Program-made: the position numbers and the translations under genes | In this document: positions 1-46,310 of the stretch, one piece after another | Layout: every line of letters starts with the position of its first letter | Numbering within the stretch: position 1 is the stretch's first letter | The notes under the pieces: generated by a model | What the model saw: only the letters and a program-made list of their open reading frames with translations | Told to the model about the DNA's origin: nothing | The model's database searches: none | Virus record (IMG/VR): IMGVR_UViG_3300031784_000056 | Span: 1-46,310 of that record | Origin: a virus | DNA length: 46,310 nt | Reading direction: 5' to 3' (one strand)

Positions 1-1
1 A

Positions 2-73
2 GAAGAGGTAACAATCAGAAAATCTAAATGGAACGGTTCTTTCCTCGGTTCCGTAAACGAAATATTTAACTAA
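2..73 (+). CDS. C-terminal end of an upstream gene (partial)
   Basis: An open frame enters from the left edge and stops with TAA at 71-73, giving the last 23 residues of a protein that ends in VNEIFN. It lies 15 nt before the capsid gene and in the same direction. By position it would be a head gene (protease, scaffold or a small head protein), but the 23 residues are too few to identify it. Confidence 0.55.
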   Translation, partial: EEVTIRKSKWNGSFLGSVNEIFN

Positions 74-88
74 GGTAGGTATAAAATA

Positions 89-1138
89 ATGAGCAATGAA
101 ACATTAGAAAAGGCCGTAGCAGCTGGTACTCAGGTATCAACAGGATTCGGTTCAACAACTGGTGGAACAGGAGTACACACAGCGTCTGAAAATGGCAATG
201 GTGGTCTTCTTAACCCAGAACAATCTGCTCGCTTCCTTGATTATATGTTCGACGCAACCGTAATCGGTAAGGTCGCACGTACAGTTCGCATGAAGTCAGA
301 TACAGCAGAAATTGATCGCATGTCAGTAGGCGAAAAGCTTATGAAGCTTGCGACAGAGGCAGACAATACTGGTGTTAACTCAGCAGTAACTTTCTCAAAG
401 ATCTCTCTAACAACAAAGAAGCTACGCATGGATTGGGAGCTTTCAACAGAGTCTCTAGAAGACAACATCGAGGGTGCAGATCTAGAAGATCACATTGCAC
501 GTTTGATGGCAACACAGGCAGGAAATGACATCGAAGATGTTATTCTTAACGGTGATACAGCTCTAACAGGAGACGCTCTTTACAAGTCATTTGATGGCGT
601 TGTAAAGAAGGCAAAGGCATCAGGTCGTGTCGTAGACGCAGCTGGCGCTGAAGTTTCTCGTGAAGTATTCAACAAGGCACTTAAGGCTATGCCACGTAAG
701 TACAAGCAACGTCGTGGAGACCTTCGCTTCCTTGCTGGATCAAACTTGATTCAGGACTTCCTATACAAGAACAGTATTGGAACAAATCAGACAATTCCAC
801 AGGACATCGCTTCAAGCGTAATCCGTGGCGGAGTCGCACCACTAGGTGGACCTGCAGGATATGTGGCACCATTCGCATTTGGTATTCCAATTGTTGAAGT
901 TCCACTTCTTTCAGAGACACAGACTGGTACACACTCAGGAGCTTCAGGTTCACACGGAGATATCCACTTGTCATTCCCAAATAACGTAGTTATTGGTATC
1001 AAGCGTGATGTAACTGTTTACCGTTTCTTCTGGCCACGTAAGGACTCAATCGAGTACACAATGTACACTCGTGTTGGCGTCCAGATCGAACAAGCAGATG
1101 CTTGGGTTGTCGTAAAGAACGTTAAGGTTGCTTCTTAA
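89..1138 (+). CDS. Major capsid protein (HK97 fold)
   Basis: This 349-residue protein is the likely main shell subunit of the phage head. Size, position upstream of the connector genes, and the mid-protein pattern (residues 95-155: a beta strand, an acidic long helix ending in AGNDIEDVILNGD) fit HK97-fold capsid proteins. The Gly/Thr-rich first 40 residues look flexible and there is no obvious large delta domain. The ATG at 89 is preceded by AGGTAGG at 73-79. All 17 arginines are CGT/CGC, unlike the AGA-rich tape measure gene, which points to selection for high expression. A strong terminator follows directly. Assignment rests on fold-like pattern and context, not on an alignment. Confidence 0.88.
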   Translation: MSNETLEKAVAAGTQVSTGFGSTTGGTGVHTASENGNGGLLNPEQSARFLDYMFDATVIGKVARTVRMKSDTAEIDRMSVGEKLMKLATEADNTGVNSAVTFSKISLTTKKLRMDWELSTESLEDNIEGADLEDHIARLMATQAGNDIEDVILNGDTALTGDALYKSFDGVVKKAKASGRVVDAAGAEVSREVFNKALKAMPRKYKQRRGDLRFLAGSNLIQDFLYKNSIGTNQTIPQDIASSVIRGGVAPLGGPAGYVAPFAFGIPIVEVPLLSETQTGTHSGASGSHGDIHLSFPNNVVIGIKRDVTVYRFFWPRKDSIEYTMYTRVGVQIEQADAWVVVKNVKVAS

Positions 1139-1159
1139 TTAAGAAATAACCCCCGAAAG

Positions 1160-1190
1160 GCCCCCAATTAATTTTGGGGGCTTTTCATTT
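1160..1190 (+). terminator. Rho-independent terminator after the capsid gene
   Basis: An 8-bp GC-rich stem (GCCCCCAA at 1160-1167 with TTGGGGGC at 1174-1181) closes a 6-nt loop and is followed by TTTTC and more T/A. It lies 21 nt after the capsid stop codon and would isolate the capsid transcript from the connector genes. Confidence 0.9.
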
Positions 1191-1210
1191 TAATTTAACA
1201 ATGCTATAAT
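1182..1210 (+). promoter_or_regulatory. Extended -10 promoter
   Basis: TGcTATAAT at 1202-1210 is a perfect extended -10. A weak -35 (TTTTCA, 1182-1187) sits exactly 17 nt upstream and overlaps the T-tract of the capsid terminator. It restarts transcription for the connector genes from 1236 on. Confidence 0.75.
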
Positions 1211-1235
1211 TAAGGAACCTAACAAAGGAGAATAT

Positions 1236-1643
1236 ATGTCATTCGAGACATTGAAAGTAGCAGAACTCAGAAAAATTGCAGAGGACTTTGCAGTTGATAC
1301 TGATGGAATAAAGAACAAGGCCGATATTATTGCCGCTCTTGCCGAAGAGGGAGTAACATGGTCAGTTTACCAAAAGACTATTAAGGACATTGAAGAGGCG
1401 GCAGATGAATTTAGCGAAGATTCAGAAGAGATTCTTCCAAGATTTGATCCTAAAGCCCAAGCAGAAGATACAGTACTAGTTAGAATGACTAGAGAAAATT
1501 ATAGATATGATATTCTAGGATTTACATTTACAAAAGAGCATCCTTTTGTTGCAATGACAGAAGATGACGCTCAAGAAATTTTTGACAAGGAGGAAGGTTT
1601 TCGTTTAGCAACTCCAAAGGAAGTTCAGGAGTACTACGGCTAA
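1236..1643 (+). CDS. Small head-region protein with SAP/HeH-like N-terminus
   Basis: The 135-residue product begins with a short helix-extended-helix-like segment (about residues 5-40, LKVAELRKIAEDF...KADIIAAL), typical of SAP/HeH or Rho-N-like domains that bind nucleic acid. The middle (50-75) is very acidic and the C-terminal 60 residues form an unrecognised beta-rich part. AAAGGAG lies 5 nt before the ATG. Genes of this kind are often found between capsid and connector genes in actinophages. Its exact role (head decoration or DNA contact at the neck) is not known from the sequence. Confidence 0.7.
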   Translation: MSFETLKVAELRKIAEDFAVDTDGIKNKADIIAALAEEGVTWSVYQKTIKDIEEAADEFSEDSEEILPRFDPKAQAEDTVLVRMTRENYRYDILGFTFTKEHPFVAMTEDDAQEIFDKEEGFRLATPKEVQEYYG

Positions 1644-1657
1644 ACAAACCTATATAA

Positions 1658-2638
1658 ATGGCCGAGGTTTTAATAAACAGTCAATCACCAGTAACACATA
1701 AAGTTTTTTGGAATGGTGATGTTGCAAATGCAGACTCTCTTCCAACCGTGGCATTATATGACGTCACTCTAGATCCAGCTGTAAGTCCAGCAGTTAGCCC
1801 AACACAACTGCTGGCAAACCTTACATCATCCTTGGATGAAAATAACCCAGGAACATATTCAGTAAATATTCCATATCAGTTTACAGATAGAAATAAAACT
1901 TTAAGACTACAATGGAACTATGCGGTAAATGGAACTGCGGTAAAGCACTCAGACGAAGTTTTTGTAATAACTCCGTATGTGGATTTTAATCATGCCCTAG
2001 ATATTGGATTTAGCACAGACTCTTCTGACCCAGGATATAAGTCCTACAGAGATTTGTTGATGGCAGAAAAGTATGCTCGTAAAATTATAGAGCAGCACAC
2101 AAGCCAAAACTTTTATTTAAAAGATGAAGTATTTGTTGTTTACGGAGACGATTCAGACATACTTCCATTGCCTTCAAGAATTGCTGAACTTCATTACTTG
2201 TATGCCAACGATATATTGTTAGTAGACAATATTGAAGAAATAAATAATTGGAACTATGATGTAATGCTTAGCGAAAGCGGATACGGAATAAGAATTAATC
2301 GTGCTAGCATGATAGATAATACAGTATACGTAGCAAACGGAATGATTCCTCCAAGCATTAATGATCATAGCAATGGAGTTTTCCAGTCTGGAGTGCCATA
2401 CAGAGTCTACGGCAAATTTGGCTGGGACAAGGTTCCAGATAACGTTGAACTTGCAGCAATAGAATTAATGAAGGATTATTTCTCTAAAGATACAGTATGG
2501 AGAAACAAATATATCCAGAGCATACAGACGTTCGACTGGAACTTCAAGTACTCAGATCAATCATTTGCTGGAACTGGTAATAATTACGCAGACCAATTGC
2601 TTGCAGATTATGTCTTATCAAAATCGGTAGTGATTTAA
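1658..2638 (+). CDS. Head-tail connector (gp6-like) with N-terminal beta domain
   Basis: The 326-residue product seems to have two parts. Residues 1-105 form a beta-rich, Ig/BppU-N-like segment (a short PGTYSVNIP core and a strand around LRLQWNYAVNG). Residues 125-326 carry the helical pattern of gp6/Ad1-type head-tail adaptors: YRDLLMAEKYARKIIEQHT around 130-148 and a C-terminal helix with ELAAIELMKDYF. Such adaptors form a ring under the portal and receive the tail. No good Shine-Dalgarno sequence is seen upstream of the ATG, so translation may depend on coupling to the previous gene. The gene ends directly against the next start (TAAATG). Confidence 0.68.
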   Translation: MAEVLINSQSPVTHKVFWNGDVANADSLPTVALYDVTLDPAVSPAVSPTQLLANLTSSLDENNPGTYSVNIPYQFTDRNKTLRLQWNYAVNGTAVKHSDEVFVITPYVDFNHALDIGFSTDSSDPGYKSYRDLLMAEKYARKIIEQHTSQNFYLKDEVFVVYGDDSDILPLPSRIAELHYLYANDILLVDNIEEINNWNYDVMLSESGYGIRINRASMIDNTVYVANGMIPPSINDHSNGVFQSGVPYRVYGKFGWDKVPDNVELAAIELMKDYFSKDTVWRNKYIQSIQTFDWNFKYSDQSFAGTGNNYADQLLADYVLSKSVVI

Positions 2639-3067
2639 ATGAATAACCTCATAGACGCCGTCCTGTCTATGACGATGGACGTTTACAGGCAGTTTGATAC
2701 ACAAGACGAAGACACTGGAGCTATTGTAAAAGAATGGCATTATTACAAAAGCGTAGCTTGCCATGCTAAAGGCGTAGTTAGCAACTCATCAACCACAAGG
2801 TCGGGAGATAAGCAGATATTTGATAATCGATATACAAACGATCAAACTATTCAAGTAAGAACTGCAGAAAGAATAACCGCCAGAGAAAAGATAACTAATA
2901 TAAGAGATAGCGATGGTAATGTTATATGGGTAGAAATTAATTTCCCCACAGATACACCAACCGTATTTGAAGTTATGGGGAATACTCCAATCACAGACCC
3001 ATTTGGAAAAGTAGTCGCATATAACTCAACAATGAAAAGATCGGAGAATCAAGTAATTGGACAATAG
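2639..3067 (+). CDS. Head-closure (stopper-like) protein
   Basis: A 142-residue beta-rich protein that directly follows the connector. Length, the opening MTMDVYRQ phrase (typical of proteins that begin 'm..tv.vyr'), and position fit the head-completion/closure family (SPP1 gp16/Hc1 type) which plugs the connector after packaging. The start abuts the preceding stop codon. Function is inferred mainly from gene order. Confidence 0.6.
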   Translation: MNNLIDAVLSMTMDVYRQFDTQDEDTGAIVKEWHYYKSVACHAKGVVSNSSTTRSGDKQIFDNRYTNDQTIQVRTAERITAREKITNIRDSDGNVIWVEINFPTDTPTVFEVMGNTPITDPFGKVVAYNSTMKRSENQVIGQ

Positions 3068-3839
3068 TACACTACTTGTGACAGCGGCTAGCGGATTGCA
3101 AAAAGGCATGGCTGGAACTTCGGGTACCATTTTAAAAGATAGCACAGTTGCTCAAATCTCAGCGGCAATATATTATCAGGCTCAGGTTGTATCTAAGCTA
3201 ACAACAAATAAGCAATTTCAAAAGAAATTTCAATCTATAGTTTTTAAGCAAATACAAGAAGACTTCGGCCTCTACCTAGACTCACAGGCTAGAATGAATC
3301 CTAAATCTTTACATCATATGTATGAGTGGAAAAAGACTGGAAACAAGAATGCAAGATTGTTTACCTTAAATATATTATCTACAGATGGACTATCATTTAA
3401 GATTGCTTCTAATTTCTTGCCTTCTAAATCTGCTGTGCCAAATAAGTTTGGAAGCAGAAAGCATGTATTTATCAATAAAGCTTCTGTGATGGAAGCTGGA
3501 ATGCCTCTAGTAATCCGTCCTAGGTTCGCAGAGCGATTAGTATTTGAAACTAGTACTGGAGTAGTGTATATGCCCAAAGGGGCCTCTGTGACCGTTACAA
3601 GGCCAGGCGGAGGCAAGGCTACAGGAAGATTCAAAATTGCATATGCACAATTCTTCACTGGTAATTTAGTAAGCCTATCGATTAAAAAGTCTGGCTTTCA
3701 ACAAATATTTAATTCTTCATTAACTAAATCAATGAGGCTGCCATCAGATGTTAAAAAGGTTAAATATTCATTTAATGCTAATACGTTAAACATGCAGGCA
3801 GAGTCAGCACTTGCTGCAGCATTTGGGGGTGCAGTATGA
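3057..3839 (+). CDS. Neck or tail-completion protein
   Basis: A 260-residue protein begun by TTG at 3057, overlapping the previous gene by 11 nt; GGAG at 3043-3046 supports this start, with a GTG at 3078 as an alternative. The protein has a helical N-terminal half (residues 25-85, basic) and a beta-rich half with a Gly-rich turn (RPGGGKATG). Its position between head-closure and tail-terminator-like genes is that of the HK97 gp10-like neck proteins. I do not recognise a diagnostic motif. Confidence 0.5.
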   Translation: MDNSTLLVTAASGLQKGMAGTSGTILKDSTVAQISAAIYYQAQVVSKLTTNKQFQKKFQSIVFKQIQEDFGLYLDSQARMNPKSLHHMYEWKKTGNKNARLFTLNILSTDGLSFKIASNFLPSKSAVPNKFGSRKHVFINKASVMEAGMPLVIRPRFAERLVFETSTGVVYMPKGASVTVTRPGGGKATGRFKIAYAQFFTGNLVSLSIKKSGFQQIFNSSLTKSMRLPSDVKKVKYSFNANTLNMQAESALAAAFGGAV

Positions 3840-4345
3840 CAGATTATAAAGCAGATGTAATGCTTGATTTAAGAAAGTACCTTTGGTCTGAATTAAAGGA
3901 CAATAATATATTTGAGCCTACTGATTATTATTCAGATAATATTGGACAAGAGATTGTTCCAATTATTCCAATTCAGCAGTCCCCAGAAATGAATCAATTT
4001 TTGAGCGGGAAGAAGCACATAGTCTATGACAAGATAGGCATCTCATATGAGGACAATTGGGCCATATGCTGTGAGCAGATTTTATTTACCATTTACTCAA
4101 CAGATGTTTCAGAAATCAATGAGATCAGAAACTTGATGACTGACCTATTTAGAAGAATGGATGACTCAGCCAGAGACACCAACGCATATTCTGGTATATC
4201 TAAAAAGTTTAAATTCTTCAGCATATTCGTTGCCGATATATCCCCAACAGCCCCATCGGAAGAGCTGGCTGGATTTCTATCCACAGATATAATCCTTGAG
4301 GTTAAATATGCAAGGATCCTAGACTCAGCAGGTCGATTCCTATAA
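3836..4345 (+). CDS. Tail terminator-like protein
   Basis: A 169-residue protein whose ATG overlaps the preceding stop by 4 nt (ATGA). The pattern of a helical start followed by beta strands (AICCEQILFTIYSTD, then a helix with EINEIRNLMTDLFRRMDD and a final strand) resembles tail terminator proteins, which cap the tail tube. It sits immediately before the tail tube gene, the usual place. Assignment is by pattern and synteny. Confidence 0.55.
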   Translation: MTDYKADVMLDLRKYLWSELKDNNIFEPTDYYSDNIGQEIVPIIPIQQSPEMNQFLSGKKHIVYDKIGISYEDNWAICCEQILFTIYSTDVSEINEIRNLMTDLFRRMDDSARDTNAYSGISKKFKFFSIFVADISPTAPSEELAGFLSTDIILEVKYARILDSAGRFL

Positions 4346-4362
4346 TTTGCCTTTGGGCGCAT

Positions 4363-4386
4363 TATACTCTATTATTGTACATAGAG
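4363..4386 (+). promoter_or_regulatory. Possible -10 and leader hairpin before the tail tube gene
   Basis: TATACT (4363-4368) is a plausible -10, without a TG extension or a well-placed -35. It overlaps a perfect 6-bp inverted repeat, CTCTAT (4367-4372) and ATAGAG (4381-4386). The 117-nt gap 4346-4462 is the longest non-coding stretch in the window and otherwise holds an AT-rich leader. It may carry the promoter and a 5' mRNA-stabilising hairpin for the abundant tail tube protein. Confidence 0.35.
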
Positions 4387-4462
4387 GAAAGGGCCTAGCC
4401 AGCCAAGATTTAACGTTTTACAATAATATATATATATTTTTATAAATAGGAGGAAAATAACT

Positions 4463-5170
4463 ATGGCACAATCCGTAGGTAATGCTAAAAATATTCTCGT
4501 TGGTGCATCTCCGTTGTTCTTGTCAACTATTGACGTAAACGACTCAGACTACATCGCAAACGCAGAAGCAGGTGTCGCTGTTGCAAGCGGCGCAACAACA
4601 GTTGGTGTTCCAGCATTCGCATCAGGCGAATCATATACAACAACACTTAACAATGTTGATCAGACAGCAGGAAAGTTTGGATACCGTAACGTTGGTTTTA
4701 CTAACAATGGTCTCCAGATCACCTATAACCCAACATACGATTCAGTAACCGTTGACCAGTTGCTTGATACAGCTAAGCTGTTCAAGTCTGCAATGGAAGT
4801 TATGATCGCAACAGAAATGTCAGAAGGTACCCTAGAAAACATCGTTGCTGTATTCGGACAGAATGCATCATCTTTGACAACATCAGGTACTGGAGCTACA
4901 AAGAAGGATGTTCTTGGTCTTGAAGCAGGTTCCCTAGGAGCAGCTCCAACAGAGCGTCAACTAATTGCAGTTGGTCAAGCACCTACAGCAACTTCAACAG
5001 CATCAGAGCGTGTATATTATGCACGTAGAGTATTGTCTGTACAACAGTCACAATTCTCACTTGCTCGTACAACTCCAACTACATTCCCAGTAACTTTCCG
5101 TCTTCTACCAGATGCTAACTACTCTGGCTCAGAATACGGCAAGATTATTGACCGTGTACTATCAGCATAA
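4463..5170 (+). CDS. Major tail tube protein
   Basis: The 235-residue product is the likely subunit of the tail tube. It lies after the terminator-like gene and before the chaperone frameshift pair, the standard place in siphoviruses. The sequence has a beta-rich tube-like core (GFTNNGLQITYNPTYDSV, about residues 79-96) and a long amphipathic helix after it. A very strong AGGAGG stands before the ATG. Seven of its eight arginine codons are CGT, as in the capsid gene, which fits an abundant structural protein. The gene has its own terminator. Confidence 0.82.
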   Translation: MAQSVGNAKNILVGASPLFLSTIDVNDSDYIANAEAGVAVASGATTVGVPAFASGESYTTTLNNVDQTAGKFGYRNVGFTNNGLQITYNPTYDSVTVDQLLDTAKLFKSAMEVMIATEMSEGTLENIVAVFGQNASSLTTSGTGATKKDVLGLEAGSLGAAPTERQLIAVGQAPTATSTASERVYYARRVLSVQQSQFSLARTTPTTFPVTFRLLPDANYSGSEYGKIIDRVLSA

Positions 5171-5190
5171 TAAATTTAATTTATTAATGA

Positions 5191-5215
5191 AAGCCCCCAG
5201 GAAACTGGGGGTTTT
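5191..5215 (+). terminator. Rho-independent terminator after the tail tube gene
   Basis: The stem CCCCCAG (5194-5200) pairs with CTGGGGG (5205-5211) across a GAAA tetraloop (GNRA type), is extended by A-U/G-U pairs and followed by TTTTCC. It lies 20 nt after the stop codon. Confidence 0.9.
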
Positions 5216-5219
5216 CCAT

Positions 5220-5248
5220 TTGTATAGATAATATCTATATGTTATAAT
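5220..5248 (+). promoter_or_regulatory. Promoter for the tail chaperone / tape measure operon
   Basis: TTGTAT (5220-5225), a 17-nt spacer, and the extended -10 TGtTATAAT (5240-5248). It lies directly after the tail-tube terminator and about 30 nt before the chaperone start. Confidence 0.78.
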
Positions 5249-5277
5249 AATTAAGACTAGATCCTAGGAGGATTAAA

Positions 5278-5610
5278 TTGGCAACAACAGTATATAGCGT
5301 AGAAGAATTAACTCTTCAGAATGGCTCAACAATTAAGTTGAAGCCGCTGAGCATTAAAGAGCTAAGAAAGTTTATGAACGTACTACAAGCAGCAAGCGAT
5401 TCAACTACAGAGGCAGAAACTCTCAACGTATTAATTGACGCAGTTGCAGTAGCACTTGAAAAGCAGTTACCAGAATTGGTAGCAGATAGAGATGCACTGG
5501 AAGATGCACTAGATGTTCCTACAATCAATCGTATCCTTGAGGTATGTGGTGGGATTAAGATGGACGACCCAAACCTTCTAGCGGCAGCGGTTCTGGCTGG
5601 TCAGAACTAG
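5278..5610 (+). CDS. Tail assembly chaperone (gpG-like, unshifted product)
   Basis: The 110-residue protein is the short product of the tail assembly chaperone pair, which coats the tape measure during tail assembly. It opens with a beta segment (VYSVEELTLQNGSTIKLKPL) and continues as a helical, acidic domain, as in gpG-like proteins. TTG is the start codon (5278), set by AGGAGG at 5265-5270. The gene lies between tail tube and tape measure, the invariant place for gpG/gpGT. A -1 slippery site lies 36 nt before its stop codon (see the fusion product). Confidence 0.85.
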   Translation: MATTVYSVEELTLQNGSTIKLKPLSIKELRKFMNVLQAASDSTTEAETLNVLIDAVAVALEKQLPELVADRDALEDALDVPTINRILEVCGGIKMDDPNLLAAAVLAGQN

Positions 5611-5945
5611 ATTTAGCCGCTTTAGAGGGTGAAGTATTTCTTTTAGGTCACTGGAAGAATTACGAAGAACTAGAAGAAAGTCTTTCAATGCCAGAGCTCA
5701 TTCAAACATTGAAATCTTTTAAGAAACAAAAGTCGGAAGACAGAAAGTTTACGGCAAGTCTTAAAGGAATAGATTTAGATGCAGATGAGGAAGACGAAGT
5801 AGTTCAAGGAAAAACTTTTGAAGATATACAAAGACAAGCTCTTGGTATAAAAGCTTCAGGTGATGATATAGTTTCCTTACAAGGAAGCTTTGCAGCACAA
5901 GCAGGGTTTGGAATTGGCGCAGGTCTAGGCTACGCAGAGGAGTAA
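5278..5945 (+). CDS. Tail assembly chaperone G-T fusion (programmed -1 frameshift)
   Basis: A -1 shift at 5568-5574 joins the first 99 codons of the gpG-like frame to a second frame that is open from 5559 to 5945, giving a 222-residue fusion (join 5278-5574, 5574-5945). The T part begins PSSGSGSGW, a Gly/Ser linker, then SELDLAALEGEVFLL and an acidic helical tail rich in Lys/Glu. The T frame has its first ATG at 5688 (85 residues) but no Shine-Dalgarno sequence there, so it is best read as the frameshift extension. In lambda and most siphophages the longer product binds the tape measure. The join is inferred from the sequence. Confidence 0.85.
5568..5620 (+). other. -1 ribosomal frameshift signal
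   Basis: The heptamer C CCA AAC (5568-5574, zero-frame codons spaced) has the canonical X XXY YYZ form. Six nucleotides later a two-helix structure can form: outer stem GCGGC (5581-5585) with GCCGC (5616-5620), and inner stem GTTCTG (5590-5595) with CAGAAC (5602-5607). Spacing and structure fit a stimulatory element. The -1 frame contains a stop at 5556-5558 and is open from 5559, so the shift must happen in the short overlap 5559-5610. Confidence 0.85.
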
Positions 5946-5955
5946 TATAGGATAA

Positions 5956-8900
5956 ATGGCTGATGAAAATATTGTAACTAATATAGTTGCTAATGCAGAT
6001 TTTTCAGGTCTTATTGCAGATGTCAATAAGGTTACAGCCTCTTTATCAAAACTTCAGGCACAAATAATTCAATCAGACACAAGACTCGCAAGTCAAGTGG
6101 CTACAATGAACAGGTCCTTCGGTGAAAACCTAAGAAGAACTGGTCAGTTCTCAACACACTTTGTTACACTAACATCAGATGTTGAAAAGTTTGGCACCAA
6201 CCTAGACAGGGGCCAAATGAAGCTGAGACAGTATTTTCAAACATTTCAGCAGCATACAAAAACACAAGGCGGATTAATTAGAGACCTTGCTAAACAGCAA
6301 GTAGCACTACAAAATGCAATCATTCAACCTATGGGCAAAAATGCTCAAGGTCTTATGCAATACAGTGTGCATATACCACAGGGTCTTGATGCAGTAAAAA
6401 ATAAAGCAGCTTTAGCTAAGCAAGAACTCCAGATCATGAATAAGGTTATTCAAGACGGCGGAGTACAAATGATTAACTGGGGTAAGAATACTCAGTGGGC
6501 AGGACGTCAGCTAACCGTAGGATTGACTGTGCCTCTAGCAGCATTTGGTAAAGCAGCAGCAGATGCATTTAGAATGGCAGACGCAGAGCTAGTAAGACTT
6601 ACAAAGGTTTATGGCGGAGTAGCAGCAACATCAGCAGCAGAATTATCCAAGATAAGAAATGAAGTTTCAGCAACTGCTAAAGAGATTTCAAAAGCTTATG
6701 GAGTTTCGTTTAAAGACACAATTACTCTTGCAGCCGATATAGCTGCAACAGGCAAACAGGGCGACGAGCTTCTAGCTTCAGTAAAAGAAACAAGCAGACT
6801 TGCAGTTCTTGGTGAAGTAGATAGACAAGAAGCAATGAAAGCAACGTTGGCAATTCAAACAACATTTAAGCAAAATACTGATCAGCTTTCTGAATCTATT
6901 AACTTCCTTAACTCAGTTGAAAACCAAACATCAACAACTCTTAATGACTTAGTAGAAGCAATTCCAAAAGCTGGCCCAGTTATTCAAGGATTGGGCGGAA
7001 GCGTACAAGATTTAGCATTATATTTAACTGCAATGAAAGAAGGCGGAATTAATGCTTCAGAAGGAGCTAACGCTCTTAAGTCAGCACTCGCATCTTTAAT
7101 TAATCCTACAAAGGTAGCAAAAGAAAAGTTTTCTGAAATGGGAATTGACCTTGGCGGAATTGTAGCAAAAAATGCTGGAAACCTAACAGGAACACTTTTT
7201 GCTCTTCAAGAAGCACTAGATCAGCTAGATCCACTACAAAAGCAACAGGCAATTGAGCAGTTGTTCGGCAAGTTCCAGTTCTCTAGACTTAATGCTTTGT
7301 TTGCAAACCTAGGCAAGCAAGGAAGCCAGACCCTTCAGGTAATGGATTTAATGAAAGCAAGTTCCCAAGAGCTGGCACAGGTTGCTGGCCGAGAATTATC
7401 GATGGTAACAGAGTCTGCTTCTGGAAAGTATAAAAGAGCGGTAGAGGGATTAAAGGCAGATCTTGCAGGAATTGGAGATGAGTTCCTAAAGATTCAAACA
7501 TTCTTTATTAATATTGTAGACGGAATTGTTAAGTTTATAAATAAATTACCAGACCCAATTAAATCTGTTCTGACATTTGTTACTGGCTTCACTGCAATAA
7601 TTGGTCCAGTTATTATGTTAACGGGTGTGCTGGCAAACTTCTTTGGATATATTATTAAGGGTGCATCACACTTTAGGGCTTTATTCAAAGGCGGCGAAGG
7701 CTGGAAAATGCTTACGCCAGAAATTTTGGCTGCACAAAAAGCTGGATCTTTAGTTGAAGCAACATTTTATAGCGACGCAAAAGCAGCAACAGTATTAAAA
7801 ACAGCAATTGCAGGACTTGTTACAGAGTTTGAATTACTACAAAGCAAGGCAATGACGGGTGCTGTATCTGTTGCACCAGCAATGTCCACAATGGCAGGAA
7901 ACTTAGTAAAAGCCAGTGGTGGCAGAGTTGTTGATCCAAATCATCCACTGATTAGCCCTGAAGACACAAGATCAATGTCACACCTCAATCCAGTTGCTGG
8001 TATGACAACTGATCAAAGAGCGGCACAAACAATTTTCGGCGTAGTCCCTGGAGCTCCAAAGGTTAATCAAAAAATTGGAAATAATCCTCAGATTTATATG
8101 GAAGGAGATTTGCCAAAGATTCCAGGACTTACATCTATAGGTGGAGCATCAACAGGAGTTGTTGCAGAAGAAGCAGCAAAATGGCATGCAATGACAGGCG
8201 CACTTGCAATGCAGTCACAAGCAGAAATTGCATTGCTTAAAAAAGAAGTTGCCACAACTGGATTAATAACATCAGAGCTTTCTGATTCATACCAAGCTCT
8301 TCTTCCAACAATGACTAAGCTTACGGCAAACGCAGCAGCAGAATCTGCAGCAATTGTTGCACAACTTCAGGCTGGTAAGCTAACGGTTGATCAAGCAAGA
8401 GCTAAAATTATTCAGTTGAATGCACAAGTAGAGGCTATGATGACTCAAGCATCAATAGACATTGCAGGACAACAAGGTAGATCTATTAGCTTAACTTCAG
8501 TTCCCCTACTAGACCAGCCAGTAGTTAATAAAGATGGAAAGTCTAATATGAAGGAGCTTGCTCGTCCAGGAAGAACAAGAGATCTTCTAAATAAAATTGC
8601 ACGAGGTCTTGGAGTAAAAACATTCGGTGCTGGATATAGTACAGAAACTACAATTCCAAAAAGATTTAATAGAGGAAATATTGTTCCAGGAACTGGCAAT
8701 ACAGATACAGTTCCAGCAATGCTTACTCCAGGAGAATTTGTTGTAAACAAAGAAGCAACGGCAGCAAACCTTCCATTACTTGAGGCTATAAATGGCGGCA
8801 AAGGATCTGGCGGTCCTAATTATAATAAAGGCGGAAAAGCTTTAAGACTTCAAAGAACTCATATCACAGATGATTTAAGTGGACTAGCCTTATTGCTACC

Positions 8901-11900
8901 AGCATGGTTAAACCTAGGTGTTAACTCTAATGGAAGTGGTCTAACTGGAAGTCAAATTTCTTCTGGAATCAGAGAAACCTTGCAAGCTGGGTATGATCCA
9001 AATGGGTTAATGAATGAGGCAGCATCTACTTTAGGTGGAGATAGAAGTCAATCATCAAGAAGAACTAAAGCAGCTTTAGAAAAACTAATTGCTTCTTTAG
9101 AGAGTCCAGAAAATGCAAATAGAATGATTGGCGGGAAAGCAGACCCGTTTGGATTTGAAAAACTTGCAAAAGAAATATACAGACCAGCACTCCGTGGAAT
9201 TAAAATTGATTCTGGAAGAGCTGGTGGAACAAGAAACCTATATTCTGCAATATCTCAAATATTTACTGAAAGAGCTAAAGAAGTTTTAACTAGAGATGAA
9301 GCAATATCTCGTGGACTACTAACTGGATCCCCAACTGGATCAAGGCAAATGGGACAGATGGTTAAGAGAAGAGATGGAAGATTAACATGGGTCAGCGAAA
9401 ATAGAACAATAGGCTCTAGAGTTCCTTCGTGGGCAAGGGGAACAAATTTACCAACATTGCTAACTACATCAAGTGGTATTAGTCATGCTCTTAAATTGCT
9501 TAGAAGAAATTCTGGTGGAATGATACCAGGATATAATGCTGGCGGAGTTGTCGGAAATGTATTAAAGAGTACAGCTTTTAAAAACGTAGGAGCAAAGTTT
9601 GGAAAAATAGGAGAAAAGTGGGGTGCCACTTCTCTATCCATTGGTATGGGAAGAAAGCTATTCGGAAGTTCAGGACTAACACCTAAAGCACAAAACTTAA
9701 TGTACGGCAAGCTAGTTGAAAATCTTGAAAAAGAAAGACCATACGGATACGTAAAAGATGCTCAGGGCAGTCTTCAAAAAGCCCTAGAGCCAGATATTGT
9801 AGATACACTTCTTAAATCCGCTGCTGGAGATGTTCTTAGCACAGGAGGAAAAAGTTTAAGTAAAATTGATAGAGAGATATTAAGAACCAAGTTTGCAAAC
9901 TGGGATTCAAAGTCATGGACACCTTCAACTACTAAAGTAAGAAAACAAATGTTTGGAATGAACAAAGGCGGAATGGTGCCAGGTGTTCAATATTTTAATA
10001 GAGGCGGAAAGGTAAAAGGCGTTCAGTATTTAAATGAAGGAAGCGTTGTTAAACCAATAACATTTGGATCAGCATATAGAGAACAAAGAGATAAGGGTTT
10101 TATTGGTAAAGGTTTAGTTGGCGGACCTATGGCTGGTATGGGCGTTGGTATGGGAATGCAAATGGCTGGAGGCGCTATAGGTGGACAGGGTGGACAGATT
10201 ATGCAATTTGCATCTGTCATTCCAATGCTTGCCCCAAACATGCTTGGTTCTTTAGGAAAGATAGCTACAGGATTTAAGGGTGTTGGTGGCGCAGCCGCAC
10301 TTGCTGGAAAATTAATTGGTATAGCATTTAGAGTAGGTCCACTATTAGCAGTAACTGGAGCAATAGCTGGAGCGGTAGCTATATACAGAAAGTTTACACA
10401 AGAACAAGAACAAAACAGACTAGAGCAATCAAACTCTAACGGTATAACAAAGAAATCAGCAGAAGAAGCTGGCATTCAGTACAACAATCTTTCTGAATCA
10501 ATTAAGTCAGTAAATCAGCAACTAGATCTAACTAGAGCTAAAGGAAGAAATGCCTATGAGGCATTAAATTCATCAGGAGTTCAAGGTCTAACTCTAAGCA
10601 TTAAAGAATTAAAAGATGGCATTAAGAATGCAAAAGAAAATCAAAAAGAATTAGTTGCAACCTTTAGCAATATAGATGTTTCTGGAGATGTTAATAAGCA
10701 GGCAAAGGTAACAGAAATTGCAACAAATCTAAAGGCACAATTTGTAGCTGCTGGCATGACTGCTCAAGAAGCAACCAATAAAATATACGCAATTATATCT
10801 GCATCAGATAAGGCTGGAATGGCATTCAATGCAATATCTGGCAAGGGCTTTAGAGAAATTGTTGACGCATCATCTGCGGCAAATGCAATGATTACAAAGC
10901 TAAATTCTAATATGGACAAGATAAGCGGAAAAGATTTAGGAGAGTCTTTATCTAATATAGTTGACACTCTGGACCTTCAGCTTGATAAGTTAATGAAGAC
11001 CAAAAAGGCTAATGGCGATATGATGACACAACAAGAAGCCATGGTAGAAATATTAGACGATATTAATTTAAAGAAAAATTCAGAGCTAACCTTAACACAA
11101 AACCAGGTTAATAGCTTAAAGGAATCCCACCCAGAGCTTGCTGCAATATTAAATCAAACAGACAACGTTGCTGGAGTTTATGCTAAATGGAGAGTTCTTT
11201 TAAGTGGAGTTCGTGTAGATCTAAAAAATATTAGCTCAGACCAAGCGCAAACAATTGCAACATTCCAAGCTCAAATAGATAGCGCAATTGAAAGCGCTGG
11301 AAAGAATGGCGGAGGCACAGGCATATTGTCTGCTGCTCAAAAGTCTATTATATCTTTGCAAAAACTAATTGCAGCTGGTGGACAAAAGGCTGCTGTAGCA
11401 GCACAAAAAACACAAGATCAGATTAAAGAAGAAATTAAGCTTATTGATAAAAAGATTGATAAGATTAATGAAGAAGCAAATGCTAGAAAGAAAGCATTAG
11501 AGGCTGCACAGAATAAAGAAAATCTTGCCCTTGAGATTCAAAAGGCTCAGCTAGAATACGCAGACAAGCTAGCAGCTGGAGATATGGCAGGAGCTGCACA
11601 GGCTCAATTAAAGATTAAGCAACTTGTTGGGGAAAGAGAAACTCAAAAGGCTATAGATGCAATTGAGGAAAATAGAGCAAAGCGTGAAAAAGAATTAATT
11701 GCTCAAAGAGAAAAACTTCAGAATCAAGCTGATAAGGCTGCAAAGAATTTAACAAATGCTCAAAACAATGCTGCAACATCTACCACAAGAATGAATAAGG
11801 TGGCTCAATATAGTAATGAGTATGAGCGACTTGTAAAAGAAAGCATTAATATTAGTGCCATGAAAACTGGCACTGCTGCAGAAAGAAAACAAAAAGAAAC

Positions 11901-12810
11901 TGCAGAGTCAGAGCTTAGGGGTGCATTGGCAGACCTTTCAAAGATGGTTTCTGGAGATGCTAAGGGAAGCGACAAGGTGCTTGCTACGGAACTAAAAAAG
12001 ATTTTTGGTGGAAAGCTAATCAACAAAGAGACTGGCGAATCTCAGGCTGGATATATTCAGGGTGGCAAGCATCCTAAATCTACAGTTTCTACATATGTGC
12101 CAAAGGGTGCAGACACAGCACTAGCTAACGATGCCAAAGCAGTTTTAAATATGGCTGAAAGTATTAAGGGTGGTGCCACATTATACGATGTTATGATGGC
12201 AATTAAGAATGATAAGGGCGATAAGGTTTACGGCACAAAAGCTACAGCAAAACAAATTGATGATAATACTTATGATAAGTATATACAAAAAGATGGCAGC
12301 CTAAGTGCTCAAGGTAGAAGAGCCATTATGAATGCAAACAAACTAGGTTCTGGACAATACTTTACATATGAAGGAAAAACATATAAGGGTAATAGCGGCG
12401 GAGCAAATGATTTCTTGCCAGCAATTTTACAAAAAGCGTCAGGCGGATACATCTCTGGCCCAGGAACTGGAACATCTGATTCTATTCCAGCCATGCTTTC
12501 AAATGGTGAGTTTGTCATTAATGCTAAATCTGCTTCATCATTCGGCTATGGAAATCTTGAGCAGATTAACAAGATGGCAGCTGGCGGTCTTGCTACAAAG
12601 TTTAATATACCTTCATACTCTACAGGCGGAAGAATTAAGTATGCAGACGGCGGGGATGTTTCAAGAAACTCTAATGTTACAATTAATGCTACACTTAATT
12701 TTGCAGAAGCGCCAAAGAACGGCAGAGAGCTCTGGAAAGAGTTTAAAGAAATTGCTAGATCAGAAGGTGCAAAAGTTGGAGAAAGCGTACTTATGGGGAG
12801 AATGAATTAA
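5956..12810 (+). CDS. Tape measure protein
   Basis: At 2284 residues this is the largest gene and sets tail length. Residues about 170-480 match the TP901-type tape measure core (WAGRQLTVGLTVPLAAFGKA, then a long helical region with GVSFKDTITLAADIA). Hydrophobic stretches lie around 530-570 and 1390-1480 (Gly/Ala-rich, likely membrane-active when DNA is injected). A repeated motif of the type PGTGxTDxxPAMLxxGEFVxN occurs near residues 910 and 2166. Strong coiled coil is expected at about 1815-1935. At roughly 1.5 angstrom per residue, the tail would be near 340 nm. No peptidase or lysozyme motif was recognised. The TAA overlaps the next ATG (TAATG). Confidence 0.93.
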   Translation: MADENIVTNIVANADFSGLIADVNKVTASLSKLQAQIIQSDTRLASQVATMNRSFGENLRRTGQFSTHFVTLTSDVEKFGTNLDRGQMKLRQYFQTFQQHTKTQGGLIRDLAKQQVALQNAIIQPMGKNAQGLMQYSVHIPQGLDAVKNKAALAKQELQIMNKVIQDGGVQMINWGKNTQWAGRQLTVGLTVPLAAFGKAAADAFRMADAELVRLTKVYGGVAATSAAELSKIRNEVSATAKEISKAYGVSFKDTITLAADIAATGKQGDELLASVKETSRLAVLGEVDRQEAMKATLAIQTTFKQNTDQLSESINFLNSVENQTSTTLNDLVEAIPKAGPVIQGLGGSVQDLALYLTAMKEGGINASEGANALKSALASLINPTKVAKEKFSEMGIDLGGIVAKNAGNLTGTLFALQEALDQLDPLQKQQAIEQLFGKFQFSRLNALFANLGKQGSQTLQVMDLMKASSQELAQVAGRELSMVTESASGKYKRAVEGLKADLAGIGDEFLKIQTFFINIVDGIVKFINKLPDPIKSVLTFVTGFTAIIGPVIMLTGVLANFFGYIIKGASHFRALFKGGEGWKMLTPEILAAQKAGSLVEATFYSDAKAATVLKTAIAGLVTEFELLQSKAMTGAVSVAPAMSTMAGNLVKASGGRVVDPNHPLISPEDTRSMSHLNPVAGMTTDQRAAQTIFGVVPGAPKVNQKIGNNPQIYMEGDLPKIPGLTSIGGASTGVVAEEAAKWHAMTGALAMQSQAEIALLKKEVATTGLITSELSDSYQALLPTMTKLTANAAAESAAIVAQLQAGKLTVDQARAKIIQLNAQVEAMMTQASIDIAGQQGRSISLTSVPLLDQPVVNKDGKSNMKELARPGRTRDLLNKIARGLGVKTFGAGYSTETTIPKRFNRGNIVPGTGNTDTVPAMLTPGEFVVNKEATAANLPLLEAINGGKGSGGPNYNKGGKALRLQRTHITDDLSGLALLLPAWLNLGVNSNGSGLTGSQISSGIRETLQAGYDPNGLMNEAASTLGGDRSQSSRRTKAALEKLIASLESPENANRMIGGKADPFGFEKLAKEIYRPALRGIKIDSGRAGGTRNLYSAISQIFTERAKEVLTRDEAISRGLLTGSPTGSRQMGQMVKRRDGRLTWVSENRTIGSRVPSWARGTNLPTLLTTSSGISHALKLLRRNSGGMIPGYNAGGVVGNVLKSTAFKNVGAKFGKIGEKWGATSLSIGMGRKLFGSSGLTPKAQNLMYGKLVENLEKERPYGYVKDAQGSLQKALEPDIVDTLLKSAAGDVLSTGGKSLSKIDREILRTKFANWDSKSWTPSTTKVRKQMFGMNKGGMVPGVQYFNRGGKVKGVQYLNEGSVVKPITFGSAYREQRDKGFIGKGLVGGPMAGMGVGMGMQMAGGAIGGQGGQIMQFASVIPMLAPNMLGSLGKIATGFKGVGGAAALAGKLIGIAFRVGPLLAVTGAIAGAVAIYRKFTQEQEQNRLEQSNSNGITKKSAEEAGIQYNNLSESIKSVNQQLDLTRAKGRNAYEALNSSGVQGLTLSIKELKDGIKNAKENQKELVATFSNIDVSGDVNKQAKVTEIATNLKAQFVAAGMTAQEATNKIYAIISASDKAGMAFNAISGKGFREIVDASSAANAMITKLNSNMDKISGKDLGESLSNIVDTLDLQLDKLMKTKKANGDMMTQQEAMVEILDDINLKKNSELTLTQNQVNSLKESHPELAAILNQTDNVAGVYAKWRVLLSGVRVDLKNISSDQAQTIATFQAQIDSAIESAGKNGGGTGILSAAQKSIISLQKLIAAGGQKAAVAAQKTQDQIKEEIKLIDKKIDKINEEANARKKALEAAQNKENLALEIQKAQLEYADKLAAGDMAGAAQAQLKIKQLVGERETQKAIDAIEENRAKREKELIAQREKLQNQADKAAKNLTNAQNNAATSTTRMNKVAQYSNEYERLVKESINISAMKTGTAAERKQKETAESELRGALADLSKMVSGDAKGSDKVLATELKKIFGGKLINKETGESQAGYIQGGKHPKSTVSTYVPKGADTALANDAKAVLNMAESIKGGATLYDVMMAIKNDKGDKVYGTKATAKQIDDNTYDKYIQKDGSLSAQGRRAIMNANKLGSGQYFTYEGKTYKGNSGGANDFLPAILQKASGGYISGPGTGTSDSIPAMLSNGEFVINAKSASSFGYGNLEQINKMAAGGLATKFNIPSYSTGGRIKYADGGDVSRNSNVTINATLNFAEAPKNGRELWKEFKEIARSEGAKVGESVLMGRMN

Positions 12811-13292
12811 TGTCAAGCACAGTATATTTACCAGTAGGATCGCTTCTATATATTGATACATCTACTACAGATACACCAACATGGGTAAAGCTTTCAGAGC
12901 ACAACAGACAGCCAATGTCTATTGGGCAAAACCGTATTCAGAAGGTAACAAGAATGAGTAACGGTACACTTAGAAAATTCTTTATTGCAGATAAAAGAGA
13001 GTTCAGCACATCTTGGAATATGTTGCCATCATTTTCAAATATGACAGTAGATGCTGGATATGGGGCGGTAGATCTAAAATCATATTTTGAAGGCACTAAG
13101 GGCCAAGGCGTTTTCAAGCTTAAAATCGTATATGGCAAGAATCAAACAACACCATTTGCAGACAGAGAAGAGATATTCTTGGTGTCCTTTACATCTTGCA
13201 GTTTTGAGGTAGTAAAAAGAAACGTTAAGGATTCTTCAAGCGATCCAGCTCAAGAATTTTGGAATGTATCTATTGCAATGGAGCAGGTATAA
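12810..13292 (+). CDS. Distal tail / minor tail protein
   Basis: A 160-residue beta-rich protein that follows the tape measure gene, where siphophages usually carry the distal tail protein that closes the tube and starts the tip. The sequence alternates strands (REFSTSWNMLPSF, FKLKIVYGKNQTTPF, EEIFLVSFTSCSFEVVKRN) and ends in a strand with WNVSIAMEQV, compatible with a tube-like or Dit-like beta barrel. It is joined to both neighbours by TAATG junctions. I found no diagnostic motif. Confidence 0.55.
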   Translation: MSSTVYLPVGSLLYIDTSTTDTPTWVKLSEHNRQPMSIGQNRIQKVTRMSNGTLRKFFIADKREFSTSWNMLPSFSNMTVDAGYGAVDLKSYFEGTKGQGVFKLKIVYGKNQTTPFADREEIFLVSFTSCSFEVVKRNVKDSSSDPAQEFWNVSIAMEQV

Positions 13293-15541
13293 TGATTACC
13301 TCAGTTCCATCATCAAATAATACCACTGTTCAAAACATATTCAAGCAGCAGTCTTCTGTTAAAATAAATACAGGATGCACAATAGAATATAATATGAATT
13401 CAATGCTTGATAATATTACAGTAACATATCCTGCGACAATGGATCAATATTATGCTAAATCTGAAAACGGCAAGGTCAATACATACAAAAAGCTGTTTCC
13501 AATTGATTCAATTATTAAACCTTTTAGGCCAGCATACTCTGGGGTCAAGTATCTTATTTGGACAACACTGCAAACAGATACACCAGCAAATAGTTTTTAT
13601 TCTCCAAGAACATTAATCTATCCAAGATCTACATCTCCACAAACAGACGGATATGAGTCAGCAGTAGCAACGCTATATCCCAGACTGTACTATCCTGGAG
13701 TAACAACTTCATACAAATATTGGGTAACCCCAATAAATCAATCTGCAGATATAACTGTTAATTATTCTATTACATCGGCAACAGTAAAAGAGGCTTCATC
13801 TTCTGGAGCTCTTATAACTTACAAAACACTAAATAACCACGGGTTCACTTCTGGACAAACAGTTACAATTACTGGTCTCTCAACATCTGCTTTTAATTTA
13901 TCTTCAAGCGTTATATCTTCTACTCCAACTCCAACATCTTTTACCATTGCTTCTTCAGCAACGGGAGCCTGGTCTAGAGATCAGTCTGCAACAGCTACAT
14001 TATCTGCAGCAACAAAGCCTGCTGTATCAAATAAAATTGTTGCAAGGTTTGAAAAAACACACGCTTTCCCAAGTAATTACACAATGACAATTACATATTC
14101 AGACTCAACAACAGCAACAGTAGGTCCATCTTCTGTAGATATATCAGGACAAGTTGTTCTTTACTACAACGGAACTACATGGACCTCAACAGAGCCTTCA
14201 TCTTATGCTACACCAAAGTTAATTAAATCAATTCGTCTGCAGGCAACAAACCCTGGCGGCGGAAAGGTTTTAGGTGTTATTGAGTTATCAGCTAGATGGA
14301 TAAAGGATATATCTTCAGATATAGTTTCACTTGATCTACAAAAAGAATCTTCTTCAAGCTCAGAAGATATTTTGCCCGTGGGTAAGATTACTGCAAATAG
14401 CTTAAGTATGGATATAGTTAAGTATAATCAATCTGCTCTTGAATATTTATCATATAACAGGGAGTCTGCATTTGATATTACAAAAAGCTACCTAGTAAAA
14501 AATGCTGAACTAAAGCCATACTTTTCGGTATACCACGCCGCAGGAACTTACGGCTCCGCTGGATCTTTGTATGACAAAGTCCCACAGGGATCATACTATA
14601 TAGACTCGTGGAACATAGGAGAGAACGGAGAGGTTTCCCTTAACGCTTTAGACGGAGCAAAGTATTTAATGGAAACGGTAGCCCCAGATATTCTTTGCGA
14701 GTCCTACCCAGTTACTAGTATTATAAGAAGGCTACTAGATTCTATTGGATTTACAAGCTACGAAATTAGAACTGCATCAGATGATAAATCAATACCAGTA
14801 GTTAATTACTGGTGGACAAATGCATCAAAAACAGTTTGGCAATGTCTACAAGAGCTATGCCGTGACATACAGATGAACGCTTTCTTTGATGAAAATAATA
14901 TTTTGCAGTTTGCAAGCCGTGATTATATTTACAAGAAAACTGCCATAGACTGGTCATTTACATATGATGCGGATGGAACAACTCTTCCAAATATAATTAA
15001 TTTTAATAAGCAAGAAATACCATCGGCTAACCAAGTTAAAATTTTATGGCAAAGCCAGCTCACATCTAACTATGCAGGAAACTCAGGAGATTTGTGGACA
15101 GATGAAGTTTCTTATTTAAGTGCTGGAGGATTAAGATCCAACATTGCTGCAGATACTTCTCCAGAGAATACAGTACTGGCAATAGATGTAGAAACACTAG
15201 ATCAATATAGCAATGCAACCTTGTATAACTACGCTGGATATGTTATGATTGATTCAGAAATAATTGAATACGACGCAATGCAATATCAATATACACCAAT
15301 AGGGTCTACCACATCACAGAATGTCTGGGTGTCATCCTCATCAGATGTAAACAAATATAGATATTTATCTAGGCCAGGATACTCTGATATCAATAAGCCA
15401 TCAGAGTCAGCATACTTTAGACCAACAGGATTGTATCGTGTAAAAACAAGAGGAGCTTTTGGAACAACCCCAGCATACCATGCAGCCTCCTCACTTACTG
15501 GATTGGCAGACTGGTCTCAAAGAAAGGCGACGTGGGAATAA
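13292..15541 (+). CDS. Tail hub / tail tip protein (Tal-like)
   Basis: A protein of 749 residues. I start it at the ATG at 13292 (TAATG junction, GGAG at 13280-13283) rather than at an upstream in-frame ATG inside the previous gene. The C-terminal half contains the stretch around SWNIGENGEVSLNALD and a short segment with VWQCLQELCRDIQMNAFFDENN, a pattern seen in baseplate-hub/tail-associated proteins of siphophages. The N-terminal third is beta-rich and Ser/Thr-rich (carbohydrate-binding-like). It probably forms the central tail tip. Confidence 0.6.
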   Translation: MITSVPSSNNTTVQNIFKQQSSVKINTGCTIEYNMNSMLDNITVTYPATMDQYYAKSENGKVNTYKKLFPIDSIIKPFRPAYSGVKYLIWTTLQTDTPANSFYSPRTLIYPRSTSPQTDGYESAVATLYPRLYYPGVTTSYKYWVTPINQSADITVNYSITSATVKEASSSGALITYKTLNNHGFTSGQTVTITGLSTSAFNLSSSVISSTPTPTSFTIASSATGAWSRDQSATATLSAATKPAVSNKIVARFEKTHAFPSNYTMTITYSDSTTATVGPSSVDISGQVVLYYNGTTWTSTEPSSYATPKLIKSIRLQATNPGGGKVLGVIELSARWIKDISSDIVSLDLQKESSSSSEDILPVGKITANSLSMDIVKYNQSALEYLSYNRESAFDITKSYLVKNAELKPYFSVYHAAGTYGSAGSLYDKVPQGSYYIDSWNIGENGEVSLNALDGAKYLMETVAPDILCESYPVTSIIRRLLDSIGFTSYEIRTASDDKSIPVVNYWWTNASKTVWQCLQELCRDIQMNAFFDENNILQFASRDYIYKKTAIDWSFTYDADGTTLPNIINFNKQEIPSANQVKILWQSQLTSNYAGNSGDLWTDEVSYLSAGGLRSNIAADTSPENTVLAIDVETLDQYSNATLYNYAGYVMIDSEIIEYDAMQYQYTPIGSTTSQNVWVSSSSDVNKYRYLSRPGYSDINKPSESAYFRPTGLYRVKTRGAFGTTPAYHAASSLTGLADWSQRKATWE

Positions 15542-17253
15542 TGGCAGCATATAGAGAATTCGAGCCGTACGTATCACAGTCAACAACTAATATTGGTGGC
15601 ATACCAGAAATAACTTTTGAATCAACCTCATCAATCTCTGTAAAAGTTTCTAAAACCAATATGACAACTGAGCCAGTAAATTATTCAGTAACCTACTATA
15701 AGCTAGACGCATCAAATAATATTGTAGCTGGAAGCTCTCAAACGGTAACAAAAACTTCAAATCCATTTACAATAGAATCTCTTTCAACAAATCAGTCTTA
15801 TGCCATATCGGTAAAAGCGTGGGACGGAACACAGTTCGGCAATATTGTATATAGAACATTTACTACCCCTATAGAATATAATGTGGCAGGATATAAGGGT
15901 GTTGTTGTTGACCCAACTAAGGCAGCAGCAGCAAAGTCATTTTTAAGAATGACAAACAACTCATCTAGCCCAAAACAATACTCTGTGGCATATAGATCAT
16001 TTAATGCTATTACATTGCCAAGCACCACAATATCTTATGCAGGCATTCCTTCTTATCTGCAAGACGCAATAAATTCATATTCAACAAGCCACTACGCCTT
16101 TGGGACAAAGATGTTTTTAGAGTCTATTATTGATAGAACAAAGCAGTCGGCTGGGTTTGGATTTTTTGTAGATGGACAAGGCAACGACGGATATTATGTT
16201 TTAATTGATAGCACAGAAACAGCAGGAGCTGTAAATAAAAAAGAGGTAAGAATATGTAAGGTCAAGGGCGGAGATATACGTGTTCTTAATGATACTCAAA
16301 AGAATACAATAACAACCCTTAATGGTGTATACGGAGGAAGAGCATATGATATTGATGTTAAGGTTAAAGTTCAATTATCAAGTGTTAAAATTAACGTATA
16401 TGTAAACGGTTTCTTGATTACAGCAACAGATAGCTCTGGAGTCTATGAGGATGAAAATGGCAAGAAGTCTGTTAATCAAATACTAAAACCAACTAAAACA
16501 GTTGCGGTAGTATGTAAGTATGGAGAAGCAATATTTGATTATGTTTATGGCACTGACATTCTAGAAAAATCTTACAATGACTCTGAGTTTGTAAAAAATA
16601 TGTATAGGGGATCTTTTTCTAATGATTATTTAAATGTTGGATTTGGAGACATTATATATAATAATTCTGTAGAAGAAGACAATCAGTCAAAGCCAGTAGG
16701 CCTAGATGAGTTTGGTACTTCGGTTAGAGAAATAAGAAAAGTTGATCTAAGATACAATAGCGCACCAGCATATCCAATTAAATTTTCAACAGGATTAAAT
16801 ACATCTGTCAAAGTTCTAGGGTCAAAGCTTAGCAATTTTGGTGGAGAGACTTATGTTTTAAATAATAGCTCCGCCCTTACTCCACTAAATGACGAAAAGT
16901 CAGCAACATTTTATTTATATGGTGACACGATTGCTCCGTCTGGAACATTAGAGTATAACTCAGACATTTTATCCGACTACATAAACCAGGAGCCAGTAGT
17001 ATTCGAATCTTCTTGGCTACAAAATCTCTCTGATGTAGAGGCGCTAGGAGCATGGATAAAAAATAATATTGTAAATAAAGGTAAGCTAATTAATTTATCT
17101 ATATTTGGAAACCCATTCATTGCGGTTGGAGATATTGTTTCTGTTAAATACTCATACCAGGGCCTAGACGGAACACAAAAATTTATAGTTACAAATGTTA
17201 GACACACGTTTAGCGATGGCTTAGATACGGAGATCACATGTCGATCCCTGTAG
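15541..17253 (+). CDS. Minor tail protein with FN3 and lectin-like domains
   Basis: A protein of 570 residues from the ATG at 15541, which overlaps the previous TAA; a GTG at 15532 would add three residues but has no better support. Residues about 15-105 form an FN3-like domain (VNYSVTYYKLD...SYAISVKAWD). Residues about 110-340 look like a concanavalin-type lectin/glucanase fold (AGFGFFVDGQGNDGYYVLID, KINVYVNGFLI). The last 60 residues resemble the end of hub proteins (FIAVGDIVSVKYSYQG, TDTEITCR-like ending). It probably helps bind a surface glycan. Its stop codon lies inside the palindrome of the next promoter. Confidence 0.6.
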   Translation: MAAYREFEPYVSQSTTNIGGIPEITFESTSSISVKVSKTNMTTEPVNYSVTYYKLDASNNIVAGSSQTVTKTSNPFTIESLSTNQSYAISVKAWDGTQFGNIVYRTFTTPIEYNVAGYKGVVVDPTKAAAAKSFLRMTNNSSSPKQYSVAYRSFNAITLPSTTISYAGIPSYLQDAINSYSTSHYAFGTKMFLESIIDRTKQSAGFGFFVDGQGNDGYYVLIDSTETAGAVNKKEVRICKVKGGDIRVLNDTQKNTITTLNGVYGGRAYDIDVKVKVQLSSVKINVYVNGFLITATDSSGVYEDENGKKSVNQILKPTKTVAVVCKYGEAIFDYVYGTDILEKSYNDSEFVKNMYRGSFSNDYLNVGFGDIIYNNSVEEDNQSKPVGLDEFGTSVREIRKVDLRYNSAPAYPIKFSTGLNTSVKVLGSKLSNFGGETYVLNNSSALTPLNDEKSATFYLYGDTIAPSGTLEYNSDILSDYINQEPVVFESSWLQNLSDVEALGAWIKNNIVNKGKLINLSIFGNPFIAVGDIVSVKYSYQGLDGTQKFIVTNVRHTFSDGLDTEITCRSL

Positions 17254-17271
17254 TCGACTAAATGATATAAT
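17251..17271 (+). promoter_or_regulatory. Leaderless promoter with TAGTCGACTA palindrome (copy 1)
   Basis: The extended -10 TGaTATAAT (17263-17271) is followed by six bases and then the ATG at 17278, so the transcript should start at or next to the start codon. The perfect 10-bp palindrome TAGTCGACTA (17251-17260) ends 5 nt before the -10 hexamer and includes the previous stop codon. No Shine-Dalgarno sequence is present. The same arrangement occurs at 39718-39743. Confidence 0.68.
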
Positions 17272-17277
17272 ATTAAA

Positions 17278-18048
17278 ATGACACAAGACAATAATAGAGT
17301 TGATGGGAAATCAGTTGTTACTGGCCCTCCTATTGTTTTGCCAAAAAATTCCCCAGATCGTGTTTTTGTAAAAAGAACATTAGGAATAGATATTGATGAA
17401 GGAAAGTCTAGCAGCTCTCCATCTCCATTTTCTATTGGCGGAGGTTCAGGAGGTTCTGGCGGACCAACACCCCCAGACCCAAAGCCACCAGTAGCAATAA
17501 ATGATATACCACAATTAACTGACATTGAAAACATTACTTACCAGCAATATTATAATACTGCTAATGCAATAAGAATTAGGGCCATAGTTAAAATTAGAAA
17601 CTCTAGTAAAAATAAAGCCAACGTTATTGGTGTAGACGCTAGAAATCAACAGAACGGTGAGGCAACTTCAACCGAGTCTGGAACACCTTCAGGATTTATA
17701 ACACCTTCACCATCGGTACCATCAGTTGCTTTTGACAGAACTGGCAGCGCAGTAGCTTGGGGATGGAACAATGTAAGCGGACTTGGCTCGTACCAATCTG
17801 TTACTTATCAGTGGGAAATAAGAACAAGTTCTAGTACAACAAGCACACGAATAAGTTCTGGAACAAAAGCATATGTATCTGGTGGATTGTTAGCAATAGG
17901 AGATAGCGGAAAGACTAGAAACTATAGAGTTAGCTCAGCGCAAGGAGATACTGCGGCAACACTTGATCCAAGATGGTTGAGAGTAAGAGCAGTTGTTTTG
18001 GCAACGGACGGCAAAACATATTATTCAGGATATTCTGAACCAATCTAA
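17278..18048 (+). CDS. Tail-associated protein with Gly/Pro linker
   Basis: A 256-residue protein of unknown function. Residues 45-75 are a Ser/Gly/Pro linker (SIGGGSGGSGGPTPPDPKPP) that separates a short basic N-terminal anchor from a beta-rich C-terminal part with an Ig/FN3-like look (SVTYQWEIRTSSSTTSTRIS, then VRAVVLATDGKTYYSGYSE, both typical of tail 'Ig' domains). It has no ribosome-binding site; the ATG lies 7 nt after a promoter -10, which suggests leaderless translation. Set among tail-fibre genes, it is likely a tail or fibre component. Confidence 0.5.
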   Translation: MTQDNNRVDGKSVVTGPPIVLPKNSPDRVFVKRTLGIDIDEGKSSSSPSPFSIGGGSGGSGGPTPPDPKPPVAINDIPQLTDIENITYQQYYNTANAIRIRAIVKIRNSSKNKANVIGVDARNQQNGEATSTESGTPSGFITPSPSVPSVAFDRTGSAVAWGWNNVSGLGSYQSVTYQWEIRTSSSTTSTRISSGTKAYVSGGLLAIGDSGKTRNYRVSSAQGDTAATLDPRWLRVRAVVLATDGKTYYSGYSEPI

Positions 18049-18056
18049 GGAGAATC

Positions 18057-18980
18057 ATGTTAAAGGGAACATACATATATTACGAAAATGGCCAAGAGAT
18101 ATATCGGTCAGAAAATGTCATTACCAAATACGGTAAGAGATTCCTAACAAGCTTCCTAGCTGGAAGAGATTCATTCTCATCAAAGTCAATGGCTTTTGGT
18201 ATTGATAGCACTGCGGCTCAAGATACAAATACAAGATTAGGTTTTGAATTTTATAGAACCCCAGTTCTTTTTGGAAGTACTGACATACAGACATTAAATG
18301 AAACATCTACATATGCTGTAGTCTATAAAGCAATAATTCCACAAGATGTTGCGGGGTATATAACTGAAGTAGGCATATACCCAGAATACAAGGAATCATT
18401 AAGTTCTTATGACAGCAAGTTTATAGCAGATTTTGATAACCAGCTAGACTGGACAAATACTCCATTGATAACAACAACAGATGCCAGAGTAGGTCAATAT
18501 CTTTTAACAATGTCATCAAATGGAACATCTGCAAAAGAATATAAGTCAAACATACAGGCTATAGATCTTTCTGGTTATAGCGTTAATGATACGCTAAAGT
18601 TGGCTTATGTAAAAAATGATTCCAATCTACAAAATATTATTATTAAGTTTTATAGTTCAGCATTAGACTACTATTCTGTAACAGTAACCCCAGAGTCTGG
18701 CACAGGATATAAAATATCTTCAGACATTAAGATAGAAAATATGCTTTTAAATGCTAGCACAGCAAATGTAGATCCATCAAACATTAATCAAATTGGAGTA
18801 ACAATCACACCAGTGTCTGGTCAATCAACCACTGTTGGTTTGGATGCTTTAAGAATTAATGATGAAGATACATTTGATCCAAATTTTGGATTGATTAGTA
18901 GATCGGTATTGTCAACACCGCTTGTTAAGTTAGCTGGAAGGCAAGTAGATGTAGAATATAGATTGGACTTAGGATTCTAA
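18057..18980 (+). CDS. Tail fibre / baseplate-type protein
   Basis: A 307-residue protein with AAGGAG before its ATG. The N-terminal 120 residues (VITKYGKRFLTSFLAG, SKSMAFGIDSTAAQDTNTRL, IIPQDVAGYITEVGIY) follow the pattern of phage fibre/baseplate proteins in which a short helix precedes a strand pair and an 'f.e.gi' segment. The rest is a beta-sandwich-like region (LSGYSVNDTLKLAYVKND) similar to carbohydrate-binding modules. It probably connects fibres to the tail tip. Recognition is by pattern only. Confidence 0.5.
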   Translation: MLKGTYIYYENGQEIYRSENVITKYGKRFLTSFLAGRDSFSSKSMAFGIDSTAAQDTNTRLGFEFYRTPVLFGSTDIQTLNETSTYAVVYKAIIPQDVAGYITEVGIYPEYKESLSSYDSKFIADFDNQLDWTNTPLITTTDARVGQYLLTMSSNGTSAKEYKSNIQAIDLSGYSVNDTLKLAYVKNDSNLQNIIIKFYSSALDYYSVTVTPESGTGYKISSDIKIENMLLNASTANVDPSNINQIGVTITPVSGQSTTVGLDALRINDEDTFDPNFGLISRSVLSTPLVKLAGRQVDVEYRLDLGF

Positions 18981-18981
18981 T

Positions 18982-21306
18982 ATGGCTTATGAAGATCTAG
19001 ATGACTATAGCGTAGGCGCTGCTGGCAGCGATACGTTTGATGTTGTCATTCCAGATCTAGATCCTTCTACAGCATACCCAATTCAATTTAGATGGCAATT
19101 TGCAGACAAGACGGTAGGTCTATGGTCTGTATCTAAAGTATTAAATACACCAGAGATTGCTCGTCCAGAATCTACAAATATTCTTGCAGTTTGGAATGGA
19201 ACCAATTTAGAAATTACTTGGGAGGCACCAAACCTTGCAAATGGATTTACAATATACCTAACCTCTGGCGCAACAACAGTACCATTTGGATACACATTAG
19301 ATAAAACAAAGCTTCAACAAAAAGCAATTATTTCTGCACAAGATCTAATTAATAATTTTTCAAGCGTTCTTCCAACTACATTAACTGGCCTATTAAAAAC
19401 TACTTACATAGACACCTCAACAACTGGATCAGCTTTTGCTATACCTCTTTATGTAGATTCTATATCTGGTCAAAACATTTCAGATTCAGATTGGTCAGTT
19501 CTTTCTGTTTCAAATGGATTTACAGTTTCTTGGTCAGGAGCAATGGTTTCTGCACCTACATATAACTATACAGAGGTACATACTTCATCCTCTCAGGGCG
19601 GAACATACGAACTAGTTTATTCTGGTAAAGGACCAGCAATTGTAACTGTTGCATCTTTGTCTACAAATTATATTAAGATTAAGCATGTATCAGTAACTGG
19701 TTTAAAGTCTAATTTTTCAAATGTTAAAGAGGCAGTACCATTTGACCCAATAGTATTTGATAGCACACCGCCTGTAAATAATTTTACTTTAGGGACAACC
19801 ACAGTAACCGATGACTCAAACGGCCTGTTTTCGTTTGACAAAAAGGTATTGTTTACTTGGACAGAAAACTCAGACTCCTCGACCTCTGGATATAGAATAA
19901 GATTTAGAATTGCTGGATCTGGGTCTTCTTACACTTATATGTCTGTACCAGGAAAAGAAAAAACATCTACATTTATTTATGGTCTTAAAGGCGGGAAGTC
20001 TTATGAAGTTGCAGTAAGCACATTTGATATCTATGGAAATACTAATGAAACACAATGGCAGACTTATCCAAATATAGTTGTTCCAGTAAGCAATTCATTA
20101 CTACCAGATGTTGCAATTACAGCTGGAGATATGAAATTAGGATATGGAATCAGTTCAGATAATTCCAAAAAAGGTCTTTATATTGCTCCAGACAACTATT
20201 GGTATGTTCAGGGAAATACAAACTTATCAAGTGCTGCATACCTGTCAGTTGGTGGTGCAACTGATAAGCTTGTGTGGAATGGAACAAGCCTATCAGTAAC
20301 TGGAACTGTCAATGCAAATGCTGGTAACTTTACTGGTGCCATTCAAGTTGGCAATTCTACAACGTATGGTCAATTTAGACTTAATACCCCAACTGGCACT
20401 AAAATTGAAATGGGTGCTCTTACAAATACATTGGGATCATACACAGGCGGAATTGGTATTCAAGGAACAGATGCAAGCGGCACCCTATTTCAGCTAGACA
20501 CCTCTTCTGGAATTATTGTTAATAAAGGAACAATAGGTGGATGGACAATTACATCTACTGCTATCAGTAAGTCAAACACATCTTTAGGTTCAGACGGATC
20601 TATTACTGCGGGATCGGCTGGTCAGTTTAGCGTAAATTCAGCTGGAACTCTTTCTGCAACAGGCGCTACTATAAGCGGAACCATAAGAGCAGTTTCTGGA
20701 TTTATTGGAAGCACAAATGGGACATCAGCAACAGGTTTTAATTTTAACGCTACACAAATTACATCAGTGGGTGCACCAGCGGGAACAACTCAAATTGTAT
20801 TAGATGGATCTACTGGAACAATTTCTGGTGGATTAATTTCAGGATCAACAGTAAGAGGAGCAATTCTTGAAACTGCTACATCAGGTACACTTGTAAGAAT
20901 TGATGGTCCAAGCTACCCAGGAACGGTTCAGCTATATGCATCAGGATATGTATCTCCAGGAATAATTGATGTTAGCGGAAGCTGGCCCACAAATGAATAC
21001 ACCTTGGGTCAACTTATTATAATGCCACCGAGAGCAACTGGTCATACCTCTCCAGTCTTAAGATTATTCTCTAGTGAAAGCGGAGGGTTTACAATTTTAG
21101 AGTCATCATCTACTAGAATAGGAGATATAAATGATATAGCTTCAAATGGAGTGCTAGACGGAGCCTGGATTGTAAGCCCTACAAGCAATATACCAGTAGC
21201 ATTTAAAGCAATAAGAAATATAGAAGCTTGGCAGGGATCTGGCCCCCCAAGCGGTCCATCATTTAACGGTAGCTATGTCGGTGACATAGTTCTATTCTAT
21301 ACTTAG
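18982..21306 (+). CDS. Tail fibre protein with FN3 repeats
   Basis: A 774-residue fibre-like protein. About three FN3-like units fill residues 20-370 (for example GLKGGKSYEVAVSTFDIYGN). After that comes a segment typical of long tail fibres (DNYWYVQGNTNLSSAAYLSVGG, then a 'GTVNANAGNFTGAIQVG' repeat-like stretch and GGWTI), and a short Gly-rich tip (SGPPSGPSFNGSYVGD). Such proteins usually form trimeric fibres and recognise the host. The gene starts 1 nt after the previous stop codon (TAA T ATG), so the two are likely translated together. Confidence 0.7.
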   Translation: MAYEDLDDYSVGAAGSDTFDVVIPDLDPSTAYPIQFRWQFADKTVGLWSVSKVLNTPEIARPESTNILAVWNGTNLEITWEAPNLANGFTIYLTSGATTVPFGYTLDKTKLQQKAIISAQDLINNFSSVLPTTLTGLLKTTYIDTSTTGSAFAIPLYVDSISGQNISDSDWSVLSVSNGFTVSWSGAMVSAPTYNYTEVHTSSSQGGTYELVYSGKGPAIVTVASLSTNYIKIKHVSVTGLKSNFSNVKEAVPFDPIVFDSTPPVNNFTLGTTTVTDDSNGLFSFDKKVLFTWTENSDSSTSGYRIRFRIAGSGSSYTYMSVPGKEKTSTFIYGLKGGKSYEVAVSTFDIYGNTNETQWQTYPNIVVPVSNSLLPDVAITAGDMKLGYGISSDNSKKGLYIAPDNYWYVQGNTNLSSAAYLSVGGATDKLVWNGTSLSVTGTVNANAGNFTGAIQVGNSTTYGQFRLNTPTGTKIEMGALTNTLGSYTGGIGIQGTDASGTLFQLDTSSGIIVNKGTIGGWTITSTAISKSNTSLGSDGSITAGSAGQFSVNSAGTLSATGATISGTIRAVSGFIGSTNGTSATGFNFNATQITSVGAPAGTTQIVLDGSTGTISGGLISGSTVRGAILETATSGTLVRIDGPSYPGTVQLYASGYVSPGIIDVSGSWPTNEYTLGQLIIMPPRATGHTSPVLRLFSSESGGFTILESSSTRIGDINDIASNGVLDGAWIVSPTSNIPVAFKAIRNIEAWQGSGPPSGPSFNGSYVGDIVLFYT

Positions 21307-21314
21307 GATCAGAT

Positions 21315-24300
21315 ATGTATATTAAGACAGTAGAGGGATCAGGAAGTGTATCAAGCAGGTGGAAAAATGTTGCAGGAATGTATATTAAAACTAGTGCATC
21401 TGTATGGGAAAGAGTTAGACAGGGCTATATAAAAGTTTCTGCCACAACCTGGAAAAGATTTTTTAATGAACCAAACTTACCAGTTCAGATAACAGCACCA
21501 ACAATTAGAACAACCAACACTGGATCTGGAACAATATATGACGGGCCAGTTGCTACAAGCCCTCAATTTTTAGACGCAGATCTTTTTGGAAAAGATGGCA
21601 CATACTCAAACTACACTGGAATAACTGGAAGAAGATTTTCTTGGGCAGATACAATAGATTCAACAACACGTACAACAGTTGTTTTTGATGATAGATACAC
21701 GTCTGCAGGCGGAATAACAAACACTATAAGACTAGGACTAGATGAAGACTATTTGTTTTATGAGGTACAAGTAAATAATGGAACGGGCGATGACTTTATA
21801 AATCCAGTATCAAATCCTGTAAAGCTGATTAAAAAACAACCCCTACTTGGCCCATTTACAACATCACTTACTGGTAATGCAACACCAGGGTCAACATTAA
21901 CACTAAGCTATAATCTAGAAAACTATTACTATAATAGAGTAGAGCAAGCAAATTCTAGAATAAGGTGGTGGAGGTCAACAACTACATCACCAGGCGGAAC
22001 AATGGTTAAAGAACAAATTCTTACTAATACGGTTACAAGCTCAGACTCTACATCTTTATCTGGAACAAGCACATATACAATAGATGCTAGCGCCGATAAT
22101 GATTCATTTATAGTTGTAGAAATTGTAGCAGGCAGCTCATGGACAAGACACAATGGTTATAATAATGAGTATAGAATAAACTCCTATTCGGTTGGCCCTG
22201 TAAAAGCTCCATACAGATTCTCATTTGGGAAAACTCTTTATGTTTCATCTAATGGTCATATAGGTCTGGATGCTGGAACATCTTCTGCCTCCTCAATGTC
22301 TGACGGCAGAAATATATCTATATTTCCAAAAGACCTTGTTCAGTATTATTTAGCAGAATATTCTGATAACAGCACATACTCTCTATATGTTAAAAGTTAT
22401 TTATATAATACTTCAGCATCAGCAGTAAACGCCTTAGATTATCAAATTAAATTTTATAATGATCCTAATATTGATTATTGTGATGTGTATATAGTTAGAA
22501 AAGGATCAAGCGTTGCAGTTAGCTCTGATTTTGCACCAGGATACTATGCATACAGAGAGACGGGAACCCCTGGAATAGTTGGTCCTTACGTTATATCAGC
22601 TGGCAGTAGAATTAGAATTTATTTTGGTGGAACTGCTGCAACTACAAGCGGTCCTTCTTGGACATTAATAAATGAAAATGTTTGGGATGTTATACAGACT
22701 TGGACATATCCTCCTGGTGCAGATGATATATTTACTGCAGTTGTATCTGCAGCAAATCAATCAGCACCGTTTCCGACAAATACAGTATTGCCAACACTAA
22801 CTACCGATACTGGAAATTTTTCAGCAGGATCAACCATAACTATAAACACTGGAACCTGGACTGGGACAAACTCATATTCGTATGAGCTTAACTGGGGAAG
22901 CTCTACTCCAATCCCAGAAAATTCAACTAATACAAAAACTTTAGTAAATACAAATCAATATGTTATAACAAATGCAGACGCTTCAAACCCTTCTTACTAT
23001 TTTAGGGGTGTGGTCACAGGATATGCTGGAGTTGGACAAACAGGAAATTCAGCAATTGCTAGAACCGTAACATCAAGTCGTTCCTATATGAATCCAACAA
23101 CCACTATATCGGTAGGAACTGCAACAGCGACAGGATTTACAATAAGCGGAACAGCAGGACCACTAAGCGGATTTGGATCTACATATGCAAATATAACTGC
23201 TATAGAAATATTTAATAGCTCAGTACAACTTATTTCTACAATTACTACAGGGCTTCCAACGGTAGATGGAACATCTGGAGCATGGTCTTATGTTTGGACT
23301 GGAGGGTCTGGCGGAACAACTTATTATGCAAGGGCTAAAGTAACAACAGTGGATACAGCACAAACTACAATTACTAGCGCATACTCTTCTTCAATAACAA
23401 CAACCTCGGTGCCAGTAACACCAACATCATTAACTGCTACTACAACTGACAGTACAAAAATAACTCTAACTTGGAGCGGAGGATCTGGAGATACATATCT
23501 TTTATATTGGCTCACATCATCCAGCAGTAGTCCAGCTCAAACCTTTACAGGCAGTGACTTTACAGACACGGAATCACCTTATGAATGGACAACAATGACT
23601 AGGGGAACTACATACTACTTCTTTATTAGATCAAGAAATGGAACAAGTCCTAACTTTACATATTCTCCTAATTGGAATCCAGCACAGACTACTGGAATAA
23701 TTGGAAAGGCTCCACTATATACACCTCCAACTCCAGTTATAACAAACTCAGCACAGCAGTCAGACAGACTAAGCTGGCACTGGACACAGCCAACTCCATC
23801 ATCAACACAAGACGAACCAACATCTTGGGATTACGCTCTTACTCAAAGTACTGCAGATCCAACAAGTGGAATTACAAATATAACAACAAGACCAACATCT
23901 GCTTCCCCACTTGTTACAACAGGTTTATCTGTTAGCACAACTTATCGATTACATGTAAGAGCTAAAAATGGTGATGCAACAGGAGCATGGACCAGCGCAC
24001 CTGGAACAACATCAGCTGCACCATTTGTTACTCCAGCGTACAATGGAACAATGCCTGCTTGGGTAGCTAATAATCCGTTTCAAAATGGTAACAACTTTAG
24101 AAGACTTGCATCATCACTACAGTACGGATGGAATAACGGAACATTCTCTTTTAGCGGATCAATCAGAGGAACTGGTGCGGCAGACAGAGGATGGGACTTC
24201 TATGTATCAACAACAGCTCCAGCTACTACAACAACTGTCAGAACTCCTACAAATACTTTCCAATATTCAACAACAAACTCCGCTAGCCAGATAGGAACAA

Positions 24301-24440
24301 CAAGCTTTATTTATAGAGTTAACCCTACATACACAGCTAGCTCTGTTTTTGGTAGCATTAGGCCGTATCAATTTGGAACAGACAATAATAAGTATGTCAG
24401 AGGAACTCAGCCAAACGGCACCTGGTCAGGAAACATTTAA
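21315..24440 (+). CDS. Large tail fibre / adhesin with Ig and FN3 domains
   Basis: A 1041-residue protein, probably host-binding. The first 50 residues hold three short repeats of the form MYIKT/GYIKV followed by a Trp-containing turn (SVWERVRQGYIKVS, TTWKRF). The body is made of beta-sandwich units: an Ig-like region with TLTTDTGNFSAGSTITINTG, and FN3-like regions near residues 695-780 and 800-900 (TTYYFFIRSRNG, TTYRLHVRAKNGDATGAW). The last 120 residues are rich in Thr and Asn and may be the tip. Composition is strongly Thr/Ser-rich throughout. Confidence 0.68.
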   Translation: MYIKTVEGSGSVSSRWKNVAGMYIKTSASVWERVRQGYIKVSATTWKRFFNEPNLPVQITAPTIRTTNTGSGTIYDGPVATSPQFLDADLFGKDGTYSNYTGITGRRFSWADTIDSTTRTTVVFDDRYTSAGGITNTIRLGLDEDYLFYEVQVNNGTGDDFINPVSNPVKLIKKQPLLGPFTTSLTGNATPGSTLTLSYNLENYYYNRVEQANSRIRWWRSTTTSPGGTMVKEQILTNTVTSSDSTSLSGTSTYTIDASADNDSFIVVEIVAGSSWTRHNGYNNEYRINSYSVGPVKAPYRFSFGKTLYVSSNGHIGLDAGTSSASSMSDGRNISIFPKDLVQYYLAEYSDNSTYSLYVKSYLYNTSASAVNALDYQIKFYNDPNIDYCDVYIVRKGSSVAVSSDFAPGYYAYRETGTPGIVGPYVISAGSRIRIYFGGTAATTSGPSWTLINENVWDVIQTWTYPPGADDIFTAVVSAANQSAPFPTNTVLPTLTTDTGNFSAGSTITINTGTWTGTNSYSYELNWGSSTPIPENSTNTKTLVNTNQYVITNADASNPSYYFRGVVTGYAGVGQTGNSAIARTVTSSRSYMNPTTTISVGTATATGFTISGTAGPLSGFGSTYANITAIEIFNSSVQLISTITTGLPTVDGTSGAWSYVWTGGSGGTTYYARAKVTTVDTAQTTITSAYSSSITTTSVPVTPTSLTATTTDSTKITLTWSGGSGDTYLLYWLTSSSSSPAQTFTGSDFTDTESPYEWTTMTRGTTYYFFIRSRNGTSPNFTYSPNWNPAQTTGIIGKAPLYTPPTPVITNSAQQSDRLSWHWTQPTPSSTQDEPTSWDYALTQSTADPTSGITNITTRPTSASPLVTTGLSVSTTYRLHVRAKNGDATGAWTSAPGTTSAAPFVTPAYNGTMPAWVANNPFQNGNNFRRLASSLQYGWNNGTFSFSGSIRGTGAADRGWDFYVSTTAPATTTTVRTPTNTFQYSTTNSASQIGTTSFIYRVNPTYTASSVFGSIRPYQFGTDNNKYVRGTQPNGTWSGNI

Positions 24441-24442
24441 AA

Positions 24443-24451
24443 TGGTATACT
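24443..24451 (+). promoter_or_regulatory. Extended -10 promoter
   Basis: TGgTATACT (24443-24451), with a possible -35 TGGTCA at 24423-24428 (17-nt spacing) inside the end of the fibre gene. It would serve the small helical gene at 24474. Confidence 0.55.
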
Positions 24452-24473
24452 ACTATAAAAGAAAGGCAACACA

Positions 24474-24704
24474 ATGGATACAGAACTAACAAATGCAGAA
24501 AAAATATACATTATTAAGTCTAAGATAAAGTTTTTAAATGAAACTTTATTTAATTATAACCTAGATCTTGAGCTGCACGAACTAGAGCAAAACGTAGACA
24601 ATGATGAATATTATATCAATATAGCCCAGTTTAAAGTTAATGCTGAAGCAAAAATGGCGGCTTTGGTGGCCAAGCTGGCAGAACTAGAATCTTTTAGCCA
24701 GTAA
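24474..24704 (+). CDS. Small helical protein, paralogue 1
   Basis: A 76-residue, charged, heptad-like protein of unknown function. It shares the opening 'LTNxEK..I' and a similar length and helical layout with the next gene, so the two are probable tandem paralogues. GAAAGG precedes the ATG. Set between fibre genes and a small fibre-like gene, it may be a fibre chaperone or a small structural protein, which the sequence cannot settle. Confidence 0.6.
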   Translation: MDTELTNAEKIYIIKSKIKFLNETLFNYNLDLELHELEQNVDNDEYYINIAQFKVNAEAKMAALVAKLAELESFSQ

Positions 24705-24713
24705 TGCTATAAT
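24705..24713 (+). promoter_or_regulatory. Extended -10 promoter
   Basis: TGcTATAAT (24705-24713) overlaps the end of the previous gene (stop 24702-24704 is directly adjacent) and leaves just enough room for an AAAGGAGG ribosome-binding site before the ATG at 24730. A -35 is not evident. Confidence 0.6.
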
Positions 24714-24729
24714 ATGAAAGGAGGAACAA

Positions 24730-24951
24730 ATGACAACCCTAACAAATGAAGAAAAGCTAACTATTGTAAATCAACATATCAAGTCAGTAGACTATAATAT
24801 ATATGGGCAGGAGCTTGATCTAATGCAGGCAAGTGCGGTAGCATCCCCAGATGCTGGACAAATTGCTGCTATTAATGCTAGAATTGCTGAATCAAATGCT
24901 AAGAGAGCAGCTCTAGTTATTGAAAAAGATTCATTAACTGAAACAGAATAA
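24730..24951 (+). CDS. Small helical protein, paralogue 2
   Basis: A 73-residue helical protein starting MTTLTNEEKLTIVNQHIKS, resembling the preceding gene product (shared 'LTN-EK', 'IK' and 'LDL' positions). The second half (AAINARIAESNAKRAALVIEKD) is an Ala/Arg-rich heptad pattern likely to form a coiled coil. AAAGGAGG gives a strong start. Function unknown. Confidence 0.62.
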   Translation: MTTLTNEEKLTIVNQHIKSVDYNIYGQELDLMQASAVASPDAGQIAAINARIAESNAKRAALVIEKDSLTETE

Positions 24952-24961
24952 GGATATAAAA

Positions 24962-25135
24962 ATGGCAGATAAAGCTGAATTAATTATAACAGCTTTGCAG
25001 CAAAGAATTGGTGAGATTGTCTCAAACTATGAGACTCAGGTTGCTATTCTTCGTGCAGAGATTACAACTATTATGCAGCAACAGCAAGAAAAAGAAGAAG
25101 CGGTAAAAGAGTACGAAAATTCTTTGCCTCTATAA
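24962..25135 (+). CDS. Third small helical protein (57 aa)
   Basis: A short gene between the second helical paralogue and the 148-aa gene. It encodes 57 residues beginning MADKAELIITALQQRIGEIV and continuing with a Gln/Glu-rich helix (TTIMQQQQEKEEAVKEYENS). AGGA lies shortly before the ATG and the gene ends 11 nt before the next start. The length, helical character and place suggest it belongs to the same tiny-helix family, although the sequence match is weaker. Confidence 0.6.
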   Translation: MADKAELIITALQQRIGEIVSNYETQVAILRAEITTIMQQQQEKEEAVKEYENSLPL

Positions 25136-25146
25136 GGAGATAAACT

Positions 25147-25593
25147 ATGGCAACAAATGAATTTATACCAGTTGTTTTTAATGACGGGGAACCACTAGAC
25201 CCAACAAAGCTTAACAATCTGGTAAAGAATATCAACAATGTTTATCAGTCTTCTGCTATTTCATTATCTAACTCAACATTATCAGATGGAACAAAGCTTC
25301 AGACTCCAGTTGTCTTCACCTATAGACATACCTTCCAAAATGTTTCCGCTGGAAAGTCAGCGCAAACTCATTCTTTTAATTTTAATAGCAGATTTACTGA
25401 TGATGAGTTAAAAGCAAATAAGGTATTTGTCACCACTGGCATTACAAATGCAATAGGAGACAATGATAACGTAAACATTGCCATAGGAGATGTAAAAACA
25501 GGAAACCCTAAGATATTTTGCAGCATGACTGGCACTGGATCAAGAAATATATCAGTAGATGTCATAGCTATTTGCATGAGGGATATAATCTAG
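25147..25593 (+). CDS. Small fibre-like structural protein
   Basis: A 148-residue protein that opens with FNDGEPLDPTKLNNLVKNINNVY, a pattern common at the attachment end of phage fibre proteins. The remainder is beta-rich (TYRHTFQNVSAGKSAQTHSF, and a final VIAICMRDI strand). AAGGAGAT precedes the ATG. It is the last gene before the terminator at 25636, so it closes the structural module. It is likely a fibre or tail-attachment component. Confidence 0.5.
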   Translation: MATNEFIPVVFNDGEPLDPTKLNNLVKNINNVYQSSAISLSNSTLSDGTKLQTPVVFTYRHTFQNVSAGKSAQTHSFNFNSRFTDDELKANKVFVTTGITNAIGDNDNVNIAIGDVKTGNPKIFCSMTGTGSRNISVDVIAICMRDII

Positions 25594-25595
25594 TA

Positions 25596-25623
25596 TTGAC
25601 AAGCCTAAAAAATATGTTACAAT
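25596..25623 (+). promoter_or_regulatory. Consensus promoter with inverted-repeat operator
   Basis: TTGACA (25596-25601), a 16-nt spacer and TGtTACAAT (25615-25623) form the best promoter in the window. The -10 lies in the left arm of a perfect inverted repeat, TGTTACA (25615-25621), ATAAC, TGTAACA (25627-25633), a likely repressor site. It stands at the border between the structural and the replication modules. Confidence 0.75.
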
Positions 25624-25635
25624 AACTGTAACATC

Positions 25636-25660
25636 AAAGTCACGTACCCGTGACTTTTTT
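25636..25660 (+). terminator. Rho-independent terminator directly after the promoter
   Basis: AAAGTCACG (25636-25644) pairs with CGTGACTTT (25649-25657) around a TACC loop, and the T-run (six T at 25655-25660) follows. The expected start of the 25596 promoter is near 25630, so the terminator begins only a few bases into the transcript. It may also end transcripts of the tail module. Confidence 0.8.
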
Positions 25661-25677
25661 ACATATTAAGGTAGAAA

Positions 25678-26478
25678 ATGAGCAACGATTTAAAATGGAT
25701 GCTTTCATCCGATCAGCAGTTCCCGTATCAAGATGACAAGATGATTGCGCTATGGTTTAAGGTCATGAAGTGGTTTAAGCCAGACGTTGTTGACTACCTT
25801 GGAGATACAGACGATCAAGCATGTTACAGCAAATATAATGAGGGATTATCTTCAGAATTCCTTGCCCTACATAAAACAGACAGCAAAGATCTTATCGTTC
25901 CAATGATGCGTCATGAAGCAAAGGGCGCAAGAGATTTTTACGCAAAGACAAGAGAGATGCTGCCAGACGCTCAGCTTTTTTCTGCTTTAGGAAATCACGA
26001 CATCAGAATTTTTAACTACATGGATGCTAAACTTCCAGATTACTTAAAAGAAGTAACTCCAGAAACCCTTTGGAATCTAGACTCATTAGGTTATGAGTAT
26101 ATATATTATGACTCTTTGCCAAAACGTCGCTTCGGTGACGTGCACGTACACCACGGAATCTCTATATCAGCAACTGGATCAGTAAGAAAAGATATGGAAG
26201 ACCTGCAGGTATCTTTAATTAGAGGACACTCACATAGAATTGCTTCTCATATGGTAACATATGAGCTAAGAAACAATGGAGAAGGAGAAACTCTTCGTGG
26301 ATATGAGATTGGTCATATGTGTGATGAAAAGGGTCCAGGCATGAAGTATACCCAGCACCACGATTGGCAAAAGGGCTTTGCTATTGCACATATTGTAAAT
26401 GATTATCCTCATATTCAAATGATTCATGTGTCTCCAGATTACTCTTGCGTTGTTGACGGAAAGGTATTTACTTTATAA
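25678..26478 (+). CDS. Calcineurin-like metallophosphoesterase
   Basis: A 266-residue phosphoesterase. Metal-binding motifs appear in family order: Asp12 (DQQ, where most members have DxH), GD at 42-43, GNHD at 105-108, HHG at 158-160 and GHSH at 183-186. Members of this family cleave phosphodiesters or phosphomonoesters, and phages carry them as putative DNA or nucleotide enzymes. Substrate is not predictable. AAGGTAG stands before the ATG. It is the first gene of the replication module, downstream of the border promoter and terminator. Gln in place of the first motif's His is the odd point. Confidence 0.83.
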   Translation: MSNDLKWMLSSDQQFPYQDDKMIALWFKVMKWFKPDVVDYLGDTDDQACYSKYNEGLSSEFLALHKTDSKDLIVPMMRHEAKGARDFYAKTREMLPDAQLFSALGNHDIRIFNYMDAKLPDYLKEVTPETLWNLDSLGYEYIYYDSLPKRRFGDVHVHHGISISATGSVRKDMEDLQVSLIRGHSHRIASHMVTYELRNNGEGETLRGYEIGHMCDEKGPGMKYTQHHDWQKGFAIAHIVNDYPHIQMIHVSPDYSCVVDGKVFTL

Positions 26479-26663
26479 TGTGGTGTGGTAAGTGTGGTGG
26501 CAGAGTTTTTGTAGACAGAGTATTTTCTCAAAAATTACATATGGAATTATTTTGTATCATGTGCGGCAGACGCTGGATGTGCAATAAGGAGACGAGTGCT
26601 TTCGGTAAATGGCTAGATCAAAAAGAAACCAAAAACTTAAAAAACTACGGTATTTCTTCTTAA
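26478..26663 (+). CDS. Small zinc-ribbon protein
   Basis: A 61-residue protein with Cys3 and Cys6 (CGKCGG) and Cys26, Cys29 (CIMCGRRW), with Cys35 close by, a zinc-ribbon pattern. The ATG overlaps the phosphoesterase stop codon (TAATG). The last 55 nt also encode the start of the next gene in another frame. Its role is unknown; such ribbons often bind DNA or another protein. Confidence 0.6.
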   Translation: MWCGKCGGRVFVDRVFSQKLHMELFCIMCGRRWMCNKETSAFGKWLDQKETKNLKNYGISS

Positions 26664-27091
26664 ACGATAAGATACATAAGGTTATTAAGTCTTCTAGATC
26701 GAAAGATGAAATAGTTGCTTGGTGCTATCCAGATAAAAAAAGAGTTATGTATTCATACTCACAGGTTGAAAAATACATGGGCAAGGCTTATGGGATGAAA
26801 GATGTTTCTGTATTGTTAAATAAACATACAGTTACTTTGCACGACTATATTTTAGAGGGCAAGATAAAAGCTCCTCAAAAGATATATCCTATAGGTGATC
26901 CAGAAAATAAGAATTGGTCTAAGTATATGTTTTGCGAAAAAGATATATTAGATTTGCATGAGTTTATATTAGACTCAGGACACTCTGGAAATCTTCCTTC
27001 AAGGGCGGAACTTCTAGGGCTTCTCAAACACAACATTATATTGTATACTAAGACAGATACAGGCTTTGTACCAGTTTGGAAGGCGGAATAA
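26609..27091 (+). CDS. Putative DNA-binding protein
   Basis: A 160-residue basic protein. The N-terminus is Lys/Arg-rich; residues 48-85 contain a helix-turn-helix/MerR-like pattern (YSQVEKYMGKAYG, then TLHDYILEGKIKAPQ) of the sort used to read DNA, followed by a second helical unit (CEKDILDLHEFIL). It overlaps the zinc-ribbon gene by 55 nt and no good ribosome-binding site is visible, so translation may be coupled. No later in-frame Met would keep the N-terminus. Function inferred, low confidence. Confidence 0.5.
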   Translation: MARSKRNQKLKKLRYFFLNDKIHKVIKSSRSKDEIVAWCYPDKKRVMYSYSQVEKYMGKAYGMKDVSVLLNKHTVTLHDYILEGKIKAPQKIYPIGDPENKNWSKYMFCEKDILDLHEFILDSGHSGNLPSRAELLGLLKHNIILYTKTDTGFVPVWKAE

Positions 27092-27201
27092 TGGCAAGCA
27101 ATAGAATTGTAATTTGCCCAGTTTGTAATAAAGAATTAGAAGTCAGATCAGATTTTGCCCATATGACATTATCTAACCATACAAATAAGGAGCACAAGTG
27201 A
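27091..27201 (+). CDS. 36-residue C2H2-like zinc finger protein
   Basis: A very small gene fitted exactly between its neighbours. The ATG overlaps the previous TAA (TAATG) and the TGA overlaps the next GTG start. The product has Cys9-x2-Cys12 and His24, His30 and His35, a C2H2-like pattern that could bind one zinc. Tight packing on both sides is the main support for it being real. Function unknown. Confidence 0.55.
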   Translation: MASNRIVICPVCNKELEVRSDFAHMTLSNHTNKEHK

Positions 27202-27401
27202 CAACGAGAGTTAAGGTGGACCTATCGTTCACACGTAATCTAGGAAATTATGAAAGCATTAAAATTGGAGTAGGGGTTGAAGATGATCTCCGAGAAGGAG
27301 AAAATGTAGACACTGCTACTGAAAGAGTCTATAAGTTTGTTGAAGACAAGCTTATTGAAAAGACTCGTGAGGTGGAAGAAGAGCTAAAGAGTGGCAAGTG
27401 A
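27198..27401 (+). CDS. Conserved small phage protein (67 aa)
   Basis: A 67-residue protein with a GTG start set by AAGGAG and overlapping the previous stop (GTGA). It begins with a beta segment (VKVDLSFTRNLGNYESIKIGVGV) and ends in a charged helix (KFVEDKLIEKTREVEEEL). The 'SFTRNLGNYESIKI' opening is one I recall from other phage replication regions, where its function is unknown. Confidence 0.6.
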   Translation: MTTRVKVDLSFTRNLGNYESIKIGVGVEDDLREGENVDTATERVYKFVEDKLIEKTREVEEELKSGK

Positions 27402-27708
27402 AAAAGAGCCATATGTTTTGATTGGCCTGTATCTATCTTTGTACAAAGAAAAATACAACAAGTCTCTTACTGTAAATAAGTTTAGAGAAAAGTGGGCCAT
27501 GAACGACGTTATAGAAAGCGTGGGCTTTGAACGTGCTAAAGAACTTCTTATATATTATTTTGCCACTAACAAGCAGGGTCATCCGCTAAACTTTTTCTAT
27601 AACAACTTTGACAGGATTGATTCTCTAAATAAAGAAATTCAAAAAGATAAGATTAATCGTAGCATCCTTTTGGGTGAGACGAAGAAGATGGTGGAGGGCG
27701 AAGAGTGA
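27391..27708 (+). CDS. Small protein upstream of helicase (possible loader)
   Basis: A 105-residue helical protein with a GTG start, overlapping its neighbour by 11 nt and the helicase by 4 nt. The position directly before a DnaB-like helicase is where many phages keep a helicase loader or replisome organiser, and the size and helical layout would allow that. No ATPase or DNA-binding motif is visible, so the role is only a guess. Confidence 0.5.
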   Translation: MASEKEPYVLIGLYLSLYKEKYNKSLTVNKFREKWAMNDVIESVGFERAKELLIYYFATNKQGHPLNFFYNNFDRIDSLNKEIQKDKINRSILLGETKKMVEGEE

Positions 27709-28970
27709 ATACAGAAGCAACATTAATCTCTGCAGTATGTAAGAATAAAGATATTAGTACGCTACTAGCAGACAATGTAGATGAGCTCTTTACTTCTCAC
27801 AGAGATATCTGGGAAAGTCTAAAAACTTATTACTACAAGTTTAAGGCGGTTCCAGAAGTTGGCGTTCTTATTGAGCGACATAAAGATTTTGAGCCAGTGG
27901 AATCAAAAGCAGAGACTGGTTACTACCTAGATATTTTAAAGAACGAATTCATTTCTAATAAGCTAAAGTCAATTATTATTAGAGGTGGGTCAGCATTAAA
28001 GGAAGATGCTGCATCAAGAGTTCTTGCACAAATGCAAAGCGATCTTGCTAACCTAAGCCGATTTACAAACAATGTTCGTGACTTGGATATTATTGATGTT
28101 GAAAATGCAGCACGACATTATGAGGCAGTTAAAGAGCGTTCATCTGTTATGGGCGGTGCTCCAGGAATTCTAACAGGATTTAGCGCTATTGATAAAGCTT
28201 ATCCAACAGGAATGGCTCCAGGACATTTGATTGTTGCTATCGGATGGCCAGGCCGTGGTAAGACTTGGTTTACATCATATCTAGCGTGTAAGGCATGGGA
28301 ACAAGGATTTAAGCCAATGATTGTTTCTCTTGAAATGTCTCCAGAGAATATGCGTGACCGTATCTTTACTATGCTTGGCTCTGGAATGTTTAAGGCAAGC
28401 GATTTATCAAAGGGAGATATCAATATTGATGACTTCAGGTCATGGGGTAATAAAAAGTTTGAAGGAAAAAATAGCTTTGTTCTTATTTCAAATGAAGGTG
28501 CTGCAGAAGTTACTCCAGCAACTATTCAAGGTAAGATTGATCAACACAAGCCAGACCTAGTTATCCTTGACTATCATCAGTTGTTTAATGATAACAAGAG
28601 GTCTAACTCTGAAGTTGAGCGAAATCGAAATGTATCTCGTGAGTTTAAGATGCTTGCAGTATCAAACAATATTCCTATCATTGATATTACAGCAGCCACA
28701 GCTGACGATGTTTCAGATCAAGACAATCCTCCTATGATGAGCCAGGTTGCTTGGTCTAAAGCAATTGAATATGATGCTGACATGGCTTTAGCAGTTCACA
28801 GATATCCTCAGAGCAACATGATTGAGATTGTATCTAGAAAAAATAGACACGGGCACGACTTTAATTTCTATCTAGACTGGGATATCAATCGTGGTATCGT
28901 CAAGGAAATTTACGAGAATCCATTTGAGAATGAATCACAAACAGATAAAAAGATTTCAAGTAAGGGTTGA
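27705..28970 (+). CDS. DnaB-like replicative helicase
   Basis: A 421-residue RecA-fold helicase that unwinds DNA at the phage fork. The N-terminal 125 residues are helical as in DnaB N-domains. The ATPase domain carries Walker A GWPGRGKT (180-187), a following strand with IVSLEMS (DnaB motif 1a-like) and Walker B VILDY (286-290). The C-terminal half includes SRKNRHGHD. The start codon is GTG, overlapping the previous stop (GTGA). The last part overlaps the next small gene. Confidence 0.9.
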   Translation: MNTEATLISAVCKNKDISTLLADNVDELFTSHRDIWESLKTYYYKFKAVPEVGVLIERHKDFEPVESKAETGYYLDILKNEFISNKLKSIIIRGGSALKEDAASRVLAQMQSDLANLSRFTNNVRDLDIIDVENAARHYEAVKERSSVMGGAPGILTGFSAIDKAYPTGMAPGHLIVAIGWPGRGKTWFTSYLACKAWEQGFKPMIVSLEMSPENMRDRIFTMLGSGMFKASDLSKGDINIDDFRSWGNKKFEGKNSFVLISNEGAAEVTPATIQGKIDQHKPDLVILDYHQLFNDNKRSNSEVERNRNVSREFKMLAVSNNIPIIDITAATADDVSDQDNPPMMSQVAWSKAIEYDADMALAVHRYPQSNMIEIVSRKNRHGHDFNFYLDWDINRGIVKEIYENPFENESQTDKKISSKG

Positions 28971-29229
28971 GTTTCAAGATGATTCTGGTATTCCAAGACT
29001 AAGGTATCAGTATGAAAGCATGCTAACGCATGATATGAGAAGTAAAGGATATGTCAGAGTGCTTGACATAGACACCAACTTTTCGGTACAATTTGACGGA
29101 GAAACTTGGGTGTTCTTAATGACACTCTATGGAGTATATGTAGGAAAGAAGAAGGCATGGCTATCAGAGGGCATAACGCAAGGAAAACTAATTCCACGCA
29201 GTATGCGCCAAACCATATCAAATCAATAG
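28930..29229 (+). CDS. Small unknown protein between helicase and primase
   Basis: A 99-residue protein from the ATG at 28930 (residues beginning MNHKQIKRF). An earlier in-frame ATG at 28891 lies deep within the helicase gene. It is beta-rich (KRFQVRVEFQDDSG, TNFSVQFDGETWVFLMTL). It overlaps the helicase end by 41 nt and the primase start by 73 nt, which is more than usual here. Genome packing supports expression, but I do not recognise a family. Confidence 0.45.
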   Translation: MNHKQIKRFQVRVEFQDDSGIPRLRYQYESMLTHDMRSKGYVRVLDIDTNFSVQFDGETWVFLMTLYGVYVGKKKAWLSEGITQGKLIPRSMRQTISNQ

Positions 29230-30152
29230 TTAAAGCTCTAGGTTTAGATGTTGTGGCGGAACCAGGAAATGAGGTTATGTTCTACTGCCCATTTCATTCT
29301 AATAGGCATACGGCAAGCTGCTGTATAAATAAATCCACAGGAGTTTGGTTGTGCTTTAATCCATCTTGTGGAGAGTCTGGAACATTAGTAGAGCTAGTAA
29401 GACGTGTTTTACACAAGAATGATTTTGAGGCAATTAGATTTATTGCTACTCAAGAAACAGAAATTTTAAACAACTTTGATGAGTTGGTTGCTGGAATGTT
29501 TGAAGAAAAGCCAGACTTTGAAGAATTTTCTCAAGAAACAATTGATAGGCTACACGCAGATCTTAGCGGTAGCAAAAATGCTAGAGACTACCTAGAGTCA
29601 CGAGGAATTAATTCTGAGTCTATGGACCATTTCTTTTTAGGATACTCTAATTCTATGGGTATGGTTGTAACTCCAGTTCATAGCCCAGATGGAACACCAA
29701 TAGGAATTGTTGGAAGGTCAATCGAGGGCAAGTCATTTAAAAATAGCACAAACCTTCCCAAGAGCAAAACTTTATTTAATGTACACCGTGCTAAAAAAAT
29801 TGGAAACCATGTCATTATTGTTGAATCAAATTTTGATGCTATCAGAATTCATCAAGCTGGATTTCCAAATGTTGTTGCCACACTTGGAGGATTCTTATCA
29901 ACAGAGCAACACAATTTATTAAACAGATACTTTAATAAAATAACTATAATGACAGACGCAGATTTGGCTGGCAGAGAGCTAGGCTTGAGCATAGCCAATA
30001 GATTAAAAAATAAAGACATCTTGTGGGCTTCGTATGAATATGGTAAGATATACCCACATGATGCAAAAGATGCAGGAGATATGACCGATGAGGAAATTAA
30101 ATCTTGTATTGTAAATTCAGTATCTGATATAGAATACAGATCCTGGGTTTAA
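29157..30152 (+). CDS. DNA primase (zinc finger and Toprim)
   Basis: A 331-residue DnaG-type primase that makes RNA primers. I chose the ATG at 29157, with AGAAGG just upstream; an upstream ATG at 29106 lacks such a site. The zinc-binding region has Cys44, His47, Cys66 and Cys71 (CPFH...CFNPSC). The Toprim domain follows with a conserved Glu (IVESNFDAI, near 221) and an Asp-x-Asp pair (MTDADLAG, near 266-268). It sits between the helicase and ssDNA-binding genes and completes the primosome. Its size is short for a bacterial primase, as usual in phages. Confidence 0.88.
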   Translation: MAIRGHNARKTNSTQYAPNHIKSIVKALGLDVVAEPGNEVMFYCPFHSNRHTASCCINKSTGVWLCFNPSCGESGTLVELVRRVLHKNDFEAIRFIATQETEILNNFDELVAGMFEEKPDFEEFSQETIDRLHADLSGSKNARDYLESRGINSESMDHFFLGYSNSMGMVVTPVHSPDGTPIGIVGRSIEGKSFKNSTNLPKSKTLFNVHRAKKIGNHVIIVESNFDAIRIHQAGFPNVVATLGGFLSTEQHNLLNRYFNKITIMTDADLAGRELGLSIANRLKNKDILWASYEYGKIYPHDAKDAGDMTDEEIKSCIVNSVSDIEYRSWV

Positions 30153-30187
30153 TGATATAATGGTAATACAGATGGATTTATACCATC
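30153..30187 (+). promoter_or_regulatory. Promoter and leader hairpin before the gp32-like gene
   Basis: TGaTATAAT at 30153-30161. The expected start is near 30168, so the leader would begin with a 5-bp inverted repeat, GATGG (30171-30175) and CCATC (30183-30187). AAGGAG follows before the ATG at 30209. The hairpin may be an operator or leader element, but is short. Confidence 0.5.
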
Positions 30188-30208
30188 AACTATATACAAG
30201 GAGAAACA

Positions 30209-30880
30209 ATGGGAATCGTTAAAGGTTTAAAAGATTTAAACAAGGTTATGGATAAGCCGCAAGCTTCAAGCGGAGATGGAACTAAGGGTCGCTGGGTAAA
30301 GCTAGAAGACGGTGAGAGCGTAAAGATTCGTTTCTTGCAAGAACTAGATCCAGATTCACCAACATACAATGAAAAGCTAGGTCTAGGATTTATTGCAGTA
30401 GAGCATACTAATCCAAAGGATTATCGACGCAAGGCACTTTGCTCAATGGATGATCAAGGTAAGTGCTATGGTTGCGAACAACACCGCAAGGACTACAAGG
30501 CAGGATGGAAGGGTCGCTCACGACTCTACATTAATGTTCTTGTTGACGACGGCAAGGAAGATCCATATGTTGGAATTCTTTCACAAGGTTCAAGCGGAAA
30601 GACAGTTACTCCTACTCTAATTGAGTATGCAGGAGAAATGGGAAGCATTAGTAACCTGATGTGGCGCATTAAACGAACTGGTACAAAGACGGATACAAGT
30701 TATACAATCATCCCTCTTGCCAAGGATGAAACACCATTTGATGGAAGTTCTCTTGAGCTTTTTAAGCTTGAAGAGACAGCAGTTCGTGATATGCCATACA
30801 CCGAGCAAGAAGCATTCTTTGCTGGCGAAGGTGGCAATTCAGATGAGTCTTCTGCTTCTAGTAGCAGCGTAGACTGGTAA
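30209..30880 (+). CDS. ssDNA-binding protein, gp32-like
   Basis: A 223-residue protein that coats single-stranded DNA. A zinc-binding set His66, Cys78, Cys86, Cys89 (spacing H-x11-C-x7-C-x2-C) closely matches that of T4 gp32 (H-x12-C-x8/9-C-x2-C). The C-terminus is Ser/Glu/Asp-rich and ends SSVDW, in keeping with the acidic partner-binding tail of ssDNA-binding proteins. It sits between primase and polymerase. Its arginines use only CGN codons, as in the capsid gene, which suggests abundant expression. It has its own promoter. A second, unrelated SSB lies at 36230. Confidence 0.85.
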   Translation: MGIVKGLKDLNKVMDKPQASSGDGTKGRWVKLEDGESVKIRFLQELDPDSPTYNEKLGLGFIAVEHTNPKDYRRKALCSMDDQGKCYGCEQHRKDYKAGWKGRSRLYINVLVDDGKEDPYVGILSQGSSGKTVTPTLIEYAGEMGSISNLMWRIKRTGTKTDTSYTIIPLAKDETPFDGSSLELFKLEETAVRDMPYTEQEAFFAGEGGNSDESSASSSSVDW

Positions 30881-30904
30881 CAGGTTAGTTAGGCGGAGAA
30901 TTAA

Positions 30905-33900
30905 GTGAACTTCACACATTTGCATGTGCATTCTTTCTATTCATTAATGGATGGGCTTAATTCTCCTGCCGAACTTGTTAAGGCAGCAAAAGATGCAGGT
31001 CAGACTGCATTAGCAATTACGGATCATGGAACCCTATCATCACACCGTGAAATGCAGATTGCATGTAAAGAACAAGGCATAAAGCCAATCCTTGGAGTAG
31101 AAGCGTACATATCACCAACAGATAGATTTGATCGCTCCTCCAAGACAGATAAGTCTATTCAAGCTTATAACCATATTATCCTTCTTGCAAAAAATAAGAA
31201 GGGTCTAGAAAATATTAATATACTACAGGAGCTTGCCTGGAACGAAGGCTTTTATCACAAGCCACGTATTGATAGGGAGGTGCTAAAAGAATATGCGGAA
31301 GGCATTATTGTCCTGTCTGGATGCCTTAATGGTCTCATCTCTAAATGCATCGAAAAAAATGAGTTCTCGGAAGCCAAAATTATTCTCAAAGATTTTAAAA
31401 AAACTTTCGGTGAAGATTTTTATATTGAGGTTCAATCTCACAACCCAAAAGAAATAAATGATGGTCTGCTTGCTCTTGCCGATGAACTTAAAATTAAGGC
31501 GGTGGCAACAGGAGATGCTCACTTTGCTAAGGAAGAAGATAGAGTCCTAGAAGAAGCAATGCTTATTTTATCAACATCCCCTAAGATGGATAAGGATGCT
31601 GATTTTGATATGTCTAGAAACATCAAGGACATTAATGATAGATTAAACTATTTATACCCAGATCGAAGAATATCTTTTCAGGATTATAATTTATTTATTC
31701 AGACTCGTGAAGAAATTCAGTCTGACTTTTTTGAGTCTGGAATAACAAGAACTGATATTTATGAAAATACAATGGAGATTGCCAATAAAATAGGTGAGTA
31801 TGACTTTAACCAGGGCCTAGACCTGCTCCCAGTCCCAAAGACGGATGCCGATGAAAGACTACGGGAACTGTCTGAAAAGGGCTTAGAGAGGCTCCAGAAG
31901 GCTTCAGATGAGGTATATAAAGCTCGCCTTGAGGAAGAGCTTAGCGTTATTGCCTCAAAGAACTTTGCCTCATACTTTCTTGTTGTGGCAGATATGATTA
32001 ACTGGGCTAAAGATAATGATATTAGAGTTGGTCCAGGTCGAGGTTCCGCAGCTGGCTCATTGGTATGCTACGCCCTTGGAATTACGGATGTAGATCCAAT
32101 TAAATACGATCTTCTATTTTTCCGATTTATTAATCCAGAACGTAATGACTTCCCAGATATTGATACGGACTTTGAAGACCGTAGAAGAAAAGAAGTTAAA
32201 GATTATCTAAAGAAAAAGTTTAAGCACGTTGCTTCTATTTCAACATATACTTATTTTAAAGATAAGGGAGTTGTTCGTGATGCTGCTCGTGTATTTATGG
32301 TACCACTTCAAGAAGTTAACCGTGCACTCAAGCCAGTGGATACTTTTGAAGACTTCATGGACTCTCCAAATACAAAAGAATTTAGAACACGCTACCCTGA
32401 AGTTGTTTGGCTAGCAGAAAGATTACGTGGTCGAATTCGCTCTGTCGGTGTTCACGCCGCTGGAGTTGTTGTTGCAAAAGATGATATCAGAAAGTTTGCT
32501 CCAGTTGAATCTCGTGAAGATGCACAGGATAAAGTTTCAGGAAGAATTCCAGTAGTTGCGTACGATATGGATACTGTTGCAGACATAGGTCTTATTAAGC
32601 TAGATGCACTAGGTCTTAAAACTTTGTCCGTAATCTCCGATACAATTAAATCCATTAAGGAAAGAACTGGCAAGACTATAAACCTGTCAGATCTAACAAT
32701 GGATGATCCAAAAGTTTACAAAATGTTAAGCGATGGATACACAAAGGGTGTGTTTCAAGCTGAAGCAACCCCTTACACAAACCTTCTTATTAAGATGGGT
32801 GTAGATAAATTTGAAGACCTTGCTGCATCAAACGCATTGGTCCGTCCAGGTGCAATGAATACTGTAGGTGCTTCTTACATTAAGCGTAAGCACGGAGATG
32901 AGGCAGTCCAATTTATTCATCCAATTATGAAGCCTTTTACTGAGAATACTTATGGTGTTATCATATATCAAGAGCAAGTAATGCAAGCTTGTGTACACTT
33001 AGGTGGTATGTCTTGGTCAGAGGCTGATAAGGTCCGCAAGATTATTGGAAAGAAAAAAGATGCAAAAGAGTTTGACCAGTTCAAGGATCGGTTTATTGAT
33101 GGGGCTTCAAAGCACATTTCTAAGAAGCAAGCCGAAACGCTATGGCACACTTTTGAAGCTCACGCTGGTTATTCTTTTAACCGCTCCCACGCTGTTGCTT
33201 ATTCTATGTTGTCTTATTACGCTGCTTGGCTTAAGACTTATTATCCTCTTGAATTCATGTTTTCAATTCTTAAGAATGAAAATGACAAGGATGCTAGAAC
33301 GGAATATTTAATTGAGTCCAAGAGATTAGGTCTTCGTGTATCACTTCCACACATTAACGAATCTGATATTTATTTTTCTTTACAGAAAGACAGAATCGTA
33401 TTTGGTTTAGCAGAAGTAAAGTTTATTTCTGATAGCATTGCTAATAAAATTATTGACCAAAGACCATTTAAAAACTATGCTGACTTTATTGATAAGGCTT
33501 CCAAGAAGGGCAGCGGAATTAATAGTCGTGCTATTGCAGCATTAAACTCAATCGGTGGAGCGGCATTTGATGACAATCCAAGAAACGGAAATGAAAAAGA
33601 TAATTATTATGAGTATCTAGGCATACCTACATTTAATTTAGAGGGAATACCTCCAAGGATTAAAGCACAAGCAAGACCAATTGAAGAGTTTGAAGACCTA
33701 GGATCCTTCGTTATGTTTGGAATGGTTAAGTCTATCAAGCGTGGCAATGGTTGGGCTAGAGTAGAGTTGGTAGATGAAACAGGATCTATTGGGTTGTTCC
33801 ATACAGAACAAACTCAAATTGAAACTAATCAGATGTACTTCATTCTTGTGGGCGATAACCGTATTGCAAGATATATTAAAGTTGGGGATATAGATCCAAA

Positions 33901-34174
33901 GAGTGGTGATATATTTGTAGACTATCTATACAGAAAAGAATACGATTTGGAAGAAGATGAATACACAGTTATTAACTTTACTCCATATACAACAAAAGCT
34001 GGAAAGACAATGAGTCACATAGTCCTTGCTAATGCCAATAAAGAATTGACAAGAGTAATTGCTTTCCCAACAATGTACAAGATGTCTTTGGCAAGAATGC
34101 GTGAAGGAATGAAATGTAAGGTTGTTCTATCTACTTTAGATGATGGAACTTTAATGGTAAAGGAAATAAAATGA
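30905..34174 (+). CDS. dnaE: DNA polymerase III alpha subunit (DnaE-type)
   Basis: A 1089-residue family C polymerase that replaces or supplements the host enzyme. GTG start with GGAG before it. The N-terminal PHP domain keeps its metal ligands (His7-x-His9 in HLHVHS, then TDHGTLS). The active centre has GPGRGSAAGS near residue 380 and FPDIDTDF near 416-423 (the paired catalytic Asp), and the region GLIKLDALGLKTL near 560 supplies the third Asp. A C-terminal OB-fold (about 930-1010) is present. Length is close to the usual 1100-1160. Confidence 0.95.
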   Translation: MNFTHLHVHSFYSLMDGLNSPAELVKAAKDAGQTALAITDHGTLSSHREMQIACKEQGIKPILGVEAYISPTDRFDRSSKTDKSIQAYNHIILLAKNKKGLENINILQELAWNEGFYHKPRIDREVLKEYAEGIIVLSGCLNGLISKCIEKNEFSEAKIILKDFKKTFGEDFYIEVQSHNPKEINDGLLALADELKIKAVATGDAHFAKEEDRVLEEAMLILSTSPKMDKDADFDMSRNIKDINDRLNYLYPDRRISFQDYNLFIQTREEIQSDFFESGITRTDIYENTMEIANKIGEYDFNQGLDLLPVPKTDADERLRELSEKGLERLQKASDEVYKARLEEELSVIASKNFASYFLVVADMINWAKDNDIRVGPGRGSAAGSLVCYALGITDVDPIKYDLLFFRFINPERNDFPDIDTDFEDRRRKEVKDYLKKKFKHVASISTYTYFKDKGVVRDAARVFMVPLQEVNRALKPVDTFEDFMDSPNTKEFRTRYPEVVWLAERLRGRIRSVGVHAAGVVVAKDDIRKFAPVESREDAQDKVSGRIPVVAYDMDTVADIGLIKLDALGLKTLSVISDTIKSIKERTGKTINLSDLTMDDPKVYKMLSDGYTKGVFQAEATPYTNLLIKMGVDKFEDLAASNALVRPGAMNTVGASYIKRKHGDEAVQFIHPIMKPFTENTYGVIIYQEQVMQACVHLGGMSWSEADKVRKIIGKKKDAKEFDQFKDRFIDGASKHISKKQAETLWHTFEAHAGYSFNRSHAVAYSMLSYYAAWLKTYYPLEFMFSILKNENDKDARTEYLIESKRLGLRVSLPHINESDIYFSLQKDRIVFGLAEVKFISDSIANKIIDQRPFKNYADFIDKASKKGSGINSRAIAALNSIGGAAFDDNPRNGNEKDNYYEYLGIPTFNLEGIPPRIKAQARPIEEFEDLGSFVMFGMVKSIKRGNGWARVELVDETGSIGLFHTEQTQIETNQMYFILVGDNRIARYIKVGDIDPKSGDIFVDYLYRKEYDLEEDEYTVINFTPYTTKAGKTMSHIVLANANKELTRVIAFPTMYKMSLARMREGMKCKVVLSTLDDGTLMVKEIK

Positions 34175-34380
34175 CAGAAGAAATAGACCCTAAAGAAGTT
34201 TTGGGAGCAATGAATGCAACAAGAGTTCTTGTTTCTGTGCTAGAAACAATTAAAACTGTTGAGGTTCCAGTGGATACGTTTGTAAGCTTAAATGCAGAAA
34301 ACCGTGAGTTAAATATTGATTACGATGGAGAGAAAAGAGTATTCAATTTTTCATTAAAGGCAGAGGAAAACAATGAGTAG
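34171..34380 (+). CDS. Small unknown protein (69 aa)
   Basis: A 69-residue protein whose ATG overlaps the polymerase stop codon (ATGA). An N-terminal helix with IDPKEVLGAMNATRVLVSVLE is followed by beta strands ending in RELNIDYDGEKRVFNF. No family recognised. It probably belongs to the replication operon. Confidence 0.55.
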   Translation: MTEEIDPKEVLGAMNATRVLVSVLETIKTVEVPVDTFVSLNAENRELNIDYDGEKRVFNFSLKAEENNE

Positions 34381-34720
34381 TGATAGCGTATTAACAGAGT
34401 ACGGCCTTGATGCATTTTCTGCAATTCTACATGAAACAGCAATTGAAAAAGGGTTCTGGCCCCACGAGATAGATACCAATATTGTATGCACAAAGCTGGC
34501 ACTAATACACTCAGAGGTGACAGAGGTTCTGGAGGCTATTAGAAAGAATAAGCCTACTTCAGAAGTTGTAGAAGAAATTGCAGATATATTAATTAGAACT
34601 TTAGATCTGTATGCAGGATTAAGAAATAATGAGTGGGTAACAGAAAGCCTTGATGAAGTTTTGGAAAACAAATTTAATATAAATAAAGAGAGACCACCTC
34701 TTCACGGCAATCGTTTTTAA
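34373..34720 (+). CDS. MazG-like nucleotide pyrophosphohydrolase
   Basis: A 115-residue all-helical protein with the MazG metal-binding pattern: Glu48 and Glu51 in the first helix (LIHSEVTEVLEAIR) and Glu68 and Asp71 in the second (EEIADILIRTLD). MazG-like enzymes hydrolyse NTPs or ppGpp-like nucleotides; phage copies may alter the host nucleotide pool. It overlaps the preceding gene by 8 nt and has its next neighbour behind a promoter. Confidence 0.78.
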   Translation: MSSDSVLTEYGLDAFSAILHETAIEKGFWPHEIDTNIVCTKLALIHSEVTEVLEAIRKNKPTSEVVEEIADILIRTLDLYAGLRNNEWVTESLDEVLENKFNINKERPPLHGNRF

Positions 34721-34722
34721 TG

Positions 34723-34731
34723 ATATACTAT
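34723..34731 (+). promoter_or_regulatory. Extended -10 promoter before the recombinase gene
   Basis: TGaTATACT (34723-34731) follows the MazG-like stop codon directly. The leader before the ATG at 34750 is only about a dozen bases, with a weak GAAAGAG. A -35 is not clear. Confidence 0.5.
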
Positions 34732-34749
34732 AAAAAAGAAAGAGTATAA

Positions 34750-35754
34750 ATGACAATAGAAATAGATAGTATCTTAGCTAAGCTAGATCCTAAAACAAGA
34801 GCAAGAGTTCAGTCTGCACAAGACGTGCAAGTTGAAAAACAAATAACACCAAGTATTGGATTAAATTTTGCATTACGTGGTGGTCTAGGTTACGGCAGGC
34901 AAGTTCTTGTATGGGGAAACAAGTCGGCTGGAAAGTCCTCTTTCTGCTTACAAATGATTGCTCTTGCACAGAAAGAAGGAAAGACCTGTGCTTGGATTGA
35001 TGCAGAAGCCTCATACGATCAATCTTGGGCAGAGCAACTGGGTGTAGATTCTTCTTCTCTTATTTATTCTCCAGCAAAAACCGTAAACGACATGGTTGAT
35101 GTAGCCACAAAGCTTATGGAGGCAGGTGTAGATATGATAGTGGTAGACTCTATCTCTGCCTTGCTCCCTGCAATTTATTTTGAAAAAGATGGAAATGAAA
35201 TGAAAGATTTGCAAGATACTAAGCAAATCGGCGCTGAAGCAAAGGATATGACCCACGCAGTCAAAATGTTAAACTATGCAAACAAAAACACACTACTTGT
35301 TCTCATCTCACAACAACGAAATCAATTTGGATCTATGCATGCTTCGCACATCCCCACGGGTGGAATGGCAGTCAAGTTCTTTTCTTCAACCGTCATTAAA
35401 CTATGGTCGTCAGAAGCTGAAGCTAATGCTATTAAGGCTGGCATTAAGGTTGGCGACAAAATTATCGAACAAAGAGTCGGACGACCAGTTAACTGGATTG
35501 TTGATTACAACAAACTCGGCCCCCCAAATCTATCAGGACAATATGACTTTTACTACCAAGGGGACTCTCTTGGTGTAGATCGCATAGGTGAAACGCTTGA
35601 CGTTGCAGAAATGTGCGGGATTGTAGAAAAGGGTGGAGCATGGTATACAGTAAATGGAGAACGTTTGCAAGGACGTGCAAAGGCTGTAGCATATTTAAAG
35701 GAAAATCCAGATGTTGTAGACAGCTTAGAAGAAGAGATAAATGCCAAATATTAA
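34750..35754 (+). CDS. RecA-like recombinase
   Basis: A 334-residue strand-exchange ATPase that pairs homologous DNA during replication and repair. Walker A is GNKSAGKS (56-63), Walker B is MIVVDS (about 128-134), and SQQRNQFGS and the Lys-rich core match RecA/UvsX-type proteins. The C-terminal helix is acidic (DVVDSLEEEINAKY). Length suits phage RecA-like proteins. It follows a promoter and is followed by the Hjc-like gene and SSB, making a recombination block. Confidence 0.9.
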   Translation: MTIEIDSILAKLDPKTRARVQSAQDVQVEKQITPSIGLNFALRGGLGYGRQVLVWGNKSAGKSSFCLQMIALAQKEGKTCAWIDAEASYDQSWAEQLGVDSSSLIYSPAKTVNDMVDVATKLMEAGVDMIVVDSISALLPAIYFEKDGNEMKDLQDTKQIGAEAKDMTHAVKMLNYANKNTLLVLISQQRNQFGSMHASHIPTGGMAVKFFSSTVIKLWSSEAEANAIKAGIKVGDKIIEQRVGRPVNWIVDYNKLGPPNLSGQYDFYYQGDSLGVDRIGETLDVAEMCGIVEKGGAWYTVNGERLQGRAKAVAYLKENPDVVDSLEEEINAKY

Positions 35755-35929
35755 TGAATTTCTTCATGAGCCAGAAAAGGTATTTGCTCCAGAGCTTGAA
35801 AAAATAGGTGGAGCAAAGCCTTGCAGCAAATGCGATAAAGATTCTGAAGAATATTTTTGGGATGCAGTTACAATGACTATATCCTGGGAGTGCCCAGACG
35901 GGCACAAGAATTCTTATGTGGTTGGCTAA
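35741..35929 (+). CDS. Small zinc-binding protein (62 aa)
   Basis: A 62-residue protein with Cys28-x2-Cys31 and, after a beta pair (YFWDAVTMTISWE), Cys51 and His55 (CPDGH), giving a zinc ribbon. It overlaps RecA by 14 nt and the next gene by one base (TAATG). Unknown role, perhaps accessory to recombination. Confidence 0.6.
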   Translation: MPNINEFLHEPEKVFAPELEKIGGAKPCSKCDKDSEEYFWDAVTMTISWECPDGHKNSYVVG

Positions 35930-36237
35930 TGTCAGAAAGATCAGAAGTAAAACGTGATGGTGCTAAGGCTCAAAAAAATAGTGGGCGTGGTGATTATCAA
36001 AAGGGTGATGCTAAGTGGAATCAATTTCTTGTAGATTACAAGGAGGCTAAGTCATCATTTAATTTAAATAAAGATGTATGGGCTAAAATATGTACAGATA
36101 CTTTTAAGGTAAGCAGAGATATGCATCCTGCTCTTAAAATTATTATCGGTGAGGATTCCAAGGTTCGTCTTGGAATCATTGAGTGGTCAGTCTTAGAAGA
36201 CTTGATCGCATTCTGGGAGGAAAATAATAATGGCTAA
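35929..36237 (+). CDS. Putative Hjc-like nuclease/resolvase (PD-(D/E)XK)
   Basis: A 102-residue protein from the ATG at 35929 (TAATG junction); an earlier in-frame ATG at 35857 lies inside the upstream gene. The N-terminal pattern (Glu6, Arg9-Asp10, GRGDYQKGDA with Asp27, and VDYKEA with Asp36 and Lys38) is the layout of a small PD-(D/E)XK fold nuclease as in archaeal Hjc-type resolvases. Placed between RecA and SSB genes, a branched-DNA nuclease role is likely. A second, RuvC-like resolvase gene lies at 38123. Confidence 0.6.
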   Translation: MSERSEVKRDGAKAQKNSGRGDYQKGDAKWNQFLVDYKEAKSSFNLNKDVWAKICTDTFKVSRDMHPALKIIIGEDSKVRLGIIEWSVLEDLIAFWEENNNG

Positions 36238-36640
36238 TCCAACAATCACAATAGTTGGCAGAGTAGGACAAGATCCAGTTAAGCTTAATGGAGGCGGAGT
36301 TAGATTGCGTATTGTGTCTAATGATCGTGTAAAGAATGATTCAACAGGCAATTGGGACGACAAGGATACTTCCTGGTGGACAGTCAAGGCGTGGAAGAGT
36401 TTGGCGGAACAAAGTATTGCTACCCTTAAGAAAGGTCAAGAAGTAGTTATTGTAGGCAAGATCTACGAAGAAACCTGGAAAGATAAAGAAGGAAATAATC
36501 GTACATCTTATGATGTTAATGCAGATACAATTGCCGTAACTACATGGTCTTTGTCTAAGAAAGACTTTGCTCCAGAGTTTGATAACTCATGGTCAGCTCC
36601 ATCTAAGTGGGATGTATCAGAGGGCAAGGTTCCATTTTAA
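36230..36640 (+). CDS. ssb: Bacterial-type single-stranded DNA-binding protein (OB fold)
   Basis: A 136-residue OB-fold SSB: ITIVGRVGQDPVK, then WWTVKAWKSLAEQSIATLKKGQEVVIVGKI and a Thr-rich loop, as in bacterial SSBs. The C-terminus ends in a short EGKVPF tail, like the acidic 'DDxPF' partner-binding tip though less acidic. It overlaps the previous gene by 8 nt. Phage genomes usually encode one ssDNA-binding protein, so its presence beside the gp32-like gene at 30209 is notable. Confidence 0.88.
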   Translation: MANPTITIVGRVGQDPVKLNGGGVRLRIVSNDRVKNDSTGNWDDKDTSWWTVKAWKSLAEQSIATLKKGQEVVIVGKIYEETWKDKEGNNRTSYDVNADTIAVTTWSLSKKDFAPEFDNSWSAPSKWDVSEGKVPF

Positions 36641-36744
36641 TGAACACATTTTTAATGGGTTTGGTCCTAGGCTTTACGCTGGGATACCCTTTGGGATTGT
36701 TTATAGACAAGTGGGATAAGAGGATTAAAAATGACAGAGGATAA
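36640..36744 (+). CDS. Small single-span membrane protein (34 aa)
   Basis: A 34-residue gene at a TAATG junction with SSB, overlapping the next gene by 14 nt. Residues 3-22 (TFLMGLVLGFTLGYPLGLFI) are one hydrophobic membrane span followed by a charged DKWDKR end. Holins and inhibitors can look like this, but so can many phage membrane peptides. Function unknown. Confidence 0.5.
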   Translation: MNTFLMGLVLGFTLGYPLGLFIDKWDKRIKNDRG

Positions 36745-37069
36745 AAATACCCTTGAGCTAATTAGCAATATTACAGAGTTCAATGACCTACATGACTTTA
36801 TGAAAGATGAACATTTAGACAAAGCTCTTTCTATTGTGGTAAAATTGTTAATGAATCCTGATGTCCCATCAGCAAAAGCACCTCATTTAATTATGGAGCT
36901 TCAAGCAATGTCAACTAAATTTGCTGTGCTTGCATCTGTATATTCTACAATTGCTAAGGACAAAGCTGGAACAGAAAACAATAACAAGAAGAATATATAT
37001 TATTCTGTAAAAGAGTCCATAGACAAGTTGGTAGATGCGCTTAAATATGTTGTGAGGTATAACTCCTAA
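36731..37069 (+). CDS. Helical conserved phage protein (112 aa)
   Basis: A 112-residue all-helical protein with a conserved-looking core DEHLDKALSIVVKLLMNPD and APHLIMELQAMSTKFA. It stands directly upstream of the Cas4/RecB-like nuclease (end and start are adjacent), as a conserved partner may be. I recall similar proteins beside phage nucleases, but no known function. Confidence 0.55.
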   Translation: MTEDKNTLELISNITEFNDLHDFMKDEHLDKALSIVVKLLMNPDVPSAKAPHLIMELQAMSTKFAVLASVYSTIAKDKAGTENNNKKNIYYSVKESIDKLVDALKYVVRYNS

Positions 37070-37861
37070 ATGGGTAGAGATATAGTAAAGAATCTAAAGT
37101 TTAAAAAGCACACTGGCAAATTCTTTGATCCAGAATTGTTTGCCCAACTTCTTGATGAGTCGTATCGAAATACTAAACGTGCAGATGGAGAGATGACAAA
37201 GAAGTCATTTAGTCCAAGCTCACTAGGATATGGACACGGAACGTGCCCACGATACTGGTACATGGCATTCTCTGGCGCAATGTTTATTGATGATAATGAT
37301 GCTGTTGCTGTTGCAAATATGGCACAAGGAACACAGGCACATGAAAGACTTCAAAAACTTATTGCATCTATGCCACAGTTTAGAGCAGAAGAAGAAGAGA
37401 TTATCAATGAGTATCCACCAATCAGAGGCTTTATAGATCTTATTATGGAGTACGACGGCGAAACTGTAATTGGTGAAATTAAAACGGCTAAGCAGGAAGT
37501 ATGGGATACAAGGCAATCAGAGATGAAGCCAACAGCTAACCATATGCTTCAGCTATTAACATATATGAAGCTGAAGAATGCTAAAGAGGGATTTTTTCTA
37601 TATGAAAACAAGAACACTCAAGAGGTGCTTGTAATTCCAATCTCAATGAATGAAAAGAATACAAAGATCATTGAGGATACATTCTTGTGGATGTGCGAAG
37701 TCTGGGATAACTTTAAGGATGGAGATCTTCCGATGAGACCTTCTGGAGCAACTAAATCAAAGATGCCATGCACCTACTGTCCAGTTAAGAAAGAGTGCTA
37801 TTCTAAGGATACCCCACTTGGTACGGTGCAAATTGAAAAGTTTGAGGTTCCTCTTGTATGA
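37070..37861 (+). CDS. Cas4/RecB-like PD-(D/E)XK exonuclease with Fe-S cysteines
   Basis: A 263-residue nuclease. Catalytic residues of the RecB/Cas4 family are visible: His91 (GTQAHERL), Asp123 (RGFIDLIM), and Glu136-x-Lys138 (GEIKTAK). Four cysteines (Cys59, Cys234, Cys237, Cys243) are placed as in the 4Fe-4S site of Cas4/AddB-type nucleases. It probably resects DNA ends for recombination. There is no CRISPR array in the window, so a CRISPR role is unlikely. The ATG directly follows the previous stop. Confidence 0.85.
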   Translation: MGRDIVKNLKFKKHTGKFFDPELFAQLLDESYRNTKRADGEMTKKSFSPSSLGYGHGTCPRYWYMAFSGAMFIDDNDAVAVANMAQGTQAHERLQKLIASMPQFRAEEEEIINEYPPIRGFIDLIMEYDGETVIGEIKTAKQEVWDTRQSEMKPTANHMLQLLTYMKLKNAKEGFFLYENKNTQEVLVIPISMNEKNTKIIEDTFLWMCEVWDNFKDGDLPMRPSGATKSKMPCTYCPVKKECYSKDTPLGTVQIEKFEVPLV

Positions 37862-38136
37862 TTTGCGAAAACAAAGAGTGTAAGAAAAAGTTTACACCTA
37901 AAACACATAATCAAAAGTATTGCAAGGATGAATGCTGTAGAATTGCAACTAATAAAAGAATTATGGAAAAGTATTATGAGAAAAAAGCAATTAAAAATGG
38001 AGCCGAAAGACTTTGCAAGAGATGCAAGATCCAGTTAAGTAGGTATAACAAAAATACAATATGCTCTTCTTGTGAGAAAAATATAAATACAGGTAATGTT
38101 GATTCTATTTTAAAGAGGATAAATGACGTTAGCTAG
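37858..38136 (+). CDS. Double zinc-finger-like protein (92 aa)
   Basis: A 92-residue basic protein with two cysteine groups: Cys3, Cys8, Cys22, Cys26/27, then Cys52-x2-Cys55 with Cys68-x2-Cys71. Basic residues throughout point to nucleic acid binding. It overlaps the preceding nuclease (ATGA) and the RuvC-like gene (14 nt). Exact role unknown. Confidence 0.58.
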   Translation: MICENKECKKKFTPKTHNQKYCKDECCRIATNKRIMEKYYEKKAIKNGAERLCKRCKIQLSRYNKNTICSSCEKNINTGNVDSILKRINDVS

Positions 38137-38689
38137 CTTAAAGAAGATACAGGCGAATAGAGTTTTAGGCATAGACGCATCTACCAACTCTATTGCTTTT
38201 TGCCTTATGGAAAATGATATTCCTTTAAAGTGGGGCAAGATAGACCTAGTGGGACAAGATATATATGAAAAAATATATAATGCTAAATTAAGAATGAATC
38301 TAATGCTTGATGAATTAAAAAGCGATTATATTGCGGTGGAGGGTGCCATACTTGTCAGATCACCCGATGCTGTGATAAAATTGTCTTATGTCTATGGAGT
38401 TGTTATTGCTGAGCTTATGTCTACTGGGTCTAAGGTTATTACTATTAGCCCATCCTCGTGGCAGGCGCACATTGGCAACAAAAATCCAACGAAAGATGAA
38501 AAGTCTGCAATAAGATTAGCCAATCCAGGATACGCAGAATCCTGGTATAAGAATCAGTTACGCAATATGAGAAAGCAGAGAACTGCTGACTACTTTAATA
38601 GAAAGTATAATTTAAATGTGGTGGATTTTGACGTTGCAGATAGCTTTGGTATTGCACATTATGCTAACAAGGTATTGACTGAAAGATGA
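38123..38689 (+). CDS. ruvC: RuvC-like Holliday junction resolvase
   Basis: A 188-residue RNase H-like fold protein. The acidic centre is present: Asp18 (GIDAST), Glu73 (AVEGA), and Asp170/Asp173 at the C-terminal end (VVDFDVADSFGIA). This agrees with RuvC-type resolvases that cut four-way junctions before packaging. It overlaps the zinc-finger gene by 14 nt and is followed by a tiny HTH gene. Confidence 0.83.
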   Translation: MTLASLKKIQANRVLGIDASTNSIAFCLMENDIPLKWGKIDLVGQDIYEKIYNAKLRMNLMLDELKSDYIAVEGAILVRSPDAVIKLSYVYGVVIAELMSTGSKVITISPSSWQAHIGNKNPTKDEKSAIRLANPGYAESWYKNQLRNMRKQRTADYFNRKYNLNVVDFDVADSFGIAHYANKVLTER

Positions 38690-38832
38690 AATATTATCAA
38701 AGCAAAGAGTGGCTTTATAGAAGATATGTGATTCAAAAGAAAACCGTTACAGAGATCGGAAAAGAATGCGGAGTTTCCGCAATGACTATACAAAGGTACT
38801 TAGACCAGTTTGGATTAATTAAAAAAAGATGA
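38686..38832 (+). CDS. 48-residue helix-turn-helix protein
   Basis: A short gene filling the space between the RuvC-like and methyltransferase genes, overlapping both (ATGA at each end). The product has a helix-turn-helix (TVTEIGKECGVSAMTIQRYL) and a basic end. Such tiny proteins resemble HTH parts of phage regulators and of HNH nucleases. It is a candidate DNA-binding regulator. Confidence 0.62.
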   Translation: MKYYQSKEWLYRRYVIQKKTVTEIGKECGVSAMTIQRYLDQFGLIKKR

Positions 38833-39380
38833 GCAAAGACGTATGGCTAGGCGCCAATAAAGAAACAGCTGGAGATCTAATTCTTACTGGATACAGTGGA
38901 CCACTTAAAGATATGCCAGTATATGATGAGATTAAATCTTTGTTTGGAAATGGAGAGACCGCATTAGATTTTGGATGTGGGGTCGGAAGAAACTCCGTAG
39001 CTCTTGCAGAAACATATGACAAGGTTATTGCATTTGATCTCCCAAGCATGATAGGTTTAGTGCCACAAGAAAACAAATTAAATAATATATCCTATACCAC
39101 CGACTGGGACTACGTAAAAGGGTTTAAGTTTAATTTAGCATTAGCTAGTCTTGTATTTCAGCATATAGATGATGCGGAGTTAAACTCATATCTAAAAGAT
39201 TTGTCTCAAATAGTGGACAGGCTTGTACTTCATAGCCGAACATGGATTGATCATTCTGCATCACAGGTGTTGCCAATTGTTGAAAAATATTTTACAATAG
39301 ACACCATAGAGTATTCAAAAGATCCCAATAACCCTATTGATGATCATTTTATTGCAACACTAAACAAAAAGGCGGAATAA
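38829..39380 (+). CDS. SAM-dependent methyltransferase
   Basis: A 183-residue class I methyltransferase. Motif I is LDFGCGVGRNS (46-56), then an acidic strand end (VIAFDLPSM) and a later motif LALASLVFQHID that suits the small-molecule type rather than a DNA methylase: no NPPY or DPPY is visible. The substrate is unknown. It overlaps the HTH gene and the next gene (TAATG). Confidence 0.72.
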   Translation: MSKDVWLGANKETAGDLILTGYSGPLKDMPVYDEIKSLFGNGETALDFGCGVGRNSVALAETYDKVIAFDLPSMIGLVPQENKLNNISYTTDWDYVKGFKFNLALASLVFQHIDDAELNSYLKDLSQIVDRLVLHSRTWIDHSASQVLPIVEKYFTIDTIEYSKDPNNPIDDHFIATLNKKAE

Positions 39381-39712
39381 TGTTTGGATATCCAAATAAA
39401 CAAAATGGTTTTCAGTTATGGGTAACTGATTTACAGCTAATGGCAACAGACGCACCATCTGGAAATAAGATTATTACCCAGTGTCTTGAGGTGGCACAGA
39501 TGCTAATTGAAAAGAATATATCTTACGGAGACTCAGCCTTATCTCCAATTAGAATATTTTCGCAGGCGGATAATCAAGAGCAGATTAAGATTCGTATTGA
39601 TGACAAGATAAATAGAATTAAGAATGGGTCTGGCTTTGCTGGAGATAATGATATTGATGACATGATAGGCTATTTAATTCTTCTTAAGATTGCTAAGGCT
39701 AATTCTAATTGA
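39380..39712 (+). CDS. DUF1599 / Nmad1-like protein
   Basis: A 110-residue protein with the pattern NISYGDSALSPIRIFSQAD followed by QIKIRIDDKINRI and DIDDMIGYLILL. This corresponds to the DUF1599 family, named 'nucleotide modification associated domain 1', found in phages beside nucleotide-modifying genes. Its ATG overlaps the methyltransferase stop codon, so the two may act together. The role is not established. Confidence 0.6.
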   Translation: MFGYPNKQNGFQLWVTDLQLMATDAPSGNKIITQCLEVAQMLIEKNISYGDSALSPIRIFSQADNQEQIKIRIDDKINRIKNGSGFAGDNDIDDMIGYLILLKIAKANSN

Positions 39713-39743
39713 CATTTTAGTCGACTAAAAGTACAATAGATTA
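39709..39743 (+). promoter_or_regulatory. Leaderless promoter with TAGTCGACTA palindrome (copy 2)
   Basis: TTGACA (39709-39714), a 17-nt spacer, and TACAAT (39732-39737). The spacer is filled by the perfect 16-bp palindrome TTTTAGTCGACTAAAA (39715-39730), which includes TAGTCGACTA (39718-39727) as at 17251. The next ATG (39744) is 7 nt after the -10, with no Shine-Dalgarno sequence, so the mRNA is probably leaderless. The palindrome covers the whole space between -35 and -10 and would suit a repressor or an activator. Confidence 0.75.
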
Positions 39744-40280
39744 ATGAGCGAAATAGAATTATCACAGCATTTTGATAGAATGAATAGGGTTGTTGAAGAA
39801 CTTCTTAAAGGAAGTACTCCTACCCAAATCGCCACAATTACTGGTATCCAGCGCAAAGAAGTATTAGAGTTAATTGACGACTGGAAAGATGTCGTTCATA
39901 ATGACAACAACATAAGAGATCGTGCTAGAGAAGCTATATCTGGTGCTGACCAACATTATGCAATGCTTATCAAAGAAGCGTGGAAGACAGTTGAAGATGC
40001 AGATACGTCTGGTCAGCTAGGAATTAAGTCTGGCGCACTAAAGCTTATTGCAGATATTGAAACTAAAAGGATTGCAATGTTGCAGTCTATAGGTGTTCTT
40101 GAAAATAATGAAATAGCATCTCAAATTGCAGAAACAGAGCGCAAGCAAGAGGTCCTTGTTAAAATTTTAAAGGAAGTAACCTCAACATGTCCTAAGTGCA
40201 AGATGGATGTTGCAAAAAGATTGTCTCAGATAACTGGAGTAATCGAATCAGTGCCAGTAGAGGCATCCGATGTCGTTTGA
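39744..40280 (+). CDS. Terminase small subunit
   Basis: A 178-residue protein that likely recognises the packaging site. Residues about 24-47 hold a helix-turn-helix (TPTQIATITGIQRKEVLELI), the middle is helical for ring formation, and a C-terminal Cys149-x2-Cys152 pair (CPKC) is unusual. The gene directly precedes the large subunit and overlaps it by 11 nt. Translation probably begins on a leaderless mRNA. Confidence 0.8.
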   Translation: MSEIELSQHFDRMNRVVEELLKGSTPTQIATITGIQRKEVLELIDDWKDVVHNDNNIRDRAREAISGADQHYAMLIKEAWKTVEDADTSGQLGIKSGALKLIADIETKRIAMLQSIGVLENNEIASQIAETERKQEVLVKILKEVTSTCPKCKMDVAKRLSQITGVIESVPVEASDVV

Positions 40281-42072
40281 TTTTAATGACCTTATCGACA
40301 TGCTCGATGGTGAGGAGTTTGATGAAAAACCAGTCGATCTTAGAACGTTTGTTAGAAGTCCAGAATACCTTGGGCTTCCAGAACTTTCCGACTACCAGTA
40401 CACGCTTATTGAAAAAAGTTCGCAGATCTACAAAGAGTCAACCCTCGTCAAGTTATTTGGAGAACAAGAAGGAAAAATAAGATTTAAGCAGACCGCTAAC
40501 GAAGTTGTTGCTCAGCTTGGAAAAGGTTCTGGAAAAGATTATTGTTCGACAATTGCAGTAGCATACATTGTATATCTTTTACTATGCCTCAAAGATCCAG
40601 CAACATATTATGGAAAACCTCCAGGAGATAGCATTGACATTATTAACATTGCTATTAACTCTCAGCAGGCAAGCAACGTATTCTTTAAGGGATTTAAAAC
40701 ACGTATCGATAAGTCACCTTGGTTCGCAGGTAAGTATAACGATAAGGCTTCAGAAGTTAAATTTGATAAAGCCATTACAGTACACTCAGGTCACTCAGAG
40801 CGTGAGGCTTGGGAAGGATACAACGTAATTGTTGTTATCCTCGATGAGATTTCTGGCTTTGCAATAGACAATACAACTGGCCACGAGCAAGCAAAGACAG
40901 GTGCAGCTATATATGACATGTACCGTGCATCAGTAGACTCTCGCTTTCCAGACTTCGGCAAGGTTATATTGCTGTCATTTCCTAGATATAAGAATGATTA
41001 TATTCAACAAAGATACAATGCGGTTGTGGCAGAAAAAGAAACTGTTATTCGTGATCATAAGTTTAAAATGGATGAAGATCTTCCAGATGGAACAGAGGGA
41101 AATGAGTTTAGCGTAGAGTGGGAAGAAGATCATATTGTTTCATATAAGATTCCAAAAGTATACGCTCTTAAGCGTCCCACTTGGGAGATAAACCCAGTTA
41201 GAACGATTGATGATTTTAAGGTAGCTTTTTTTACAAACCCACTAGATGCATTATCTAGATTTGCTTGCATGCCACCAGATGCTGTCGATGCATTCTTTAA
41301 ATCAAGAGAAAAGGTGGAGAAGGCTTTTAATAAAGGACATCTTGCGGTAGATAAATTTGGCAGACTTGAAGATTGGTTTATTCCAGATCCAGACAAGGAA
41401 TATTTCTTACACGTAGACCTAGCACAAAAGCATGACCATTGTGCAGTTGCAATGGGGCACGTAAACAAATGGGTTAATATTAAAGTTACAGATAGCTATT
41501 CTCAACCAGCACCCTTGGTTGAAATTGATGCTGTTAGATTCTGGACCCCTACAGCAGATAAGTCCGTAGACTTTACAGAAGTAAAAGATTATATATTATC
41601 ATTAAGAACACGTGGGTTTAAGATAAAGGTTTGTACTTTTGACAGATGGAACTCTCATGATATGATGCAACAACTAAAACAATACGGCATCAATACAGAG
41701 ATTCTATCTGTCGCTAAAAAACATTATGACGATATGGCAATGATTGTGGCTGAAGAAAGACTATCTGGGCCCCACATACAGTTGCTTATAGATGAATTAC
41801 TTCAGCTTAAAATAATGAGAGATAGAGTTGACCACCCACGAAAAGGCTCTAAAGACTTGGCGGATGCAGTTTGTGGAGCTATTTACAATGCTATTAGTAG
41901 AAGTAAATTTGATACAAGCGAAGAGATCAATGTGCATACATATGAATCTATGAGCTATGACAACGATTTTGGAACAAAAGATGACGGAGAAACTAGCTCA
42001 TATAATATGATTAGGGCTCCAAGAATGCCAGAAAACTTAAGAGACGCAATGGACAGGATGATGATAATATGA
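40270..42072 (+). CDS. Terminase large subunit
   Basis: A 600-residue packaging ATPase and nuclease. ATPase: Walker A GKGSGKD (84-90), Walker B VVILDE (188-193) with the catalytic Glu. Nuclease: VDLAQKHDH (from about 382), then CTFDRWNSHDMMQQL, and a C-terminal DLADAV with the third acidic group. Size fits family members. It starts within the small subunit and ends overlapping the next gene (ATGA). Head genes begin at the window's left edge, so the terminase is far from them on this map. Confidence 0.92.
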   Translation: MSFDFNDLIDMLDGEEFDEKPVDLRTFVRSPEYLGLPELSDYQYTLIEKSSQIYKESTLVKLFGEQEGKIRFKQTANEVVAQLGKGSGKDYCSTIAVAYIVYLLLCLKDPATYYGKPPGDSIDIINIAINSQQASNVFFKGFKTRIDKSPWFAGKYNDKASEVKFDKAITVHSGHSEREAWEGYNVIVVILDEISGFAIDNTTGHEQAKTGAAIYDMYRASVDSRFPDFGKVILLSFPRYKNDYIQQRYNAVVAEKETVIRDHKFKMDEDLPDGTEGNEFSVEWEEDHIVSYKIPKVYALKRPTWEINPVRTIDDFKVAFFTNPLDALSRFACMPPDAVDAFFKSREKVEKAFNKGHLAVDKFGRLEDWFIPDPDKEYFLHVDLAQKHDHCAVAMGHVNKWVNIKVTDSYSQPAPLVEIDAVRFWTPTADKSVDFTEVKDYILSLRTRGFKIKVCTFDRWNSHDMMQQLKQYGINTEILSVAKKHYDDMAMIVAEERLSGPHIQLLIDELLQLKIMRDRVDHPRKGSKDLADAVCGAIYNAISRSKFDTSEEINVHTYESMSYDNDFGTKDDGETSSYNMIRAPRMPENLRDAMDRMMII

Positions 42073-42299
42073 GTACTTATCAAGAGAAAGCTAAAGAATG
42101 TAAGTGTTGTGGAAAGCATGTTCCTCTTCCAACGGTATTAAAGGAATACAACGGATTAGTTTTGTGCCCAACAACTTTCAGCAATGTAATTGAATATAAA
42201 AGAATCTGGAAGGCTGCTGGACATAGACCTATGGGTAATATTAGAAAGCATTTTTCAGAATATGTACAGCAAATAGTTGAAGGTTCAGTTAATGATTAA
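42069..42299 (+). CDS. Small cysteine-rich protein (76 aa)
   Basis: A 76-residue protein with Cys11, Cys13, Cys14 and Cys33 (CKCCGKH...LCPTTF), probably one zinc site. The ATG overlaps the terminase stop. Its adjacency to the terminase suggests an accessory in packaging, but nothing in the sequence shows it. Confidence 0.58.
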   Translation: MSTYQEKAKECKCCGKHVPLPTVLKEYNGLVLCPTTFSNVIEYKRIWKAAGHRPMGNIRKHFSEYVQQIVEGSVND

Positions 42300-42384
42300 G
42301 AATATTTTTTACAGCTTATACGTATACTTATACAGAAAAAAGAGTAAAAAAAGAATTAGAAAAAATGGAGATTATATTTACTAA
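42292..42384 (+). CDS. 30-residue basic peptide
   Basis: A very short gene: ATG at 42292 overlaps the preceding stop and its TAA overlaps the next ATG (TAATG). The product has a tyrosine-rich hydrophobic start (NIFYSLYVYLY) and a strongly basic middle (RKKSKKRIRKNG). GAAGG lies about 9 nt upstream. Exact junctions on both sides support it. Confidence 0.4.
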   Translation: MIKNIFYSLYVYLYRKKSKKRIRKNGDYIY

Positions 42385-43388
42385 TGAATCTAAAAAATAG
42401 ATTTAGAGACGCCCTATTAGGAAAAGCCGATACCTTTTATAGCAGCAGTCAAAGAAATAATTTTCTATATCCTAGTCTTCAAAATCTTTCTCAGAAGCAT
42501 GCATATAAGCCTAACCTATGGGGCCAAGCTAAAGAAGAATACTATCTAGATAAATTAAAAAATAAAATTTTCTATAAGAACCATCCAGACTACAGCCTTT
42601 TTAGCCAAGAAAACTATTCTATAAATAGAAAATTATACAGAGGTAAAAATTTTATTCAGGGTAGTCCTGCCGAGATTTTAGTTGCAGGATGCTCACAAAC
42701 ATGGGGGACTGGGCTTCCAGACTCCCTAATCTGGCCAAACATTTTAAAAGAAAAGTTGAACGCAAAAGATGTAGATAATTTAGGGCAGCCAGGTAAGTCG
42801 GTAAGAGGAATTGTTGAAATAGTTTTTGCTTACTTTAAAGAAATTGGTCACCCAGAAAAATTATTTATTCTTTTGCCACCACTCTGGAGATTTAGGCTGC
42901 CAAGAACTCCAGAAGTTATGGTATCTAAAGAAACACATAACAATGACATATTAATTGACGGCAGCGTTAATCCCGAACTGCATGCTAAATTTTATAAATT
43001 GCCTTTAATCTTACAAGAAATTATCACAGAAGAAATTGCTTATGATCAATCTTTAATGTCACTAAGACTACTTGAGCAATATTGCAATCAGTCTAATATA
43101 TTTTTAAGATATGGATTTTGGGACCCAGATGAAAGTTTATTCTTCAAAGAGATTGCTAATCAAAATGAATACTATAAAGGCTATACTTCTATAGATTCTA
43201 GGTGGTTTAGCGAAAAAACTTTTAGCGGTGACCACCCTGATTGTCATCAAGATCTCGCAAATAACACAGGCTATAGGATGTTTTGGGAAATAGCAAACGA
43301 TTACGATCAACACAAAAACCCTCACATAGGTGCACACGCAAGCATTCATATCGCAGAAAAATTTTATGAGGAGACTTTAAATGGATAA
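42384..43388 (+). CDS. SGNH-hydrolase-like protein, copy 1
   Basis: A 334-residue protein with an SGNH-like layout: AGCSQTWGTGLP with Ser104, then DNLGQPGKS with Asn132 and Gly137, a strand with FILLPPLWR, and a C-terminal HIGAHASIHIAEK with His314/His318/His322. The Asp usually three before the final His (DxxH) is absent, so it may be a variant or inactive enzyme. SGNH proteins are esterases or acyltransferases acting on glycans, lipids or antibiotics. It resembles the next gene product over its whole length. Confidence 0.62.
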   Translation: MNLKNRFRDALLGKADTFYSSSQRNNFLYPSLQNLSQKHAYKPNLWGQAKEEYYLDKLKNKIFYKNHPDYSLFSQENYSINRKLYRGKNFIQGSPAEILVAGCSQTWGTGLPDSLIWPNILKEKLNAKDVDNLGQPGKSVRGIVEIVFAYFKEIGHPEKLFILLPPLWRFRLPRTPEVMVSKETHNNDILIDGSVNPELHAKFYKLPLILQEIITEEIAYDQSLMSLRLLEQYCNQSNIFLRYGFWDPDESLFFKEIANQNEYYKGYTSIDSRWFSEKTFSGDHPDCHQDLANNTGYRMFWEIANDYDQHKNPHIGAHASIHIAEKFYEETLNG

Positions 43389-44379
43389 TCAAGGCGGTAA
43401 AAAGTATATTGATTGGGATATCAAGGATGGCAAAAGAACAGCCGAAGCTATTTCTTCAAACAAATTAGAGAATCAAATATTTGTTAATAGAGCTCCAACA
43501 GTTAGCAAGTTGTTTAAAGAATGGAATAAAGAGGGTATTAACTACTCTTTAAATAACTATGGATTCAGAGACAAGGATTTTTTTGAAGCAGCAGACTTAC
43601 TGATAAACGGATGCTCTCAAACATGGGGCACATCCTTGCCAAAAGAATATAGATTTTCAGATATTGTAGAAGATAATTTTTTGGGAACAGTTCATAATAT
43701 TGCTTATGAGGGCAACTCAGTAGGATCTGTTGTTCGTTCAACATTTGCATATATAAAGGAGTTTGGAAACCCAAAATATATTTATTGTATGCTGCCACCA
43801 TTTGAAAGAATTGAGTTTATTCCAGACCCAAACACAATAACTAAATGGGACTGGGCAGAATATTATAAAAAGTTTAAGAAAACAGAAACAGAAGATGTTG
43901 ATTTTTCTCCATTGCAGATTGCTACTGTTGATGTATTTACACCTATATACGCAAAAGCACCATACGCAATAGAAGATGTAATGAATCCGCAATCAGCATA
44001 TTTTATAAATATGCAAATGCTTTTAATGCTTGAGCAATATTGCGAGAATGCAGGTATTAAATTTATGTGGTCCTGTTGGAGTAACTCATATAGCGTAATG
44101 GATTTTATAGCAGATTTACAAAAAAATAATAAGGATCACCAAAGCTATTTTCATATACCAGTTTGGAGTTGGTATTTGGATAAAAATAAAAAGGATATTT
44201 TAGATGCTTCGGGTTGCCATAAGGATTTAGAGTCTGAGGACGTGGTGTTTTTTAATCATGCCAAAGATATTGGAAAGGTTGCAACCAGCACACCACACTG
44301 GGGTTCACACAGGAACATACACGTAGCGGAAAAAGTTTTATCTGAAATGAAAAATAGATGGGGTGGGGTAGTAAAATGA
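43381..44379 (+). CDS. SGNH-hydrolase-like protein, copy 2
   Basis: A 332-residue paralogue of the previous gene product: INGCSQTWGTSLP (Ser79), HNIAYEGNS (Asn106), MLPPFERI, a shared LLMLEQYC and CHKDL, and TPHWGSHRNIHVAEK at the end. The two copies differ in most other positions, so the duplication is old or the cassette was acquired as a pair. The gene overlaps its neighbours by 8 and 4 nt, and GGAG precedes the ATG. As in copy 1, a catalytic Asp is not obvious. Confidence 0.62.
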   Translation: MDNQGGKKYIDWDIKDGKRTAEAISSNKLENQIFVNRAPTVSKLFKEWNKEGINYSLNNYGFRDKDFFEAADLLINGCSQTWGTSLPKEYRFSDIVEDNFLGTVHNIAYEGNSVGSVVRSTFAYIKEFGNPKYIYCMLPPFERIEFIPDPNTITKWDWAEYYKKFKKTETEDVDFSPLQIATVDVFTPIYAKAPYAIEDVMNPQSAYFINMQMLLMLEQYCENAGIKFMWSCWSNSYSVMDFIADLQKNNKDHQSYFHIPVWSWYLDKNKKDILDASGCHKDLESEDVVFFNHAKDIGKVATSTPHWGSHRNIHVAEKVLSEMKNRWGGVVK

Positions 44380-45869
44380 TTATTTTAGGAGTTAATGAAA
44401 CTTCTCACGATGCTTCTGTATCTTTAATTAAAGATGGAGAGATACTCTTTGCGGGCCATGCAGAAAGATACAGTAAAGAAAAAAATGATTGGTACGTTAA
44501 TGACAGCCTTGTTAAAGACGCACTGTCGTATGGCTCACCTGATGCTATAGCCTACTATGAGAAACCCCTTCTAAAGGCCTCCAGGCTATTTCTAAAGGGC
44601 GGTGCTGGAGACTGGAGACCAAGATTCAACCTGCCAGGTGTTCCAAGAAAATCTTTTAGCCACCATTACTCACATGCCTGTGCTGGCTATTATACTAGCA
44701 AGTTTACAGATGCAGTAATTGTAGTATTGGATGCTATTGGTGAATATAACACATCAACAATCTGGGTCGGAGAAGGCGAAAAGATTAAAATGGTTCATCA
44801 GGACAACTATCCGTTTAGCTTTGGGTTATTTTATTCAGCATTTACAAAATTTTTAGGATTAATGCCAAACCAAGAAGAGTACATAATGATGGGGATGGCT
44901 GCATATGGAAATCCAGATAGATATTTTGATCAGGTAAATGAATATTTCCCTAAATACAATAAGCAAAAATATAATTTTCATACTGGGATAACAGATTTTG
45001 ACTGGGGTTATGTGCCATGCTTTGCAGGACAAGAAGGCACTGGATATATAGGCCAGTGGTTTGAGCAAAGAAAATTTGATTTAGCTGCAGCAGTTCAAAA
45101 GGTATATGAAAAAAGACTTATTGAGTATATGCGTTACGCTAAAGTAATTACAAGAAAAAGTAATTTAGTTTTTATGGGAGGATGTGCTTTAAATAGTAAG
45201 GCTAACACATCATTGTGGGATATATTTAAGGACGTCTGGATTATGCCAAATCCAGGAGATGCTGGTAGCTCGCTGGGTGCAGCTGCAGCATTATATGGAA
45301 AGCATTTAGAGTGGAAGACTCCATATTTAGGATACGATATGGGAGGAGATTACCCAGTACAACAAATAGTTGATAGCATATTAAAAGATGGAATTGTTGC
45401 GGTTGCTTCAGGAAGAGCGGAGTACGGCCCAAGAGCTTTGGGAAACAGAAGTATCCTTGCAGACCCAAGAGATCCTAATATTAAAGATAAAGTAAATCTA
45501 ATTAAACAAAGAGAGTTGTTCCGTCCGTTTGCCCCAGTAGTTATGGAAGAGTGTGCATCTAAATGGTTTGACATGGACTTCGCTTCTCCATATATGCAGT
45601 ACACGGTTAAGTGCTTAAAGCCAGACTTAATCCCTTCCGTTGTTCACGAAGACGGAACATCAAGAGTTCAAACAGTCAATAGGGATCAGCATAGAGGTTT
45701 ATGGAGAGTATTAAATAAGTTTTATTTACAAACTGGTGTTCCAATTTTATTAAATACTAGTTTAAACATAAAGGGCCAACCCTTACTAAATGATCATCAA
45801 GATGCTATTGACTGGCAGGCACATTATGGATATAATATACTAACAGGCAACAATAGCTTAGTTGGTTAA
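44376..45869 (+). CDS. O-carbamoyltransferase (NodU/CmcH/TobZ type)
   Basis: A 497-residue enzyme that transfers a carbamoyl group to a hydroxyl. I use the ATG at 44376 (ATGA junction), not an upstream GTG at 44358. Family motifs: ILGVNETSHDAS at the start, GHAERYSK, the metal-binding HHYSH (96-100), VVLDAIGEYNTS, MGGCALN and PGDAGSSLGAAA, then GRAEYGPRALGNRS and ELFRPFAP in the C-terminal half. All main family motifs are kept. The last eight codons overlap a tRNA gene. Substrate unknown: a surface sugar, a virion part or a modified base are options. Confidence 0.92.
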   Translation: MIILGVNETSHDASVSLIKDGEILFAGHAERYSKEKNDWYVNDSLVKDALSYGSPDAIAYYEKPLLKASRLFLKGGAGDWRPRFNLPGVPRKSFSHHYSHACAGYYTSKFTDAVIVVLDAIGEYNTSTIWVGEGEKIKMVHQDNYPFSFGLFYSAFTKFLGLMPNQEEYIMMGMAAYGNPDRYFDQVNEYFPKYNKQKYNFHTGITDFDWGYVPCFAGQEGTGYIGQWFEQRKFDLAAAVQKVYEKRLIEYMRYAKVITRKSNLVFMGGCALNSKANTSLWDIFKDVWIMPNPGDAGSSLGAAAALYGKHLEWKTPYLGYDMGGDYPVQQIVDSILKDGIVAVASGRAEYGPRALGNRSILADPRDPNIKDKVNLIKQRELFRPFAPVVMEECASKWFDMDFASPYMQYTVKCLKPDLIPSVVHEDGTSRVQTVNRDQHRGLWRVLNKFYLQTGVPILLNTSLNIKGQPLLNDHQDAIDWQAHYGYNILTGNNSLVG

Positions 45870-45920
45870 AGCCCCGAACTCATAATTCGGTAATCGTAGG
45901 TTCAAGTCCTACTTGTTGCA
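45847..45920 (+). tRNA. tRNA with CAU anticodon (Met, or Ile2)
   Basis: A full cloverleaf: acceptor GCAACAA with TTGTTGC, D-stem GCTT/AAGC, anticodon stem CCGAA/TTCGG with loop CTCATAA (anticodon CAT, 45881-45883), T-stem GTAGG/CCTAC with loop TTCAAGT, discriminator A. CCA is not encoded in full. The anticodon stem lacks the initiator's three GC pairs, so it is elongator Met or a lysidine-modified Ile2. It overlaps the carbamoyltransferase by 23 nt. Confidence 0.9.
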
Positions 45921-45931
45921 CAGGAGGAAAA

Positions 45932-46219
45932 ATGGAACCTAACGATATGGATTACTATATTGAGATCGGTGCTATAGATATTAGCGGAGTCGATAAAGAC
46001 GGAGAAATATTATTTTCTGTTACCGAAAAAGCAAAGGATCTGGCACCTGATTTGTGGGAAGCCCATGTAAAATTTATAGACCAGGCATTGGTTGATTTAT
46101 ATAATAAAAACTTAATAAGTGTTGAATATAATGAAAACCTAGAGGCTATTATTTCTTACACTCCAGAAGCAGAAAATCTGCTAAAAGACATAGGACTAAG
46201 TCACAACGATGGGGATTAG
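45932..46219 (+). CDS. Small acidic unknown protein (95 aa)
   Basis: A 95-residue acidic protein after a strong AGGAGGAAAA before the ATG. The N-terminal half is beta-rich (DYYIEIGAIDISGVDKDGEILFSV) and helical regions follow (DLWEAHVKFIDQALVDLYN). The arrangement suggests a small regulator or antirestriction-type acidic protein, but no family is recognised. Its stop codon lies within the next tRNA gene. It is flanked by tRNAs, a place where accessory genes often sit. Confidence 0.6.
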   Translation: MEPNDMDYYIEIGAIDISGVDKDGEILFSVTEKAKDLAPDLWEAHVKFIDQALVDLYNKNLISVEYNENLEAIISYTPEAENLLKDIGLSHNDGD

Positions 46220-46285
46220 CTCAGATGGTAGAGCGTCGAACTGTTAATTCGAATGTCGCAGGATCGATGCCTGCATCCCCAGCCA
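46210..46285 (+). tRNA. tRNA-Asn (GUU)
   Basis: Cloverleaf: acceptor TGGGGAT with ATCCCCA, D-stem GCTC/GAGC, anticodon stem TCGAA/TTCGA with loop CTGTTAA (anticodon GTT), T-stem GCAGG/CCTGC. Discriminator G (46282) and an encoded CCA (46283-46285). The T-loop reads ATCGATG, so position 54 is A rather than T. It overlaps the preceding CDS by 10 nt. Confidence 0.9.
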
Positions 46286-46286
46286 T

Positions 46287-46310
46287 ACCCTTGTAGCTCA
46301 GCGGAAGAGC
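46287..46310 (+). tRNA. Start of a third tRNA (cut by window end)
   Basis: ACCCTTG (46287-46293), then TA and the D-arm GCTC...GAGC with a GCGGAA-type loop, as in a normal tRNA 5' half. The anticodon lies outside the window. Confidence 0.7.

Follow-up and report, generated by a model that had tools for sequence, protein, structure and literature searches.

Carbamoyltransferases of the TobZ/NodU family modify sugars directly, and those of the TobZ type usually pass the carbamoyl group straight to its final acceptor, without a carrier. Phage-encoded members are common in aquatic phages, and the only demonstrated role that we found for them in the literature is DNA modification: a phage-derived TobZ-like enzyme carbamoylates 5hmC (MetaGPA, PMC8670742). 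Transfer by way of a tyrosine is known from the Dlt, PatAB and OatA systems, where an acyl group passes from a Tyr to the Ser of an SGNH partner and on to a polymer; the Tyr lies in an FxYxxF motif in DltX and in a similar one in PatA (PMC12148441). In the crocagin cluster (PMC10070186), a 21-aa basic precursor with Ile-Tyr-Trp at its end is encoded together with a dioxygenase, the carbamoyltransferase CgnI and CgnD, a leader protease with an esterase fold. Here we describe a viral locus for which, in agreement with the original prediction, no phage system of the same make-up was found in the literature searched.

The locus lies in a window of 46,310 nucleotides (positions 1 to 46,310 of IMG/VR record IMGVR_UViG_3300031784_000056), and all features given below are on the plus strand. 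A three-gene cassette with short overlaps had been predicted and is real: the gene of a 334-aa SGNH-fold protein, SGNH1 (42384..43388), shares 8 nt with that of its 332-aa paralogue SGNH2 (43381..44379), which in turn is overlapped by 4 nt (ATGA) by the gene of a 497-aa NodU/CmcH/TobZ-type O-carbamoyltransferase (44376..45869). The start of the latter is likely at 44376, within the ATGA overlap, and not at the first ATG, 44358. What the prediction had missed is a conserved micro-ORF of 30 aa (MIKNIFYSLYVYLYRKKSKKRIRKNGDYIY; 42292..42384) upstream of SGNH1 in the same operon, whose start overlaps the stop of the preceding gene and whose stop overlaps the SGNH1 start (TAATG). That preceding gene (76 aa, with CxxC pairs; 42069..42299) always follows the gene of the terminase large subunit, TerL (40270..42072), and, in this setting, delimits the module upstream; neither is a member. 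In about 52 of 80 near relatives, TerL is again the neighbour on the upstream side. Downstream, the boundary is a tRNA-Met gene (45847..45921), likewise not a member, with which the final carbamoyltransferase codons overlap, as they do in ten relatives examined.

The micro-ORF is a protein-level conserved fourth member of the operon. Its 30 codons are coding and specify a basic peptide with a C-terminal [FY]xY motif, start/stop-coupled to SGNH1. Among the recognised micropeptides the motif reads [FY][ITM]Y, with an invariant Tyr and codons that vary synonymously, and dN/dS values of 0.05-0.23 indicate purifying selection. Net charge was +6 to +11 in four of five peptides examined, and in marine micropeptides an acidic tail follows the motif. 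An RNA element or other nucleotide-level cause was rejected on RNA folding (z 0.65), synonymous codon use and dN/dS. An amphipathic membrane helix is not claimed, the hydrophobic moment being no better than that of shuffles, and no transmembrane segment is evident in the peptide. Used alone as a query, the marine peptide recovered 63 loci, 61 of them with a carbamoyltransferase, which was the next gene in 34.

The carbamoyltransferase is predicted to be an intact NodU/TobZ-type enzyme that uses carbamoyl phosphate. It had been put forward as a full-length NodU/CmcH-type O-carbamoyltransferase, and both Pfam halves were recovered (PF16861, E 1e-53; PF02543, E 7e-40), with the N-terminal Kae1-like and C-terminal YrdC-like domains both present. 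Moreover, it matched phrog_1601 (E 9e-104) and, in phmmer, GdmN (E 1e-55) and TobZ (E 4e-40). The catalytic and metal motifs (HxxxH, Asp, GPRALG.R, NTS.N) are present, and the active-site residues H11, H96/H97, H100, D119, D295, R353, R358 and N460 are aligned and conserved. In the search for bacterial relatives, a search of genome contigs with the carbamoyltransferase gave no match, and the SGNH alignment proved too divergent for a scan.

SGNH1 and SGNH2 are about 28-32% identical (E 2.5e-32), and neither has a match of its own in Pfam or PHROG. Both carry GCSQTWG (residues 102-108 and 77-83, respectively), and the SGNH-like fold originally proposed for them was upheld by a profile match to GDSL esterases (E 1.4e-5) and confirmed in AlphaFold models (pTM 0.86 and 0.88), for which Foldseek returned TesA (E 1e-5) and CgnD (E 3e-5), the latter being the top PDB match of SGNH1. 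Across the family alignment the block I Ser and block V His are found in 64/64 sequences, and the block II Gly and block V Asp in 63/64. Ser104, His314 and Asp306 of SGNH1 are invariant or near-invariant; in SGNH2 these are Ser79, His306 and Asp296. The Asp stands 8-10 residues ahead of the His, compared with 3 in the SGNH hydrolase superfamily. Catalysis is uncertain because the block III GxND asparagine is absent, with PPxxR in its place in the SGNH proteins of the window (Arg in 63/64). No export signal was found in either protein. The predicted SGNH pair is not a fixed one, since loci carry 0-7 copies and two or more are present in 50 of the 80 near relatives. Over the same locus pairs, median identity was 0.81 for TerL and 0.81 for the carbamoyltransferase, compared with 0.28 for SGNH.

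The idea that these genes form a unit gained support from their recurrence across unrelated phage lineages. Carbamoyltransferases without SGNH are the exception among the nearest viral loci, from freshwater, where an SGNH gene lies no more than 3.5 kb away in 74/80, and in a distant marine T4-like clade SGNH lies near the carbamoyltransferase in 70/80 loci. A control clade has almost no SGNH near its carbamoyltransferases, and close relatives of C48C1 have none. The module is found in no fewer than three settings: beside TerL, beside baseplate genes and within a tRNA/WhiB region. WhiB genes in relatives hint at Actinomycetota as hosts. Peptide and SGNH presence are correlated over 183 loci (86/4/31/62), and the clade that lacks SGNH also lacks the peptide. 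The module is present in many uncultured freshwater and marine phages, with one to seven fast-changing SGNH partners. A tblastn search of a cultured-phage collection did not find SGNH and peptide, giving one weak chance match, and a profile recognised SGNH genes in AG-345-D19 and Mosig records.

Neighbouring genes in relatives encode sulfotransferases, an FkbM methyltransferase, GT32/GT61 and nucleotidyltransferases, a set that is, to judge from sequence, the toolkit of glycan substitution. For the sulfotransferase-like and glycosyltransferase-like neighbours, single-sequence PDB searches were uninformative; a profile resolved the sulfotransferase-like ones. The window itself has no recognised glycosyltransferase or hydroxymethylase, as had been noted originally, and glycosyltransferases are missing from most near-complete relatives. 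The view that the module needs a glycan pathway encoded by the phage was rejected, glycosyltransferases not being a constant part (GT61 in 1/26 records, GT2 in 4/26 with 3 over cut-off, GT32 in 4/26 and GT4 in 2/20 with 1 over cut-off).

By analogy with the Dlt-type systems, we tentatively propose, with well short of even confidence, that the module is a phage carbamoyl-transfer set in which a tyrosine relay runs from peptide to SGNH to acceptor. The carbamoyltransferase would convert carbamoyl phosphate and ATP to carbamoyl-adenylate and load the carbamoyl group onto the micropeptide Tyr; the SGNH Ser would accept it from the Tyr and hand it to acceptor hydroxyls, with a host-envelope or virion glycan as the likeliest acceptor. 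On this view the choice of acceptor lies with the SGNH copies, and this would account for their variability beside a constant enzyme and Tyr motif. Neither MBOAT (PF03062) nor AT3 (PF01757) was found in 21 records, the window included, so the carbamoyltransferase is the sole recognised donor-activating enzyme of the module. Loci with the peptide and carbamoyltransferase but no SGNH (L040, L093 and L096), and those with SGNH but no recognised peptide (L062, L083-L086 and about 21 marine loci), count against a relay. The same is true of the carrier-free transfer usual for TobZ-type enzymes and of the scarcity of glycosyltransferases in relatives.

Alternatively, although we think it rather unlikely, the carbamoyltransferase and SGNH may act separately on one and the same glycan of host or virion, the one by carbamoyl transfer and the other by acyl transfer or de-acylation, with the micropeptide as a small carbamoyltransferase subunit or as a basic adaptor that binds membrane or protein. 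Direct modification of sugars in this enzyme family, the position of cyanophage carbamoyltransferases between tail-fibre and sugar-nucleotide genes, and a basic peptide start/stop-coupled to enzyme genes, as is often seen for subunits, are consistent with such an arrangement. However, it leaves unexplained why Tyr is the most conserved peptide position and why one clade lacks SGNH and peptide jointly.

The micropeptide could also be a precursor. Its C-terminal aromatic-x-Tyr would be hydroxylated by 2OG oxygenases and carbamoylated, and SGNH would release or esterify it, the outcome being a small modified peptide with effects on the host or on rivals. We consider this RiPP-like route, the chief exotic rival, unlikely. 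The crocagin cluster unites similar parts (PMC10070186), CgnD heads the PDB matches of SGNH1, 2OG oxygenases occur in 20/20 relatives and radical SAM enzymes in the marine clade. A short peptide as candidate precursor, a CgnD-like SGNH protein and a carbamoyltransferase occur together, though the likeness of the peptides may be one of kind alone. Yet a RiPP protease would not be expected to multiply as SGNH does, the acidic tail follows the motif in marine peptides, and one-to-one translational coupling would be unusual for a precursor.

Unlinked auxiliary genes sharing a common insertion hotspot beside a tRNA would fit the variable moron site and a carbamoyltransferase gene that ends within the tRNA-Met gene, but this is very improbable given that the association holds in unrelated phages and at different sites, with 4-nt overlaps and purifying selection. 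The hydroxymethylated DNA base of the original prediction, carbamoylated as in phage 5-carbamoyloxymethylcytosine, has the phage-derived TobZ-like 5hmC enzyme as precedent (PMC8670742) but is disfavoured and scarcely credible: a PF00303 enzyme occurs in 0/20 relatives (several near 115 kb, several records incomplete), no Tet/JBP match exceeded the cut-off, the tree places our enzyme outside the clade of the proven 5hmC carbamoyltransferase with support of 1.0, the canonical Gly356 and Arg358 are kept where the proven enzyme has Cys and Thr (V/G/R here compared with I/C/T at TobZ positions 408, 421 and 423, TobZ numbering placed by motif), and SGNH and peptide would be left without a role.

It is possible, if somewhat short of probable, that the module represents a new class of group-transfer machine, one that is common among uncultured aquatic phages and all but missing from cultured-phage collections. 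In it, a peptide Tyr would ferry carbamoyl from the soluble carbamoyltransferase to exchangeable SGNH transferases, or the peptide would be matured to a carbamoylated RiPP-like product. If the relay is true, a constant enzyme and Tyr peptide with swappable SGNH proteins would provide phages with a modular means of chemically decorating surfaces or virions, and the tyrosine-shuttle principle would extend beyond membrane acyltransferases. Such a module would offer a concrete testable assay, namely a mass shift at one Tyr of a 30-residue peptide.

Among known systems, the phage 5hmC carbamoyltransferase (PMC8670742) is likewise a phage-encoded TobZ-like enzyme, whereas ours belongs to a different clade, has no hydroxymethylase partner and carries other specificity residues. 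TobZ, GdmN and NodU share both domains and the examined conserved residues; our enzyme is shorter than the solved relatives and is embedded with SGNH and a micropeptide. Cyanophage carbamoyltransferases (P-SSM2, S-CAM3 and others) are homologous, at about 30% identity, and adjoin tail-fibre and sugar genes; this SGNH family is not beside those checked. Crocagin (CgnA precursor, CgnD, CgnI and CgnC) resembles the module in its short basic peptide with an aromatic C-terminus, SGNH-fold enzyme, carbamoyltransferase and 2OG oxygenases, here found in the genome, but the module has multiple SGNH copies. OatA and AT3-SGNH proteins share the SGNH partner, and a second SGNH type near the module in relatives best matches PF19040 (AT3-linked SGNH domain), below cut-off; unlike them, the 21 records have no AT3 domain. 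Lastly, Dlt and PatAB resemble the module in a microprotein (DltX) with a conserved Tyr in F-x-Y, an SGNH partner with a Ser nucleophile and transfer to hydroxyls, the match of [FY]xY to FxYxxF being a weak one of three residues with the second half of the motif not in common. Here, in contrast, there is no MBOAT, and a soluble carbamoyltransferase would serve as donor enzyme; the peptide lacks an evident transmembrane segment and SGNH lacks export signals, whereas the site of action of Dlt, Pat and Oat is outside the membrane; and the module is phage-encoded, with multiple and variable SGNH copies.

The three genes of the original prediction were recovered in the window, a 46 kb record of an uncultured virus, as SGNH1 (42384-43388, +), SGNH2 (43381-44379, +) and a carbamoyltransferase (44376-45869, +), with overlaps of 8 and 4 nt; 44376 is most likely the start of the last. 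Assignment of this enzyme to the NodU/CmcH type was confirmed by both family domains and by matches to GdmN and TobZ, and the conserved active-site residues examined were all kept. Its 3′ end falls within a tRNA-Met gene (45847-45921, +), an overlap that recurs in ten relatives examined, and therefore its last codons are under tRNA-sequence constraint in the window's clade. A cyanophage carbamoyltransferase has been presented as a pyrimidine-biosynthesis enzyme (PMC9146016), a label that looks doubtful given that the record's own homologue (H30/H31) is a Nol-like O-carbamoyltransferase.

SGNH1 and SGNH2 are paralogous (E 2.5e-32) and neither gave a meaningful match in Pfam or PHROG. However, the predicted SGNH-like folds are supported by good AlphaFold models (pTM 0.86 and 0.88), by Foldseek, whose top matches were CgnD of crocagin biosynthesis for SGNH1 and TesA for SGNH2, alongside numerous uncultured-phage proteins labelled 'SGNH hydrolase', and by a profile of 57 relatives, in which the Ser block matched GDSL esterases (E 1.4e-5). 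Across an alignment of 64 sequences Ser and His are invariant and Asp nearly so, whilst in the window proteins PPxxR stands in place of the GxND block, suggesting a family atypical for SGNH in which the catalytic triad is likely intact. In the vicinity of the carbamoyltransferase, one relative locus (L050, 8779-9531) has a second gene of SGNH type, best matched, below the cut-off (E 5.7e-5), by PF19040, the SGNH domain that occurs in fusion with AT3 acyltransferases; the same holds for 14 other loci.

Searching related genomes bore out the association of SGNH with the carbamoyltransferase, but not a fixed pair. The 80 IMG/VR loci nearest by carbamoyltransferase are not independent, cover nearest relatives only and form 37 clusters at 95% identity; an SGNH gene lay within 3.5 kb of the enzyme in 32/37 clusters, adjoined it directly in 30 and was present in two or more copies in 18. 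A marine virus whose enzyme is 39% identical has two SGNH genes immediately upstream of it. Its relatives are T4-like phages, with SGNH near the carbamoyltransferase in 70/80 loci, a sample limited in the same way; here SGNH was assigned by an HMM threshold, with the G[CD]SxTxG motif in 116/138 of the SGNH assignments. The SGNH genes stand there in arrays, seven at the most, adjoined by a GT-A-like gene and baseplate genes. In these loci (L128-L207, e.g. L166, L176, L160) a carbamoyltransferase/GT-A-like/gp25/gp6 block is fixed, and the array beside it is hypervariable, holding as many as seven SGNH or five sulfotransferase genes. In the control clade, relatives of phage C48C1, no close member had SGNH near the carbamoyltransferase; it was seen in distant members only.

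The module lies beside TerL in about 52 of the 80 near-relative loci and elsewhere in a tRNA/WhiB region, and in near-complete relatives of 114 and 118 kb this SGNH family occurs at the module locus only. Across the same locus pairs, TerL and the carbamoyltransferase each had a median identity of 0.81, against 0.28 for the SGNH that matched best. SGNH genes of close relatives are under purifying selection (dN/dS 0.07-0.20), and thus look to have been exchanged between phages rather than to be decaying.

Several other genes were observed. WhiB-family regulators in relatives (L057 10931-11212 and others) point to actinobacterial hosts, and the window encodes a bacterial-type DNA polymerase III alpha subunit with a PHP domain (30905-34174). 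Genes for an AhpC-type peroxiredoxin and an AhpD-like protein of the carboxymuconolactone decarboxylase family form a pair in L043-L054 and L072 (clusters c24/c25), some 13 loci in which they lie downstream of the module. In 20 relatives, each phage record contains between two and thirteen genes for 2OG-Fe(II) oxygenases; at locus L093 a pair of such genes is immediately upstream of peptide and carbamoyltransferase, SGNH being missing there. One 113997 bp relative (G003, L112-L117) has six GT61 genes, one GT32 and one fused nucleotidyltransferase-phosphatase, some adjoining SGNH-carbamoyltransferase-SGNH.

Overlooked previously was a micro-ORF at 42292-42384 (+), encoding MIKNIFYSLYVYLYRKKSKKRIRKNGDYIY, whose start overlaps the upstream gene and whose stop overlaps the SGNH1 start. 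Most freshwater loci, the window's nearest relatives, have an equivalent basic peptide ending [FY]IY (variants FMY, YTY), which keeps its place before a module gene across differing genomic contexts; the marine peptide reads ...WKLRRQDPYIYEDD. Motif codons differ synonymously, dN/dS is 0.05-0.23 and no structure was found in the micro-ORF RNA, so conservation acts on the peptide. The marine peptide alone, queried against 2.9 million viral contigs, retrieved 63 loci, with the carbamoyltransferase in 61/63 and an SGNH gene within reach in 59/63. Presence of peptide and SGNH was associated across 183 loci with enough flank (86/4/31/62; Fisher p 2e-20, overstated because the loci are not independent).

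We propose, by analogy, that the module is a carbamoyl relay. The micropeptide tyrosine would carry the carbamoyl group, from which SGNH would take it up, and the SGNH proteins would be transferases, each specific for its acceptor, presumably a glycan. Near the module, relatives carry sulfotransferases (profile match to PDB 3rnl, E 2.7e-6), methyltransferases and occasional glycosyltransferases, neighbours that favour a glycan target. Glycosyltransferases of the tested families are absent from most relatives, so the glycan backbone would come from the host. Nearly as likely is direct decoration, with the micropeptide as an adaptor. A rival reading is a RiPP-like product, by parallel with the crocagin cluster, in which a 21-aa basic precursor ending Ile-Tyr-Trp is encoded together with a dioxygenase, a carbamoyltransferase and a leader protease of esterase fold (PMC10070186). 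Modification of DNA, a hydroxymethylated base having been one suggested target, is unlikely: the proven phage 5hmC carbamoyltransferase (PMC8670742) lies on a separate branch (support 1.0) and differs from the window enzyme in specificity residues, a thymidylate-synthase-type hydroxymethylase was found in 0/20 relatives (several records being fragments), and Tet/JBP gave no match over the cut-off.

The proposed carbamoyl relay follows Dlt, PatAB and OatA, in which a membrane enzyme hands an acyl group to a tyrosine, from which it passes to an SGNH serine and then to a polymer, DltX being a microprotein with FxYxxF (PMC12148441). A search of 21 records, the window among them, gave no MBOAT or AT3 acyl loader. 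The phage module likewise combines a microprotein bearing an invariant tyrosine in [FY]xY with SGNH proteins and a donor-activating enzyme.
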